IMG/VR virus record: IMGVR_UViG_3300021478_000048
Location: 1-46,126 of that record
DNA from: a virus
Reading direction: 5' to 3' (one strand)
DNA length: 46,126 bases
Of this stretch, positions 1 to 46,126 are shown piece after piece. The translations under genes were made by a program, and so were the position numbers. The notes beneath the pieces were generated by a model. That model did not search any database, was not told the DNA's origin, and was given only the letters and a program-made list of their open reading frames with translations. Within the stretch, counting starts at the first letter, position 1; each line of letters opens with the position of its first letter.

Positions 1-413
1 TTGGTCGGCACGCCCGCGGGCCATGCGATCGTGCCGGTCGGTGTGATCGAAGTTGTGCCGTTCGTGCCCGCCGGGGTTCCGCCACTGGTCGAGCTGGTCG
101 TCTGATTCGCGGTGCCCGAGAAGGTCTGCGCGGAGACGGTGCCCGCGGGCGTGATCGAGGAGCTGCCGCCGGTTGTGCCAACGTCCGAGTTCGCCGCGAT
201 CGTGCCGAGGGCAAATTTGCCGTTGAGCGCCGTAACTTCGGAAAAGCCCGAGGGGCAGCTCGCCGCCAGGGTGAGGATGATCCCGCCGGAAGGGAAGGCA
301 TAGCCCGAGGGCATCGCCCCTGCCGGAAGCTGGCCCGCCGTCGAACCAACCGGGATGCCTTGCGCGAGACAGCCGCAGGAGAGTGCCAGAAGTGCAACGA
401 AGAGTTTGTGCAT
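1..413 (-). CDS. Tail collar-like secreted fibre protein, N-terminal part (gene crosses contig ends)
   Basis: The ATG is at 413 and the frame stays open to base 1. Because the window ends overlap, it continues in frame at 45979 and stops at 45451, giving about 313 aa. Residues 1-18 look like a Sec signal peptide (MHKLFVALLAL, then SCGCLAQ), with two Cys that could alternatively form a weak lipobox. Residues about 30-75 (PSGF, LNGKFALGT, VGTTGGS) resemble phage tail-collar domains. The start lies 5 nt after the stop of the upstream gene (416), so it is probably cotranscribed with it. Identification as a receptor-contacting virion protein is inferred from collar resemblance and late position. 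The signal peptide is unusual for a virion protein. Confidence 0.75.
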   Translation of the reverse strand, partial: MHKLFVALLALSCGCLAQGIPVGSTAGQLPAGAMPSGYAFPSGGIILTLAASCPSGFSEVTALNGKFALGTIAANSDVGTTGGSSSITPAGTVSAQTFSGTANQTTSSTSGGTPAGTNGTTSITPTGTIAWPAGVPT

Positions 414-415
414 TG

Positions 416-1675
416 TTATTGGTTCCCAATATGGAAGAAGAAGCACATCCCGTTCACCGCAACCGTGTCCATGTTGAGGATGAAGTTTGCTCCAGGGGTG
501 ATCGTCTTCACCGGGATCGCTGGGACGACGCTAGGCGCAGTGTTACAAGTTTTTCCCAGGCGCGTGTTGGCCGAGCCGGTCGCGGTAATGAAGATGTCGC
601 TATTTGCGCCCGCTGCCGTGGTGTCGATTTCGCAGGTGCCAGCCGAGGCCGCTACATCGCAGTACACGACGCCTTCCGAAGCTGCCCCGCAACTCGCGAC
701 AGAAGGGTTTGCTGCTGTTCCTACCGCAGCACAGTTGGAGCTAGTCCAATACTGGGTTGCCGTAAAAGGCGCAAATTGACCAACCGCGCCCGCCTCCGAA
801 CCGAGGCCGCCGTTCGCCGGTCGTAGACAATGCGAGCAGACTGGGGGGAGCGGTGGGCCATAAGTCGCGAACCCCACCCAGGGATCACCAGGGCCTTCGA
901 CTGCAAACAAACCCGAGCTGCCATTTGTGTTCTGTGTGCCCTGCAATCCATAAAGGACCGTCCCGCTTCCTGCCGAATCCGTCCAGAAGAAGACATCGCT
1001 CGGCGCATCATAGTTAAAGCCCGACGAAGGCAGCATCGCCGGAAAAATCACGGGGACATTGATTGGATCGGTACTTGCCGGAATGGAAAACAGCGTGTTT
1101 GTGATCGTACCCGTCGAGAATGTTCCATCGGCGGTATTGCTGGCCGAGCCGAACTTCAAGGTGTTTGTGGATCCGCCTCGGCTCAGATAGCCGCCGCAAT
1201 TGGAAGAATCGTTCGCATCGAGAGTGTTGCTGTCGGCAAAACAGATCGAGGCCGAAGCGCCGATCGCTATCGCGCGCGCAGAGCCCGCAACAGTGTTACG
1301 GAAAGCGAACACCTGCGTGCCAGAGCGCTCAAAAATCCAATTCGGCCGCCCGGCAGCAATATAAAACCCATCGGTGGGGAACGATGCCGAACTCAGTTGA
1401 GGATGGCTGACATCGCCGTCCGGCAACAGCAGCGGATAGCTGAGGCCCCCGCCCCCACCGCTTGCGATCTTCGTCCAAGTGCCGCTGACGCAGGCCCAGA
1501 GATCTCCTGGTCCCATGACGAGTTGGATGATCGAGGTAGAAGAGCACGCCCCCGCTGGCGCGACCAAGACATAGCGCACGCCCGCGACATAATCCGAGCC
1601 GCCGGGGCCGGTCTGTGCAAGCGCCGCCGCGGCGAGCAGAGTGACAAGCGCAAAAAAACGAGCGATGGTCTTCAT
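416..1675 (-). CDS. Secreted-type virion or fibre protein
   Basis: 419 aa. Residues 1-20 form a clear Sec signal peptide (MKTIARFFALVTLL, then AAAALAQ). The mature part begins with a Gly-rich stretch and a short motif (GDLWACVSGTWTKI) resembling modules used at the N-terminus of environmental phage fibre proteins. The middle is Ser/Thr/Gly-rich. The C-terminal region has paired Cys and a beta-rich end (NMDTVAVNGMCFFFHIGNQ) like many unclassified phage tail proteins. It lies between two other signal-peptide proteins and is probably in one operon with the collar gene. Weak SD: AAGG about 11 nt before ATG. No enzymatic motif was seen; the fibre role is inferred. Confidence 0.7.
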   Translation of the reverse strand: MKTIARFFALVTLLAAAALAQTGPGGSDYVAGVRYVLVAPAGACSSTSIIQLVMGPGDLWACVSGTWTKIASGGGGGLSYPLLLPDGDVSHPQLSSASFPTDGFYIAAGRPNWIFERSGTQVFAFRNTVAGSARAIAIGASASICFADSNTLDANDSSNCGGYLSRGGSTNTLKFGSASNTADGTFSTGTITNTLFSIPASTDPINVPVIFPAMLPSSGFNYDAPSDVFFWTDSAGSGTVLYGLQGTQNTNGSSGLFAVEGPGDPWVGFATYGPPLPPVCSHCLRPANGGLGSEAGAVGQFAPFTATQYWTSSNCAAVGTAANPSVASCGAASEGVVYCDVAASAGTCEIDTTAAGANSDIFITATGSANTRLGKTCNTAPSVVPAIPVKTITPGANFILNMDTVAVNGMCFFFHIGNQ

Positions 1676-1691
1676 AAAGTGAAACGCCTTT

Positions 1692-3548
1692 CTAGTTGCT
1701 CAAAAGTGGAGTGATGTCGAGGAAGCTGGCGAAATTCGGCGAAAGCGTGCCCGTAACCAGCGCCCAATGCAGCGTGGCCGTCGAGTTCGCGTTGCAGAGT
1801 GCATCGAGGCGAAACGTCACGGTCGAGCCTGCCGCGTAGGTCTGCGAGGTGATCTGCGAACCCGTGAGCCCGATGAAACCGGATCCGTTGGCGTTCTGTG
1901 CATTCGCGCCTGCAAAGGCGACGCTGTTCGTGGTGTCAAACACTTGCGTCGCGCACGCATTTGGCCCCGCAGTGATCCAGAGCCCGTAGCGAATGTCAGC
2001 GCGATAGGTTCCTGGGGCGCTTGGAAAGGTGACGCTCTTGGTGAGCACTCCGTTCTGTTGACTGTTAGCGGTGAGGCTGACCGGCAGGCCCGCGGTCGAG
2101 GCGCTCTGCGGTGCGCCGACGCCGGTCGGCACAGTTGGAAAGGTGCAACCCGTTGTCGTCGCGCCTGCGTTCGAGCTCTTGCAAACCGGCGTGCCGGTCG
2201 ATCCTGAGAACGTGCCCGCGGTGAGCACGAGTGCGTCGGTGCCCTGCTGCGCCTGGCTGAAGAGCCCAGGGCCGTACAGATCGACCAGGTATGCCCCCCC
2301 GCCGACGTTGGTCGACAAGATCCGCCCGAGGATCTCGGTGCCGATCGGGGGCAGGGAAGGGGGCGCAAGGCCCGAGTCGTGCCCGTCGCCCGCGACCGTG
2401 GTGCTCGCGATGATCCAATCGCCTGCGGTCGTCGCGCCATCCATGAAGACCGCGACGCTGCCGCTCTGCTGGATCGTGGCGTTGCCGGTTGTGCCTGCGC
2501 CCGCCGTGACTACGCCGACGATTCCCTTTGTGTCGGTCGTCGCTGCGATCACCGCGGTTGAGGGCGCGCCGGTGAGCTTGGCGAAGCGATTGAGCGAGGT
2601 GCCAGTCGATCCGGCATTCGCGATCGTGAAGGGATTCGAGCAGGTGCCGAAGGTCGAGCCGGATCCGGTCGACTGGATGCAGTTGCCCGCCGTTCCATAA
2701 CTGCTATTGATCTGGTAGCCGGTCGTCGTGTTGAGCGTCGAAGCGCTTTGCGTGCTCGTGTTTTGGTTCGAGGTGCCGATCGCGGTCGCGTTGGTGCCGT
2801 CCCAGGTGAAGGCTTGCGTCGTGACGCCGCTCGCCGCGACCGCGGCCGCGCCGATCGTGTTGCCCGGCCAATTGAAGGTGTGCCCGTTCGAGGAGATCTG
2901 AAAAATCACAATCGCCGGGGGCACGATCGCGCTTGCGGCCGTCAGGTTGCTTGCGGTACAGTTCGCGGTCACGTTGACAACGAAGGTTTGCAACTGCGAC
3001 GTGATCGGGAACAAGGTCGACGCCGGGCAGCTCACGGCCGTTGTCACCGGCGTGGTTGCCGTTCCGGCCGCGCCGGGCACGTCGATCGTGTACGGGCCGG
3101 AACTGACGCCCTCGATCGTCAGGGTGAAATCGTAGAGGCCGCCCTGGGCAAGCCATACGCCGAGCGAGCCGTCGAAAGCGCCGGTCGCGACGCAGGTGCT
3201 AGAGCCCTGCAAAACGATCTGCGCGTTCGTGGGACACGAGACGCTCAGTGTTTCGTTTGTGTAAGTTGTGACGTAGTTCGTGCAGGGCACCGCGTTCGCC
3301 GGGTGCCCGCAGAGCGCGAGGCCCGCGCCCGGCACGGCGAAGATCGGCGGGAAGCTGGAACCCCCCGTAATCATGGTGACGCCCGCGGATCCGGGCGTGC
3401 CGAGATCCCAGCGAACGCCTTGCGCCGCGGCCGAAGTGACAAAAAGTGTCAAGAAAACGGACACCAGGAGCGCCGAAAAGATGCGACCTTGGTGCCGTAC
3501 CCGAGTACCCGAGTTTGTTCTAAATTTACGCATAAGGAGATTCACCAT
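1692..3548 (-). CDS. Large secreted-type virion or fibre protein
   Basis: About 618 aa from an ATG at 3548 preceded by AAGGA at 8 nt; an alternative ATG lies at 3533. A basic N-region (RKFRTNSGTRVRHQGR) precedes a hydrophobic segment (FSALLVSVFLTLFV) and the cleavage-like TSAAAQ. The mature protein is Ser/Thr/Ala/Gly-rich with dispersed Cys and no catalytic motif, in the manner of long beta-structured fibres. The C-terminal third (about 470-618) looks like a compact beta domain. The start codon overlaps, on the opposite strand, the start codon of the plus-strand gene at 3547. Confidence 0.65.
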   Translation of the reverse strand: MVNLLMRKFRTNSGTRVRHQGRIFSALLVSVFLTLFVTSAAAQGVRWDLGTPGSAGVTMITGGSSFPPIFAVPGAGLALCGHPANAVPCTNYVTTYTNETLSVSCPTNAQIVLQGSSTCVATGAFDGSLGVWLAQGGLYDFTLTIEGVSSGPYTIDVPGAAGTATTPVTTAVSCPASTLFPITSQLQTFVVNVTANCTASNLTAASAIVPPAIVIFQISSNGHTFNWPGNTIGAAAVAASGVTTQAFTWDGTNATAIGTSNQNTSTQSASTLNTTTGYQINSSYGTAGNCIQSTGSGSTFGTCSNPFTIANAGSTGTSLNRFAKLTGAPSTAVIAATTDTKGIVGVVTAGAGTTGNATIQQSGSVAVFMDGATTAGDWIIASTTVAGDGHDSGLAPPSLPPIGTEILGRILSTNVGGGAYLVDLYGPGLFSQAQQGTDALVLTAGTFSGSTGTPVCKSSNAGATTTGCTFPTVPTGVGAPQSASTAGLPVSLTANSQQNGVLTKSVTFPSAPGTYRADIRYGLWITAGPNACATQVFDTTNSVAFAGANAQNANGSGFIGLTGSQITSQTYAAGSTVTFRLDALCNANSTATLHWALVTGTLSPNFASFLDITPLLSN

Positions 3549-4176
3549 GAAAAGGATCCTTGCACTCACCAGCTTGTTGTTCCTCACCGCACTCACCCAC
3601 GCCCAAGCCGGGTTTCAGGCGACGGCTAACAGCGGCAGTCTTTCGAATCACCAGGACTGCTCAACCACTCCCTGCACCGTGGTCGATACCCGGATCTCGA
3701 CGAGTTCGGCGTCGGGCTTCACTTCGCCCGCGCAAGTCACGTTCGTGCATTTCAGCGGCAAAGACTTCAACGCCTCGCCGGACAATGGCGTCATCGAGTT
3801 CGGCCAGTTCCAATTAGGAACCGGCTCGTTTCTCAGCGGCAGCCTGGCGTCGACCGCGCTCTTCGATGTCGATCAGAGTTACGTGACGATCGGCACGAAC
3901 GGTTCATGCGGCCAGTTCAACGCCGCGGGCACCTGCAAGCCGGGGGGCTTCCTGCCCAACACCGCAACGATGTTTGTCGGCGTCTTCGTCGGCCGGATCT
4001 CCTGGTCGACCAACGCCGACAATTCGCACGTCCTCATGGGCACCGTGCGCGGCTTCGTCAACGGGGGAACCACGCAAGTGTTTCTCAACCTCACCGCGAC
4101 GACTGCGGCCGACTCGAACCCGTTCGCCTCGAACGGTTGGCTCAATATCGCGACGGTGACGATCGCGCCGTTCTAG
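3547..4176 (+). CDS. Secreted protein of unknown function, embedded in the late region
   Basis: 209 aa. The start is set by a strong SD (AAGGAG, 7 nt before the ATG). Residues 1-20 form a Sec signal peptide (MKRILALTSLLFLTAL, then THAQ). The mature part is about 190 aa with Cys pairs (DCSTTPC; CGQFNAAGTC), beta-rich and soluble. It is one of few plus-strand genes in the window and lies between minus-strand fibre and ejection genes. Its stop shares the palindrome CTAG at 4173-4176 with the stop of the convergent 1290-aa gene. It could be a periplasmic or outer-surface effector (for example superinfection exclusion) or a host-derived secreted protein; no family was recognised. Confidence 0.75.
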   Translation: MKRILALTSLLFLTALTHAQAGFQATANSGSLSNHQDCSTTPCTVVDTRISTSSASGFTSPAQVTFVHFSGKDFNASPDNGVIEFGQFQLGTGSFLSGSLASTALFDVDQSYVTIGTNGSCGQFNAAGTCKPGGFLPNTATMFVGVFVGRISWSTNADNSHVLMGTVRGFVNGGTTQVFLNLTATTAADSNPFASNGWLNIATVTIAPF

Positions 4177-7100
4177 GCGGGGATCGCGAGCTCGGGGATC
4201 TCGTGCTGCGGAAGGGGCGCAGCACGGTTCTCCGAGATAGGTTGCCCTTCTTTTAGGACCGACTTCTTCATTTCCGGCGTGATCGGCATCGTGTGAACCG
4301 TGTGATCGAGGAAGCCTTCGCGACGCATCAGCTTTTCCGCCTGTTCTCTCGAATCGAACTCTCCGACGGGCTCGCCATGCCGATCAATCACGTCGACACC
4401 GCCGTCGTCGCGCTCGTGAACTGAATAACGCTCGTCATCGCCGAGCGAGCTCGGCACGGTTCCTTCCTCGACCTTTGCGCCCCACTTCTTCCCGTACTTG
4501 TTTAGGAAATTCGGGATCGCTTTGTCGTACAGGTTGTGCGCCCACTCGCCGCCGATCTTTAGATCCGTGCCTTCAAGTTCGTGTGTGTAGGGTTGAGCGT
4601 CCCATGCGCCCTCGGGCCAATCGCCCTCTTCGTCCGGTTCTTCGTCGGGCGTCCAATCCTCGTCATACTTGATGTGATCGTGCTTTTGGAGTTCGTCGGA
4701 AAGGCCCTTCCCGACCAGTTCTTCGACATCCTTCCAGGAAACATTTTCTTTTTCGAGCACTTCGCTGCCGCCGTGATCGTAGGCAGTAAAGCGCGCCGCT
4801 TCGGGATCGTATGTGATCCGGTCGATGTGCTTCGTCAGGTCGTAGCGCTGCGCCTGTTGCTCGCCCGTCGTCCACCCAATCCGGTCGTAGCCATTTTCTG
4901 CGGCATAGCGCAGCATCCGCTTGAGTGCGAGCTCGTGCCAATCGGTTTTGAAAGGCGCATCGGGCACCTTGCCGCTACGACTCCCACTTCCATATTCCCG
5001 CGCGAGTTGCACCATCTGGTTGCGTTGCTGCGCACGCCCCCACTGTTCCGCTTGTTCGAACGTTGGAAATACATCGGCGAGGCTATTGTGCGTGACGCGA
5101 AACCCGCTTTGCTGCCCTTCAGGGAAGGGCATCCCGCGCGATTGCCATCCGCTGCCCTCATACTTGACGATGCGCACTGGATCCACGAAGCGGGCGCTGT
5201 AGCCATCGGGCGGGGTTGCCGGGACAATCTCCCACGCCGTTGCACCGTTGACGTACTGGAAGGGGCGCGTGATTTGTTCAGGGATCTGCGGTTGCGCCGA
5301 AACCCGCGGCGCATAGCCTTGTTGTTTTCCCCGCTGGTGCCAGTCGCTTTGCACTTCTTCGAGGAAGAGCATCGGCTTGCCGTCCTGGCCGACGCGCTCG
5401 TCGAAGCGGACGTGCGCAATGATATTCGGCGAGTTGAAGTGTGAACTATTGAAGCCGCCATCGCGCGTGGTGCGCACCGCTTCCGAAAGGTATTGCCGCG
5501 TGAGTTCTTCCTCGGGGCTGATTTTTTGCGCCCACTGGCCGCCCGCGGCATATTTGTTCTGCATTCGCTGCGCGAACTCGTCGAAGGCGGCTTGCGCTTC
5601 GGCCGCGCCGGGGTTGGGCATCTGCATCAGCATTTCGGTGTAGTCGCCCTTCGGCCCTGGGAGCGAGTATTGCTCATACTTGGCTTTCCCGTTGCTCTGC
5701 GCCGCCTCATTCACGAGATCGCGGGCCTGCTGCCAGTCGGATTGCGCCTGCATGAATTCACGCGCGGCATAGCGCGCCTCGCGCGGTTCAATTTCGTAAG
5801 ATCCGCGAATCCCATTGCGCAGTTCCGATGCCATCAGTTCCGCAACGCCGTTGGTGTGCCACTGGCGCAATTCGTTGAGCAGCGCACCGTAGGCTTGATT
5901 CATGTTGTGCGTTGCTTGGTCGAATTTGTCTTGCAGTTCGGTGTCGGCCGTCTTGAGGTTGGTTTCTTCGAGCCGGATCTGATTCTCGCGAATGAACTGC
6001 TGCACTTCGGCCTTCGTGACTTTGGGCTTGCTCTTGAGAAAGTCGTCGAGGCCCATCCATTTGATCTCGTCTTCCTTGACGCCGGAATTGCGCAGCGTGG
6101 CGAGGATCTGCTCGCCCGAGCCCTTGCCGCCAATCTTCTCCTGGACGATCTTCGCGGCCTTCGAATAGAACATGGGCGCGTCGGCAGGTTCGATGTCGAT
6201 CATATTTTCGAGGCCGGGGATCGCGGGTTGCATGGTTTGCTTCCAGAGCTGCTCAAGATAGGGCTTCACGCCCTCGCCGAGTTCGTCGAGCATCTTCTGC
6301 GACCAGGCTCCGAACTCGCGCGCGCCCGCTTCTAAGTGGAAGAGCCCGATCTTGGCCGCGTCGGCGAGCATGGTCGGATCGAATCCAGTGTTAGAACGGA
6401 ACATCTTGTCGGCGAGATCCTTCTTAGCTTGCGCCGCCTGTTCCGCCGTTACTCCCTGGTTTCGGCTGCCGTAGCTCGTCGAAGATGCCGGGTCGGCGAA
6501 AGGGGGGCGTTGCTCACCCTCCCCGCCGTTGAGCTGTTCAACGGATTTCTGCAACGGGTCGGTGAGGTCGGCGTTCGGTGCGAGCGGCTGCGCGCCGTTC
6601 GGTGTGTTCAAAAGCGTTTGGCGGGGGATCTTGGTGTTTTCGACCTGCGTCGGGATCTCCTGCCCGGCCTGCCACTCGTCGAGGGGCACTTGGATCCCGC
6701 GGCCGTTGCGGGGCGCTTTCTTCGCGGCCGCGTTGTTCGCCATGTCCTGTTGCACTTCGACCTGGCGCGGATCCACCTCGGGGTTTGCTCCCCGCATCAG
6801 CGTTTCCGTGTCGGGCTCGGGTTCGAGCGGGTTGGGCGTGTAGCCGGTTGGCGGCTGCGCTTTCGCGGCCTTCTTTCCGGCCGCGTCCTTCGCTTGCTGC
6901 TGCGCGACTTCCTCGGCGAACGGGTCGCCCTGGGGATTGCCCCCACGCATGAGCGTCTCGGTGTCAGATTCGGGCTCGGGCGTGTCGACGGTGTAGCCGG
7001 TCGGCGGCTGCACGCCGCGGATCCCGCCCTTCGGCACCTTCGGCCCTTCGGGGATCCCAGGCTCGGCCGGGGGCGATTCAGGAATGCCCTCCGCTGGCGC

Positions 7101-8045
7101 TACAGGCGCTTCCCTGACGACTTTCCCGCCCGAGCTGGTCAGGTATTGCACCTTCATCCGGCCCGTTGCAGGGTCACGTACAACGCGGCGATTGGCATCG
7201 AGCAGGCCCTCGGGTTCGTCGACCGCAGTCGACGGCGGCAGCTCGGTCGGTTTGGGGCGTAGTAGGCCGCGGACGGGCTGCGGCGGCGGTGTTGCATCTG
7301 GGAGCGGCTCTTCGGCCGCGGGCGCTTCCACTGGCGGCGCTTCGGGTGTGCGAGGGCCACGCAGGCCGCCCGCTACGCCGCCGCCGACCAGGCCGCCGAC
7401 GTTGCCCGCGAACTCGGTCTCGTCGGGATCTGCGCCGAGAGAACTTGCCCCCTCTTGCGCGCCGACCTGCCCGGCCTTTGCACCGCTGAGAACTTTTGCC
7501 AGGCCGATCGGGTTCTCGCCTATTTCCGGGCCGATCACGGGGGAAGCAACATCGAGCGCGGCGCTGGTGAGCCGGTTCACTCCCCGCAGGCGCTTGCCTG
7601 GTGTTGCGACTTCCTGCAAGCCCTGCACAGTCTTGTCGCCGGTCGGCTGTTCGCCTGACAATTCTCGGGTCGAAACAGCGCCAGGTGTGCCGGTCACGGC
7701 GTTGATTCCCATGCGCGCGATGTCGCGCAGCCCCAGCGACGACTTGGCAGGCGCGAGAGTAAGGGGCGGGCTCGTGTCTTCGTCCGGACCGCTGTACTCG
7801 TCGCCGAGGATGCGGTCGGAGATGCGCGCGGGCAATTCGAGCGCCTGCTCGGCAACGCGCTGCGGTGTGGCAACGGGTTCGACTTTGATGTGCGACTTCG
7901 GCAACGGCGGCGGGTTCTTGGAAAAATCGGGGCGTGCGGCCGCGCCAGGCGTCGCTTCTTTCTCGTCGCTCCACGCAAAGCGGTTGCTCGCCGCGGACTG
8001 CGGCGGCGTGTCGTCGTCGGACCAGGTGAGAGGCTTTTGCGGCAT
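4173..8045 (-). CDS. Large polyvalent-type internal virion (ejection) protein
   Basis: 1290 aa. The N-terminal approximately 450 residues are Pro/Glu-rich and disordered, with repeated motifs (QPPTGYT and TETLMRGG/A-N-P). From about residue 560 on it resembles domains of phage and conjugative-element polyvalent proteins: a small domain with KEDEIKWMGLDDFLKSKPKV near 640-700; a block with FNSSHFNSPNIIAHVRFD and FLEEVQSDWHQRG near 850-900; and LKRMLRYAAENGYDRIGWTTG near 1055-1080. Such proteins are thought to enter the cell with the DNA and act early against defences. The ATG immediately follows the stop of the 599-aa gene. The ejection role is inferred from size, position and domain style. Confidence 0.75.
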   Translation of the reverse strand: MPQKPLTWSDDDTPPQSAASNRFAWSDEKEATPGAAARPDFSKNPPPLPKSHIKVEPVATPQRVAEQALELPARISDRILGDEYSGPDEDTSPPLTLAPAKSSLGLRDIARMGINAVTGTPGAVSTRELSGEQPTGDKTVQGLQEVATPGKRLRGVNRLTSAALDVASPVIGPEIGENPIGLAKVLSGAKAGQVGAQEGASSLGADPDETEFAGNVGGLVGGGVAGGLRGPRTPEAPPVEAPAAEEPLPDATPPPQPVRGLLRPKPTELPPSTAVDEPEGLLDANRRVVRDPATGRMKVQYLTSSGGKVVREAPVAPAEGIPESPPAEPGIPEGPKVPKGGIRGVQPPTGYTVDTPEPESDTETLMRGGNPQGDPFAEEVAQQQAKDAAGKKAAKAQPPTGYTPNPLEPEPDTETLMRGANPEVDPRQVEVQQDMANNAAAKKAPRNGRGIQVPLDEWQAGQEIPTQVENTKIPRQTLLNTPNGAQPLAPNADLTDPLQKSVEQLNGGEGEQRPPFADPASSTSYGSRNQGVTAEQAAQAKKDLADKMFRSNTGFDPTMLADAAKIGLFHLEAGAREFGAWSQKMLDELGEGVKPYLEQLWKQTMQPAIPGLENMIDIEPADAPMFYSKAAKIVQEKIGGKGSGEQILATLRNSGVKEDEIKWMGLDDFLKSKPKVTKAEVQQFIRENQIRLEETNLKTADTELQDKFDQATHNMNQAYGALLNELRQWHTNGVAELMASELRNGIRGSYEIEPREARYAAREFMQAQSDWQQARDLVNEAAQSNGKAKYEQYSLPGPKGDYTEMLMQMPNPGAAEAQAAFDEFAQRMQNKYAAGGQWAQKISPEEELTRQYLSEAVRTTRDGGFNSSHFNSPNIIAHVRFDERVGQDGKPMLFLEEVQSDWHQRGKQQGYAPRVSAQPQIPEQITRPFQYVNGATAWEIVPATPPDGYSARFVDPVRIVKYEGSGWQSRGMPFPEGQQSGFRVTHNSLADVFPTFEQAEQWGRAQQRNQMVQLAREYGSGSRSGKVPDAPFKTDWHELALKRMLRYAAENGYDRIGWTTGEQQAQRYDLTKHIDRITYDPEAARFTAYDHGGSEVLEKENVSWKDVEELVGKGLSDELQKHDHIKYDEDWTPDEEPDEEGDWPEGAWDAQPYTHELEGTDLKIGGEWAHNLYDKAIPNFLNKYGKKWGAKVEEGTVPSSLGDDERYSVHERDDGGVDVIDRHGEPVGEFDSREQAEKLMRREGFLDHTVHTMPITPEMKKSVLKEGQPISENRAAPLPQHEIPELAIPA

Positions 8046-9845
8046 CTACTTTTTTGGCGGTTCGTACAATTCGGGCATGGACCCTGCGCGCTGCTGAATG
8101 TCGTTGCGTTTGTTGTCGAACGCATCGCTCGCGCTGTTCCAATCGAGATAGGGCAGGGGAACGGTCGCGACTTCGGCCGCGAGCTGCATTTCGTTGCGGC
8201 CGACCGAGCCCATGATGTTTTTCATGTTGGCGAAGTTGGCGATCACCGTCGTGTAGTAGTCCGCGACGAGCTGCCGCCCGGCCGGGCTGAGGGCGTTGTA
8301 CTGCTCTTTCGTCATCAGGCCGCCGAGATACTTTTCGGAATAGCCGGTCAGCGGTTCGCCGAATACGCTGTCGAGGATCCCCCCGGCCGCTTTGCCCAGG
8401 AATCCGGGATCCGTTTTGACGTGCGACGTGAGCACTTCCATCGCCTTGCGATCGTTTTCGGTGAGTTGGCCGCCGGTCGTCTTGAGATCCTTGCGGTATT
8501 TGTCGAGCGCGTTGAAGGTCGCGCCCGTGCTGGCAATCTTGTCGCGGTTCTGCTGCGCCTCGTTGGCGTTGAGCGCGACCAGGCGTTCGGGCGGGATCCC
8601 CTGGGCCTGGGCGTCCGCGTAAGACATCTGCACGCGGCGGCCGTCGGGCAGATGCGCGAGCACTTCCTTGCCTTCAAACAATTTGTTGATGGCGAGGCGG
8701 CTGCCTTCTTCCTGGCCCGCAACGTGTACGGTGAGGTTGGTGCCCGGCGTTTGGTTGGCTGCTTCGTAGCTGCGCAGCGCCGCATGATCCGCCGGTGTAA
8801 TGACGCCGTTCTTCAACGCTCGGTCGGCCGACTTCGCAATCGACTTCGGATCCGTCGGCAGGCCCGCGCGATCGAGTTTCGAGATCAGCGCTTGGTACGC
8901 GAGTTTGTTCTGTTCCTGCGTCTCGCCCGGCGTCTTGACGGCCTTCGCGCCCGTGATGGGGCCGTAACGCATCTGGCCGGAAGTCTCCTCTTGCTGCACG
9001 GGCTCACCGTTTGGCCCGAGGATGCCTAGGACAGTGCTCCATTTTTCCTCTTTGTGCGGGTTGCGCAGCGATTCGGCGCGCGCGCGCGCTTCCTCGGTGT
9101 CGGCGAGGTTCTTGTTGATGGTTGACGGGATCTCACTGGCCTGGCCTTCTTCGAGACTGGTCTGCGCTTCCTTCTGCCCCTGCGCTTCGTCGGTGTTGAG
9201 CGCTTTCGTGTTGCGGCCAAGCAGTTGCTCGTGATGTTCTTCCGTTCCCGGAATCGTGCTAAGGGCAGCTCCGATCGTGGGATCGACCAGGGCCGAGGCT
9301 GCGGATCCGACCAGGTTCAAGCCGCGCAGTGCGCCGCGGGCGAAGGGGTTGCCGATCTGCGAGATCCCCGAGCCCTTGCGCAGCTCGGCTTGCTGCGCAC
9401 GATCTGCCGTGGTCTGCTTTTCGAGGGCGGTAGGTGCGGCCTTCGCTGGCAAGCCAGGTTGCGCCTGGGAAAGATCCGGCTCGCCCGCACCGCTACCGGC
9501 GGGAAGGGCAGGGGCGGCCGGTTCTTCATCGCTGGCGGGGTTGAGCCCGCGCAGACTGACGGTCGAGCGCCGCGGTGCCGCTTTTGCGATCGGCGCAGTT
9601 GAGGCTTCGCGCAAACCACTCTCTGCGAGCTCCGCTTCGGGCGGATTCGAAATGTCGGTCGGCATTCCGCCGGTCGAGTTCTCGCGGCTGAGGCGCACGC
9701 CTTTGGGCATGGTCGTCTCGGGGATCCCGGAATCGGTGTCGTCGCTGATAACAACCGGGCGGTGACTCCGAAAGACCGGGCCGCCGAAATCAACCGGCGC
9801 GCCGTGTTCCTGCGATAGATCGTCGTCTTCATCGTTTTCAAACAT
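8046..9845 (-). CDS. Internal virion / DNA-ejection-like protein
   Basis: 599 aa. It has an acidic start (MFENDEDDDLSQEHG), a Pro/Ala-rich first 150 residues, then a Gly/Ala stretch (ARGALRGLNLVGSAASALV) that could be amphipathic, followed by a long helical, Gln/Glu-rich body. The C-terminal region (about 480-599) is a compact helical domain. It sits between a 181-aa Gln-rich protein and the 1290-aa polyvalent protein. A small, a medium and a very large protein in this order recalls the ejection-protein sets of podoviruses. No catalytic motif was seen; the function is inferred from context. Confidence 0.6.
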   Translation of the reverse strand: MFENDEDDDLSQEHGAPVDFGGPVFRSHRPVVISDDTDSGIPETTMPKGVRLSRENSTGGMPTDISNPPEAELAESGLREASTAPIAKAAPRRSTVSLRGLNPASDEEPAAPALPAGSGAGEPDLSQAQPGLPAKAAPTALEKQTTADRAQQAELRKGSGISQIGNPFARGALRGLNLVGSAASALVDPTIGAALSTIPGTEEHHEQLLGRNTKALNTDEAQGQKEAQTSLEEGQASEIPSTINKNLADTEEARARAESLRNPHKEEKWSTVLGILGPNGEPVQQEETSGQMRYGPITGAKAVKTPGETQEQNKLAYQALISKLDRAGLPTDPKSIAKSADRALKNGVITPADHAALRSYEAANQTPGTNLTVHVAGQEEGSRLAINKLFEGKEVLAHLPDGRRVQMSYADAQAQGIPPERLVALNANEAQQNRDKIASTGATFNALDKYRKDLKTTGGQLTENDRKAMEVLTSHVKTDPGFLGKAAGGILDSVFGEPLTGYSEKYLGGLMTKEQYNALSPAGRQLVADYYTTVIANFANMKNIMGSVGRNEMQLAAEVATVPLPYLDWNSASDAFDNKRNDIQQRAGSMPELYEPPKK

Positions 9846-9851
9846 GGTGAG

Positions 9852-10397
9852 TTAGGCTCCCCCGGCCGAGGCCGCTTTGCCTGCCGCCGCCTGCGCCCCA
9901 AGGGCATACTGCTGCCAGAAATTCGGCGCGGTGTTCTCGTCGTGCAGCGCGCTGTTCGAAAGGCTCGTCTCGCCCTCGCTGCCCGTGAGGTTCGTGCTGT
10001 AGAGCGATTGCAACGACTGCAACGCCTGCTGGCGCTGCTGCTGTTGCAGATCGGCTTGACTCTTCGCGACTTGCAGCGCGTTTTGACTCGCCGTCTTCTG
10101 CGTGTTGCGATCGGCCGTGCCGACTGCGCCCTGGAATGCCCCGGCGTTGCGCGTGCGCGCCGCCGTAAGCCCTGCCTGGCCCGTGGTTGCGGCTTCGCCC
10201 CCGCCGAGCGACTGCTGCCCCATCGTTTCCATGTAGGCGAGCTGCTGCGGCGTATACCCTTCCGGGTTCGTCGCTTCCTTGGTCAGCGTCGGGTCGAGGA
10301 AGTTAAAATCGCCCTGGCTTTCGCCATAGAGCTGTTTCGAGTTCGCTTGCGCGTTCCCGGAGTTTTCGAGTTCTCTGCCTTTTGCGCCTTTGCCCAT
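9852..10397 (-). CDS. Small Gln-rich internal virion-like protein
   Basis: 181 aa, low in hydrophobic residues, with a long Gln/Ala/Ser helical central part (about 95-150) likely to form a coiled coil, and an Ala/Gly C-terminus. It starts a few bases after the stop of the 1272-aa gene and is the first of three ejection-type genes. The size is similar to the small ejection protein of P22-like phages, but no sequence identity can be claimed by eye. Confidence 0.55.
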   Translation of the reverse strand: MGKGAKGRELENSGNAQANSKQLYGESQGDFNFLDPTLTKEATNPEGYTPQQLAYMETMGQQSLGGGEAATTGQAGLTAARTRNAGAFQGAVGTADRNTQKTASQNALQVAKSQADLQQQQRQQALQSLQSLYSTNLTGSEGETSLSNSALHDENTAPNFWQQYALGAQAAAGKAASAGGA

Positions 10398-10401
10398 AGT
10401 C

Positions 10402-13400
10402 TTAGACCGCGCTCGCTCGGTGATAGATCACCGGATCTTTCGTCATTGAAACGATCAGCTTTTGCAGCCGAACTTGTACGTCTGTCTCGCCAGGCAACGG
10501 GAACACCGAGACGCGCTGAAAGAAGCGCTGCCCGCGCACGCCGACGGTCCATTCGAGATCTTGGTTCTCGGCATTGGAGATATCGGAATCGAGATCGAGC
10601 ACCCGCGGCGTGGTTTCGGGCAGCGGATTGTTGAGCGAGTTGACGAAAGGCGTGATCGTCACGTAGCCCTGGCCGGTGATGAAGGCGCAATACTTTTTCA
10701 CGACCTTCATGCCGGTGCCGAGCTGCAACACCTGCTCTTGCTCGTGGTTCACGAAGCCGTACGTGTCGTAATAGGGGAACATCTGGCCATAGTCGTCATC
10801 GGTGTACTTGGCCGGATCGAAGGTGTAGAGGTTGCCGAAGGCCGCGCCGTCGCGCACGCCGCCCGCGAGCGTCATTTCCTTGAGGTTGCCGGGTCGGATC
10901 AGGATCTCGGCGCAATTGGCGCTGATATTCCAGCGCGACCATTTGCGCGTTTTGTCGGTGGAAAACATTTTGCCCGAGAAGCCGAGTTTGAGGGCGGGCG
11001 CGTTCGCCAGGTCCGCGGACGTGTCGAGCTCCTTGTAGTCGAGCATCCAGCAGATATTGGGCTGCGTTGCGCCGTTGATCGGGGCGAGCACATAGATCCG
11101 GTGCAGCTTGGGATCGTTTTTCACGACGATCGTCTGCTCGGCCGCCCAATTGATATCAAGCCAGGTCGGCACGTTGCCGTTCGGATCCCCTTTGTCGAGC
11201 TCCTGCGAGATCTTCCAAAAATCGCCGCCTGCAAACAGGTAAAGGCCGTTTTGGTTGGCGGTGATGTCCCAATCCTCGGCCGCGTCGCCCGTTCCAAACT
11301 GGCCGGGATCACCAGCGCGGATCGAGCACGCCGAAACGGTGCGCGAGACTGCGTTGATGTCCCACTGGTCGGGCTCGAAGTCGTTGGACTGGAAATTGTG
11401 CGTGCCGCCCGCGGTTTTAAGCAGCGTGACGTTGCGTTGCAGCGAAAAACAGCGGATCTCGGTCGGATCGTTCGCAGATCCGAGGTTGCCGGTCGTTTGC
11501 GCGATGCCTTCCGGGTTCAACACGTATGACCAGAACGATTCCTCGCGGCTCGTCGGGTTCTGCGTGTAGATCAGCGAGTTTTCGGCGATGGTGACGACCT
11601 GGCCGATCGGCACATTCGAGAGATAGATGCGCAGCAGAGTGTCGGCCGGGATCGTGTTCGGCGTTTCGGCCGAAAAGTTGACCAGGACGAAGGTCGCGAG
11701 CGCCCCGGCCGTCAGGTCGACGATCGCTTGCGAAATCTGCCCTTGCGTCGGGCTGAAAAGATCGCAGATCAGCGAGCCCGATGCCTGCGCCGCCGAGTTC
11801 ACGAGCACGCGGAACGTATAATCGGTCAGCGGCAGCAGTATTGCGGTGCCGAACGCATCTTGGAAGGCGGGTTGCTGAATCAGGCAGTCAAACAGCCCGC
11901 CGCCCGAGGTCATCTGGTACTGCAAATAGACGCCGGGCAGCGTGGAAGTGACGACCGCGCCCGTGAGTGAAGTTGTATTCGCCGTTTCCCAACCCTGGGG
12001 CGCGAGCGGCGAGACTCCGATGGTCATCGTTGCGGAGTTCGCGAACAGATGCACCGCCGCGGCGGCCGTCGTCACCGTGATCTCGAAGCCGAAGCCGGCA
12101 TTATTTACTTCCGCGGGCGTGAGTGTGCCGACCGGGAATTGGAACGTCGCGCGCAGTGGTGTTGCGGCACTGCCTTGATTCGGTTGCACGGTGAGGCCGA
12201 GCGTTTGCGGCGCGCCGATCGGCACACCCGCTTGCAGCAGTTGCACCGAGAGCTGCGTGACGGATCCCGGTACCGCGGATCCGCCCGTGTAGTAATACTG
12301 AAACGTCGCCGAGATTGAGCGAATCAGATTGCCGACGGCAAAGCCGAATAGCTCACTGAGCAGCGCTTGTGAGGTTTGGCCGCCGGTGAGGCTCACGTCA
12401 GCGTAACTCGCGGCCGGGTTGGCGATGTTGGCCGGGTTCGTCCAGGCGATCCCGCCGGATCCGTCGTTGGTGCCGCTGCCAGGCACGGCCGTCGTCGGCT
12501 GCGAGTCGGTGCCCGCGCCGAGCGTCATGTTGAGCAGGTTTTGGATCGTGCTGAAATCGCCCCAGCAGGCGAGGCGGGAATCGTAGGAGTAGAAGCCGAT
12601 CGGCGCGACAAGCACGCGCTGGTCGAATAGATCGTTGCCCGTCGTGTCGATCGCGGTACCGTCGAGGATCGTCGTGTCGGCAAAGTCGATCACGGCTGAG
12701 GTCGACGTGTTGTCTTCGATCACCGTCGAGGTGCCGACAATTTGATTGCCGACCTTCGGAGTTTCGAGCAGGACGAAATAGAAATCGCCCCCGGCGCCGG
12801 TGACGCCGATAATGCGCGCGACGACACTCTTGTTGCCGAGCGCTAGGTTCGAGATCGCGAGCTGCTGCCCGCCGTTGGCATAGAAGGCCGTCGGCGGCGA
12901 GGGCTTCGAGATCGCGCCCGAGCGGAACAAGTACATCTGCACGATGTTGTGCAGCCCTGGGGTGATCTGGCCGATGATCGTCGCCGTGCCGGTCGCTGCG
13001 GTCTGGTCGTTCGGCCCAATGTTCTCGTAAGTGAACGTCGTCGGGCTCGGCACGCTTTGAATGAAGGCGGTCACATTCCAGATGTCTTGCACATTGCCGG
13101 ATCCGGCGCTCGAAGTCTCGGCCGTGCCGCCCTGCTGGAAGGTGAACGTCGTCGGCGTGGGCACGCTGGCAACGGTGACTGAGGGCGTATCGAAAGAAGT
13201 GTCGGGGTTGGTGACGCCGACGATCGCGACCATCGAACCCTCGACAATGCCGTGCGGGTTCGTGGTCTCGACGGTGACGACGCCGTTGCCGTCGCGCGAG
13301 ATCGAGGCGATGCCGCCGCCGATGTTGTTATTGGCGACGTTTGCGACCTGGACTTGCCAACCCTGGCGGAAGCCGTGTGCCGCGGACGTGGTGCCGGTGA

Positions 13401-14220
13401 CGAGGTTATTCTGCCGCACCAGGGCGGGCGTCACGGGCGTGACCGTGCCGGTTGCAGTGGTGGAATAGGCTGCGGAGAAGAGTGCGATCTTGAAAGTCGT
13501 CGCGTCGATGACCGTCACGACCGCGGTAAAGGCGGGATAGGTGTAGCCGCCGACCTTGACGCCGACGAGCTGCGCCAGGCCGCCGGTTGCGAGCCCGTGC
13601 GGCGCGGCCGTCACGATCGTGAGCGTGGTGTAGGCACCGGCGGCGTTCGGATCCGTCGTCGTCGCGCTGCTGACGTTGACGGTTGCACCGGCGGGGGCAT
13701 TCGCGATCGCTGCCGCGGGCGGGGCTGCGTTGGCGCAGATCGGCGCGATCGCCGGGCCGTCTTGCGTGACGCGATCGACGATCTCCCCGTCGTACTGCAA
13801 CGGGGGCCACGCGCCAGTTAGCAGATTGCTAAGTGCGACGTATTCACGGCCGAAGGCGGAAGCAGAGAAGGCGCGCGCGTTGGGCGTGACCGCGGCGAGC
13901 AGGGAAGTGACGCCGGGCGAGGTTGCGACGTTCTCGACGTAGATGCGGCCGAGCGCATCCATCGAAAGCGTGAGCGGCGTGCCGTCGGGCATTTCGTAGG
14001 TCTTGTCGTAGACCATCGCGACATCGCCGACGGAGTTGGTGAAGACAGCAGAAAGGCACGGGCGCGAAAACACTTCGCCCGGCACGTACGCCATGTCCTG
14101 ATTGTCGGGGCTGAGGCCCTCGGGCAGATCTGCCGGGGCGACGCCGGTGTGCATTCCCCCGAACAGGGAAAGAGGCACGTCGACGACGGGCGGGAGTTGG
14201 ACTTGTGCAGGGGATGCCAT
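10402..14220 (-). CDS. Very large tail / tail-tip structural protein
   Basis: 1272 aa. The N-terminus (FGGMHTGVAPADLPEGLS, then AYVPGEVFSRP) resembles the start of phage tail or stabilisation proteins that open with a 'GG-N/H-x-DLPEG-SP' pattern. Between about residues 190 and 370 three copies of a beta repeat occur, each with an HG-L/F/I motif followed by G and a GV or NV turn (PHGLATGG; AHGFRQG; PHGIVEG). The C-terminal approximately 350 residues form an independent compact domain (WDITANQNGLYLFAGGDFW). It starts just after the stop of the 144-aa gene. A tail-hub or tail-tube-like role is inferred; no enzyme motif is visible. Confidence 0.65.
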   Translation of the reverse strand: MASPAQVQLPPVVDVPLSLFGGMHTGVAPADLPEGLSPDNQDMAYVPGEVFSRPCLSAVFTNSVGDVAMVYDKTYEMPDGTPLTLSMDALGRIYVENVATSPGVTSLLAAVTPNARAFSASAFGREYVALSNLLTGAWPPLQYDGEIVDRVTQDGPAIAPICANAAPPAAAIANAPAGATVNVSSATTTDPNAAGAYTTLTIVTAAPHGLATGGLAQLVGVKVGGYTYPAFTAVVTVIDATTFKIALFSAAYSTTATGTVTPVTPALVRQNNLVTGTTSAAHGFRQGWQVQVANVANNNIGGGIASISRDGNGVVTVETTNPHGIVEGSMVAIVGVTNPDTSFDTPSVTVASVPTPTTFTFQQGGTAETSSAGSGNVQDIWNVTAFIQSVPSPTTFTYENIGPNDQTAATGTATIIGQITPGLHNIVQMYLFRSGAISKPSPPTAFYANGGQQLAISNLALGNKSVVARIIGVTGAGGDFYFVLLETPKVGNQIVGTSTVIEDNTSTSAVIDFADTTILDGTAIDTTGNDLFDQRVLVAPIGFYSYDSRLACWGDFSTIQNLLNMTLGAGTDSQPTTAVPGSGTNDGSGGIAWTNPANIANPAASYADVSLTGGQTSQALLSELFGFAVGNLIRSISATFQYYYTGGSAVPGSVTQLSVQLLQAGVPIGAPQTLGLTVQPNQGSAATPLRATFQFPVGTLTPAEVNNAGFGFEITVTTAAAAVHLFANSATMTIGVSPLAPQGWETANTTSLTGAVVTSTLPGVYLQYQMTSGGGLFDCLIQQPAFQDAFGTAILLPLTDYTFRVLVNSAAQASGSLICDLFSPTQGQISQAIVDLTAGALATFVLVNFSAETPNTIPADTLLRIYLSNVPIGQVVTIAENSLIYTQNPTSREESFWSYVLNPEGIAQTTGNLGSANDPTEIRCFSLQRNVTLLKTAGGTHNFQSNDFEPDQWDINAVSRTVSACSIRAGDPGQFGTGDAAEDWDITANQNGLYLFAGGDFWKISQELDKGDPNGNVPTWLDINWAAEQTIVVKNDPKLHRIYVLAPINGATQPNICWMLDYKELDTSADLANAPALKLGFSGKMFSTDKTRKWSRWNISANCAEILIRPGNLKEMTLAGGVRDGAAFGNLYTFDPAKYTDDDYGQMFPYYDTYGFVNHEQEQVLQLGTGMKVVKKYCAFITGQGYVTITPFVNSLNNPLPETTPRVLDLDSDISNAENQDLEWTVGVRGQRFFQRVSVFPLPGETDVQVRLQKLIVSMTKDPVIYHRASAV

Positions 14221-14221
14221 G

Positions 14222-14656
14222 CTAGCCGGTCAGGGAAGTAGGTTTCGCGCTCGTGCCCAGATAGACCCAGGGCGTTTGCGCGGATGCGGCAAACTTCGCC
14301 GCCGCACGGAAAAACAAAACCTGTTGCGGAAGAGACTGCTGCCAGCTCGGATGCAGCAGCCCGACCGTGATCGGGTTCTGGAACTGCGGATTGTCGGCAT
14401 ACTGCAAAACCCATTGCGTGCCCGCGGGCGCTTTGGGGTGCAGGATGGCGACGGTAAAAAGCCCCATCTTCGCCGTGACGGAGATCCCGCTCGGCGAAGA
14501 TGGCGGCTCGGGCGTGCCGTTCTTCGAAAAGTTGCCTTGATTCAGCGAGGCTTGTGCCGTCGACATGATGTCGTCGAGGGCATCGGCCAGTAGCCGGTCG
14601 CGGCTGAGAATGTGGGCGCGATTTTTGTAATTCGCGCCCGTCTGGGAAAGGGGCAT
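14222..14656 (-). CDS. Tail protein with fibronectin-III-like beta domain
   Basis: 144 aa, SD GAGG 8 nt upstream. After a short helical start, residues about 55-140 read like a single fibronectin type III-like sandwich (GLFTVAILHPKAPAGTQW, VLQYADNP, VLFFRAAAKFA). Such domains are common accessory folds on phage tails. The stop is 1 nt from the start of the 1272-aa gene. Fold assignment is by pattern only. Confidence 0.6.
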   Translation of the reverse strand: MPLSQTGANYKNRAHILSRDRLLADALDDIMSTAQASLNQGNFSKNGTPEPPSSPSGISVTAKMGLFTVAILHPKAPAGTQWVLQYADNPQFQNPITVGLLHPSWQQSLPQQVLFFRAAAKFAASAQTPWVYLGTSAKPTSLTG

Positions 14657-14666
14657 TGCGACGCCT

Positions 14667-15101
14667 CTACGGCATCACGAACCAAGCATGGATCTGGATC
14701 ACGTCGGCGAGCACTGCTGCGGGGTAGTTCCCGGCCGCTAGCTCGACCTGCGGCGTGGTGCTCGGGAAGACCTGCATGGTGCCGTTCGAAAGCGTCGTGC
14801 CCTTGACGAAGCGATAGAGCTGCAACGTGGCGGGCGCGGGCGTCGACGTAAGCGGTGCGCTGTAGATGAGCGCCTCGGCGGATAGCTCGACGGTCGGCAG
14901 CAACATGCCCGGCGCACTCGATGCCAGGTTGAAGAACTGCGTCAGGTCGAGCGTGTCGCCGCCTGCAACGTAGGGATTCGCGTTGCCGGGGCTGTTGACG
15001 TTCGTCGGCGTGATCGTCCCGAGGCAATGGAAGATTTTCCCTTCCTGCCAGGTCAACGGCTGTTGCAGTGACGAGCTGTAGTTTAGAGCAAGTGAAAGCA
15101 T
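14667..15101 (-). CDS. Structural protein of unknown function (connector/tail region)
   Basis: 144 aa with a strong SD (AGGAG, 7 nt from ATG). Beta-rich, Ser/Thr/Pro-rich, no Cys-pair or catalytic motif. It lies between a connector-like protein and a tail protein, so a virion role is likely. No family was recognised. Confidence 0.6.
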   Translation of the reverse strand: MLSLALNYSSSLQQPLTWQEGKIFHCLGTITPTNVNSPGNANPYVAGGDTLDLTQFFNLASSAPGMLLPTVELSAEALIYSAPLTSTPAPATLQLYRFVKGTTLSNGTMQVFPSTTPQVELAAGNYPAAVLADVIQIHAWFVMP

Positions 15102-15131
15102 GTTCTCTCTCCTATTTGGAACGAAAAGTCT

Positions 15132-16157
15132 TTACCAGCGTCCGAGACCGGATCCGCGGCCGCGGCGGCCGCGCTGCCCCCAGGCCCGGCGCGAGTAACT
15201 CGTGCGTTGCTTGAGCTTGGCGTCGGCGTCGGTGATCTGGTCGGTTGCCATGTCGCCCTTCTGGTCGAAGGACACGGCCAGGACGCCGCCGCGGGGCTCG
15301 ACGAAGAGCGCGGCCGAGTAATAGGCGAGGGCTTCGGAGCAGCGCATGATCGGCACCGGCGTCGTGACGAACGATTGCCCGTTGGCAACGGCGAGATCTG
15401 CGAGGTAAGTCGCGAAACGGATCCGCAGATCGAGGAGCTGAATTGCGCCCGGCAGGTGGAGCTCGTCGTTGCGCCAGTCCCATCGCCGGTTGAAGGATCC
15501 TTTTTGCCAGGAGCGCAGCCCGTCGGGCACCGGCCGCATCGGGCAGAAACGGTTGAGGTTGGTGCCGGTGACGTGGGGGCGCTCTTTCACCCAAAGGGGC
15601 GAAATAAAGTCTTGGGGAAGGGCAGGGGCACCCTGCGCGGCCGTCTGGAACGCTGTTCCATCGTAGGTACCAGACCAGTTAACATACTGCTGCGCGCTCG
15701 GGTCGAGGTTCGTCATTATGGGCAGGTTGACGAGCGTTTCCTCGCGTTCGAGGCGCGGGTGTCCGCGCTTGGCGAGCTTCTTTTGCAGCTTGCGCCAGGC
15801 CAGGTTGACCGTCGGCAGCACGTACGCCTGCGAATCGTTGAAGATCTCGCCGGTCTGGATCGTCGCCATCCAGGGCACCGCGTTCTGCGTAGCCGCGGGC
15901 GTTGTGAGGATGATCTTGGTCGGGCTCTGCACCTGAAACACGGCAAAATTCACGCCGTTGATCGTGAAGACCGCGCCGCGGAAATAGATCGAGAACTGCG
16001 GCCCGGACACCCAGGTCACCGTCGCCCCGACGACGTTGCAAGTGCCTTGCGGGTTGGGAATCAGCCCGGCGATGTAGTCGGCGAGGATGGTCCGCGCCTG
16101 CGACGTGACCGTCGCGAGCGTGTCATAAGGTGCTGGTGTGGGTAGCTGGACTGGCAT
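15132..16157 (-). CDS. Head-tail connector-like structural protein
   Basis: 341 aa. The N-terminal half (LATVTSQARTILADYIAGL) is followed by a beta segment and helix-rich LAWRKLQKKLAKRGHP. The middle has conserved-looking aromatic blocks (WQKGSFNRRWDWRNDELHLPGA). The end is an Arg/Gly-rich tail after a helix (MRCSEALAYYSAALFVEPRGG). The architecture and place after the capsid genes fit a head-completion or adaptor protein. The ATG at 16157 is only 12 bp from the divergent plus-strand start at 16170, and no clear SD precedes either. Confidence 0.55.
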   Translation of the reverse strand: MPVQLPTPAPYDTLATVTSQARTILADYIAGLIPNPQGTCNVVGATVTWVSGPQFSIYFRGAVFTINGVNFAVFQVQSPTKIILTTPAATQNAVPWMATIQTGEIFNDSQAYVLPTVNLAWRKLQKKLAKRGHPRLEREETLVNLPIMTNLDPSAQQYVNWSGTYDGTAFQTAAQGAPALPQDFISPLWVKERPHVTGTNLNRFCPMRPVPDGLRSWQKGSFNRRWDWRNDELHLPGAIQLLDLRIRFATYLADLAVANGQSFVTTPVPIMRCSEALAYYSAALFVEPRGGVLAVSFDQKGDMATDQITDADAKLKQRTSYSRRAWGQRGRRGRGSGLGRW

Positions 16158-16169
16158 TAGAATTCGGCG

Positions 16170-17408
16170 ATGGAATCACTCATTGCAAAGTCGATGGATC
16201 TGCGCCACTGGTTCCGCGAAGAAGACAACGAGAAGCTGCGCGGGATCGAGAACCAACACACCCGATTGCAAAAACTTGTTACCCGGATCTCGTACAAACC
16301 GGGTTGGGAATTCACCGTCGAGCCGCATTGGGGCTCGTTGAACGACACCCAGCCGCAGCAGGTTGAGGTTCACTTCAAGTGCGTTGTGCCCGAGGTCTCC
16401 GAGCCCACGCGCACGACGCCGCTTTACTCCTCGCGCACGTTTGCCGCCCGCGAACTAGCGGCCTGGACCGACGAACAGGTGATGACCGTCGTGTTCCGCA
16501 AAATCATCTGGGAATTCGAAGAGCACGAGCTCAACGAATGGCTAAAGCTCGATGGCAAGTGTGTCGTCGATCCTCACCCGGAACAGGCTTACTTGCTCGT
16601 CGAGCAACGGCGGCAGCAAGCGATGATGATGGAGATGCTCGCCCGCCGATCGAAGCTGTTCGATCGGATCTCGATGCCGGTCAAATTTGCGATGGACGAG
16701 ATCCTGCCCAACGAAATCGACTACAGCGTGTCAGGCGGCGATACGCTCAAAATGACCGCCTTTCAGGGCTTCGACTTCACGAGCGAGTTTGCGAATCTGC
16801 AACGCAGAACTGCGGTGGATGCGCTCTTGACTCAGTTCGCGAAATTCGACTTCGGCAAGCTCGATCTCTCTTGGATCAACGACATGCTCGCGCCGCCGGG
16901 CATCTTGCCGCAGATCCACTTTCCGCGGCCGCCGCTGCTCGATCTGCTGACCGACGACCGGCCGCTCGACGAGATCCTCGAAGCGCTAGCTGCGCCGATT
17001 GCCGCCGCGCCCCTGTTGCTGCGTGGCGGGTTGGCTCGCGTCGACGCTGGGCTCGGCGCTCGCCTCGACCCTCGCCTCGTTTACCGGGCTGACGACCGGC
17101 AATGCCGCAGCGGCCGCGGGCTCCTGCGCGAGCTGCGTAGCGGCCTGGGCAATTTGCTTCGCCCGCAGAGCGATGCTCGTCGGGTCGATCGCCTGGCGGC
17201 AGTGCTTGCAGAATTTCGCCCCCGCGATGATGTTCTCGCCGCACTCAGGGCAGTTCGCCTTCGCGTGCTCGGTGTTGCCCCAGAAGGTGTTGCGCCCGAG
17301 GAATTCGGCGGCCTCGTTGTACACCGGCCGGTCGAGCATCGGGATCGACTCCCCCTGTTGAACTTTGTCGGCACCCTTGGCGTAGATCAGCTCCATGTGA
17401 TGCTTTAG
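16170..17408 (+). CDS. Conserved-phage-type hypothetical protein on the opposite strand to the late genes
   Basis: 412 aa from ATG 16170. Residues 20-145 have a pattern seen in actinophage hypothetical proteins: YKPGWEFTVEPHWG, later VVFRKIIWEFEEHELNEWL, then VVDPHPEQ. Residues 146-270 are helical and acidic. The last 141 residues (from about 16986) are Arg/Leu/Ala-rich and lie entirely antisense to the 297-aa minus-strand gene; the phase makes stop codons rare there, so this tail may be non-functional read-through. No stop occurs before 17408. No SD was seen. The function is unknown. Confidence 0.6.
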   Translation: MESLIAKSMDLRHWFREEDNEKLRGIENQHTRLQKLVTRISYKPGWEFTVEPHWGSLNDTQPQQVEVHFKCVVPEVSEPTRTTPLYSSRTFAARELAAWTDEQVMTVVFRKIIWEFEEHELNEWLKLDGKCVVDPHPEQAYLLVEQRRQQAMMMEMLARRSKLFDRISMPVKFAMDEILPNEIDYSVSGGDTLKMTAFQGFDFTSEFANLQRRTAVDALLTQFAKFDFGKLDLSWINDMLAPPGILPQIHFPRPPLLDLLTDDRPLDEILEALAAPIAAAPLLLRGGLARVDAGLGARLDPRLVYRADDRQCRSGRGLLRELRSGLGNLLRPQSDARRVDRLAAVLAEFRPRDDVLAALRAVRLRVLGVAPEGVAPEEFGGLVVHRPVEHRDRLPLLNFVGTLGVDQLHVML

Positions 17409-17879
17409 TCTCGCGCGGGCCTCGGCCAACTCTACGTCGGTCGGGGTCTCGTTGCGTGTGGCGAAGACGCCGAGCCATTCCAGGTTGGTCGTAAACTCGC
17501 CATCGGCCGGGGTCGTTGAGTCTGTTCCAATAATGTCGTTGACGACGCCAATCACCTTGCGATCTTCGTCGCCCATCGGCACGATGCTGTTCTCGGCCGG
17601 GTTCATCACGACACCCATGTTGTTGCCGCCGTCGGCGTGGTCGATCTCGGAAAGGATCAGCGCCGGAACGATGATCGGGTCCGAGTAGGCTTTGCCTTTC
17701 GGGCACGCCGGGATGGTGTAGCTCTTGCCTGCACCGACACGGTTCGGAAACACGTTGGGCGAAATGTTGAAGATGTAGACGTTCGGCAGCTCGACGGATG
17801 CGAGCCCGGCCTGCTGCATGAAGATCATGCGGTTGCGCCGCTGAATGTTTTCGATCCCGCCTTGGACTGGTACGAGCAT
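16986..17879 (-). CDS. Structural-region protein with C-terminal zinc ribbon
   Basis: 297 aa. The start at ATG 17879 is chosen for its strong SD (AGGAG, 7 nt upstream). Residues 1-205 are a globular domain (IQRRNRMIFMQQAGLASVELPNVYIF) with no recognised family. Residues about 225-250 form a zinc ribbon (CPECGENIIAGAKFCKHC). The end is an Ala/Gln-rich low-complexity tail. Its last 423 bases overlap the convergent plus-strand gene. The ribbon suggests protein or nucleic-acid contact; a role in the virion or in late regulation cannot be separated. Confidence 0.7.
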   Translation of the reverse strand: MLVPVQGGIENIQRRNRMIFMQQAGLASVELPNVYIFNISPNVFPNRVGAGKSYTIPACPKGKAYSDPIIVPALILSEIDHADGGNNMGVVMNPAENSIVPMGDEDRKVIGVVNDIIGTDSTTPADGEFTTNLEWLGVFATRNETPTDVELAEARARLKHHMELIYAKGADKVQQGESIPMLDRPVYNEAAEFLGRNTFWGNTEHAKANCPECGENIIAGAKFCKHCRQAIDPTSIALRAKQIAQAATQLAQEPAAAAALPVVSPVNEARVEASAEPSVDASQPATQQQGRGGNRRS

Positions 17880-18041
17880 GACGTTTCTCCTGTGATAATC
17901 TTTGCGTGACGGTTGTTGGGGGATCCTTCTGCCGTTTGCGTTGTTTGGTGCTCCGATCCTCGGCGATCTGCGGGCCAACCCGAAAGCGGCACAGCTTAGA
18001 TGCCTAACTGCTGAGGGCATCGCGGATCTCGCGAGGTTCTA

Positions 18042-18734
18042 CTAGTGGATCAAAGTCTTTCCTTGCTGCTTCGCCTTGGCGCGCCGTTCCTTTTCAATTT
18101 GTTTGGGTAGAGGGTCGAGGCTCGTTACCACGCCCGCCTTATCGGCCGCTTTTTCGAGCTCGGCCAGCTCACCCATGTTGTCGTCGTACACGTCATCAAA
18201 GCGCTTTTTCCATTCCTTCTCTTCGTCCTCGATCACCTGCGTGTCGTACTGGCGAAGCTGCCATGCCTGGATCGCTTTGTTGTGCTCGATCGTGGTCAGC
18301 AGCAACCGCAGTGAATCCGCGCCGAAGTCTTCGAGCGACATATAGTCGGTCTCTTCCGACGCCGGGGCGTGCATCATTTGCGTGAGGTTCCACTGGATTG
18401 TGTGTGTGTGGCAGTATTCGCCGTCCTGGGGCTTGGGGCCGAAGAATTCCTCGTACCACGATCCATATTTCTCCCAGGGCAGCAGCACCTCGACGATCCA
18501 GCGGTAGCCGAGGCGCGGGTACTTGCGGATCGTGCGCTGCTTGCGGCCGTTGGTGTCGAGATCCATGCACGCCATGACGCGCGTGCGATCGGGATTCCAG
18601 ACCACGCGATAGAAGGGCAGGCCGCTTTCGGAGTGCCCGAAGTCGGCGCAGATGTTGGTCACCCATTCGGGCACGGGATGCGGCTCGAACAACTCTTTGC
18701 AGTCGTTGAGCAGCGCGATGCGGTCGTTAAGCAA
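18042..18734 (-). CDS. Hypothetical protein in capsid gene cluster
   Basis: About 230 aa from a TTG at 18734 that overlaps the stop of the GroES-like gene (18727), with AAGGA about 10 nt upstream. It has an N-terminal aromatic-rich globular part (FYRVVWNPDRTRVMACMDLD; WIVEVLLPWEKYGSWYEEFFG), then a long charged helical C-terminal half (about 150-230) likely to be coiled coil. No family was recognised. Tight coupling to the chaperonin-like gene suggests a morphogenesis role. Confidence 0.6.
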   Translation of the reverse strand: MLNDRIALLNDCKELFEPHPVPEWVTNICADFGHSESGLPFYRVVWNPDRTRVMACMDLDTNGRKQRTIRKYPRLGYRWIVEVLLPWEKYGSWYEEFFGPKPQDGEYCHTHTIQWNLTQMMHAPASEETDYMSLEDFGADSLRLLLTTIEHNKAIQAWQLRQYDTQVIEDEEKEWKKRFDDVYDDNMGELAELEKAADKAGVVTSLDPLPKQIEKERRAKAKQQGKTLIH

Positions 18735-19272
18735 CGGGTTCCATTCCTTCCGGCGCGGCGGCGATCGCGATCGGCGGCCGGGCGCGCGCGGCAACCCGTT
18801 CCGCTTCGGCCTTCGTCGTGACGACGAAGAAAACTTCTTCCTCGCGCAGCGAGACACACTCGCCGTCCTGGTTGCCGAAGCCGAGGAGCGCGAGCTTGGT
18901 GCCCGCGTATTTGCCGAAGCAGATCACTGCGCCTGGGTCGATGCGCAGCGGGATGAGCTGCCCCACGATGTTGTAGCGGCCCTGGCCGCAAGCGACGACC
19001 ACACCGTATCCGGCTTCCTGCTGCCCGAGATCCGGCAGGATCAACCCGCTGTAAGTCTTGGTGTTGGGCGAGATCTTGCGCACGATCAGCCGGTCGCCGA
19101 TCGGCACGATGGCGGCGTCGGCCTTGAGGCCGTGATTTTCCGAGTCGATGAGGGCCTCGGCGCGCTGGGGGGCGCTGGCGATGTCGATGAAATTGTCGTG
19201 CGGGCTGCGGGCAGGGACGAGTGCCTCGTCGGCCGGGCCGCGGCGTCGATCGCTGATTTTCAGATCACTCAT
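18727..19272 (-). CDS. GroES-like co-chaperonin
   Basis: 181 aa from ATG 19272, which overlaps the previous stop by 8 nt. The Cpn10 core spans about residues 55-152: IVPIGDRLIVRK opens the barrel, a mobile-loop-like segment (ISPNTKTYSGLILPD) contains the SGLILP equivalent of GroES GGIVLT, then GYGVVVACGQGR, PLRIDPGAVICFG, and a closing VSLREEEVFFVV. It has a 54-residue N-terminal and a 29-residue C-terminal extension compared with about 97-aa GroES. Phage co-chaperonins (T4 Gp31, RB49 CocO) adapt host GroEL for capsid folding. Location just after the capsid gene fits that, but binding to GroEL is inference. Confidence 0.82.
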   Translation of the reverse strand: MSDLKISDRRRGPADEALVPARSPHDNFIDIASAPQRAEALIDSENHGLKADAAIVPIGDRLIVRKISPNTKTYSGLILPDLGQQEAGYGVVVACGQGRYNIVGQLIPLRIDPGAVICFGKYAGTKLALLGFGNQDGECVSLREEEVFFVVTTKAEAERVAARARPPIAIAAAPEGMEPVA

Positions 19273-19462
19273 TGTGATTGTGTCCTTCCGGGTAAAACGT
19301 GACGACATCTTTCGCGGTCAGTATCCCATGCGTCGGGCAGACCGGGTTGCTCTCTAGAATTGCGGCCCTTCGCGGGCTTGTGGCGCTGCTGAAACACCAT
19401 CCGCAGTAGTGCTCGCGGGGGCAGTCGCAGGAGCCGAGTCGAGTTGTCGCGGTTTCGGGCAT
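19265..19462 (-). CDS. Small Cys/His-rich protein
   Basis: 65 aa with Cys/His clusters (CDCPREHYCGWC, then NPVCPTHG) suggesting one zinc site. It overlaps both neighbours and has no strong SD. The function is unknown. Confidence 0.5.
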   Translation of the reverse strand: MPETATTRLGSCDCPREHYCGWCFSSATSPRRAAILESNPVCPTHGILTAKDVVTFYPEGHNHNE

Positions 19463-19599
19463 GGTGCGCCGAACAACACGCTGCGGGTTTGCGCCCGCAG
19501 CATGTGCTCGTGCGTTACGTGAATGAAGTCGATCGCCGCGCTGATCCGCGCGTAGAACTCGGCCTCACTCTCGTATTTAGAGACCCTGAGCGATTCCAC
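19354..19599 (-). CDS. Small hypothetical protein downstream of capsid gene
   Basis: 81 aa from a GTG at 19599, overlapping the capsid gene end by 23 nt. The first 40 residues are helical (VSKYESEAEFYARISAAIDF) and the rest is Ala/Pro-rich. The 108-nt overlap with the next gene makes the C-terminal part less certain. Confidence 0.45.
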   Translation of the reverse strand: MESLRVSKYESEAEFYARISAAIDFIHVTHEHMLRAQTRSVLFGAPCPKPRQLDSAPATAPASTTADGVSAAPQAREGPQF

Positions 19600-20857
19600 A
19601 ACCGTCGAAGTACAGCCCGAGTTTCGGCTGCTCCATGCAGATCTGGAACCCGCCCCAGATGTAGTTGATGACGGAGAAGTCGAGCCCGCCGTCGTCGCCG
19701 TACGTCTGGAATTCGGTCTGGCCGTTGCGAGTCAGCGGGCCGGTCGGCTGCAACTCACCACGGAACCACTTGTCGATCGCCAGCATGTCGATTCGGCCAG
19801 CGGTTGCGAGTTTCGACACGAGCTTGTCATAGCCCGCGACGGTCGCAGCCCCCTGCTTCTTCATCATGTCGACGTTGCGATCGCCCTTCGCTTCGGTCCA
19901 GTTGAAGTGATTCCCGGCCAGGTAGGCATAGTTGGACAACGCCTGTTGCTGGTCATAGCCCATGTGCGCGAGCAGGTTGGTGTTCTCACCTTCCTCATCG
20001 GGCAACACGCGCCGGAAATAGATCAATCCGAGATCGAACGCCGAAGGCGAGATCGCGAAGTTATTGAGCGCCAGGTGCGGCGTCTTCAACTGGCCAGGGT
20101 ACGAAGACCGCGCCAGGTTGTTCCAGTTGCCGGTATTCGAATCGAGCTGATTCGAAGCCAGCGAACCGAGAGACGAGTTCACGATCCCCGGCGAACCGTC
20201 GACGACAAGGATGTCGCCCACGATCGTGCCCGCGGGAAGTGCGCCCTGGACATACAGCGTGCCGCCGGTCAGGGTCGAAGTGACCTTGCCGTTTACGTCG
20301 ATGTTGAGCGTGGTGAGCGGGCCGCGCGAAGGCTGACCGACACCAGGCAACACCTGGTAGACCTTTTGTCCCTGGAACTTGTTCGGGTTCGCGACCTGCA
20401 CCTGGTTGCCAGAGATCGCGGTGATGGTGTCGAGGACACCGGCCGCGTTCTGGTCCGAGTTGAGGAGCGACTCGCACAAATTCCGGTACTGCGAAATCTG
20501 CTTTTCGAGATTCCGCTTTTTGTAATCGCCGACCGCCTTTTTCGGGCTGTCAGTCGCGGACATTGCGAGATCGGTCATTTCGGTGCAAGCCAGGAAGAAC
20601 GCAGCCTGGACTTGCGCGCGAGCTTGCACGATCGCAGCGCCGCGGCCAGCAGGACCGCCGTCGGGGTCGACCTGACGGGTCAGCGTGCCGGGAACTAGAT
20701 CCAGCGTCCACCAAAGAACGCGCGAGGACATCACCTCGGTGGGGCGCTTCTCGATCTTGTCGTAAAGCATCGAGTCGCGCTGCATTGTGTCCGTGATTTT
20801 GCGGACATAGGCTTCGAGCTGCGAAGCCACGGCTTGAGCGTTATTTCCTTGTGCCAT
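19577..20857 (-). CDS. Major capsid protein
   Basis: 426 aa, SD AAGGTGAG 5 nt before ATG. The N-terminal helix (QLEAYVRKITDTMQRDSMLYDKI), DPDGGPAGRG loop and long helix (QARAQVQAAFFLACTEM) are followed by a large beta-rich insertion with QVQVANPNKFQGQKVYQ and GTIVGDILVVDG. The C-terminal region returns to mixed alpha/beta. The arrangement fits an HK97-fold coat protein. It lies after portal and scaffold, the usual order, and has its own 185-bp upstream gap, which may hold a promoter for high expression. Confidence 0.8.
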   Translation of the reverse strand: MAQGNNAQAVASQLEAYVRKITDTMQRDSMLYDKIEKRPTEVMSSRVLWWTLDLVPGTLTRQVDPDGGPAGRGAAIVQARAQVQAAFFLACTEMTDLAMSATDSPKKAVGDYKKRNLEKQISQYRNLCESLLNSDQNAAGVLDTITAISGNQVQVANPNKFQGQKVYQVLPGVGQPSRGPLTTLNIDVNGKVTSTLTGGTLYVQGALPAGTIVGDILVVDGSPGIVNSSLGSLASNQLDSNTGNWNNLARSSYPGQLKTPHLALNNFAISPSAFDLGLIYFRRVLPDEEGENTNLLAHMGYDQQQALSNYAYLAGNHFNWTEAKGDRNVDMMKKQGAATVAGYDKLVSKLATAGRIDMLAIDKWFRGELQPTGPLTRNGQTEFQTYGDDGGLDFSVINYIWGGFQICMEQPKLGLYFDGCGIAQGL

Positions 20858-21042
20858 TGAGGCTCACCTTGCGATGGGCTTCGTCGACCGCCCCTTTCAC
20901 TCTTGCGAGTCGGCTTGGGGCTTTGCTGGGTTGGGGGTTTACGAGCGTACCGGAATTCCGTCCGGCCGGGCTGCGTCGGTTCCTTCGGCCTTTGTTATAG
21001 CGGTGTCGATCCGCTGGGAACGTCAGCAGCAAACTTGGTGTT

Positions 21043-22479
21043 CTAGTAATGGACCTGGACGCGCTTGCCGTCCTTGAGGATGTACAACCCGTCCATCTGC
21101 ATCGTTGGCGAGGTCTTGCGGTAGTCGATGAGATGGTTCGCCGGTTTGGCGTTGACCTTCGTGTATCCGTTCGCCGCGGATCCGGCACCGGCTGCGCCTG
21201 CACCGGCGTTGCCTTTGTCCTTCTCGCCAGCTCCGCCAGCGGCCGCCTTGCCGGGCTTCTTGAGCAGGCCCGACTTTCCGGCGATGTCGCGCACGATCGC
21301 AGGGATGATCGAGGCGTGCTTCTTGTTGAGCATGGTAGCGGCGCGCGTCGTGTCGCCGCTCTTCACCAGGGCAGCGTATTTGTTGACGAAATTCTTATCC
21401 TTGACGGCCGTGCTTTTGATCCCGAGGTGGATGTCGCGCATCATGCTTTGAAACGCGCCGGGGAATTCCGCGGACAGCTTCGCCAGGTCGACGCCGACGA
21501 GTTTTGCTTCCGCTTCGAGGCTCACCTTTACGTCGTGTTTCATTTGCGGGAACGCCGTCGCGTTGATCTGCGAGTAGCGCTGCGCGGTTTCTTTTTGTTC
21601 GACCGTCGCCTCGCGGTCGTTGATCGCTTTGGTGCGCGCGTCGACCTGTTTCTCGGGCGGGTTCTTGGCCGTCTTTTTGATCGCGTTATACCAGCGCGCG
21701 ATCTTCTCCGCGGCCGCGGCGGCCTGCGGGTTGTCCTTCATCGCCTTCAGCATGTTGTAAACGACGCCGATCGGCGAGCCCTCGCCGTTGAGCGTGTCGA
21801 GCACGACCTGCGCCATCATGTGATCGTAGTGCTCGGGGTGTTTGTCGCTCACGTATTGCAGCGAGTTGTCGAAGGCTTTTAGCGCCGAGTCGGGGTTCTG
21901 CTCGAACGCGGTTTGGACCCATTTCGGATCGCCCGATTCGAAGAGCTCGGAATCGGCCTGGTAGGTTTCGACTTCGGACTGAAGCTCTTGGACGCCCTCA
22001 GCGCCGCCGACCTGATCGAAGGCTTTTTTGAGCTCGATCGCTTGGTTGACACCGCCGACCGTCGCCTTGAGGCGTTCGAGGCCGAAGTAGAGTTGCCGCG
22101 CCTCTTTTTCGCAGCCCGCGGTTTTCGCGAGCTCGAAGAGCTTGTTGATGGAAGCGGGAACAGTTCGACCGTCGGCCAGTGTGACATTGCCTTTTCCATC
22201 GGCGGTTCCAGCTCCATCCGTTCCAGCAGCGGTGTCACCATCCGCCGAAATTCCGTCATCGCCTTCGCCAGATCCCGCACCGAGGTCGCCATCAGCAGAG
22301 CCGCCTTCTCCTGCGCCCGCGCCATCACCAGCGCCGGATCCCGCACCTGCCCCAGCTCCGCTACCTGCACCGGATCCCGCACCCGTGCCGCCCCCCGAGC
22401 CGAGGCTCGTGCCTGCGGCTGCAAACATGGTACCTGCGAATAGGAAGTGATTTAGAAGAAAAATAAGCAACGTTCTCAT
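21043..22479 (-). CDS. Scaffold-like protein with signal-peptide-like N-terminus
   Basis: 478 aa. The ATG at 22479 has GGAG 8 nt upstream. Residues 1-22 are hydrophobic (MRTLLIFLLNHFLFAG, then TMFAAAG) and look like a signal peptide, which is odd for a scaffold; a second Met at residue 18 would remove it but has a poorer SD. Residues 24-90 are Gly/Ala/Ser/Asp repeats, then a long helical charged body, a Gly/Ala linker and a basic C-terminus (YILKDGKRVQVHY), as in scaffolds whose C-terminus binds coat. The position between portal and capsid genes supports the call. Confidence 0.65.
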   Translation of the reverse strand: MRTLLIFLLNHFLFAGTMFAAAGTSLGSGGGTGAGSGAGSGAGAGAGSGAGDGAGAGEGGSADGDLGAGSGEGDDGISADGDTAAGTDGAGTADGKGNVTLADGRTVPASINKLFELAKTAGCEKEARQLYFGLERLKATVGGVNQAIELKKAFDQVGGAEGVQELQSEVETYQADSELFESGDPKWVQTAFEQNPDSALKAFDNSLQYVSDKHPEHYDHMMAQVVLDTLNGEGSPIGVVYNMLKAMKDNPQAAAAAEKIARWYNAIKKTAKNPPEKQVDARTKAINDREATVEQKETAQRYSQINATAFPQMKHDVKVSLEAEAKLVGVDLAKLSAEFPGAFQSMMRDIHLGIKSTAVKDKNFVNKYAALVKSGDTTRAATMLNKKHASIIPAIVRDIAGKSGLLKKPGKAAAGGAGEKDKGNAGAGAAGAGSAANGYTKVNAKPANHLIDYRKTSPTMQMDGLYILKDGKRVQVHY

Positions 22480-22658
22480 TGTGAAATCTCCGGGACTTCG
22501 TGGATGGTCGAGTGAACTTTGTCACCGACGAGTTTGTAAGTGGCGTAGCGAGTGAACATGACGTGCCCCTCGCAGTCGTAGAGGGGGAAATTGGTTTGGC
22601 CGCGATCCGAGAGATTGCCCTCGTCGTCGACTTCCCAGGGGCCGACCTTACGCGGCAA
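22476..22658 (-). CDS. Small hypothetical protein between portal and scaffold genes
   Basis: 60 aa from a TTG at 22658 that overlaps the portal stop. The sequence reads as a small beta fold (VGPWEVDDEGNLSD; LYDCEGHVMFTRYATYKLV). The stop overlaps the scaffold ATG by 4 nt, which supports translation coupling. The function is unknown. Confidence 0.5.
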   Translation of the reverse strand: MPRKVGPWEVDDEGNLSDRGQTNFPLYDCEGHVMFTRYATYKLVGDKVHSTIHEVPEISQ

Positions 22659-25110
22659 CGGTCGCCCCCGACGGTGCCGCGGCCGCTGGCGGCAATAACG
22701 GCGGCGCGAGCGGTGGAGCTGCCCCGGCTCCTGCGCCAGCGCCCCCAGGAGCGCCCGCAGAGGGCGGGGGAGGGGCAGGGGGTAAACCTTTCGGCGGCGC
22801 GCCAGGCGGCAAGCCAGCGCCAGCGCCGGGCATTCCTGGGGGCATTCCCGGCGGCATCAGCGGCGGGATGATCCCGAGCAGATCCGGCGGGATGACGATC
22901 CCGGACTGCTGCGCTTTGGTGAGGTGGGCTTTTAGGTGCAGTTCGAGATCCTCGACGTGCTCGGGCGTCGGGCCGAGGAGCATTTCGAGCGTCTTCGAAT
23001 CGTTGAGGATCCGCACGCAGGTGCGCGCTTCCTCGATGTGATCATCGGCCAGGCGGATCGGCACGCTCGAAATCATGATCTTCGGCACCGGCGGAACTGG
23101 CGGCGGCGGTGTTCCTGGCGCGATCGTGTTGACCGCGGCGGCTGCTGCCTGTTGCTTTTGTTGGTTCGCCTGCTCGGTTGCCTGGTCATCAGGCACCGGC
23201 CCGTCGCCTTCGAGCATTTCTTCCCACTCGTCGAGCTGCTTGTCGCGTGCGGCTGCGCCTTTGATTACGATGTCGAGGCCGGTTGCATCTTTTAGCGCGA
23301 CCATGTTGTCGGGCTCGGTGAAGACGGCCGCGGCGATCGGGTTCGTCGGCGCTGCGCCGAACAGGCCGAGCCATTTGTTCGCCTTGTCGGTGTGCGACTC
23401 GGGGAAGTTTTGGTCGGTGATGGCCGAGCAGAGGAACCCGCCGCGCTTCATCACGCCCACGTCGATGTCGATGACTTTGGTCTTGTTGTCTTTCTGCGGC
23501 AGGACGGCCGAGATCTTCTCGACGCCCTCGCGCTTGGCGGCCATCCTGGCGGCCTGCCAGTTAATTCCCGCGGCGAATTGCAGGTAGGGAACCCAGACGA
23601 TCGTCATCAGCCCTTGTGAGCTGTTGAGCGCGAGCTGGTACGCCTTCGCGGTCTTCTGGTCTTCCATGTCACCGCCAAAGAGCGACGGTTGGTTGCCGGT
23701 GATGAACTGCGTCAGCGGGCCTTGTAGGTTTTGCACCCACTCGGGGAACGTGCCGGGCACGTCGAAGCCAGGCTCGACGAAAATGTTTTCCTGCATCGTG
23801 CCCTGGCCGGGTTGGAATGCGCCGTACTGGCCATACGCCGCGAACTGCTCTTGGATCGCTTCGAGCGATTCGACTTCGGTGTTGAGCAGCGTGCGCGGGA
23901 TGCACTTGTGCAGCATTTCCGAGTACATCCCGATCGCGTCGTTGTACTCCATTTGGATCGGGATCATGGGATCCGAAAGCGACGGCCGGGCGTTGCCGTT
24001 GCCGGGCAGCGCGTGCATGACGCGGATCTGCTCGTCCATCGAGATCGGGTGCGCGCCGCAAAACACGGTGCCGATGTATTTCACGCGGCAGCCCTTCGGG
24101 AACAGACCAGGCGTGCCCTTTTTCTTGTCGCCGATCCAAAAGGCTTGGTGCTCTTTGTCGAGCGAGCGGAAGGCCGAGCGCCGCAACCACCAGCGATCCT
24201 CGGTCACCAGATAGGCGAGCGTGTCCGAGCTGACCTGGGCGACGCCTTCGCCGACGGCGATGCGCGACATGCGGGCGATCTCGTTGTTTGGGATCTGGCC
24301 CTTCGCGGTGTTCTCGATGTCGTCGGCGTAATCTGGGTTCTCTTCCTGCGCGACGGTGATCGCCTTGTCCTTCGAAACCTTGCAGTAATCCCACTCGTTG
24401 AAAATGCCGATGATCGGCACTTTCGTTTCGAGAACGCCGAAATACTCGGTGAACTCCGAGCCCTGCGCATTGCCCTGGTCGTCGACGCCGCACTTCTCTT
24501 CGTCGGTCTTGTATTCGGTGACGGCGACAACGCGGCCGTCAGTCCACATGAGGCGCGCGACTTCCATCTGCGTCGGCTTCGGCGGGTTGTACTTCTGGTA
24601 GACCTCGACGTATTTTTCCGCTTCCCGCGATGCCTTCACGCTGAGGGGGTTGCGCGGCTTGTCGGGCTCCATCCTGGTCGGCGCGGCGTTCTGGGAAAAC
24701 ACCGCCATGAAAATCTTGGCGTTGGCGGTGAAGATGTTGAACTCTTCCTCGAAGAACTCTTCCGCGTCGCCGTCCTCGTAATCGTCGTCACCGAGGGTCG
24801 AGCCGCTCGGGCCGATCTGAAACTGCCCGGCGTCGGCGTTCCAATACGGGTGTTGGATCCCGATGTAGAAGTAGCGGCGGAGCGTGCAGCGGATCAGCTC
24901 GATCATACGCGCCCACTCGTCGCGCTGATCCATCTTGGTGCAAACGCTCTTGAGCTGTTCTTTGCGCTCGGGGATCAGGTTGGAATAGTCGTCTTTGTAG
25001 GGCTTGCCGTCGACGGTCTCGTAGGTCTGCGGCTGCTCGGTGCCGGTGACGGCCGCGCCGAGGATGGCGGCGTTAACGGGCAGGTCTGCGATCTGTGCGG
25101 TTGCGCCCAT
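22648..25110 (-). CDS. Portal protein (P22-like size)
   Basis: 820 aa, large for a portal and in the P22/podovirus range. The N-terminal 100 residues include RDEWARMIELIRCTLRRYFYIGIQHPYW and an acidic loop. The core has EYNDAIGMYSEMLHKCIPRT and an ITGNQPSLFGGDMEDQKTA segment typical of portal stem and crown regions. Residues about 645-690 are Gln/Ala-rich, and the last 80 are Pro/Gly/Met-rich (LMPPGMPPGMPGAG), a probable flexible internal tail. It starts directly after the 108-aa gene stop with no SD, implying coupled translation. It forms the dodecameric DNA channel at the capsid vertex. Confidence 0.85.
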   Translation of the reverse strand: MGATAQIADLPVNAAILGAAVTGTEQPQTYETVDGKPYKDDYSNLIPERKEQLKSVCTKMDQRDEWARMIELIRCTLRRYFYIGIQHPYWNADAGQFQIGPSGSTLGDDDYEDGDAEEFFEEEFNIFTANAKIFMAVFSQNAAPTRMEPDKPRNPLSVKASREAEKYVEVYQKYNPPKPTQMEVARLMWTDGRVVAVTEYKTDEEKCGVDDQGNAQGSEFTEYFGVLETKVPIIGIFNEWDYCKVSKDKAITVAQEENPDYADDIENTAKGQIPNNEIARMSRIAVGEGVAQVSSDTLAYLVTEDRWWLRRSAFRSLDKEHQAFWIGDKKKGTPGLFPKGCRVKYIGTVFCGAHPISMDEQIRVMHALPGNGNARPSLSDPMIPIQMEYNDAIGMYSEMLHKCIPRTLLNTEVESLEAIQEQFAAYGQYGAFQPGQGTMQENIFVEPGFDVPGTFPEWVQNLQGPLTQFITGNQPSLFGGDMEDQKTAKAYQLALNSSQGLMTIVWVPYLQFAAGINWQAARMAAKREGVEKISAVLPQKDNKTKVIDIDVGVMKRGGFLCSAITDQNFPESHTDKANKWLGLFGAAPTNPIAAAVFTEPDNMVALKDATGLDIVIKGAAARDKQLDEWEEMLEGDGPVPDDQATEQANQQKQQAAAAAVNTIAPGTPPPPVPPVPKIMISSVPIRLADDHIEEARTCVRILNDSKTLEMLLGPTPEHVEDLELHLKAHLTKAQQSGIVIPPDLLGIIPPLMPPGMPPGMPGAGAGLPPGAPPKGLPPAPPPPSAGAPGGAGAGAGAAPPLAPPLLPPAAAAPSGATVAA

Positions 25111-25437
25111 TTAGGTGAGAGAAGGAATTGCGAGTGCTTCGAGTCGAACCAGGCAGATACCATCGACATCGCGGAACTCGATCACCGCCTCGTCGAGCGT
25201 GTCGTCGATGACAAGCGGATGGCCGCCGAGCGTGAATTGTTGTTTTGGAAGATCAGGAAACTCGTTCGGATCGAACTTGGCGTGTCCGAGGCTCACTGCG
25301 CACACGACACACGCCAGTTCCCACGCGCGCTTTTGCGCCTGACTCATGGCCGCGCTCACAATGCCGTCGACGCCCGCGGTTGTCTTGATGATGTGCGCCG
25401 GGGTGAGGTGCATGTTGCCAAAGTTGAAAGTCTTCAC
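25111..25437 (-). CDS. Hypothetical protein upstream of portal
   Basis: 108 aa from a GTG at 25437 that overlaps the previous stop as GTGA. Small alpha/beta protein (LTPAHIIKTTAGVDGIVSAAM; FTLGGHPLVIDDTLDEAVIEF) with two Cys. No family was recognised; it is in the packaging/portal operon. Confidence 0.6.
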   Translation of the reverse strand: MKTFNFGNMHLTPAHIIKTTAGVDGIVSAAMSQAQKRAWELACVVCAVSLGHAKFDPNEFPDLPKQQFTLGGHPLVIDDTLDEAVIEFRDVDGICLVRLEALAIPSLT

Positions 25438-25613
25438 CGGCTGAGATCCCCGCGCTCGAAGCGCTCGGCCAGCAGCCCGCGAGCCCGCACATGCGGATTC
25501 GAACTGTGCGCCTCGCGCTTGGCTTCCTGCGCCGTCGACACGCCGCGGCGTTTGGCTTCATTCTTCACCGCGCCCGGATGGCGAATTGCTTTCTTGATCC
25601 AGTTTTTAGCCAT
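25434..25613 (-). CDS. Short conserved-phage-type protein (MAKNWIKKAI family)
   Basis: 59 aa, stop TGA at 25434-25436. It opens with MAKNWIKKAIRHPGAVK and continues with a basic helical body. This opening is common to small proteins found near portal and capsid genes of many phages; the function is unknown. It is linked by 4-nt overlap to the next gene. Confidence 0.75.
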   Translation of the reverse strand: MAKNWIKKAIRHPGAVKNEAKRRGVSTAQEAKREAHSSNPHVRARGLLAERFERGDLSR

Positions 25614-25785
25614 GATGTTTTGAGAGTCGCTTTGCCCGCGCCCGTAAGCGCGTGTAGAGCTCGCCGAGCTGCTTCTGCCTGGGCGTCAGTGGCCGCGGTT
25701 TAGAGTTGCGGATCTTCTCGCGCAGCTCAGGATCGAGACCGGCGACAAAACCAGGCTGCTCAGAATTTGAGTTTGTCCGGGTCAC
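25606..25785 (-). CDS. Small basic hypothetical protein
   Basis: About 59 aa from a GTG at 25785; a longer frame upstream would only be a shadow of the overlapping gene. Residues 14-35 (FVAGLDPELREKIRNSKPRP) and a basic end (RLRARAKRLSKHHG) look like a small nucleic-acid-contacting protein. Overlaps neighbours on both sides. Confidence 0.5.
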   Translation of the reverse strand: MTRTNSNSEQPGFVAGLDPELREKIRNSKPRPLTPRQKQLGELYTRLRARAKRLSKHHG

Positions 25786-25960
25786 TGAGTTTGCGCGGCT
25801 TCGGTGCCGAGTAGGGGAGATCTGCTTCGGGCGTCGCGGCGAAATCGTGGAGCTGCTCATGCGTCATGTTGAGCAGCCCCCGATTCTTTTTCTGTAGCTT
25901 CGCAGGATCGTGCTCTGCGATCGCCGTCGCCCTGCGCATTTTGATTGAGATAGCTGGCAT
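25760..25960 (-). CDS. Short conserved-phage-type protein (RGLLNMTHEQLHDFAAT family)
   Basis: About 66 aa from ATG 25960. The motif NRGLLNMTHEQLHDFAATPE closely follows a pattern recurrent in small phage proteins next to head genes. Pairing with the MAKNWIKKAI-type protein is also recurrent. The function is unknown. Confidence 0.7.
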   Translation of the reverse strand: MPAISIKMRRATAIAEHDPAKLQKKNRGLLNMTHEQLHDFAATPEADLPYSAPKPRKLSDPDKLKF

Positions 25961-26058
25961 GATCGAAAGCCCGGCGGCGTGATTCGCATCTAGCCGCACA
26001 AAGGGCGGTGATCGTCGCAGGATCTCCCTGCGCACCACGCGCCGCCGGGGCCTGTTCG

Positions 26059-26919
26059 CTAGTAAGTCGCTTGCGCGGCTGTCCAGCCCCAGATCGTCAA
26101 GTGAACTGCGCCAGCGCCCGCCGCTGCGTTCGCGGTGATGAGCGTGGTGCCGATCGAAGTCGACACGGCAACTGCGGCCGGGCCAGTCTGGAACAGGGCG
26201 CAGTTGGTGCCTGCGGTCAGACTGGTGCAGCTCGTGATAAATGCCGCGGTCGAGCTGGTGATCCCGACGCTATAGCTCGCCGACGTGGTGATCGTGGTTG
26301 TCACCCGCACCGACGCGCCGCCGTTCTGCCAGGCTTTCGGCACGAGCGCGCACGGCCCGGTCGAGATGGTTGTCGTCGCGCCGCCAGTGCTCAACGTCAC
26401 AACGCCGCAGTCGTAGGACCAGAAAACTTGTCCGCCGCCGTTGTTCCCGGCGTCGTTCATCGCTTCGAGGAATCCACCATCGCCGGACAAGACCAGAGCG
26501 CCAGCGCCGTGTGTGTTCGAGAACGAGGCCGTCACGGTGCAAAGCGTTGCCTGGGTATTGAACGGGTCTTGGATCTGGCCGGTCGGAACACAATTCGACA
26601 CCGCGGTGATGGTCACCGTCTCTTGGTTGCCGTCCGCGATCGTGATCGGCACGTTGACCGCAAACGGAACAACCGTACGGCCGTCTTGCAGTTTCACGGA
26701 TCCGGTCGAGAGTGTGATGCTCTGCGAGCCCGTCGCCGTATTACCCCCGACGACGCGGACGTTGGCCGCACGCAGGTTGTATTCCTGGGCGAAGAAGACG
26801 CGGCCGCCGATCTTCGAGATATCGGAACCGGCTGAGGTGAAAGAAGGGCCTTGCGCCATCGCCGAGGCGGCGAGTGTGACGCAGAGCGCGAACAAGGCGA
26901 TAATGCGCGTTGCTTTCAT
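26059..26919 (-). CDS. Secreted-type beta-rich protein within packaging/head cluster
   Basis: 286 aa. Residues 1-22 form a Sec signal peptide (MKATRIIALFALCVTLAAS, then AMAQ). The mature part is Thr/Ser/Gly-rich and beta-rich with paired Cys (SNCVPTG; LCTVTAS; TSCTSLTAGTNC), similar in style to the fibre proteins at 0.4-3.5 kb but far from them. The gene lies between a small acidic protein and the portal upstream genes. The role is unknown: a decoration or adhesion protein, or an exported effector. Confidence 0.65.
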   Translation of the reverse strand: MKATRIIALFALCVTLAASAMAQGPSFTSAGSDISKIGGRVFFAQEYNLRAANVRVVGGNTATGSQSITLSTGSVKLQDGRTVVPFAVNVPITIADGNQETVTITAVSNCVPTGQIQDPFNTQATLCTVTASFSNTHGAGALVLSGDGGFLEAMNDAGNNGGGQVFWSYDCGVVTLSTGGATTTISTGPCALVPKAWQNGGASVRVTTTITTSASYSVGITSSTAAFITSCTSLTAGTNCALFQTGPAAVAVSTSIGTTLITANAAAGAGAVHLTIWGWTAAQATY

Positions 26920-27017
26920 GGTGTGGTTTTCCTTCGTGGTGAGATCCGGCGCGAGCGATCGCGCCGGTTTGTTGCTAAAGCGGAAAAATTGTCAGAAACG
27001 CAGATTCGCGCTAGAAA

Positions 27018-27413
27018 CTAGCGACCGGCTGCGCGCCCATAGTGCCCGGCAACATCGTTGCCGTCATCCGAGGCGCTCATTTCGGCGTCGTCGGTGTCCA
27101 TGTCCGGCCCGTCGTTCATGCCTTCCTCGTCGTCGTTGCCGCCCTGGCCGCAACACTGATCCATGTCGGCCTTCGCGTCGTCGTACGTGGCATGATCGCC
27201 GTGCGAGACTTTGCCGTCTGGCCCGGTGTGCTTCGAGGTGTAGCCGCCGCCCTCGTTCTCGTCGATCTGGTGATGGTGGAAGCCGTCGCCTTGCGCGCCG
27301 TCGTCCTGGCCTTTGCCGTCGGCTGCGCCCTGATCGGTTTCGTCGGTCTGCCCGTCGTCGAGCATGGAATTGCCCATGTGAAAGTGTGGCATCTTTTCGC
27401 CTGGTCTTGGCAT
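27018..27413 (-). CDS. Acidic His/Gly/Asp-rich protein
   Basis: 131 aa; the start at 27413 is set by a strong SD (AGGAG, 7 nt). Very acidic and polar, with His-rich patches (MPHFHMGNSM; FHHHQIDENEGGG; HGDHATYDD) and the C-terminal half nearly all Asp/Gly/Met/Asn. Low complexity, likely disordered and possibly metal-binding. The function is unknown. Confidence 0.65.
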   Translation of the reverse strand: MPRPGEKMPHFHMGNSMLDDGQTDETDQGAADGKGQDDGAQGDGFHHHQIDENEGGGYTSKHTGPDGKVSHGDHATYDDAKADMDQCCGQGGNDDEEGMNDGPDMDTDDAEMSASDDGNDVAGHYGRAAGR

Positions 27414-27456
27414 TGTGTTGCTCCTGTAGAACAGAGTGGGGTTGCGGTGAAAAAGT

Positions 27457-28530
27457 CTAGCGGTCGCCGAGCTCGTCGTTGCCGACGGCGACGTTGTGCC
27501 GCGACTCGCGCGGCAAAGCTGCGGCCGGTGCCTTGATGAGCCGGTTCCAGGCCACGCCCTTCGAGGGCGCGAGCTCGAACGCTTGCGCAGTTTCCGGCGA
27601 AACGTTCTCGTGTTTGTAGCGCAGCCCTTGCCGGGTGATGACTTCGAACGAGCGCTCGGCCTCGTTGTACTTGTAACCAGCGAGCGCGCTCGATCCTGCG
27701 ACCGGCGTGAAATCTTCCGGCAGGATTGCGCCGTCGACGGGTACGGGCACGACGGGGATCTGCGCGCCAGGAAAGGCCGCGGCGGATAGCTCGTTGAACT
27801 TGGCGATGTCTTCCGGCGTGATCTCCGCGTCGACACCCTGGCCGAGCATGTAATCGGTCTCGTCGGGCACGCCCGGCTTCACCTGCGCCCCGCTCGGCGA
27901 CTCTAATAGCGCCAGGTGATCGGGATGGTCGACGGGGATGCCTTGTTGCTCGCCAGGCGTCGGGATGTACTTGCAGTCGACGGACAGGCCGCCGTCTGGG
28001 TTGTAGTGCCGTCCGTCGTGAATGACGTGCCCGCACAGTGCAAGGCCGCCGAAGAGCGCGGGGATCGTGCCGGTGATGGCATCCTTGAGCTGCTCGCTGA
28101 CCTTCGCAGCGCCGAGCATTTCGATCACCTTGCCCGCTTCGCTCTGTGCTTCTTCGTCCTTGAACGCACCAGCGCGCAGCTTGGCGAGGAATTCCGGCCC
28201 TTCGGTCGCGATTTCTGTCCATTCGCCCGCGCCGCGGTGTGCCGTGATCTGCGACGGCGAGCCGAGGCCCTTCGTGCGCTTGTAGTCGACCGAGAACTCG
28301 TGCGACTGGTGCACGACGGAATGCTCCGTCCAAACCTTCGGAAACCAACCGATCTGTTTCTTCTCGATCGCCGACTCGCGGTCTGGGTCGATGAAGACGA
28401 GATCGAGCAGCGGCTCGCCCTTCTTGCCGTGGTGCGAAACCTCGCCGTACTGTGCGGCCAGGACGATCGCGTTGACCGTGCGGCCATAGGCGGAATACTT
28501 TACAACGTCACCCCTTTTAGGATGCGACAT
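27457..28530 (-). CDS. KTSC-domain phage protein
   Basis: 357 aa with a strong SD (AAGGAG, 7 nt before ATG). The N-terminal domain (about 1-85: RGDVVKYSAYGRTVNAIVLA, HHGKKGEPLLDLVFID) matches a conserved phage pattern. The middle is helical with a Pro-rich linker. The C-terminal part (about 283-345) is a KTSC-like domain: GYKYNEAERSFEVI, then LRYKHENVSPE and APSKGVAWNRLIK. KTSC is named after the C-terminus of a lysyl-tRNA synthetase and occurs in many phage proteins of unknown function. Confidence 0.7.
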   Translation of the reverse strand: MSHPKRGDVVKYSAYGRTVNAIVLAAQYGEVSHHGKKGEPLLDLVFIDPDRESAIEKKQIGWFPKVWTEHSVVHQSHEFSVDYKRTKGLGSPSQITAHRGAGEWTEIATEGPEFLAKLRAGAFKDEEAQSEAGKVIEMLGAAKVSEQLKDAITGTIPALFGGLALCGHVIHDGRHYNPDGGLSVDCKYIPTPGEQQGIPVDHPDHLALLESPSGAQVKPGVPDETDYMLGQGVDAEITPEDIAKFNELSAAAFPGAQIPVVPVPVDGAILPEDFTPVAGSSALAGYKYNEAERSFEVITRQGLRYKHENVSPETAQAFELAPSKGVAWNRLIKAPAAALPRESRHNVAVGNDELGDR

Positions 28531-28987
28531 TCGATTGCTCCTTCTTCGCTTTCGCGGCTGCTAGCAAGGCCGCGGCGAGTGTGTTGGTGTGTTGCTGCTC
28601 GGAATTGTTCTGCGCGGTTGCAATCTTGAAACGCTTGCGCCAGGGGATCCGCGTATTGAGTAGTGGATTCGGTTTCTTCGAGGGCGCGGCCGACGCTGAG
28701 ATCGGCTGCACCCCCGATTCGGGCGTGCGCGCAGGTGTATCGCTGGTCGGCGAGGGGTGCGCAGCAACGGCCGAGTTCAATCCCGCGCCAATCGCTTCGG
28801 CACGGGCAAAGTTAGGAATCACGAGACGGCGAAACACGGCGGCCTCGGCGCGCGCCTGGTCGCGCTCGTGAATGAGCTGCTTGATCTCGCGCTCGTGCTG
28901 CGCAGCGAGTTGCATGTTGGTGAAGACGCAGAACGCGCCAACGCCGAAGCAGAGCACCAGCATCACGCAGATCACGAGCGCGGTCAT
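28517..28987 (-). CDS. Membrane-anchored coiled-coil protein
   Basis: 156 aa from ATG 28987 with GAGG 8 nt upstream. One N-terminal transmembrane segment (ALVICVMLVLCFGVGAFCVF), then a short coiled coil (AAQHEREIKQLIHERDQARAE) and a Pro/Ser-rich, basic remainder. The topology recalls inner-membrane spanins, but it lies next to terminase rather than the lysis genes, so that is only one possibility. Confidence 0.6.
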   Translation of the reverse strand: MTALVICVMLVLCFGVGAFCVFTNMQLAAQHEREIKQLIHERDQARAEAAVFRRLVIPNFARAEAIGAGLNSAVAAHPSPTSDTPARTPESGVQPISASAAPSKKPNPLLNTRIPWRKRFKIATAQNNSEQQHTNTLAAALLAAAKAKKEQSNVAS

Positions 28988-29088
28988 GCGCAAAACCTCA
29001 TCACGAGAACGAGCGCACCGATCGTAAGCAGGAAAGTGCAAACGCGGATCAGGTCGACAAGCGCGCTGTTGAGATTGGGATCCATCAT
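28984..29088 (-). CDS. Tiny single-TM protein
   Basis: 34 aa (opening MMDPNLNSALVDLIR), with one hydrophobic helix (VCTFLLTIGALVLVM). The stop overlaps the next ATG as ATGA. Coupling to both neighbours supports it. Confidence 0.45.
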   Translation of the reverse strand: MMDPNLNSALVDLIRVCTFLLTIGALVLVMRFCA

Positions 29089-29180
29089 TAGCGATGCACC
29101 ATGACACCGACGTAAAACAAAATTCCGATCACACAACAGGCGATGAGGAACCCGGCGATGAAGGTTAGGGCACAGAGCAT
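29088..29180 (-). CDS. Tiny single-TM protein
   Basis: 30 aa, almost entirely one transmembrane helix (LTFIAGFLIACCVIGILFYV) with a basic end (MVHR). It overlaps the preceding gene by 16 nt and meets the next one at 29088. Confidence 0.45.
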   Translation of the reverse strand: MLCALTFIAGFLIACCVIGILFYVGVMVHR

Positions 29181-29341
29181 TCGCTCACCTCACTGCCATG
29201 CGGCGCGCTTACCTTCACGTCGACGACGCCGGTCGACGTTTCGTCAATCACGCGATCAATCTCCATCCCGATCGAAGTCAGTAGCAGAGCGCGTGCCCGC
29301 TTGCTGGCGCGCCATTGGGCGACGGCGATCGTGGCCGTCAC
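29165..29341 (-). CDS. Small hypothetical protein
   Basis: About 58 aa from a GTG at 29341 overlapping the previous TGA as GTGA (a TTG lies six codons upstream). Helix-strand pattern (AQWRASKRARALLLTSIG; GVVDVKVSAPHGSEVS). The function is unknown. Confidence 0.5.
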   Translation of the reverse strand: MTATIAVAQWRASKRARALLLTSIGMEIDRVIDETSTGVVDVKVSAPHGSEVSECSVP

Positions 29342-29646
29342 TTCTTCCCGCCCTTCCAAAGCGACTTCTGCTTGTGCCGCGGCTTTGCGGGCTTCCGCTG
29401 TTTCGACTGGAATAAATTGTGTTCCATAAAGATTGCTTGTCGCATTTCGCGCATCTTCTCGGCCGTCAGCACGATCGCACCGGCCTCGATCGCCGCGGCG
29501 AGCTGCTCTTCGGGCACGTAGCCGATTTCACCGCCGGGTGCGAGGATCCTGACGCCCGCCGTTTTCGGCCGCGCTGCGGAAACGGGCAGGGCGAACGCGG
29601 GCGGCGTGTACTCGTCGGAACTCGACATCGTGCTCGTTGGATTCAT
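29338..29646 (-). CDS. Hypothetical protein after large terminase
   Basis: 102 aa. A small beta motif (VRILAPGGEIGYVPEEQLAAAIEAG) is followed by a helix and a very basic tail (SKQRKPAKPRHKQKSLWKGGKK). The middle resembles short 'decorator' modules with a Val-Pro-Glu-Glu turn. The function is unknown. Confidence 0.55.
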   Translation of the reverse strand: MNPTSTMSSSDEYTPPAFALPVSAARPKTAGVRILAPGGEIGYVPEEQLAAAIEAGAIVLTAEKMREMRQAIFMEHNLFQSKQRKPAKPRHKQKSLWKGGKK

Positions 29647-29679
29647 CGGTTGAACTGTGCGCGTATTGGGGGAAGTCGA

Positions 29680-31212
29680 TCATCGCTTCGGTTTGTCCGC
29701 TTTCTTGCCGCCGAACTGTGAGAAAAAATCAGGGTCGCCAATCTTCACCGGCTCGGCGCGCGCTGCGAACTGCTCGCGTACGGCCTGGATCTTTTCCTCG
29801 ATCTTCACCTCGTCCGGCTTGTGCGACACGCCGATCATGCGTTGCAATCCTGCAACGGCCGAGTCGTAAGGATCGTCGCCGATCGACTGCCCGTCGAAAT
29901 CGACCTTGAGCACCTGCTCGGTGTGATCTGGGTCGCGGTAGAGTTCCTCGATCGACTGGATCAGCTTCGGGCACGCATCCGAGATAAACCAGGTCCGCGC
30001 CTGCAACACCTGCGAAGCCAGGCGCGCCCGGATCAGCCGTACCCCCGGCGTCGAGTCGGTCGGGTATGGCCGCGGGATCCGCGGGCCGAGCCCTTCGGAA
30101 ATCATCTTCTCGATCGACTTCGGCTGATCTTGCGAGGCACGCGGCGACAACTTGCCCGCATCCCACGAGAATACAAACCCGGACAGTTTCGCGAGGTTGT
30201 GAAACTGCGATTCGGCCGCGGTGATCCGCTGCCCGACTTCCTTCTCGCCTATCTGCCGGTCCCATAGCTCCCAATGCGTCGTGATCTCTTTGAGCTCGTT
30301 CTTGGCGTGCCAGTGAAAGGCGTGCGGGTGATCGTATCCCCAATCGCCGGATAGCAAGCGCTGGTGCCAGCGCTCGACGCGGGCCATTGCAAGAGCGTGC
30401 GGGATAACGTGGATGTCTTTTTTGAACTCGGGGTAGTAGAGCCCAACGGGCGCGTCCCAATCGCCATGCGCGACACGCTTCGCCATGTCCGGCGGGAGAG
30501 ATAACAGACGTTCCCAATATGAATCATCGAGGTGCGGGTTGTCGCTGGCTTTGGCTGCGACGAACTTAAACTCTTTAGTGATGTCCTTGCGGCCGCTGGC
30601 TGCGTCGGCGTAGAACTCGGCCGGGTACTCTTTCGTGATCCAATACTTTTTGACCCAGACAGCGCCGAGTGAGCCCGGCTCACCAGGGTTCGCGCCTGCC
30701 GCAAAAGGTTTTCGGTAGATGCCAGGCCAGCGGATGCGCCAGCGCAGATCGTTGAAGATCGAGAGCGGGTTCTTGGTGAGCTCTTCGACGGCGATCGCCG
30801 CGAACTCGGACGAAGCGTACTTGCTGGGATCGTCGAGGTTGCGGAGCGCGATCTGCCCGCCGCCGTACTCTTCGTGCAGGGTGAAATCCCAGGTCTCGCC
30901 TTTGGTGAGGTTGCCGAGCCAGTGCGGGAACTCCGACCGCATCTTGATGATCTGGCGGTCGCGCAGTGTGGGATAGTCTTCGGAGAAGAGGCCAACGCGG
31001 ACGTTGCGCAGGCCGAGCACCTTGTAGGTCCAGATGAGGAACAACACAAGCCACCAGCGCAAGATGTAGCTCTTGCCGCCGCCGCCTTCGCCGCCATAGA
31101 GCACGAAATCATGGGTTGCGATCGCTTCAAGGAATTCACGCTGCTTGTCAGTTGGGCTTACCAGACGCGCCAGGCTGACCACTGGGCGCGGCGGGCATGA
31201 GGATGTCGCCAA
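29680..31212 (-). CDS. terL: Terminase large subunit
   Basis: 510 aa; start TTG at 31212 with GAGG 6 nt upstream, overlapping the upstream gene by 65 nt. Walker A at 40-48 (GGEGGGGKS), Walker B-like FAAIAVEELT at 137-146 with the catalytic Glu pair, coupling motif GANPGEPG near 173-180, and the nuclease domain from about 247 (GDWDAPVGLYYPEF) with the first catalytic Asp in LLSGDWGYDHPHAF (D290). The length is normal for phage TerL. It is the ATP-driven DNA packaging motor that docks on the portal and cuts the concatemer. Confidence 0.93.
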   Translation of the reverse strand: MATSSCPPRPVVSLARLVSPTDKQREFLEAIATHDFVLYGGEGGGGKSYILRWWLVLFLIWTYKVLGLRNVRVGLFSEDYPTLRDRQIIKMRSEFPHWLGNLTKGETWDFTLHEEYGGGQIALRNLDDPSKYASSEFAAIAVEELTKNPLSIFNDLRWRIRWPGIYRKPFAAGANPGEPGSLGAVWVKKYWITKEYPAEFYADAASGRKDITKEFKFVAAKASDNPHLDDSYWERLLSLPPDMAKRVAHGDWDAPVGLYYPEFKKDIHVIPHALAMARVERWHQRLLSGDWGYDHPHAFHWHAKNELKEITTHWELWDRQIGEKEVGQRITAAESQFHNLAKLSGFVFSWDAGKLSPRASQDQPKSIEKMISEGLGPRIPRPYPTDSTPGVRLIRARLASQVLQARTWFISDACPKLIQSIEELYRDPDHTEQVLKVDFDGQSIGDDPYDSAVAGLQRMIGVSHKPDEVKIEEKIQAVREQFAARAEPVKIGDPDFFSQFGGKKADKPKR

Positions 31213-31564
31213 AATCTACCTCGGGGCGCTGATTCTCGCGCGTGTCTTTCTGGAACGTTGGTTGCACCGGCTTGCCTTCGATCCGGTCAATGCAGTATTT
31301 GAAGAACGTCGTCGCGCACTCGTCCTGCGCGGCCAGGATGTCGAGGGCATAGTCTTCCGCGCTCTTGATGACGATCGCCTTGTCCTGGTCGTCTTTGAGG
31401 TACTGCGCTTTGAGCTTCAGTTCCTTGATGCGGCCGAACACGCGCACCGCGAAACCTTTGCCCATGATCGGGCCAGTTGGAGTTTCATTCCGCGGCCGAC
31501 CCATCTTTTTTGGTTGACCAGTGGCGGGATCAATACCAGGAGTGCGCGGGCCGCCGCTAGGCAC
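31148..31564 (-). CDS. Possible terminase small subunit
   Basis: About 138 aa from a GTG at 31564 with GGGAG 7 nt upstream. The N-terminus is Pro/Gly-rich (KKMGRPRNE looks like an AT-hook), followed by a helical core (VFGRIKELKLKAQYL; AEDYALDILAAQDECATTFFKYCIDRI) and a polar tail. The position just before terL and the helical DNA-contact character suggest the small subunit, but no family was recognised. Confidence 0.5.
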   Translation of the reverse strand: MPSGGPRTPGIDPATGQPKKMGRPRNETPTGPIMGKGFAVRVFGRIKELKLKAQYLKDDQDKAIVIKSAEDYALDILAAQDECATTFFKYCIDRIEGKPVQPTFQKDTRENQRPEVDFGDILMPAAPSGQPGASGKPN

Positions 31565-31976
31565 CAAACGTCTCCCTAAGATTGAGTCGCCGCACGGTCA
31601 AAGCGGCGGGCAGCTCGCGGAATCCATGACGCTCGGCAAAGCGGAGCGTTTCAACGTTGCGACAAAGGAAATACGCTTCGCCTGCGTCACGTCGATAAGT
31701 CTCTTCGAGGGCGTGCTCGCCGAGGCGCGCGGTTGCGAGCGCAGTCGTGCGCAGCGTTAGCCCTGGGCGGTAGATCAGATTTTCCAGCATGAGGGGTTGC
31801 TGCACCGGAAGGAAGGCGAGGACGCCGGTCTCGTCGAAGGCCGCGAACACGGTTGTGTCGCGCTGCTTCAGCATGTTCTGATCGAGAAGATCGCCGTCGG
31901 GCGTTTGGGGTGCCCAGAATGGGATCTTGCCGAAGATCTCTTCGTGTGTCGCTTCGCGCACCAGGATGCGTTGCAT
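31557..31976 (-). CDS. GNAT-like or unknown small protein
   Basis: 139 aa from ATG 31976, which overlaps the previous stop as TAATG. The middle has FAAFDETGVLAFLPVQQPLMLENLIYR and the end has AYFLCRNVETLRFAERHGFREL, a layout similar to the C-terminal half of GNAT acetyltransferases (an E-x-x-RFAERHGF helix). The acetyl-CoA loop is not obvious. Phage hypothetical proteins upstream of terminase often have this fold. Confidence 0.5.
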   Translation of the reverse strand: MQRILVREATHEEIFGKIPFWAPQTPDGDLLDQNMLKQRDTTVFAAFDETGVLAFLPVQQPLMLENLIYRPGLTLRTTALATARLGEHALEETYRRDAGEAYFLCRNVETLRFAERHGFRELPAALTVRRLNLRETFGA

Positions 31977-32350
31977 TACGCGGGCACCTGTTCGGAAGTT
32001 TCTTCGGCCGCAGCTTCGAGCGCGCCGAGTTCGAGGCCAAGTTCCGCGGCGCGCGATCCGCGATGCACAAAGTTGAAGCGATCGCGACCCAGCTCGACGA
32101 GCTCGTACTCTTCGAGGGGCATGGCACGCTCGATCTCGCTTGCGATGAATTCGAGGAGCTGCTGAATGCCTTGCTCTTTCCAGCGCTGGCCCTTGAGGGC
32201 CGAGCAGCGGCGCGTGCGCACAACTTTGTTGCCCGGCTCGAAGACCTTCACGATCACGGTCTTGATGTCGCGGCCGCGGGCGGTGTGGATGGCGCGGATC
32301 TTCGCGCGCAGCTCTTCCCGCCGTATGTTGAGTGAGTGAAGTGTTTGCAT
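31976..32350 (-). CDS. Hypothetical protein
   Basis: 124 aa. Helical N-terminus (LNIRREELRAKIRAIHTAR), a beta part (IKTVIVKVFEPGNKVVRTRRC) and an acidic helical C-terminus. Translationally coupled to the next gene. No family was recognised. Confidence 0.6.
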   Translation of the reverse strand: MQTLHSLNIRREELRAKIRAIHTARGRDIKTVIVKVFEPGNKVVRTRRCSALKGQRWKEQGIQQLLEFIASEIERAMPLEEYELVELGRDRFNFVHRGSRAAELGLELGALEAAAEETSEQVPA

Positions 32351-32385
32351 TGAAAGTCGCCGGCCTCGGCGTCGGTCGTTCTATA

Positions 32386-32475
32386 CTAGGAATGCTTCCC
32401 TGGGGAGCCGCACACCCACAAAACTGCAATGAAAGCGATCAGCGTAATGATCGTCCAAACAACGGTCTCGTCCAT
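32386..32475 (-). CDS. Tiny single-TM protein
   Basis: 29 aa, one helix (VVWTIITLIAFIAVLWV). The ATG overlaps the stop of the preceding tiny membrane ORF (TGATG). Confidence 0.45.
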   Translation of the reverse strand: MDETVVWTIITLIAFIAVLWVCGSPGKHS

Positions 32476-32591
32476 CAGCCCACCAGCTTGCAAAGGCCGA
32501 AGCCAATTGCGACGGCGAGCGCGAGCCAGATCAAGATCGTGAGCCCGTCTCGCAGAGCTGCACCGCGCGCCATGTCGGGACCGAAACTCAT
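32475..32591 (-). CDS. Tiny single-TM protein
   Basis: 38 aa (opening MSFGPDMARGAALRDG), one helix (LTILIWLALAVAIGFGL). Overlaps the next tiny ORF at TGATG. Together they resemble the pair downstream of terL. Confidence 0.45.
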   Translation of the reverse strand: MSFGPDMARGAALRDGLTILIWLALAVAIGFGLCKLVG

Positions 32592-32633
32592 CGCGTTACT
32601 GTAACTCGTTAAATTGAACTTTGTGCTTGGCAA

Positions 32634-33062
32634 CTACCGAATTGTAACGACGGCCTTCGTATGCAGCGGGTTGTTCGCCGGTGCCGTGCGGCAGTAGAGC
32701 AAACAGAATTGCCCTTGAAAAACTTCGAGGTCGACGGTCGCAATAAACACGCCGCCAGGTGAGCCGGGATTGAGCGCGTTGATTACAGCGCTCACCGGCA
32801 CCTCGGTGTAACCGTTGGTGCCTTGCCCGAGGTCGTCGTCCGACTCCATGATGTCGAACTCGAACGCCCCAGGGTCAGCGTCGAAAGTAATCACGAAGCG
32901 CGCGCGCCGGTCGGCGGATCCGGTCGGGTTGGGCGGGATGTGAACCTGCTGCGAGAACTGGCCCGCGAGCACGACTTCGCCGTTGAAGAGCGGGAAAGTG
33001 TTCTGCGGGTAGTTGGAGAACAGCGCCGGGGGCGGCACCTGCGTGTTGTAAAGCGGGCTCAT
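32634..33062 (-). CDS. Structural-type beta protein
   Basis: 142 aa, SD GAGG 7 nt before ATG. Beta-rich with a sandwich-like pattern (ARFVITFDADPGAFEFDIM; GGVFIATVDLEVFQGQFCLL). It may be a capsid decoration or stabilising protein, but is not recognised. Confidence 0.6.
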   Translation of the reverse strand: MSPLYNTQVPPPALFSNYPQNTFPLFNGEVVLAGQFSQQVHIPPNPTGSADRRARFVITFDADPGAFEFDIMESDDDLGQGTNGYTEVPVSAVINALNPGSPGGVFIATVDLEVFQGQFCLLYCRTAPANNPLHTKAVVTIR

Positions 33063-33066
33063 GCGG

Positions 33067-33153
33067 TTACCTCGTGTACGCAGCTCGGCGCACCGGCGCG
33101 GGGATCACCCGGTCGCTGCGGCGCTTGCGGAATGGCAGTGGTGTGCGTTTCAT
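33067..33153 (-). CDS. Tiny Arg-rich ORF
   Basis: 28 aa, very basic (opening MKRTPLPFRKRRSDR). It ends just before the SD of the next gene. No clear SD of its own; may be a real basic peptide or chance. Confidence 0.3.
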   Translation of the reverse strand: MKRTPLPFRKRRSDRVIPAPVRRAAYTR

Positions 33154-33183
33154 CGGAAAACAGTCTCGGGGAAAAGCAAAGAA

Positions 33184-33783
33184 TCATACGAAAGCAACCC
33201 TATTGAGGGCGTCCCTCACCTGCTGGTCAGTGGCCGCCTTATCGGGTTTTAAGTAAATGCGCAGAGAGTCGAGACTGACATGCCCGCTGCGGTCCTGCAC
33301 TTCGTCAAGGCCCATCGTTTGACGGAGATACGTGAGAATCGAGTGTTTCAAAGTGTGCGGATGCGCCCACAATTCCGGCAATCCAGCGGCCGCGCCGTAG
33401 CGGTGAACCCAGCGCTGGAACGTCCGCTCGCAGATCGGAAACAGCTTTTGGTTTCCTCGCGTGCGGCGTGCTAAAGCAATCAGGGCCTCGCGTTCATTTA
33501 GAAGCGGATTGTCACTCACGTATAACTCGTCGTCGACCGGGTTCGATCCCTTCTTGCGTTTCACGACGAGGCGCTCGCCGACGACGTTATGTGCCTTCAA
33601 TCCAACGGCTTCGGAGTTTCGCAATGCGTGCAGGAACGTCACCAGGATGAGCAACCAGGGCAGCTCGCCGTCGCGCTTCGCTGCGTCGAGGAGCTGCAAT
33701 ATCTGATCGATTTTGAATGTGTGGGGCAGCTTTGCTTTCCAGAAAAGAACCAAAAAATGTCCGAGTTCAATAAACTCGGACAT
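33184..33783 (-). CDS. Tyrosine recombinase, catalytic domain only
   Basis: 199 aa from ATG 33783, 5 nt after the previous stop. The catalytic fold is complete: Arg I in LHALRNSEA (R55), Lys-beta near VKRKKG, box II HPHTLKHS (H143, with K146 where Arg II is expected), GH in RSGHVSLD (H168) and nucleophile Y177 in LRIYLKP. The N-terminal arm and core-binding domains of phage integrases are absent, giving FimB-like size. The ATG lies inside a perfect hairpin (see terminator). It may be an integrase, resolvase or invertase. The Arg-to-Lys change may reduce activity. Confidence 0.85.
   Translation of the reverse strand: MSEFIELGHFLVLFWKAKLPHTFKIDQILQLLDAAKRDGELPWLLILVTFLHALRNSEAVGLKAHNVVGERLVVKRKKGSNPVDDELYVSDNPLLNEREALIALARRTRGNQKLFPICERTFQRWVHRYGAAAGLPELWAHPHTLKHSILTYLRQTMGLDEVQDRSGHVSLDSLRIYLKPDKAATDQQVRDALNRVAFV
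33752..33783 (-). terminator. Rho-independent terminator / start-codon-sequestering hairpin at recombinase start
   Basis: A perfect 11-bp stem (ATGTCCGAGTT with its complement, 33757-33767 and 33773-33783) and a 5-nt loop are followed on the minus strand by TTTTTT. The stem contains the recombinase ATG itself. Readthrough transcripts would hide the start; terminated ones would not contain the gene. Confidence 0.8.
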
Positions 33784-33788
33784 CGCAA

Positions 33789-34076
33789 TTACAACGTGCG
33801 CCCAATAACACCGACGAACCCGTGCCTGGTCGCGCACTCGCAGCGCTTGCACCGCAGCTCAGGGTGCAGCTTCGCATCGAACGGCAGGCCGAAGCCCCAA
33901 CCGCGCGCAGCTCCACACTCGAAGCAGCCCCAGATCTGGGAATCAAACTCGTGCGCATCCTTCAGGTTCCGCGTGCAGGATCGGCACAGACCCGTTCCCC
34001 GAAGCGGACGCGGCTGCGGCAGCGCCGCGAGTGCGATCTCGCGCAGCGTCATTCCGGGTTGGTAAGCGGTACTCAT
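33789..34076 (-). CDS. Small zinc-ribbon protein
   Basis: 95 aa. Three CxxC-type pairs: CRSC, CFEC and CKRC, with a fourth Cys near the end, giving one or two zinc sites. The first 30 residues (MTLREIALAALPQP) are helical. It stops 5 nt before the recombinase ATG. Possible DNA- or RNA-binding accessory; no family was recognised. Confidence 0.6.
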   Translation of the reverse strand: MSTAYQPGMTLREIALAALPQPRPLRGTGLCRSCTRNLKDAHEFDSQIWGCFECGAARGWGFGLPFDAKLHPELRCKRCECATRHGFVGVIGRTL

Positions 34077-34389
34077 GGTCGAAGAACGTTACCGTCCGGT
34101 GCGCGAGCTGCCAGGAGATCGAGCGCGGCGGTTGAAAATAGGTTCCTGCAACTTCTCTCGGGGGCATCTTGTCGGGGATGTTGCGCACGGTCGGGGGTAG
34201 AAACTTCGATGCTGCCAGGCAAACCGAATCGGGCGGCAGCATCTTGATGAGCTTCCGCGAGATCCGCACCGCAACCAACCGGGCGACGAGCAGGTCGGCG
34301 ATTTCCTCGCGAACTTGCGCGGCCGTCCGGCAATCCAACGCCTGATAGTGAGCCAAAACTCGGACGGTACGTCGCAGCGGATGAGACAC
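33943..34389 (-). CDS. Hypothetical protein (uncertain start)
   Basis: About 148 aa if it starts at the GTG at 34389, with AGAGG just upstream. The frame has strongly GC-biased third positions from about 34370 to 34080 and reads as helical (AAQVREEIADLLVARLVAVRIS). The last 43 residues overlap the zinc-ribbon gene, so the true C-terminus is doubtful. Confidence 0.4.
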   Translation of the reverse strand: MSHPLRRTVRVLAHYQALDCRTAAQVREEIADLLVARLVAVRISRKLIKMLPPDSVCLAASKFLPPTVRNIPDKMPPREVAGTYFQPPRSISWQLAHRTVTFFDHEYRLPTRNDAARDRTRGAAAAASASGNGSVPILHAEPEGCARV

Positions 34390-34475
34390 GTAGCCTCTAG
34401 GTCTAGGGGTCACCGCATGGCGCGGGATGCCGGGGAAGGCCCTAACGTAGCATCTGGAACGGGCGGGGGGGCAAG

Positions 34476-34640
34476 TTACGTCGGTTTTGCGACTTTGGGT
34501 CGGCGCTTCGCCCAGCGGGCGGCCGCGGCGCGCCTGGCGATCGCGTTCCGCTCGGGTTTGGTGAGGTTTTTCGCCCGTTTCCGGCCGCCCTCGGCACCAG
34601 ATTTCACGAAAAAGTCGCGCGTTAGCACTTTGCTTGCCAT
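34476..34640 (-). CDS. Small basic conserved protein (AARRAAAARWAKRR type)
   Basis: 54 aa: MASKVLTRDFFVKSGAEGGR, then a helix with IARRAAAARWAKRR. The 'SGAxGG, then AR-KAAAARW' pattern is a widespread tiny protein in phages and bacteria, probably nucleic-acid binding. It is the first leftward gene from the divergent control region. Confidence 0.75.
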   Translation of the reverse strand: MASKVLTRDFFVKSGAEGGRKRAKNLTKPERNAIARRAAAARWAKRRPKVAKPT

Positions 34641-34658
34641 TCGGGCAGCGTACCACGG

Positions 34659-34758
34659 TGCTTAGGGGCCTAGCAAGGTGGCAAACTGGCCGAAAAGTGG
34701 CGGAATTCGGTCGGAATTCGGTCGTTTTTCTGCCATTTTCCCTTTACATGCTTAGGGG
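34659..34758. repeat. Direct repeats in divergent control region
   Basis: TGCTTAGGGG occurs at 34659-34668 and again at 34749-34758 inside the promoter spacer. Between them is a tandem 11-bp repeat CGGAATTCGGT (34701-34711 and 34712-34722). A CACGGTG core like the 41.8-kb array is at 34654-34660. Probable operator sites. Confidence 0.6.
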
Positions 34759-34771
34759 GTAAGGATAAAAT
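34743..34771 (+). promoter_or_regulatory. Rightward sigma70-type promoter
   Basis: -35 TTTACA (34743-34748), 17-bp spacer, -10 TAAAAT (34766-34771). Each box matches 5 of 6 consensus bases. Transcription would begin near 34778, upstream of the GGAG SD of the DUF932 gene. The spacer contains the repeat TGCTTAGGGG. Confidence 0.75.
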
Positions 34772-34805
34772 TGTCTTGCCGTCACTTACGGCCCGGAGCT
34801 TTGCC

Positions 34806-35678
34806 ATGAACTACCAACCGCTAACAATCGACCAACTACAACAGATGGTTCCTTCCGCCTTTGCCACTTCCGCCCACGAGTCGCGCTCGGCGCGCTACAC
34901 CTACATTCCAACTTCGGAAATTATCCGCGGCATGATGAAAGAAGGCTTTCTCCCCTTCGCCGCAAAACAGAGCAGCACCAAGATCGCCGGGAAAGAAGCG
35001 TTCACTAAACACTTGATTCGCTTCCGCCATGCGAGCGAGCGCCTCGGCTTGCAGGTCGGCGACTCTGTGCCCGAAGTCGTCGTCGTCAACGCGCACGACG
35101 GCACCAGCGCTTTCAATCTGATCGCCGCGCTTTGGCGTCTTATCTGCGGTAACGGAATGATGGTCAGCGACGGGCCGACGGGTAGCGTGCGCGTGACCCA
35201 TTCCGGGAACATCCTCGACAACGTAATCGAGGGCTCTTATCGCGTGGTGAAGGAATCCGCGCTCGCGCTCGAAACGTCGCGCACCTGGGGGCAGTTGGTT
35301 CTCACCGCACCCGAGCAGAAAGTTTTCGCCGAGGCCGCGCGCACCGTGCGCTTTGGCGATTCGGAGGGGCAGGTCACGACGCCGATCACGGCCGAGCAAC
35401 TCCTGCGGCCGCGGCGCTCGGCCGACCAGGGCGCGGATCTTTGGCACACCTTCAACCGCGTGCAGGAAAACGTCGTGAAGGGCGGCGTCACCGGCTACGC
35501 GATCGAGAACGGCCGCCGTCGCGCTACGACGACGCGCGAGATCAAGGGGATCGACCAGGACGTGAAACTCAACCGCGCGCTTTGGACGCTCGGCGAGAAG
35601 ATGGCCGAAATGAAAGGGCTCGCGACGGTCGCACCGTCGCGGGCCGCTGGTCTCTCGGGGGTGTCTCATGTCGCATAA
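34806..35678 (+). CDS. DUF932 protein
   Basis: 290 aa; the start ATG 34806 follows GGAG at 7 nt and lies downstream of the predicted transcription start. The pattern fits DUF932 (phage/plasmid-like, TIGR03299 type): FLPFAAKQSS near 50, KHLIRFRHAS, EVVVVNAHDGTSAFNLIAAL around 95-115, then GNGMMVSD, VRVTHSG and a helical C-terminus. Usual length for the family. Function is unknown but usually found in early or accessory modules. First gene of the rightward cluster. Confidence 0.85.
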   Translation: MNYQPLTIDQLQQMVPSAFATSAHESRSARYTYIPTSEIIRGMMKEGFLPFAAKQSSTKIAGKEAFTKHLIRFRHASERLGLQVGDSVPEVVVVNAHDGTSAFNLIAALWRLICGNGMMVSDGPTGSVRVTHSGNILDNVIEGSYRVVKESALALETSRTWGQLVLTAPEQKVFAEAARTVRFGDSEGQVTTPITAEQLLRPRRSADQGADLWHTFNRVQENVVKGGVTGYAIENGRRRATTTREIKGIDQDVKLNRALWTLGEKMAEMKGLATVAPSRAAGLSGVSHVA

Positions 35679-35994
35679 GCACACGCCCGGCCCGTGGCAG
35701 TTCGACGATGGCGATTCCGAACCGTGCGGCGTGTTCGACGCTCAGGGCGGCGCGATCTGCTACCTAACAGATCTAACGCTTTGCGGCGACGACAATTGCC
35801 GCCACTATGTTACGGGGCCGACTGGTCAGCCGGATGTTGCCAACGCGCTGCTGATCGCCGCCGCGCCGGATCTGCTCGCTGCGCTTGTCGACGCGAGCCA
35901 GCATATTCCCGTCGCTCCGCGGTTGCATCCCGATGACCTATCTGCTTTGCAAACTCGGGTTCTCGCTGCCATCGACAAGGCGGTGCGGCAGTGA
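35668..35994 (+). CDS. HTPGPW small phage protein
   Basis: 108 aa. Opens with MSHKHTPGPWQFDD, a common signature of small phage proteins, followed by a Cys-containing beta segment (YLTDLTLCGDDNCRHYV) and DVANALLIAAAPDLLAAL near residues 57-75. It overlaps the DUF932 gene by 11 nt. The function is unknown. Confidence 0.8.
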   Translation: MSHKHTPGPWQFDDGDSEPCGVFDAQGGAICYLTDLTLCGDDNCRHYVTGPTGQPDVANALLIAAAPDLLAALVDASQHIPVAPRLHPDDLSALQTRVLAAIDKAVRQ

Positions 35995-36257
35995 ACCGCC
36001 CGCTGCTGGCCGCGGGCGGCGCGTGGGATCGCGAAGCGACTCGGCTGCGCGCCGAGCGCGATCGCGCCGCCTACGCCCTGGTCTCGACGGTCGGCGACAT
36101 CATTCTTTTTCAAGAGGCCCTCACGCTCGACGAAATTCTAGAGGATCTTACGCTCGCGCGTTCCGCGTTTCTTCACGCCGATGCCGCGGTCAAGCAATTC
36201 CACACTTCACAACCCAAAAAGGAGCACTCCAATGGCAAGCGCACATCAGCAGCCTAA
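35991..36257 (+). CDS. Hypothetical helical protein
   Basis: 88 aa from a GTG that overlaps the previous TGA (GTGA). Helical (ATRLRAERDRAAYALVSTVG; LTLDEILEDLTLARSAF) and basic at the C-terminus. The last 26 nt overlap the ATPase gene, and its C-terminal bases include that gene's SD. Confidence 0.65.
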   Translation: MNRPLLAAGGAWDREATRLRAERDRAAYALVSTVGDIILFQEALTLDEILEDLTLARSAFLHADAAVKQFHTSQPKKEHSNGKRTSAA

Positions 36258-37446
36258 CTTTCCCCCTCAACCGCATCTAATCATTCCAAACCAGAAACCG
36301 CAGATCATACCCGTCAAGGCCGGATTCATGGGCGAACAGGGCACCGGCAAAACTTCGTCGGCTGCTTTGTTCGCCGTTGCACTCTCGAAGCTGCACCACG
36401 CGGGCGCGCCGGTTCACGTCACCGACCCGGAACTCGGTTGGCAGTATCTCGATCCGGTCATCTTCGAGCGCGAGGGCGTCAAGCTGGTGCAGTACACCGT
36501 GCCCACGTTCGCCGCCATGTTGCAAGACATCAAGCGCGCCGAGCGCGAGGGTGCGTGTGTGTGGGCGGTCGAGCTCGGAAAGATCTGGATCGAGATCATC
36601 CGCACGTTGCAGAAGCAGAAACCGAACACTTGGGGCATGGAACTGCGCGCCATGTGGGACGATTTTGTCGCGCAATTCCTCAACTCCAAACTGCATTGCT
36701 TGGTGCTCGGCCGGATTCAGGACGTGATCGAGCAAGTCGTCAACGAAGACGGCAAGGTGCAGGACGTGAAGGTCGGCGAGGGCATGAAGGCGGGCGGCGC
36801 GAAAAACAATTTCGGGTACGAGCCGAATCTCGTCATCCGCATGAGTCTCGAACACAAACCGCGCACGCGCAAGGGTAAGCTCTTCGTCGACGAGGGCCGC
36901 GTCATCCATCGCGCGGTGATTGCGAAAGACCGCACCTGGGCGCTCAACGGGCAGGTGTTTCGCTGGGCTGATCGCGACGGTTACAGGCGCGGCGATTTCA
37001 AATATGTTTGGGAGTCGCTCGCACCGCACTTCGCGGCCGCACAGAGAACCCGGAAGTTTATCACTCTCGACGCCGCGGCAACGTCGGCGTCGATCATCGA
37101 GCCCGAGGGCAGCAACTCGGAATGGTACGCAGAGCGCAACCGGCGCGACGTGCTCATTGCCGAGATCTCGGCCTCGCTCGACATGAACTTCGGCGGCCGC
37201 AAGAGCGACGAGGTTCATGTGCGCCTCGCCGCGTCCGACCTGATTTTCGGCGTCAAGTCGAAGGAAGCGGCCGCAGCTCTGTCAATCGACAAACTGGAAC
37301 GCGGGCTCGCGATCCTGCACGCTTTCGAGCGGATCCCGGAAAAGAACCGAGGCTCGCGTGAGGCCGTGCTCTTGCAGGTGCATGATGCGATCGTTGCCTA
37401 TGATACGGCCGGGGAGCCGATCAGCGACGACGATATCCCCTTCTAA
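36232..37446 (+). CDS. Sak4-like RecA-fold ATPase with SSB-like C-terminal tip
   Basis: 404 aa; start chosen for AAGGAG 7 nt before ATG. RecA-like core: Walker A GEQGTGKT at 34-41, helix (SSAALFAVALSKL), then HVTDPELGW and a Walker B-like strand near 115-125 (CVWAVELGKIW), with FLNSKLHCLVLGR later. The C-terminal third is a helical extension of unknown fold. The final residues are DDDIPF, the exact form of the SSB acidic tip that recruits repair proteins. A Sak4-type annealing or recombination ATPase is the likely role. Confidence 0.8.
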   Translation: MASAHQQPNFPPQPHLIIPNQKPQIIPVKAGFMGEQGTGKTSSAALFAVALSKLHHAGAPVHVTDPELGWQYLDPVIFEREGVKLVQYTVPTFAAMLQDIKRAEREGACVWAVELGKIWIEIIRTLQKQKPNTWGMELRAMWDDFVAQFLNSKLHCLVLGRIQDVIEQVVNEDGKVQDVKVGEGMKAGGAKNNFGYEPNLVIRMSLEHKPRTRKGKLFVDEGRVIHRAVIAKDRTWALNGQVFRWADRDGYRRGDFKYVWESLAPHFAAAQRTRKFITLDAAATSASIIEPEGSNSEWYAERNRRDVLIAEISASLDMNFGGRKSDEVHVRLAASDLIFGVKSKEAAAALSIDKLERGLAILHAFERIPEKNRGSREAVLLQVHDAIVAYDTAGEPISDDDIPF

Positions 37447-37449
37447 CAC

Positions 37450-37471
37450 GCGCGGCGGTCACGCGCCGCGC
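37450..37471 (+). other. GC-rich hairpin after ATPase gene
   Basis: An 8-bp perfect stem (GCGCGGCG with its complement) and a 6-nt loop lie 3 bases after the ATPase stop. There is no U-tract, so it is a weak or factor-assisted terminator, or an RNA-stability element. Confidence 0.45.
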
Positions 37472-37582
37472 TCGGCTCTGCGGGTCAGGGTCGAGCGGGG
37501 CGCGGAGAACGGTGCCACTTTAGCAAGTCTCGTAAGTGACTGCGGCATTGGGCCGCGCCCACTATTGGAACAAGAGGATCCC

Positions 37583-37837
37583 ATGAGTCGCCTAAGCAAA
37601 CGCAAAAGCCGCCTCGCCTTCACTACTGAGGCGACATCCCGCTACAAGCGGAAAGACCGCGAGATCGTCGTCGAGGTCTTTCCCCACACCGCAACCCTTC
37701 GCCTCAGTGGCACGCGCACGCGCTATGAGGTCTCCTGGCGCGCCGTGTTCGATCTCGCGGCCGAGATCTATGCCCGCCAGGAGCGCGACCGCAGGAAGGC
37801 CGCCAGGGTAGCAAAATTCCGGGCACCGCGCTATTAG
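37583..37837 (+). CDS. Small basic hypothetical protein
   Basis: 84 aa, GAGG upstream of ATG 37583. Basic N-terminus (MSRLSKRKSRLAF), a beta part (REIVVEVFPHTATLRLSG, RYEVSW) and a basic C-terminal helix. It resembles small proteins accompanying phage recombination genes. Its end overlaps the convergent gene by 4 nt. Confidence 0.65.
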   Translation: MSRLSKRKSRLAFTTEATSRYKRKDREIVVEVFPHTATLRLSGTRTRYEVSWRAVFDLAAEIYARQERDRRKAARVAKFRAPRY

Positions 37838-38082
37838 GTGCTCGGATCTTCTTCATGCAAGATGAGGCCCGCCCGGATCCCGTGGCGGGCCTCTAGTGCT
37901 TCCGAAACAAACTTCAAAATCATATACGCTTCGACCGGGCCGGTTGTGTTCCGCATCAGCAGATCGACGACCTGGCCGCTGACGCGGGAATACTTCGCTT
38001 TCAGCTCGGGCGTGAGTTCGATCTTGACCGCGCGCGTGCTGGGATCGCGCAGCGCTGCGCGTGCTTTGTCGTCGAGAATCAT
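37834..38082 (-). CDS. Hypothetical protein
   Basis: 82 aa, SD AAGGG 5 nt before ATG. Small alpha/beta (ARAALRDPSTRAVKIELTPEL; PVEAYMILKFVSEALEARHG). Last gene of the leftward accessory block, ending in a 4-nt overlap with the convergent gene. Confidence 0.6.
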   Translation of the reverse strand: MILDDKARAALRDPSTRAVKIELTPELKAKYSRVSGQVVDLLMRNTTGPVEAYMILKFVSEALEARHGIRAGLILHEEDPST

Positions 38083-38084
38083 AA

Positions 38085-38288
38085 TTACCCTTTCGGAACG
38101 GGCATGTACTGCCGCGTTCGGTAAAGATATGCGCCGAACACTCCATCCTGGGGGAAGAAGAGGATTGCTTCTTTCCGCGTCCTGAACGCGCCGAGACCGT
38201 GACAAACCGCCCACTTTCTTTTGAGCGGGGCCTTCGACTTGGAGCAGTCTTCGATCATCCACACGCGCGTGCGCGGATCCGTCTTCAC
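38085..38288 (-). CDS. Hypothetical protein
   Basis: 67 aa from a GTG at 38288 overlapping the previous stop. Basic with one beta hairpin (FRTRKEAILFFPQDGVFGAY). No family was recognised. Confidence 0.5.
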   Translation of the reverse strand: MKTDPRTRVWMIEDCSKSKAPLKRKWAVCHGLGAFRTRKEAILFFPQDGVFGAYLYRTRQYMPVPKG

Positions 38289-38596
38289 ATGACCTTCTTC
38301 ATTTCCTCGGCCGTCATGTCGCGCACCACGACCGGGGGCCGGGAAAGACTCTCGTCGATGATCTCGGCCATGCGCACCGCGTCGGTCACGCCCTCGGCCC
38401 GCATCTTTTGCGCAACCCAAACAATATCCGGCGAGTACATCAGCAGGATCTCGATCGGCCGCGTCAGCTCGGGCAGGAACTCGTTGAGCCATTTTTGGAT
38501 GGGCTCGCCCTTCGCCAGCTTTTCGATGTTGCCGGGTTCGAGCACGAGCATGAGACACACCTTGCCGCCTTCGGCGGATAACTTTGCTGCCATCAT
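38285..38596 (-). CDS. Hypothetical protein
   Basis: 103 aa, SD AAGGGG 7 nt before ATG 38596. Globular alpha/beta (GKVCLMLVLEPGNIEKLAKG; IEILLMYSPDIVWVAQKM). Its start overlaps the previous stop as ATGA. The function is unknown. Confidence 0.6.
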   Translation of the reverse strand: MMAAKLSAEGGKVCLMLVLEPGNIEKLAKGEPIQKWLNEFLPELTRPIEILLMYSPDIVWVAQKMRAEGVTDAVRMAEIIDESLSRPPVVVRDMTAEEMKKVM

Positions 38597-38838
38597 CGCG
38601 GAACCCCTTCCAGTTGGCACGGGCAAACGCGCCCGCTGCCCATGTCGACGCCGCACTCGCTGACGCCCTCGTGAACGTGCCCGCAGCGGTGGCACCAGTC
38701 GCCGAGCGCCAGCGAGCGCGGGCGCACGCCTGTAAACGGATCCGGCAGGTTTTGCCCGACGTGGAGATCATGCTCCGCATCGGTGCCATGCAGTTCACAA
38801 CGACCGCAGGCGAATGCGGGCGCGCGTAGAGTTTTCAT
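38593..38838 (-). CDS. Small zinc-binding protein
   Basis: 81 aa rich in Cys/His: CGRCELHG, later WCHRCGHVH, SECGVDMG and CPC. Probably two zinc sites. Coupled to both neighbours by 4-nt overlaps. The function is unknown. Confidence 0.6.
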   Translation of the reverse strand: MKTLRAPAFACGRCELHGTDAEHDLHVGQNLPDPFTGVRPRSLALGDWCHRCGHVHEGVSECGVDMGSGRVCPCQLEGVPR

Positions 38839-39251
38839 GCGGGCTTCGCTCGCAGCGCCGGGCCGAGATTGCCGTGCGATTCTCTCACGCGGTCGGCATT
38901 GTTCTGTTTGAAACAGTCGAAGAGCGTCAGCTCTTCATTGTCGTAAAAGCGGGCGATGTCGCGGATCGCTTCTTCGAAGCCGGGCCGGGAAAGTGCCAAC
39001 TCGGCCAGGGCGAGCACGATCATCTGCCGCTGCGATTCAAGATCCCCCGCGTCGCGCGTGTCATGCTGGCAGTTGGTAACGTCCGACGGCTGCATGGTCT
39101 TCTCGTGACTCCACGTCAGCAGTTGCAGGATGGTGTTGTGAACCGAGCCGCGGCCGCTATCCCGGCGCGTTTCGGTGAGATAGCACGCGAGCAGCTCGTC
39201 GACGGCGCGATGCAGTCGAACGTGTTCGGCCTGGTGTTGTTCGGGTGTCAT
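38835..39251 (-). CDS. Helical hypothetical protein
   Basis: 138 aa with a strong SD (GGAGG, 5 nt). All-helical look (HVRLHRAVDELLACYLTE; HNTILQLLTWSHEKTM; MIVLALAELALSRPGFEE). A possible promoter lies upstream at 39268-39297. No family was recognised. Confidence 0.65.
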   Translation of the reverse strand: MTPEQHQAEHVRLHRAVDELLACYLTETRRDSGRGSVHNTILQLLTWSHEKTMQPSDVTNCQHDTRDAGDLESQRQMIVLALAELALSRPGFEEAIRDIARFYDNEELTLFDCFKQNNADRVRESHGNLGPALRAKPA

Positions 39252-39267
39252 GTGATCCTCCGTTCCA

Positions 39268-39297
39268 AAAATAGGGGGCAGCCCCGGCGCTTGTACA
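39268..39297 (-). promoter_or_regulatory. Possible leftward promoter
   Basis: On the minus strand TGTACA and TATTTT are spaced 18 bp, each matching 4 of 6 consensus bases, in the 89-bp gap before the helical gene. Weak evidence. Confidence 0.3.
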
Positions 39298-39340
39298 GTA
39301 TGGGCGCTTTCACTCCCGCGCAGTCCTCTGCCCCGACTCG

Positions 39341-39538
39341 TTACGCCGCTGGCGGCATCCAGTCGATCGAACTCTGCACCGGCTTGCGCTTCGCGGCCTG
39401 GTGCTCGGCTTCGCGCTTGTCGATGCACGTCAGGCACGGGCCTTTGCGCCGGTCGTCGACGCGGTGCGCCGTGTCGCGCTTACACTTGCTGCACCGGGCC
39501 ATGACCCAATTTGTGCTACGGGTGTAGTGCTCGGCCAT
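39341..39538 (-). CDS. Small zinc-ribbon protein
   Basis: 65 aa from ATG 39538. CSKC and CLTC pairs, 19 residues apart, make one zinc ribbon; the rest is basic (KRDTAHRVDDRRKG). Similar tiny ribbons are common in actinophage early regions. Confidence 0.6.
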   Translation of the reverse strand: MAEHYTRSTNWVMARCSKCKRDTAHRVDDRRKGPCLTCIDKREAEHQAAKRKPVQSSIDWMPPAA

Positions 39539-39539
39539 G

Positions 39540-39761
39540 TCACGCCGCCTTTCTCGAAGGTATTGGGGCGGGCTCGTGCGCGTCAAAATCAACAAGGGAG
39601 TGTTTGGAGAGACACCGATCTTGCTGCTTTGCCGTTTGCGCCGTACTCCCGCCCCAGCTCGCGAAAATCCAATATAAGAAAATTGTTATACAGCCCGGCC
39701 CGAGGCCGGTCAGGATCAGCGCGCGCGCGATCGCGTGCAGGAAGAGCCCCAGGTCGCTCAT
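39540..39761 (-). CDS. Small membrane protein
   Basis: 73 aa; one or two transmembrane segments (LHAIARALILTGLGPGCITI, then FLYWIFASW), followed by a polar C-terminus. The ATG overlaps the previous stop (ATGA). The function is unknown. Confidence 0.5.
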   Translation of the reverse strand: MSDLGLFLHAIARALILTGLGPGCITIFLYWIFASWGGSTAQTAKQQDRCLSKHSLVDFDAHEPAPIPSRKAA

Positions 39762-39922
39762 TGCGATGCCTCGTCGACCGAGCACCGGAACTCGAAACAG
39801 AATTCCGAGATCGCGTCAGCTTGCGCGGGCGTGAGTTTGTCATAGACGCCCTTTTCGAGCGCGGCGAGCACCTTGCGCGCTTCTTTGAGATCGAGAACGA
39901 TGCGGACCTGGCGTGTGCTCAT
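39758..39922 (-). CDS. Small helical protein
   Basis: 54 aa (opening MSTRQVRIVLDLKEARKVLA), with a second helix (KLTPAQADAISEFCFEF). 4-nt overlaps on both sides. The function is unknown. Confidence 0.55.
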   Translation of the reverse strand: MSTRQVRIVLDLKEARKVLAALEKGVYDKLTPAQADAISEFCFEFRCSVDEASQ

Positions 39923-40176
39923 GCGCTCTTTCCCCCCGGCGAGAGATGTCTCTCCCACGCATCGAGTTTTTCCCACTCGGCCAGGATGGCCGCGAAGTCG
40001 CGCTCGCGCATGGCGTGGAAGTAGGGCAGCAGCTTGATCCAATGCGCGTTCACCGGAAGACCTGCGCGGATCCGGCGGCGCAGCAGCGAGCGATCAGGAA
40101 CGACGGCGCACTTTTCGCCAGGCTTCGCCGCGCAGCCGCGGCACCGTAGATCGAGCGGAGAGTTCGGGCGCGTCAT
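39919..40176 (-). CDS. Small zinc-binding protein
   Basis: 85 aa. N-terminal CRGCAAKPGEKC is a treble-clef-like Cys cluster of the type seen in zinc-finger domains of phage and actinobacterial proteins. The C-terminal half is helical (FHAMRERDFAAILAEWEKL). The function is unknown. Confidence 0.6.
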   Translation of the reverse strand: MTRPNSPLDLRCRGCAAKPGEKCAVVPDRSLLRRRIRAGLPVNAHWIKLLPYFHAMRERDFAAILAEWEKLDAWERHLSPGGKSA

Positions 40177-40436
40177 GCGGCACCGTCCGCGGCCGGAAAG
40201 AGTTGCGTTTGTTCCGGCGCTAGATGCGCGTGTCGCGGACAATAGTCAAGGTTCGGGCCGATACTCTTCGCGTGCCGGTCGCAGATCGGGGCGTCGCAAG
40301 TCCTTCCGCCCGCTTTGTAATCGCACAGCTTCGTGCCCATAGACCGGCACCAGTGGCAAGGCTCGGGCCGTTTGCCAGCGAGTCGCACGATCGCGACCGC
40401 ACCGCCCGGTAGTTGCATCTTCACGGAGTAAGCCAT
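40173..40436 (-). CDS. Small Cys/His-rich protein
   Basis: 87 aa: a beta N-terminus (MAYSVKMQLPGGAVAIVRL), then PCHWCRSMG, LCDYKAGGRTCDAPICDRH and YCPRHAH, a pattern resembling a compact two-zinc domain. The function is unknown. Confidence 0.6.
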   Translation of the reverse strand: MAYSVKMQLPGGAVAIVRLAGKRPEPCHWCRSMGTKLCDYKAGGRTCDAPICDRHAKSIGPNLDYCPRHAHLAPEQTQLFPAADGAA

Positions 40437-40643
40437 TCAGGACGCCCTTTCTACGGGCACGTCCTGAATCTTGAATGGAGTCAGGCAGCCGCAGGCGCAG
40501 CTCACGATGACGTACTTGCCGGTGCGCTTCACCCTCGCATCTATCGGGAAGCGCGCCCCGCAGTGGAAGCACTCGGGCTGCCCGTCGGCCTCAAAACTTT
40601 CGAGGGTCAGCGGGCTATAGGTGCGGCAGCGTTCGCTACTCAT
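40437..40643 (-). CDS. Small zinc-ribbon protein
   Basis: 68 aa; CFHCG and CACGC pairs frame a beta hairpin (VKRTGKYVIVS). The start lies just downstream of the palindrome at 40667-40691, which could control it and the genes below. Confidence 0.6.
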   Translation of the reverse strand: MSSERCRTYSPLTLESFEADGQPECFHCGARFPIDARVKRTGKYVIVSCACGCLTPFKIQDVPVERAS

Positions 40644-40666
40644 GGGACTTTCCCCCTTTCCCCGTC

Positions 40667-40691
40667 AGCTATGGGCACGGTGCCCCTAGCT
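40667..40691. promoter_or_regulatory. Operator-like palindrome (sixth copy)
   Basis: The GGGCAC-g-GTGCCC core (40673-40685) is flanked by AGCTA on the left and TAGCT on the right. It is the most symmetric copy of the motif arrayed at 41841-41940. It lies between the stop of the HTH protein gene and the next start. Confidence 0.7.
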
Positions 40692-41373
40692 AGTTTTTCC
40701 CGTTCCCATTCGCACCTTCGGGCCGCCAGCTCGTCGGCGCAAAGGCACATTCGGCCAGGCGCGCGGGCATCCCGTTTTGCAGTGCGATGTTGCGGAAAAA
40801 TCCAAGCCGCTCACTCTCGCTGATGTGCCTGCGCACCAAGTTGGGCGCTGCGGCGGTCACCTGCGCGATCGTCTGCGCCCACGCATCCCCGTGCTTCTTG
40901 ATCCAATCCCGGATCGCGATCTCGTCTTCCGGGAAGACCATCGGTTGCTGTTCCGGGGTGCCCAGGAATTCGAGCACGCGCGGATCGTCGGGTGCGGCAT
41001 CGGGTTGCAGACGGTAGGTAGCGGGGCGGCGGCGGCCTGGCTTGGCCGCGGCAATGGGCGCGACGACACGGCGGCAGATCAGGCCGATCGTGGCGCGCTT
41101 CTGGTCGCCGTGGAGAATTCTGCGGACGGTGGAACGGCTGAGAGAACAGTAAGCAGCGATTCGGCCCAGCGAGGCGTACATCCATTCCCCGGTTTTCGAG
41201 TGCTCGAACATGGCGAGCAGAACGAGCTTCTCGTTGGGGGAAAGTTTCTTTTTCCAGACTTCAAACCGCAGCGGGGCCGCGCTGTTACGGGGCGCGGACT
41301 CGATCGGCACGGGCTCTTTTTTCCTACTAGCCGAGCCGTTCGGGTTGGGGTATTCTGACGCTGTTGGGGCCAT
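40690..41373 (-). CDS. Helix-turn-helix replication initiator-like / regulatory protein
   Basis: About 227 aa from ATG 41373. A winged-HTH-like segment lies near residues 45-100 (LSPNEKLVLLAMFEHS, then YASLGRIAAYCSLSRSTVRRIL). The C-terminal half is helical with Trp/Arg patches (IAIRDWIKKHGDAWAQTIAQV; PNLVRRHISESERLGFF). The pattern is like phage replication-initiation or 'helix-turn-helix domain' proteins. The palindrome array at 41.84-41.94 kb upstream and one copy directly downstream make it a strong candidate for their ligand. Confidence 0.65.
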   Translation of the reverse strand: MAPTASEYPNPNGSASRKKEPVPIESAPRNSAAPLRFEVWKKKLSPNEKLVLLAMFEHSKTGEWMYASLGRIAAYCSLSRSTVRRILHGDQKRATIGLICRRVVAPIAAAKPGRRRPATYRLQPDAAPDDPRVLEFLGTPEQQPMVFPEDEIAIRDWIKKHGDAWAQTIAQVTAAAPNLVRRHISESERLGFFRNIALQNGMPARLAECAFAPTSWRPEGANGNGKN

Positions 41374-41436
41374 TCGCAAGGGTTCTCGACTTCGTTGCAA
41401 GCGGCGCGGATCATCACATCCGTGCCGTTTTTAATT

Positions 41437-41709
41437 TCAGGCGGCGAGCCCTTTCCGGGAAGATTCAGCCGACCGCGATGCGGCCGGGCGCAACCGCAAA
41501 GCCGGGTTCGGCGTTCCCCGGCTTCTCCGCGCGGCGATCGTCCGCGTGGGCGGTTTGTTCGGGGGGAGACTCGGCGGATGGCCCTGGCGCTCGCGATAGC
41601 GGCGCAAGGCTTCGCGGTTCTTGCATTTCTTCGAGTGGTAGAGCTGGATTTCGCGAATCGGCTCGAAGAGCACCTCGCAATCCCTGGCGGCGCATAAACG
41701 GTTTTCCAT
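41437..41709 (-). CDS. Small zinc-finger protein
   Basis: 90 aa; the N-terminus LCAARDCEVLFEP, then YHSKKCKNREALRRYRER resembles a CGNR-like or 'C-x4-C ... H-x3-C' finger followed by a basic helix. The C-terminal half is Pro/Arg-rich. It starts beside a TTGACA-bearing promoter (41717-41746). Confidence 0.6.
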   Translation of the reverse strand: MENRLCAARDCEVLFEPIREIQLYHSKKCKNREALRRYRERQGHPPSLPPNKPPTRTIAARRSRGTPNPALRLRPAASRSAESSRKGLAA

Positions 41710-41716
41710 GACAGTG

Positions 41717-41746
41717 ACCCTACCGTAAACCGTTTTGCACTGTCAA
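41717..41746 (-). promoter_or_regulatory. Leftward promoter with overlapping inverted repeat
   Basis: On the minus strand, perfect -35 TTGACA (41741-41746), 18-bp spacer, then a poor -10 TAGGGT (41717-41722). An inverted repeat GACAGTG (41710-41716) with CACTGTC (41738-41744) overlaps both elements, a typical repressor layout. It would drive the 41.7-37.8 kb block. Confidence 0.55.
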
Positions 41747-41840
41747 GCGCAAACGAAGCACCCCCCCTAAAAATCCACACCCCCGCCGGGGAACCCTGTT
41801 CGAAACCCGCGTAAAACCTGTGCAAAACGGCGGGAGCATG

Positions 41841-41940
41841 GCGCACCGTGCCCATACCCTAGCGCACCGTGCCCCTAGTCATGGCGCATGGTGCGCTATT
41901 GCCTGGCGCACGGTGCCCCACTCCTATGGGCACGGTGCCC
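41841..41940. repeat. Five-copy palindromic array, 21-22 bp period
   Basis: Core sequences: GCGCACCGTGCCC at 41841-41853 and 41862-41874, GCGCATGGTGCGC at 41884-41896, GCGCACGGTGCCC at 41906-41918 and GGGCACGGTGCCC at 41928-41940. Centres are 21, 22, 22 and 22 bp apart, two helical turns, so bound proteins would line up on one DNA face. Confidence 0.85.
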
Positions 41941-41950
41941 TCCGAATTGA

Positions 41951-42115
41951 GGTTTTGATCTGGGTTTTGATCTTGAAACTGAACCATTAAAAGCAACCGG
42001 CGAGATCAACACCAGGAAGGTGCGCCGCCAAGAACGCGGCGCTCTAGTCGGCAGATCAAAACCAAGCGGAGCGCGCCAAGAACGCGCGCCCCCTGCGAAG
42101 ATCAAGATCAAAACC
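41951..42115. repeat. Two direct and two inverted copies of GGTTTTGATCT
   Basis: GGTTTTGATCT at 41951-41961 and 41963-41973, and the complement AGATCAAAACC at 42053-42063 and 42105-42115. They enclose the two CAAGAAC-loop hairpins. Confidence 0.75.
42022..42089 (+). other. Two hairpins with identical CAAGAAC loops
   Basis: 42022-42042: stem GCGCCGC and complement around loop CAAGAAC. 42071-42089: stem GCGCGC and complement around the same loop CAAGAAC. Different stems with the same loop suggest selection on structure. Confidence 0.6.
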
Positions 42116-42278
42116 TCGCCTGTTGAAGCGGCGAAGCAACTGCAACACCAAATGCAACACCAACCCCGCGGTGCAAAACCGGGGAGAAAATCGCCCTGCT
42201 GTTAACGACTCAGGTTCCCGATTTTTCCTTCCCGCTCTAAAATCCCCGTGGCCCTGGGGGCGAGGCCGTGTAAAGTTC

Positions 42279-42298
42279 GTGCTAGCACGTGCTAGCAC
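42279..42298. promoter_or_regulatory. Tandem palindrome upstream of 128-aa gene
   Basis: GTGCTAGCAC, itself a perfect 10-bp palindrome, occurs twice without a gap, ending 18 bp before the ATG. Operator-like. Confidence 0.6.
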
Positions 42299-42316
42299 GC
42301 CCAGGAAAGGAAGCTG

Positions 42317-42703
42317 ATGGCCAACCGTGACCGCACTACCTGCCGCCGCTGTAAAGCAATCGTCGAGGTCTCCGACACGGGGATCTCGGTTTTCATGTTC
42401 TGCCAAACAATCGGCGTGAAGCCGCGGCGAAAAGCCGCCGCGCCCACGATGTACATCTGCCCGTCGTGTGTGATGGTGATGGCCGTGAAGCCGAGCCCCG
42501 AGGAGTGGGACTTCTTCAACCTCAGCGCCTACCACATGGTCCGCAACCTCACGGGGATGCATCGCGTCGAGACCCAGGCCGCGATGGGGCGCATGTTCGA
42601 ACTGGTGATCGAGCGCGAGGGCCAGATCTCGGAAGCCGAGATCAACGCCAATCTGCCAGCAGCGGAGATCCTGCCGCCGCGGCGACTGCGGGCTGCGAGC
42701 TGA
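42317..42703 (+). CDS. Small zinc-ribbon-like regulator candidate
   Basis: 128 aa; SD AAAGGAAG 4 nt before ATG. N-terminal CRRC and CPSC pairs 36 residues apart make a probable zinc site, with a central helical part (NLSAYHMVRNLTGMHRVE) and a helical C-terminus. It is separately transcribed behind a tandem palindrome in the control region. A regulatory role is inferred from location only. Confidence 0.65.
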   Translation: MANRDRTTCRRCKAIVEVSDTGISVFMFCQTIGVKPRRKAAAPTMYICPSCVMVMAVKPSPEEWDFFNLSAYHMVRNLTGMHRVETQAAMGRMFELVIEREGQISEAEINANLPAAEILPPRRLRAAS

Positions 42704-42740
42704 AAAAGAAAACGGCCCGCAGCGTGAGCCGCGAGCCGTT
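42702..42740 (-). terminator. Terminator of the leftward late/lysis transcript
   Basis: Stem AACGGC with GCCGTT (42711-42740), extended by CGC/GCG and GC/GC pairs across two mismatches around a GTGA loop. On the minus strand the stem is followed by TTTTCTTTTT. It sits between convergent genes and may also slow rightward transcription. Confidence 0.7.
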
Positions 42741-42775
42741 CCCTTTCTCCCCACTCCCCCGAACGAGGAAAACTT

Positions 42776-43069
42776 TTAGACGTTCACTTCTTCAAATTCA
42801 AATTGCCGCACCGCAGCGTGCGCCCAGGCTTTCGGCATCTGGTCCGGCTGCCGTTTCGGGTGCAGAATGGCCGCCTGGTAATTGTCGACGACCTGGATCC
42901 CCTTGCCCTCGGCCGAGATCCGCACGATCTTGCCCGCGCCCCCGGCGCGTGTGGCGATGTCCAGGGCGAGCCGATCGGCGCGCTCATAGTCGGCCGCGGC
43001 GCGTTCCTTCGCCTTTACAAATTTGCGATACTTCGCCGCGATCGCGCGCTCTTTACGGGTGAGGCTCAC
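42776..43069 (-). CDS. Hypothetical protein after anti-defence candidate
   Basis: 97 aa. Basic helical N-terminus (MSLTRKERAIAAKYRKFV, KAKERAAADYERADRLAL) and a small beta part (GKIVRISAEGKGIQVVDN). Starts in a 4-nt overlap with the Acb2/Tad1-like gene; last gene before the terminator. The function is unknown. Confidence 0.65.
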   Translation of the reverse strand: MSLTRKERAIAAKYRKFVKAKERAAADYERADRLALDIATRAGGAGKIVRISAEGKGIQVVDNYQAAILHPKRQPDQMPKAWAHAAVRQFEFEEVNV

Positions 43070-43410
43070 AGAGACAAACCGCCAAGCGCAACCGCGGCGT
43101 TGGCCGTCATCTTTGCTTCAATGATGGTGTGAATGGCCGCCGAGCGGTTGACGCAGGGCGGGCAGTTTTGCAAAACCACTTCCGCGAAATTCTTAGCCGC
43201 CTGATTGATCGCCTGAAACTTCGGCGCAGTCTCGGCCGTGGGCGGGTGATAGGTGAAGAGCTCGGAGAGGATCTCGGCGTCGCTCATGGCGCGGCCTGCG
43301 CACCCCGCCTCGGCATAGAGCTTCTCGGCGTACATCTTTTCTTCACCGCCGCCGGGCGCGCGCCTGGTGCGCGGATATGGGTCTGCGGTTGTTTTTCCGT
43401 TGTCGCACAT
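43066..43410 (-). CDS. Acb2/Tad1-like cyclic-nucleotide sponge candidate
   Basis: 114 aa from ATG 43410 (internal Mets at 26 and 42 are possible starts). The last 65 residues match the hairpin-domain pattern: SELFTYHPPTAE near 49-60, then FQAINQAAKNFAEVVL, NCPPCVNRSAAIH near 82-94, and a final helix AKMTANAAVALGG. The F-x-YHPP, CPP and A/M-x-ANA-x-A landmarks are those of Tad1/Acb2 proteins, which bind signalling cyclic nucleotides and block Thoeris or CBASS. The usual Arg in the first helix is Asn/Gln here. The place at the end of the lysis cassette is unusual for an early anti-defence gene. Confidence 0.7.
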   Translation of the reverse strand: MCDNGKTTADPYPRTRRAPGGGEEKMYAEKLYAEAGCAGRAMSDAEILSELFTYHPPTAETAPKFQAINQAAKNFAEVVLQNCPPCVNRSAAIHTIIEAKMTANAAVALGGLSL

Positions 43411-43473
43411 TCCCGGCGATCATGCCCGGCGCGCGGGGTTCGAAACAAGCAAAAAAGGGCCGGGCAGGTTACG

Positions 43474-43785
43474 TTAGTGCTGCAACGTTTGGGTATCCGC
43501 GGCGATCGCCTTCTCGGTGTCGTCGAGTTTTGGAACCACGATCCGCATCCCTTTGGTGAGCGGATTCGAGTTGTAAACGGCCAGCATCAGCACGGCCGCG
43601 ACAATCATGCCGCGGCCGATGCCGACGATCGCAGGGGAGTGCAAAGCGAACGCCGAGCCGCAAGTGAGCAGGAAGCCGATCGAGCCGCTGAAGAGCAGCT
43701 CGAACAGCAGGACGATCCAATTCTGGATCTTCTTGCCTTCCCACAATCCGAGGATCAGCTTGGCGACGCCCTGAATCGGATCCAT
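43474..43785 (-). CDS. Small membrane protein, holin-like
   Basis: 103 aa with two or three transmembrane segments (WIVLLFELLFSGSIGFLLT; FALHSPAIVGIGRGMIVAAV, then LMLAVYNS) and a charged C-terminus. Next to holin-like and endolysin genes; it could be a holin or antiholin. Confidence 0.6.
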   Translation of the reverse strand: MDPIQGVAKLILGLWEGKKIQNWIVLLFELLFSGSIGFLLTCGSAFALHSPAIVGIGRGMIVAAVLMLAVYNSNPLTKGMRIVVPKLDDTEKAIAADTQTLQH

Positions 43786-43786
43786 G

Positions 43787-44128
43787 CTAGGCCGCCGTGT
43801 GGGGTTCTTTGGCCTTCAGGAGATTGACGACCATTTCGATTCCCAGGTTGATCGCTGCGTGCGAAAGGGCGATGCCCTGGGCAACGAGATCGGTCTCGAT
43901 CTTCGCGAAGGCTGCGGCGCGTTTGCTCGGGCCGGATCCGCCGACTGCTTCCGCGGCGTTGATCGCATCCTCGAAGATGACGCGCGTGTCATCGGTGAGA
44001 ATTGCTTTGATCGTCGCGGTGAATGTGTCGAGTGCCGGCTGCCCGAAAACCTTCGCCAAACCCGCATGAATAGCGGTGTCGAGGTGTTCGAAGAAGTTTT
44101 TAACTTTGGTGACGGTGCTGTCTGCCAT
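43787..44128 (-). CDS. Holin-associated or lysis-cassette helical protein
   Basis: 113 aa; start 44128 chosen for AGGAG 7 nt upstream. Helical (VTKVKNFFEHLDTAIHAG; FTATIKAILTDDTRVIFED) with an amphipathic C-terminus (AINLGIEMVVNLLKAK) similar to LLH-type holin-like proteins. No strong transmembrane helix; the role is inferred from place. Confidence 0.5.
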   Translation of the reverse strand: MADSTVTKVKNFFEHLDTAIHAGLAKVFGQPALDTFTATIKAILTDDTRVIFEDAINAAEAVGGSGPSKRAAAFAKIETDLVAQGIALSHAAINLGIEMVVNLLKAKEPHTAA

Positions 44129-44139
44129 TAGAGTTCTCC

Positions 44140-44694
44140 TTATGAAATACGGTTTGCGATCCACCCGAAGGCGAATCGCTCATTGCTGGGGTTGCGCTCG
44201 GTGAGTTCGATATACCGGGCACCCTGCAAACAGTTGACGACGCGAATGAGGGCGGGTTCGCCCTCGGTGCCGCGCGCGCGCAGAAACGTGGTCAGCGCCG
44301 CGATCACGGCCGGGCCGATCTTGCCGTCGACCTCGATGTCGGGATAGGCTTTGCCGCCCTGGTTGAAGGCGTTGAGCCCGCGCTGCAAAAACTCGATCAC
44401 CGTCTCGTCGCCTTCGTTCACGCCTGCGTCGGTGAGTTTGGCGGCTAGGTCGGGGGCGAGCGCATTCACCTGGTCGAAGCCGGGATCGAGGTAGTAGCGC
44501 TTGCGGTAGATCTTCGCGGCCTCATCCATCAGCAGCGCCCGCACGTCATCGGCCGAGACCGGGTGCCCGCGCCAGGCGGCGAGCGCCTTTTGCGTGATGC
44601 CGTACTTCGTCGGGCCGCCGGGATCCGCGGGATCGTTGGTGAACCGGAACCCTTCTTCGTCGAGGATCCGCTCGATGATCTGGTCGATCGTCAC
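44140..44694 (-). CDS. GH108-family endolysin (muramidase)
   Basis: 184 aa. The N-terminal GH108 signature ERILDEEGFRFTNDPADPGG, then TKYGITQKALAAWRG has the catalytic Glu in EEG (E13/E14). The C-terminal half (about 85-150: FLQRGLNAFNQGG, DIEVDGKIGPAVIAAL) is the PG-binding-3-type domain. Full family length. It cleaves the peptidoglycan glycan backbone at lysis, with holin help; no signal peptide was seen. Confidence 0.88.
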   Translation of the reverse strand: MTIDQIIERILDEEGFRFTNDPADPGGPTKYGITQKALAAWRGHPVSADDVRALLMDEAAKIYRKRYYLDPGFDQVNALAPDLAAKLTDAGVNEGDETVIEFLQRGLNAFNQGGKAYPDIEVDGKIGPAVIAALTTFLRARGTEGEPALIRVVNCLQGARYIELTERNPSNERFAFGWIANRIS

Positions 44695-44912
44695 TTTGCC
44701 ACCATGCCTTTAAGAATTAGCGGCAGAAAAAACTTGATCGCCCAGGCCATCACGCCAAAGGTCGTTCCCGAAATGGTAAGCGTAAACGCGACCACGCGCC
44801 AGAGGAGCCGGATCTTGGCGTAGGCAATATTGAGCGCCGGATCCGCCTCGGGGTAATTCTCGCGATAGAACGGTTTCCGTTCATAGAGCGGCTTGATCTT
44901 TAACAGCTTCAC
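44691..44912 (-). CDS. Small single-TM lysis-cassette protein
   Basis: 73 aa. Basic N-terminus (MKLLKIKPLYERKPFYREN), one C-terminal hydrophobic region (VVAFTLTISGTTFGVMAWAIKFFLPLIL). The stop overlaps the endolysin ATG by 4 nt. Holin candidate. Confidence 0.6.
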   Translation of the reverse strand: MKLLKIKPLYERKPFYRENYPEADPALNIAYAKIRLLWRVVAFTLTISGTTFGVMAWAIKFFLPLILKGMVAK

Positions 44913-45070
44913 CGATTGCCGCCGAACAGGAACTCCCCGAGCTGGTTGCCCAGGTTCCGCAAAAAGCCAGGCTTACCCTTGCAGCGGCAGAGCGTGCAGC
45001 GCACGCCCTCGGGGTGCGCTGCATGTCCGCAGAACGCGCAAAACTTCGCGTCGATCGTTGTCGTGTTCAT
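44909..45070 (-). CDS. Tiny zinc-ribbon protein
   Basis: 53 aa; CAFCG and CTLCRC pairs 12 residues apart, and a helical end (GFLRNLGNQLGEFLFGG). Overlaps both neighbours by 4 nt, so it is part of the lysis operon. The function is unknown. Confidence 0.6.
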   Translation of the reverse strand: MNTTTIDAKFCAFCGHAAHPEGVRCTLCRCKGKPGFLRNLGNQLGEFLFGGNR

Positions 45071-45351
45071 GGCTTCGGTGTTTCGGCCTCGGGGGCTGCC
45101 TTCGAGATCTCGGCCAGAATCGCGGCTTTGTTCGAGGGCAGCAGGTAGAAAGCAACTGCGGCCGTCACGCCGCCATGCAGAGCGCTGCCCGCCAGGTGCC
45201 GCAGACACGTCCAGTTGAAGCAGGGATCCGAATCGGTGAAGTAGTGCGTCACCGCGCCGGTTGCGCTGCCGATAAAAATCAGCACGCCCGCCTGAATCAC
45301 ATGGGGCGTGTCGTTCCAGAGCGCTTTGAGCGCTCGCAGTTTCGTGAGCAT
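45067..45351 (-). CDS. Two-TM holin-like protein
   Basis: 94 aa; ATG 45351 has GAGG 6 nt upstream (an ATG two codons earlier is too close). Two transmembrane segments (VIQAGVLIFIGSATGAVTHY; SALHGGVTAAVAFYLLP) and a polar tail. First gene after the collar protein on the leftward transcript; best holin candidate by topology. Confidence 0.6.
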   Translation of the reverse strand: MLTKLRALKALWNDTPHVIQAGVLIFIGSATGAVTHYFTDSDPCFNWTCLRHLAGSALHGGVTAAVAFYLLPSNKAAILAEISKAAPEAETPKP

Positions 45352-45450
45352 TGGCATCCTCGTTGGGGTGAAATACGGGGGAGGATGCTCTCAACGCTAG
45401 CGGCCGCCTGGCGGGGGGAATAGATCACCGAAGGCGAGCGGCGAAGGTCA

Positions 45451-46126
45451 CTAATTCTTCGAACAAAAAATCACTTTCACCCACGGGGGCGCGGGATTGA
45501 ACGCATTCCCCGAGAACGTAGCTTGGCTCACCGTGCCCGAGGGCGTCAAGGTGTGCGTATGTCCGGCGAGCGCGGATCCGGTGAAGGGCTCGGCCGGAAC
45601 GGTGACCGATGCGCCGCTGAATGCGGGCACACCAGCGGGCCAGGAAATTGTTTCGGCCGGGATCGTGCCTAAGCTACCATTCAGTATTGGAACGGACGCA
45701 GGCCAGGAGATTGTTTCGGCCGGTACGGTGCCCGCGGATCCTGAGAAGGTCTCGGCCGGAACGGTGTGCGTATGGCTCGGGTGCGTGTGCGTGTTGTTCG
45801 AGACGCTGTTGCCGCTGCCCGTGCTGACGACAATCGCCGTGGTTGCCGTCGCCGTGATCGCGGTGCCCCCGGTCGTCGTGGTGCTGTTCGTGCCCGCCGG
45901 GGTGAAGGAAACAGTCGAGTTCGTCGGCACCGACGCGGGCCATGCGATCGTGCCGGTCGGTGTGAAGCTCGCCGTCGAGTTGGTCGGCACGCCCGCGGGC
46001 CATGCGATCGTGCCGGTCGGTGTGATCGAAGTTGTGCCGTTCGTGCCCGCCGGGGTTCCGCCACTGGTCGAGCTGGTCGTCTGATTCGCGGTGCCCGAGA
46101 AGGTCGGCGGGGAGACGGGGCCCGCG
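45451..46126 (-). CDS. Tail collar-like secreted fibre protein, C-terminal part
   Basis: This is the continuation of the gene starting at 413. Bases 45980-46126 duplicate 1-147, so the unique part is 45451-45979. It carries Thr/Ser/Pro-rich tandem repeats of about 20 residues (TIAWPA-x-VPTNST-x-SFTP), a second repeat type (VPAETISWPA), two His clusters (NTHTHPSHTHT and AGHTHT) and the C-terminus PPWVKVIFCSKN. HxH clusters followed by a PPW/Y-VIFC-like end are typical of trimeric phage collar or fibre tips, where the His residues can bind metal. It lies directly upstream of the lysis genes. Confidence 0.75.
   Translation of the reverse strand, partial: AGPVSPPTFSGTANQTTSSTSGGTPAGTNGTTSITPTGTIAWPAGVPTNSTASFTPTGTIAWPASVPTNSTVSFTPAGTNSTTTTGGTAITATATTAIVVSTGSGNSVSNNTHTHPSHTHTVPAETFSGSAGTVPAETISWPASVPILNGSLGTIPAETISWPAGVPAFSGASVTVPAEPFTGSALAGHTHTLTPSGTVSQATFSGNAFNPAPPWVKVIFCSKN
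45901..46020 (-). repeat. 60-bp in-frame tandem repeat in collar gene
   Basis: Two consecutive 60-base units (45901-45960 and 45961-46020) share long identical blocks such as ccatgcgatcgtgccggtcg and encode a 20-residue repeat. A second, 63-base repeat type is at about 45635-45730. The period is a multiple of three, so unit gain or loss keeps the frame. Confidence 0.8.
45980..46126. repeat. Terminal overlap with bases 1-147 (circular closure)
   Basis: Bases 45980-46126 match 1-147 except at left positions 126, 131 and 140, where the right copy has g each time. The overlap includes sequence that is unique within the gene, so it is not merely the internal repeat. Clustering of mismatches at the extreme tip looks like end-of-assembly error. 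Closing here joins the collar-like gene in frame. Confidence 0.85.

Follow-up and report, generated by a model that had tools for sequence, protein, structure and literature searches.

The stretch of DNA analysed here (the window) is a 46,126-base viral record that encodes a terminase large subunit, a tyrosine-integrase-like protein and an endolysin. Its two ends (1-147 and 45980-46126) repeat over 147 bp with three mismatches, so that the window probably represents a nearly complete genome of circular or terminally redundant form; the contig may in fact be a full circle, or a permuted genome, that was not classed as such. The end repeat falls in a repetitive, tail-fibre-like region. The locus of interest (Table 1) holds a gene for a winged-helix protein, which matched Pfam HTH_36 above the cut-off (E 1.1e-10) and PHROGs families of the replication-initiation or O-like kind (E 2.6e-5 to 3.3e-5), the O-like phrog_391 match (3.3e-5) covering residues 48-96 of the scanned reading frame. 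An array of five near-palindromes lies about 470 bp (0.5 kb) from the start codon of this gene, in intergenic DNA between divergent genes.

Table 1 Features of the candidate origin region and its borders, in window coordinates
Feature	Coordinates	Strand	Basis or description
Sixth, most symmetric copy of the array site	40669-40689	.	Immediately 3' of the HTH gene, against its stop codon
HTH_36 winged-helix protein, 227 aa, proposed replication initiator	40690-41373	-	Pfam, PHROGs
Small CGNR-zinc-finger-like ORF, between initiator and array	41437-41709	-	Pfam zf-CGNR E 1.1e-4, below cut-off
Candidate iteron array, five near-palindromes	41841-41940	.	Repeat/dyad test, shuffles, blind scan
Array sites 1 to 5	41841-41853, 41862-41874, 41884-41896, 41906-41918, 41928-41940	.	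Motif GSGCAYSGTGCSC, 13 bp
AT-rich stretch, candidate unwinding element	41953-41992	.	40-mer, 70% AT in a 62% GC genome
GC hairpin a	42022-42042	.	GCGCCGC-CAAGAAC-GCGGCGC; compensatory stem changes across loci
GC hairpin b	42071-42089	.	GCGCGC-CAAGAAC-GCGCGC; same block in L123
Conserved non-coding element CGCCTG-n6-CGGCGAAGCAA	42117-42139	+	Cross-locus comparison
Zinc-ribbon-like protein, right border of the region	42317-42703	+	Homologues in L121, L122, L124, L132 and L136

The array stands far above chance. Its motif, at no more than one mismatch, gave 26 strand-hits in the window compared with 3.99 ± 2.44 in dinucleotide shuffles, a count reached by none of 100 shuffles, and in a sliding repeat-plus-dyad test over the full 46 kb the array was the sole high scorer (repeat 35/39, dyad 0.83; runner-up dyad score elsewhere, 0.61). 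A preliminary description of this DNA had reported five 13-mers sharing a GCAC-n-GTGC core; the five near-palindromes are real, but the exact core is present in four, site 3 reading GCATGGTGC. Recomputed site centres (41847, 41868, 41890, 41912 and 41934) confirm the reported steps of 21, 22, 22 and 22 bp. The further claim that the sites lie on one face of the DNA is correct only approximately, since the four steps span 87 bp or ~8.3 helical turns, and relatives use spacings of 16-17 bp as often as 21-23 bp; because these spacings differ by about half a helical turn, sites on one face are not generally required, and helical phasing is not supported as a conserved rule. The sixth copy, described earlier as lying at the far end of the HTH gene, proved genuine: it scores 19.8, in line with the array sites (18.4-23.6), compared with a best score of 12.3 in reversed sequence, and it has an exact 17-mer in common with site 5. 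None of six relatives scanned has a counterpart. This copy is possibly an extra or autoregulatory site, and it fits an operator as well as an origin.

To the right of the array, the AT-rich stretch carries the direct repeat GGTTTTGATCT at 41951 and 41963, and relatives with palindromic arrays also have an AT-rich stretch between array and hairpin. The hairpin loop, in an alignment made by eye, is 7 nt long in 7 of 14 loci; three stem positions are changed on both sides, giving a covariation score that was reached by none of 500 shuffles in a small set chosen by eye. As terminators the hairpins are unconvincing because long T runs do not directly follow them. The element beyond, CGCCTG-n(5-7)-CGGCGAAGCAA across loci and often preceded by TTTTTTGGACGAGCAACCCCAA, occurs as a single copy per genome in 13 of 16 records and never in the backward-read control, and a short stem within it shows one compensatory change; in L122 the element is too degenerate to match and the constant core is weak. 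Gap lengths of 5, 6 and 7 nt are incompatible with one conserved reading frame, and a coding interpretation (PVEAAKQ in some frames) was rejected for this reason. A search of Rfam returned nothing over the gathering score, no DnaA box (TTATCCACA, up to one mismatch) was found in the window region, and GC skew showed no switch at the array. The sequence TTTTCCACA occurs once each in L132, L145 and L147.

Relatives were not found by direct searches, whether with the HTH protein as query against viral contigs, by megablast against phages or by tblastn with the initiator of L121, because the initiator protein diverges too fast; a search of viral contigs for the GCAC-n-GTGC pair gave many matches among those listed, and the motif itself is not conserved. 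The neighbouring ATPase (36229-37446) led to seven relatives at 52-70% identity, four of which (L121-L124) span the syntenic region. Comparison of these four revealed the conserved element, and a search with it yielded 15 further contigs, some of them near-duplicates. The same region is thus represented in about 18 distinct uncultivated viral contigs, several of the relatives being fragments. At the sensitivities tried, none of 50,697 sequenced phage records matched the phage group, and no prophage was found in genome_contigs; one match there (L169) is attributed to chance, having neither array nor element and looking like coding sequence.

Across loci, the order is array, AT-rich stretch, in most cases a GC hairpin, and then the conserved element. 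In nearly every locus a locus-specific repeat array lies between the small ORF and the element and differs in sequence from locus to locus, for example GCAATnATTGC in L121, GGCAAC-n-TGCCGAT in L122, GGACAAGTTGGCC in L123, TGACAATTTGTC in L124, TGATCACTTTGA in L132, GGTCAGATTGACC in L136, GTCGCAGCGAC in L147 and TGACAACTTGTCA in L174. The search for an array beside orthologues of the HTH gene, which the preliminary description had proposed, was positive, with a significant array of its own sequence in the same place in the window and in 12/12 relatives that have the gene. Palindromy was assessed by finding the best four repeats and then comparing their consensus with its own reverse complement; the dyad score was reached in 0/200 shuffles for the window, L121, L122, L123, L124, L132, L136, L147 and L171-L174 and in 1/200 for L175, and the only failure in the HTH class was L145, in which the array repeat itself was significant. 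In a blind scan of 2,787 stretches from 12 loci, all stretches with REP>=27 and DYAD>=0.70 were the arrays. In L123 the array-to-element block (19769-20071, corresponding to 41841-42140 of the window) has the opposite orientation with respect to the HTH gene, as though the candidate origin core could flip or be exchanged as a unit.

Both the type and the sequence of the array are linked to the DNA-binding domain of the adjacent protein. Palindromic arrays were present in 12 of 13 loci with the HTH gene versus none of four with a cold-shock-domain (CSD) protein (Fisher 0.002, calculated by hand; relatedness among the phages inflates this and all other association statistics). The repeats of L128, L129, L133 (with its near-duplicate L156) and L150 are purine-rich or of the CCACAA type and have no dyad (ACAACAACAAAA in L129). 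It is exactly these loci, together with the L133-like L154, that have no HTH gene in its usual position and encode a small CSD protein next to a second protein; the purine repeats of L154 did not pass the repeat test in the standard stretch. The CSD domain exceeded the Pfam cut-off in three of them (L128, L129 and L133) and gave weak matches in L150 and L154, and none of eight genomes searched had both CSD and HTH_36. The small CGNR-like ORF adjoins both array types and therefore does not set the type. Among the HTH-class proteins scanned with Pfam, those of the window, L122 and L132 were the only ones to match a wHTH at E<0.001, and those of L145 and L147 gave no HTH match; L145, L147 and L171-L175 are assigned to the class by synteny, an N-terminal signature and mutual similarity. 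Weak O-like PHROG matches, the best being those of L124 and L132, add to the assignment of relatives, and the initiators of L121 and L124 have the HTH fused to a DnaA_N domain (E 1.5e-9 and 5.5e-7, above the cut-off), a domain that was not found in the window's protein. AlphaFold2 models of the window and L147 proteins (pLDDT 45 and 44, from alignments without depth) were unusable.

The expectation that the array drifts with the HTH gene was also borne out. Within the HTH class, the more alike two proteins were in their N-terminal, DNA-binding part, the more alike were their arrays (Mantel r 0.29, p 0.022), and no such correlation held for the C-terminal part (r 0.14, p 0.16). Of the four L175 sites in this comparison, one had been picked by hand. 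Two pairs of loci separate the parts further. L124 and L174 have a wHTH (YRTVQRHIDKL and YRTVQRHIDRL) and the motif TGACAAnTTGTC in common, and their arrays are the most similar of all pairs (0.80), but they differ in the C-terminal domain and the neighbouring ORF. L132 and the window have gene 42317 and its operator in common, but both the wHTH and the array are different. These recombinant pairs are the clearest cases and offer the best guard against relatedness inflating the statistics. The pattern indicates that the putative iterons and the DNA-binding domain of the initiator are swapped together between related phages, with the core mostly kept.

Several neighbouring features deserve description in their own right. 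Each homologue of gene 42317 has an operator-like motif of its own upstream, palindromic or repeated: a tandem GTGCTAGCAC in the window (42279-42298) and L132 (L161:7410), a tandem CTATTAATAG in L122 (19709-19735), GCCGCTAGCGGC in L121 (20345) and L136 (L163), and a motif at 20830-20870 in L124. The gene and its motif are perhaps a second autoregulated system beside the candidate origin. Just right of the candidate origin, the window encodes a small Acb2/Tad1 hairpin-domain protein (43066-43410, minus strand; Pfam PF24729 E 6e-9, above cut-off), with homologues recognized by eye in L124 (20384-20728, minus strand) and near the same place in L128; the PF24729 Acb2/Tad1 family comprises phage anti-CBASS and anti-Thoeris sponges. 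The motif CTGTTAACGACTCAGGTTCCC (42199-42219), common only to the window and L121 (19794-19814, CTGTTAACCGACAAGGTTCCC), resembles part of the tRNA-Asn anticodon arm and is possibly an attP core. About 3 kb left of the element, L128 and L147 (L159, L165) encode a protein with long pentapeptide-like ADLAYRADLAD repeats, and a P-loop ATPase resembling HerA/FtsK-type translocases, with C-terminal HTH-like repeats, is encoded in L121 (15324-17066, minus strand) directly downstream of the DnaA_N-bearing initiator and is absent from that place in the window.

We consider it likely that the array is the iteron block of the replication origin of this phage and that it is recognized by the wHTH protein encoded at 40690-41373. 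The best reading of the sequences is a lambda-like iteron origin that lies outside the initiator gene and carries an exchangeable recognition cassette. An origin role, offered as inference in the preliminary description, is well supported by the comparison across relatives. In the mechanism that we propose, the wHTH protein would bind the five palindromes, probably as dimers, and the resulting nucleoprotein complex would strain and open the AT-rich stretch to the right of the array, onto which the host DnaB helicase would be loaded; the GC hairpins and conserved element (42022-42139) would act as a constant core, host-factor binding or priming being guesses as to what it does. DnaA contacts the DnaB helicase through its DnaA_N domain (PMC5448010, PMC6127211). 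A replication initiator would be expected to join a DNA-binding domain to one that recruits the helicase and to be found next to iterons and an AT-rich stretch; because the window's HTH_36 protein is without DnaA_N, we infer its initiator role from its position and its relatives. Searches of eight genomes yielded no DnaB gene (control positive in 14/14 known genomes), and none of the neighbouring proteins scanned matched a P or DnaC-like helicase loader.

An alternative interpretation is that the HTH protein is a transcription regulator, such as a repressor or early switch, and that the palindromes are operators for the leftward initiator operon and the rightward genes. We consider this unlikely, even though the array has a divergent intergenic location and the sixth copy sits between the HTH gene and the next downstream gene, because DnaA_N is fused to the HTH in two relatives, the PHROG matches are to replication initiators and not repressors, the flanking AT-rich stretch, the hairpin and the single-copy element do not belong to an operator, and the array is kept as non-palindromic repeats where the cold-shock protein replaces the HTH. 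Control of the adjacent block of small proteins, as suggested in the preliminary description, is likewise not supported: no sigma-70-like promoter was found at or beside the array, a result that counts against both readings, and gene 42317 has its own palindrome, which is common to L132 despite the different array of that locus. Initiators commonly autoregulate, however, so an operator role may hold in addition. Integration or packaging (integrase arm sites, cos or pac) is a highly improbable function for the array, for although the ~21-bp tRNA-Asn-like motif that the window has in common with L121 lies only 0.3 kb away, this motif is confined to two loci, the integrase-like and terminase genes are 8 kb and 11 kb distant, and the array type tracks the wHTH or CSD gene. 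Regular palindromic arrays are typical of some centromeres, but we give very little credence to a parS-like partition centromere of a plasmid-like prophage because a ParA (AAA_31) gene is absent from the eight genomes searched (control positive in 14/14 known genomes), the window encodes a tyrosine-integrase-like protein and the neighbouring gene is initiator-like.

The proposed replication origin was compared with the three known systems closest to it. In ori-lambda, 19-bp imperfect inverted-repeat iterons beside an AT-rich tract are bound by O, and iterons number four in lambda and six in Stx phages (PMC7466680). The window likewise has several imperfect inverted repeats next to an AT-rich tract, an HTH-type DNA-binding part with an O-like match and no DnaB gene of its own that we could find, so that the host helicase is presumably used. 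However, the iterons of lambda lie inside the initiator gene, whereas those here are intergenic with a small ORF intervening, and we therefore do not file the locus as a member of ori-lambda; it also differs in its spacing of 16-17 or 21-23 bp, in iteron sequences that vary between relatives, in the GC hairpin and 23-bp conserved element that follow, and in the DnaA_N that appears to replace a P-like partner in two relatives. Iteron plasmids (RepA/Rep_3, for example RK2 and R6K) similarly have iterons, an AT-rich unwinding element and an adjacent initiator gene, but the iterons of the wHTH class are palindromic and not simple direct repeats, and the window protein and its relatives have no Rep_3 match, with weak RP-C only in L123 and L132. 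The DnaA_N domain of two relatives recalls bacterial oriC/DnaA, but the initiators here have no match to an AAA+ or DnaA DNA-binding domain.

This reading would predict where a group of uncultivated dsDNA phages starts replication, with which initiator and at which recognition motif. Across the loci, initiator and origin vary in step, a natural series that is useful for studying DNA recognition by wHTH initiators; in the two recombinant pairs the DNA-binding part is already uncoupled from the rest. We tentatively raise, as a possibility rather than an expectation, that the loci represent a modular class of phage origins, in which one conserved core, made up of the AT-rich stretch, the GC hairpin and the CGCCTG-n-CGGCGAAGCAA element, would be served by interchangeable cassettes, either a wHTH with palindromic iterons or a CSD protein with non-palindromic purine- or CCACAA-rich repeats. 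If this is true, the CSD variant would be an origin whose recognition falls to a nucleic-acid chaperone fold, one that normally binds single strands, meaning that an unrelated fold can take over origin recognition while the rest of the origin is not replaced, and such a takeover would bear on how replicons escape from incompatibility and exclusion.
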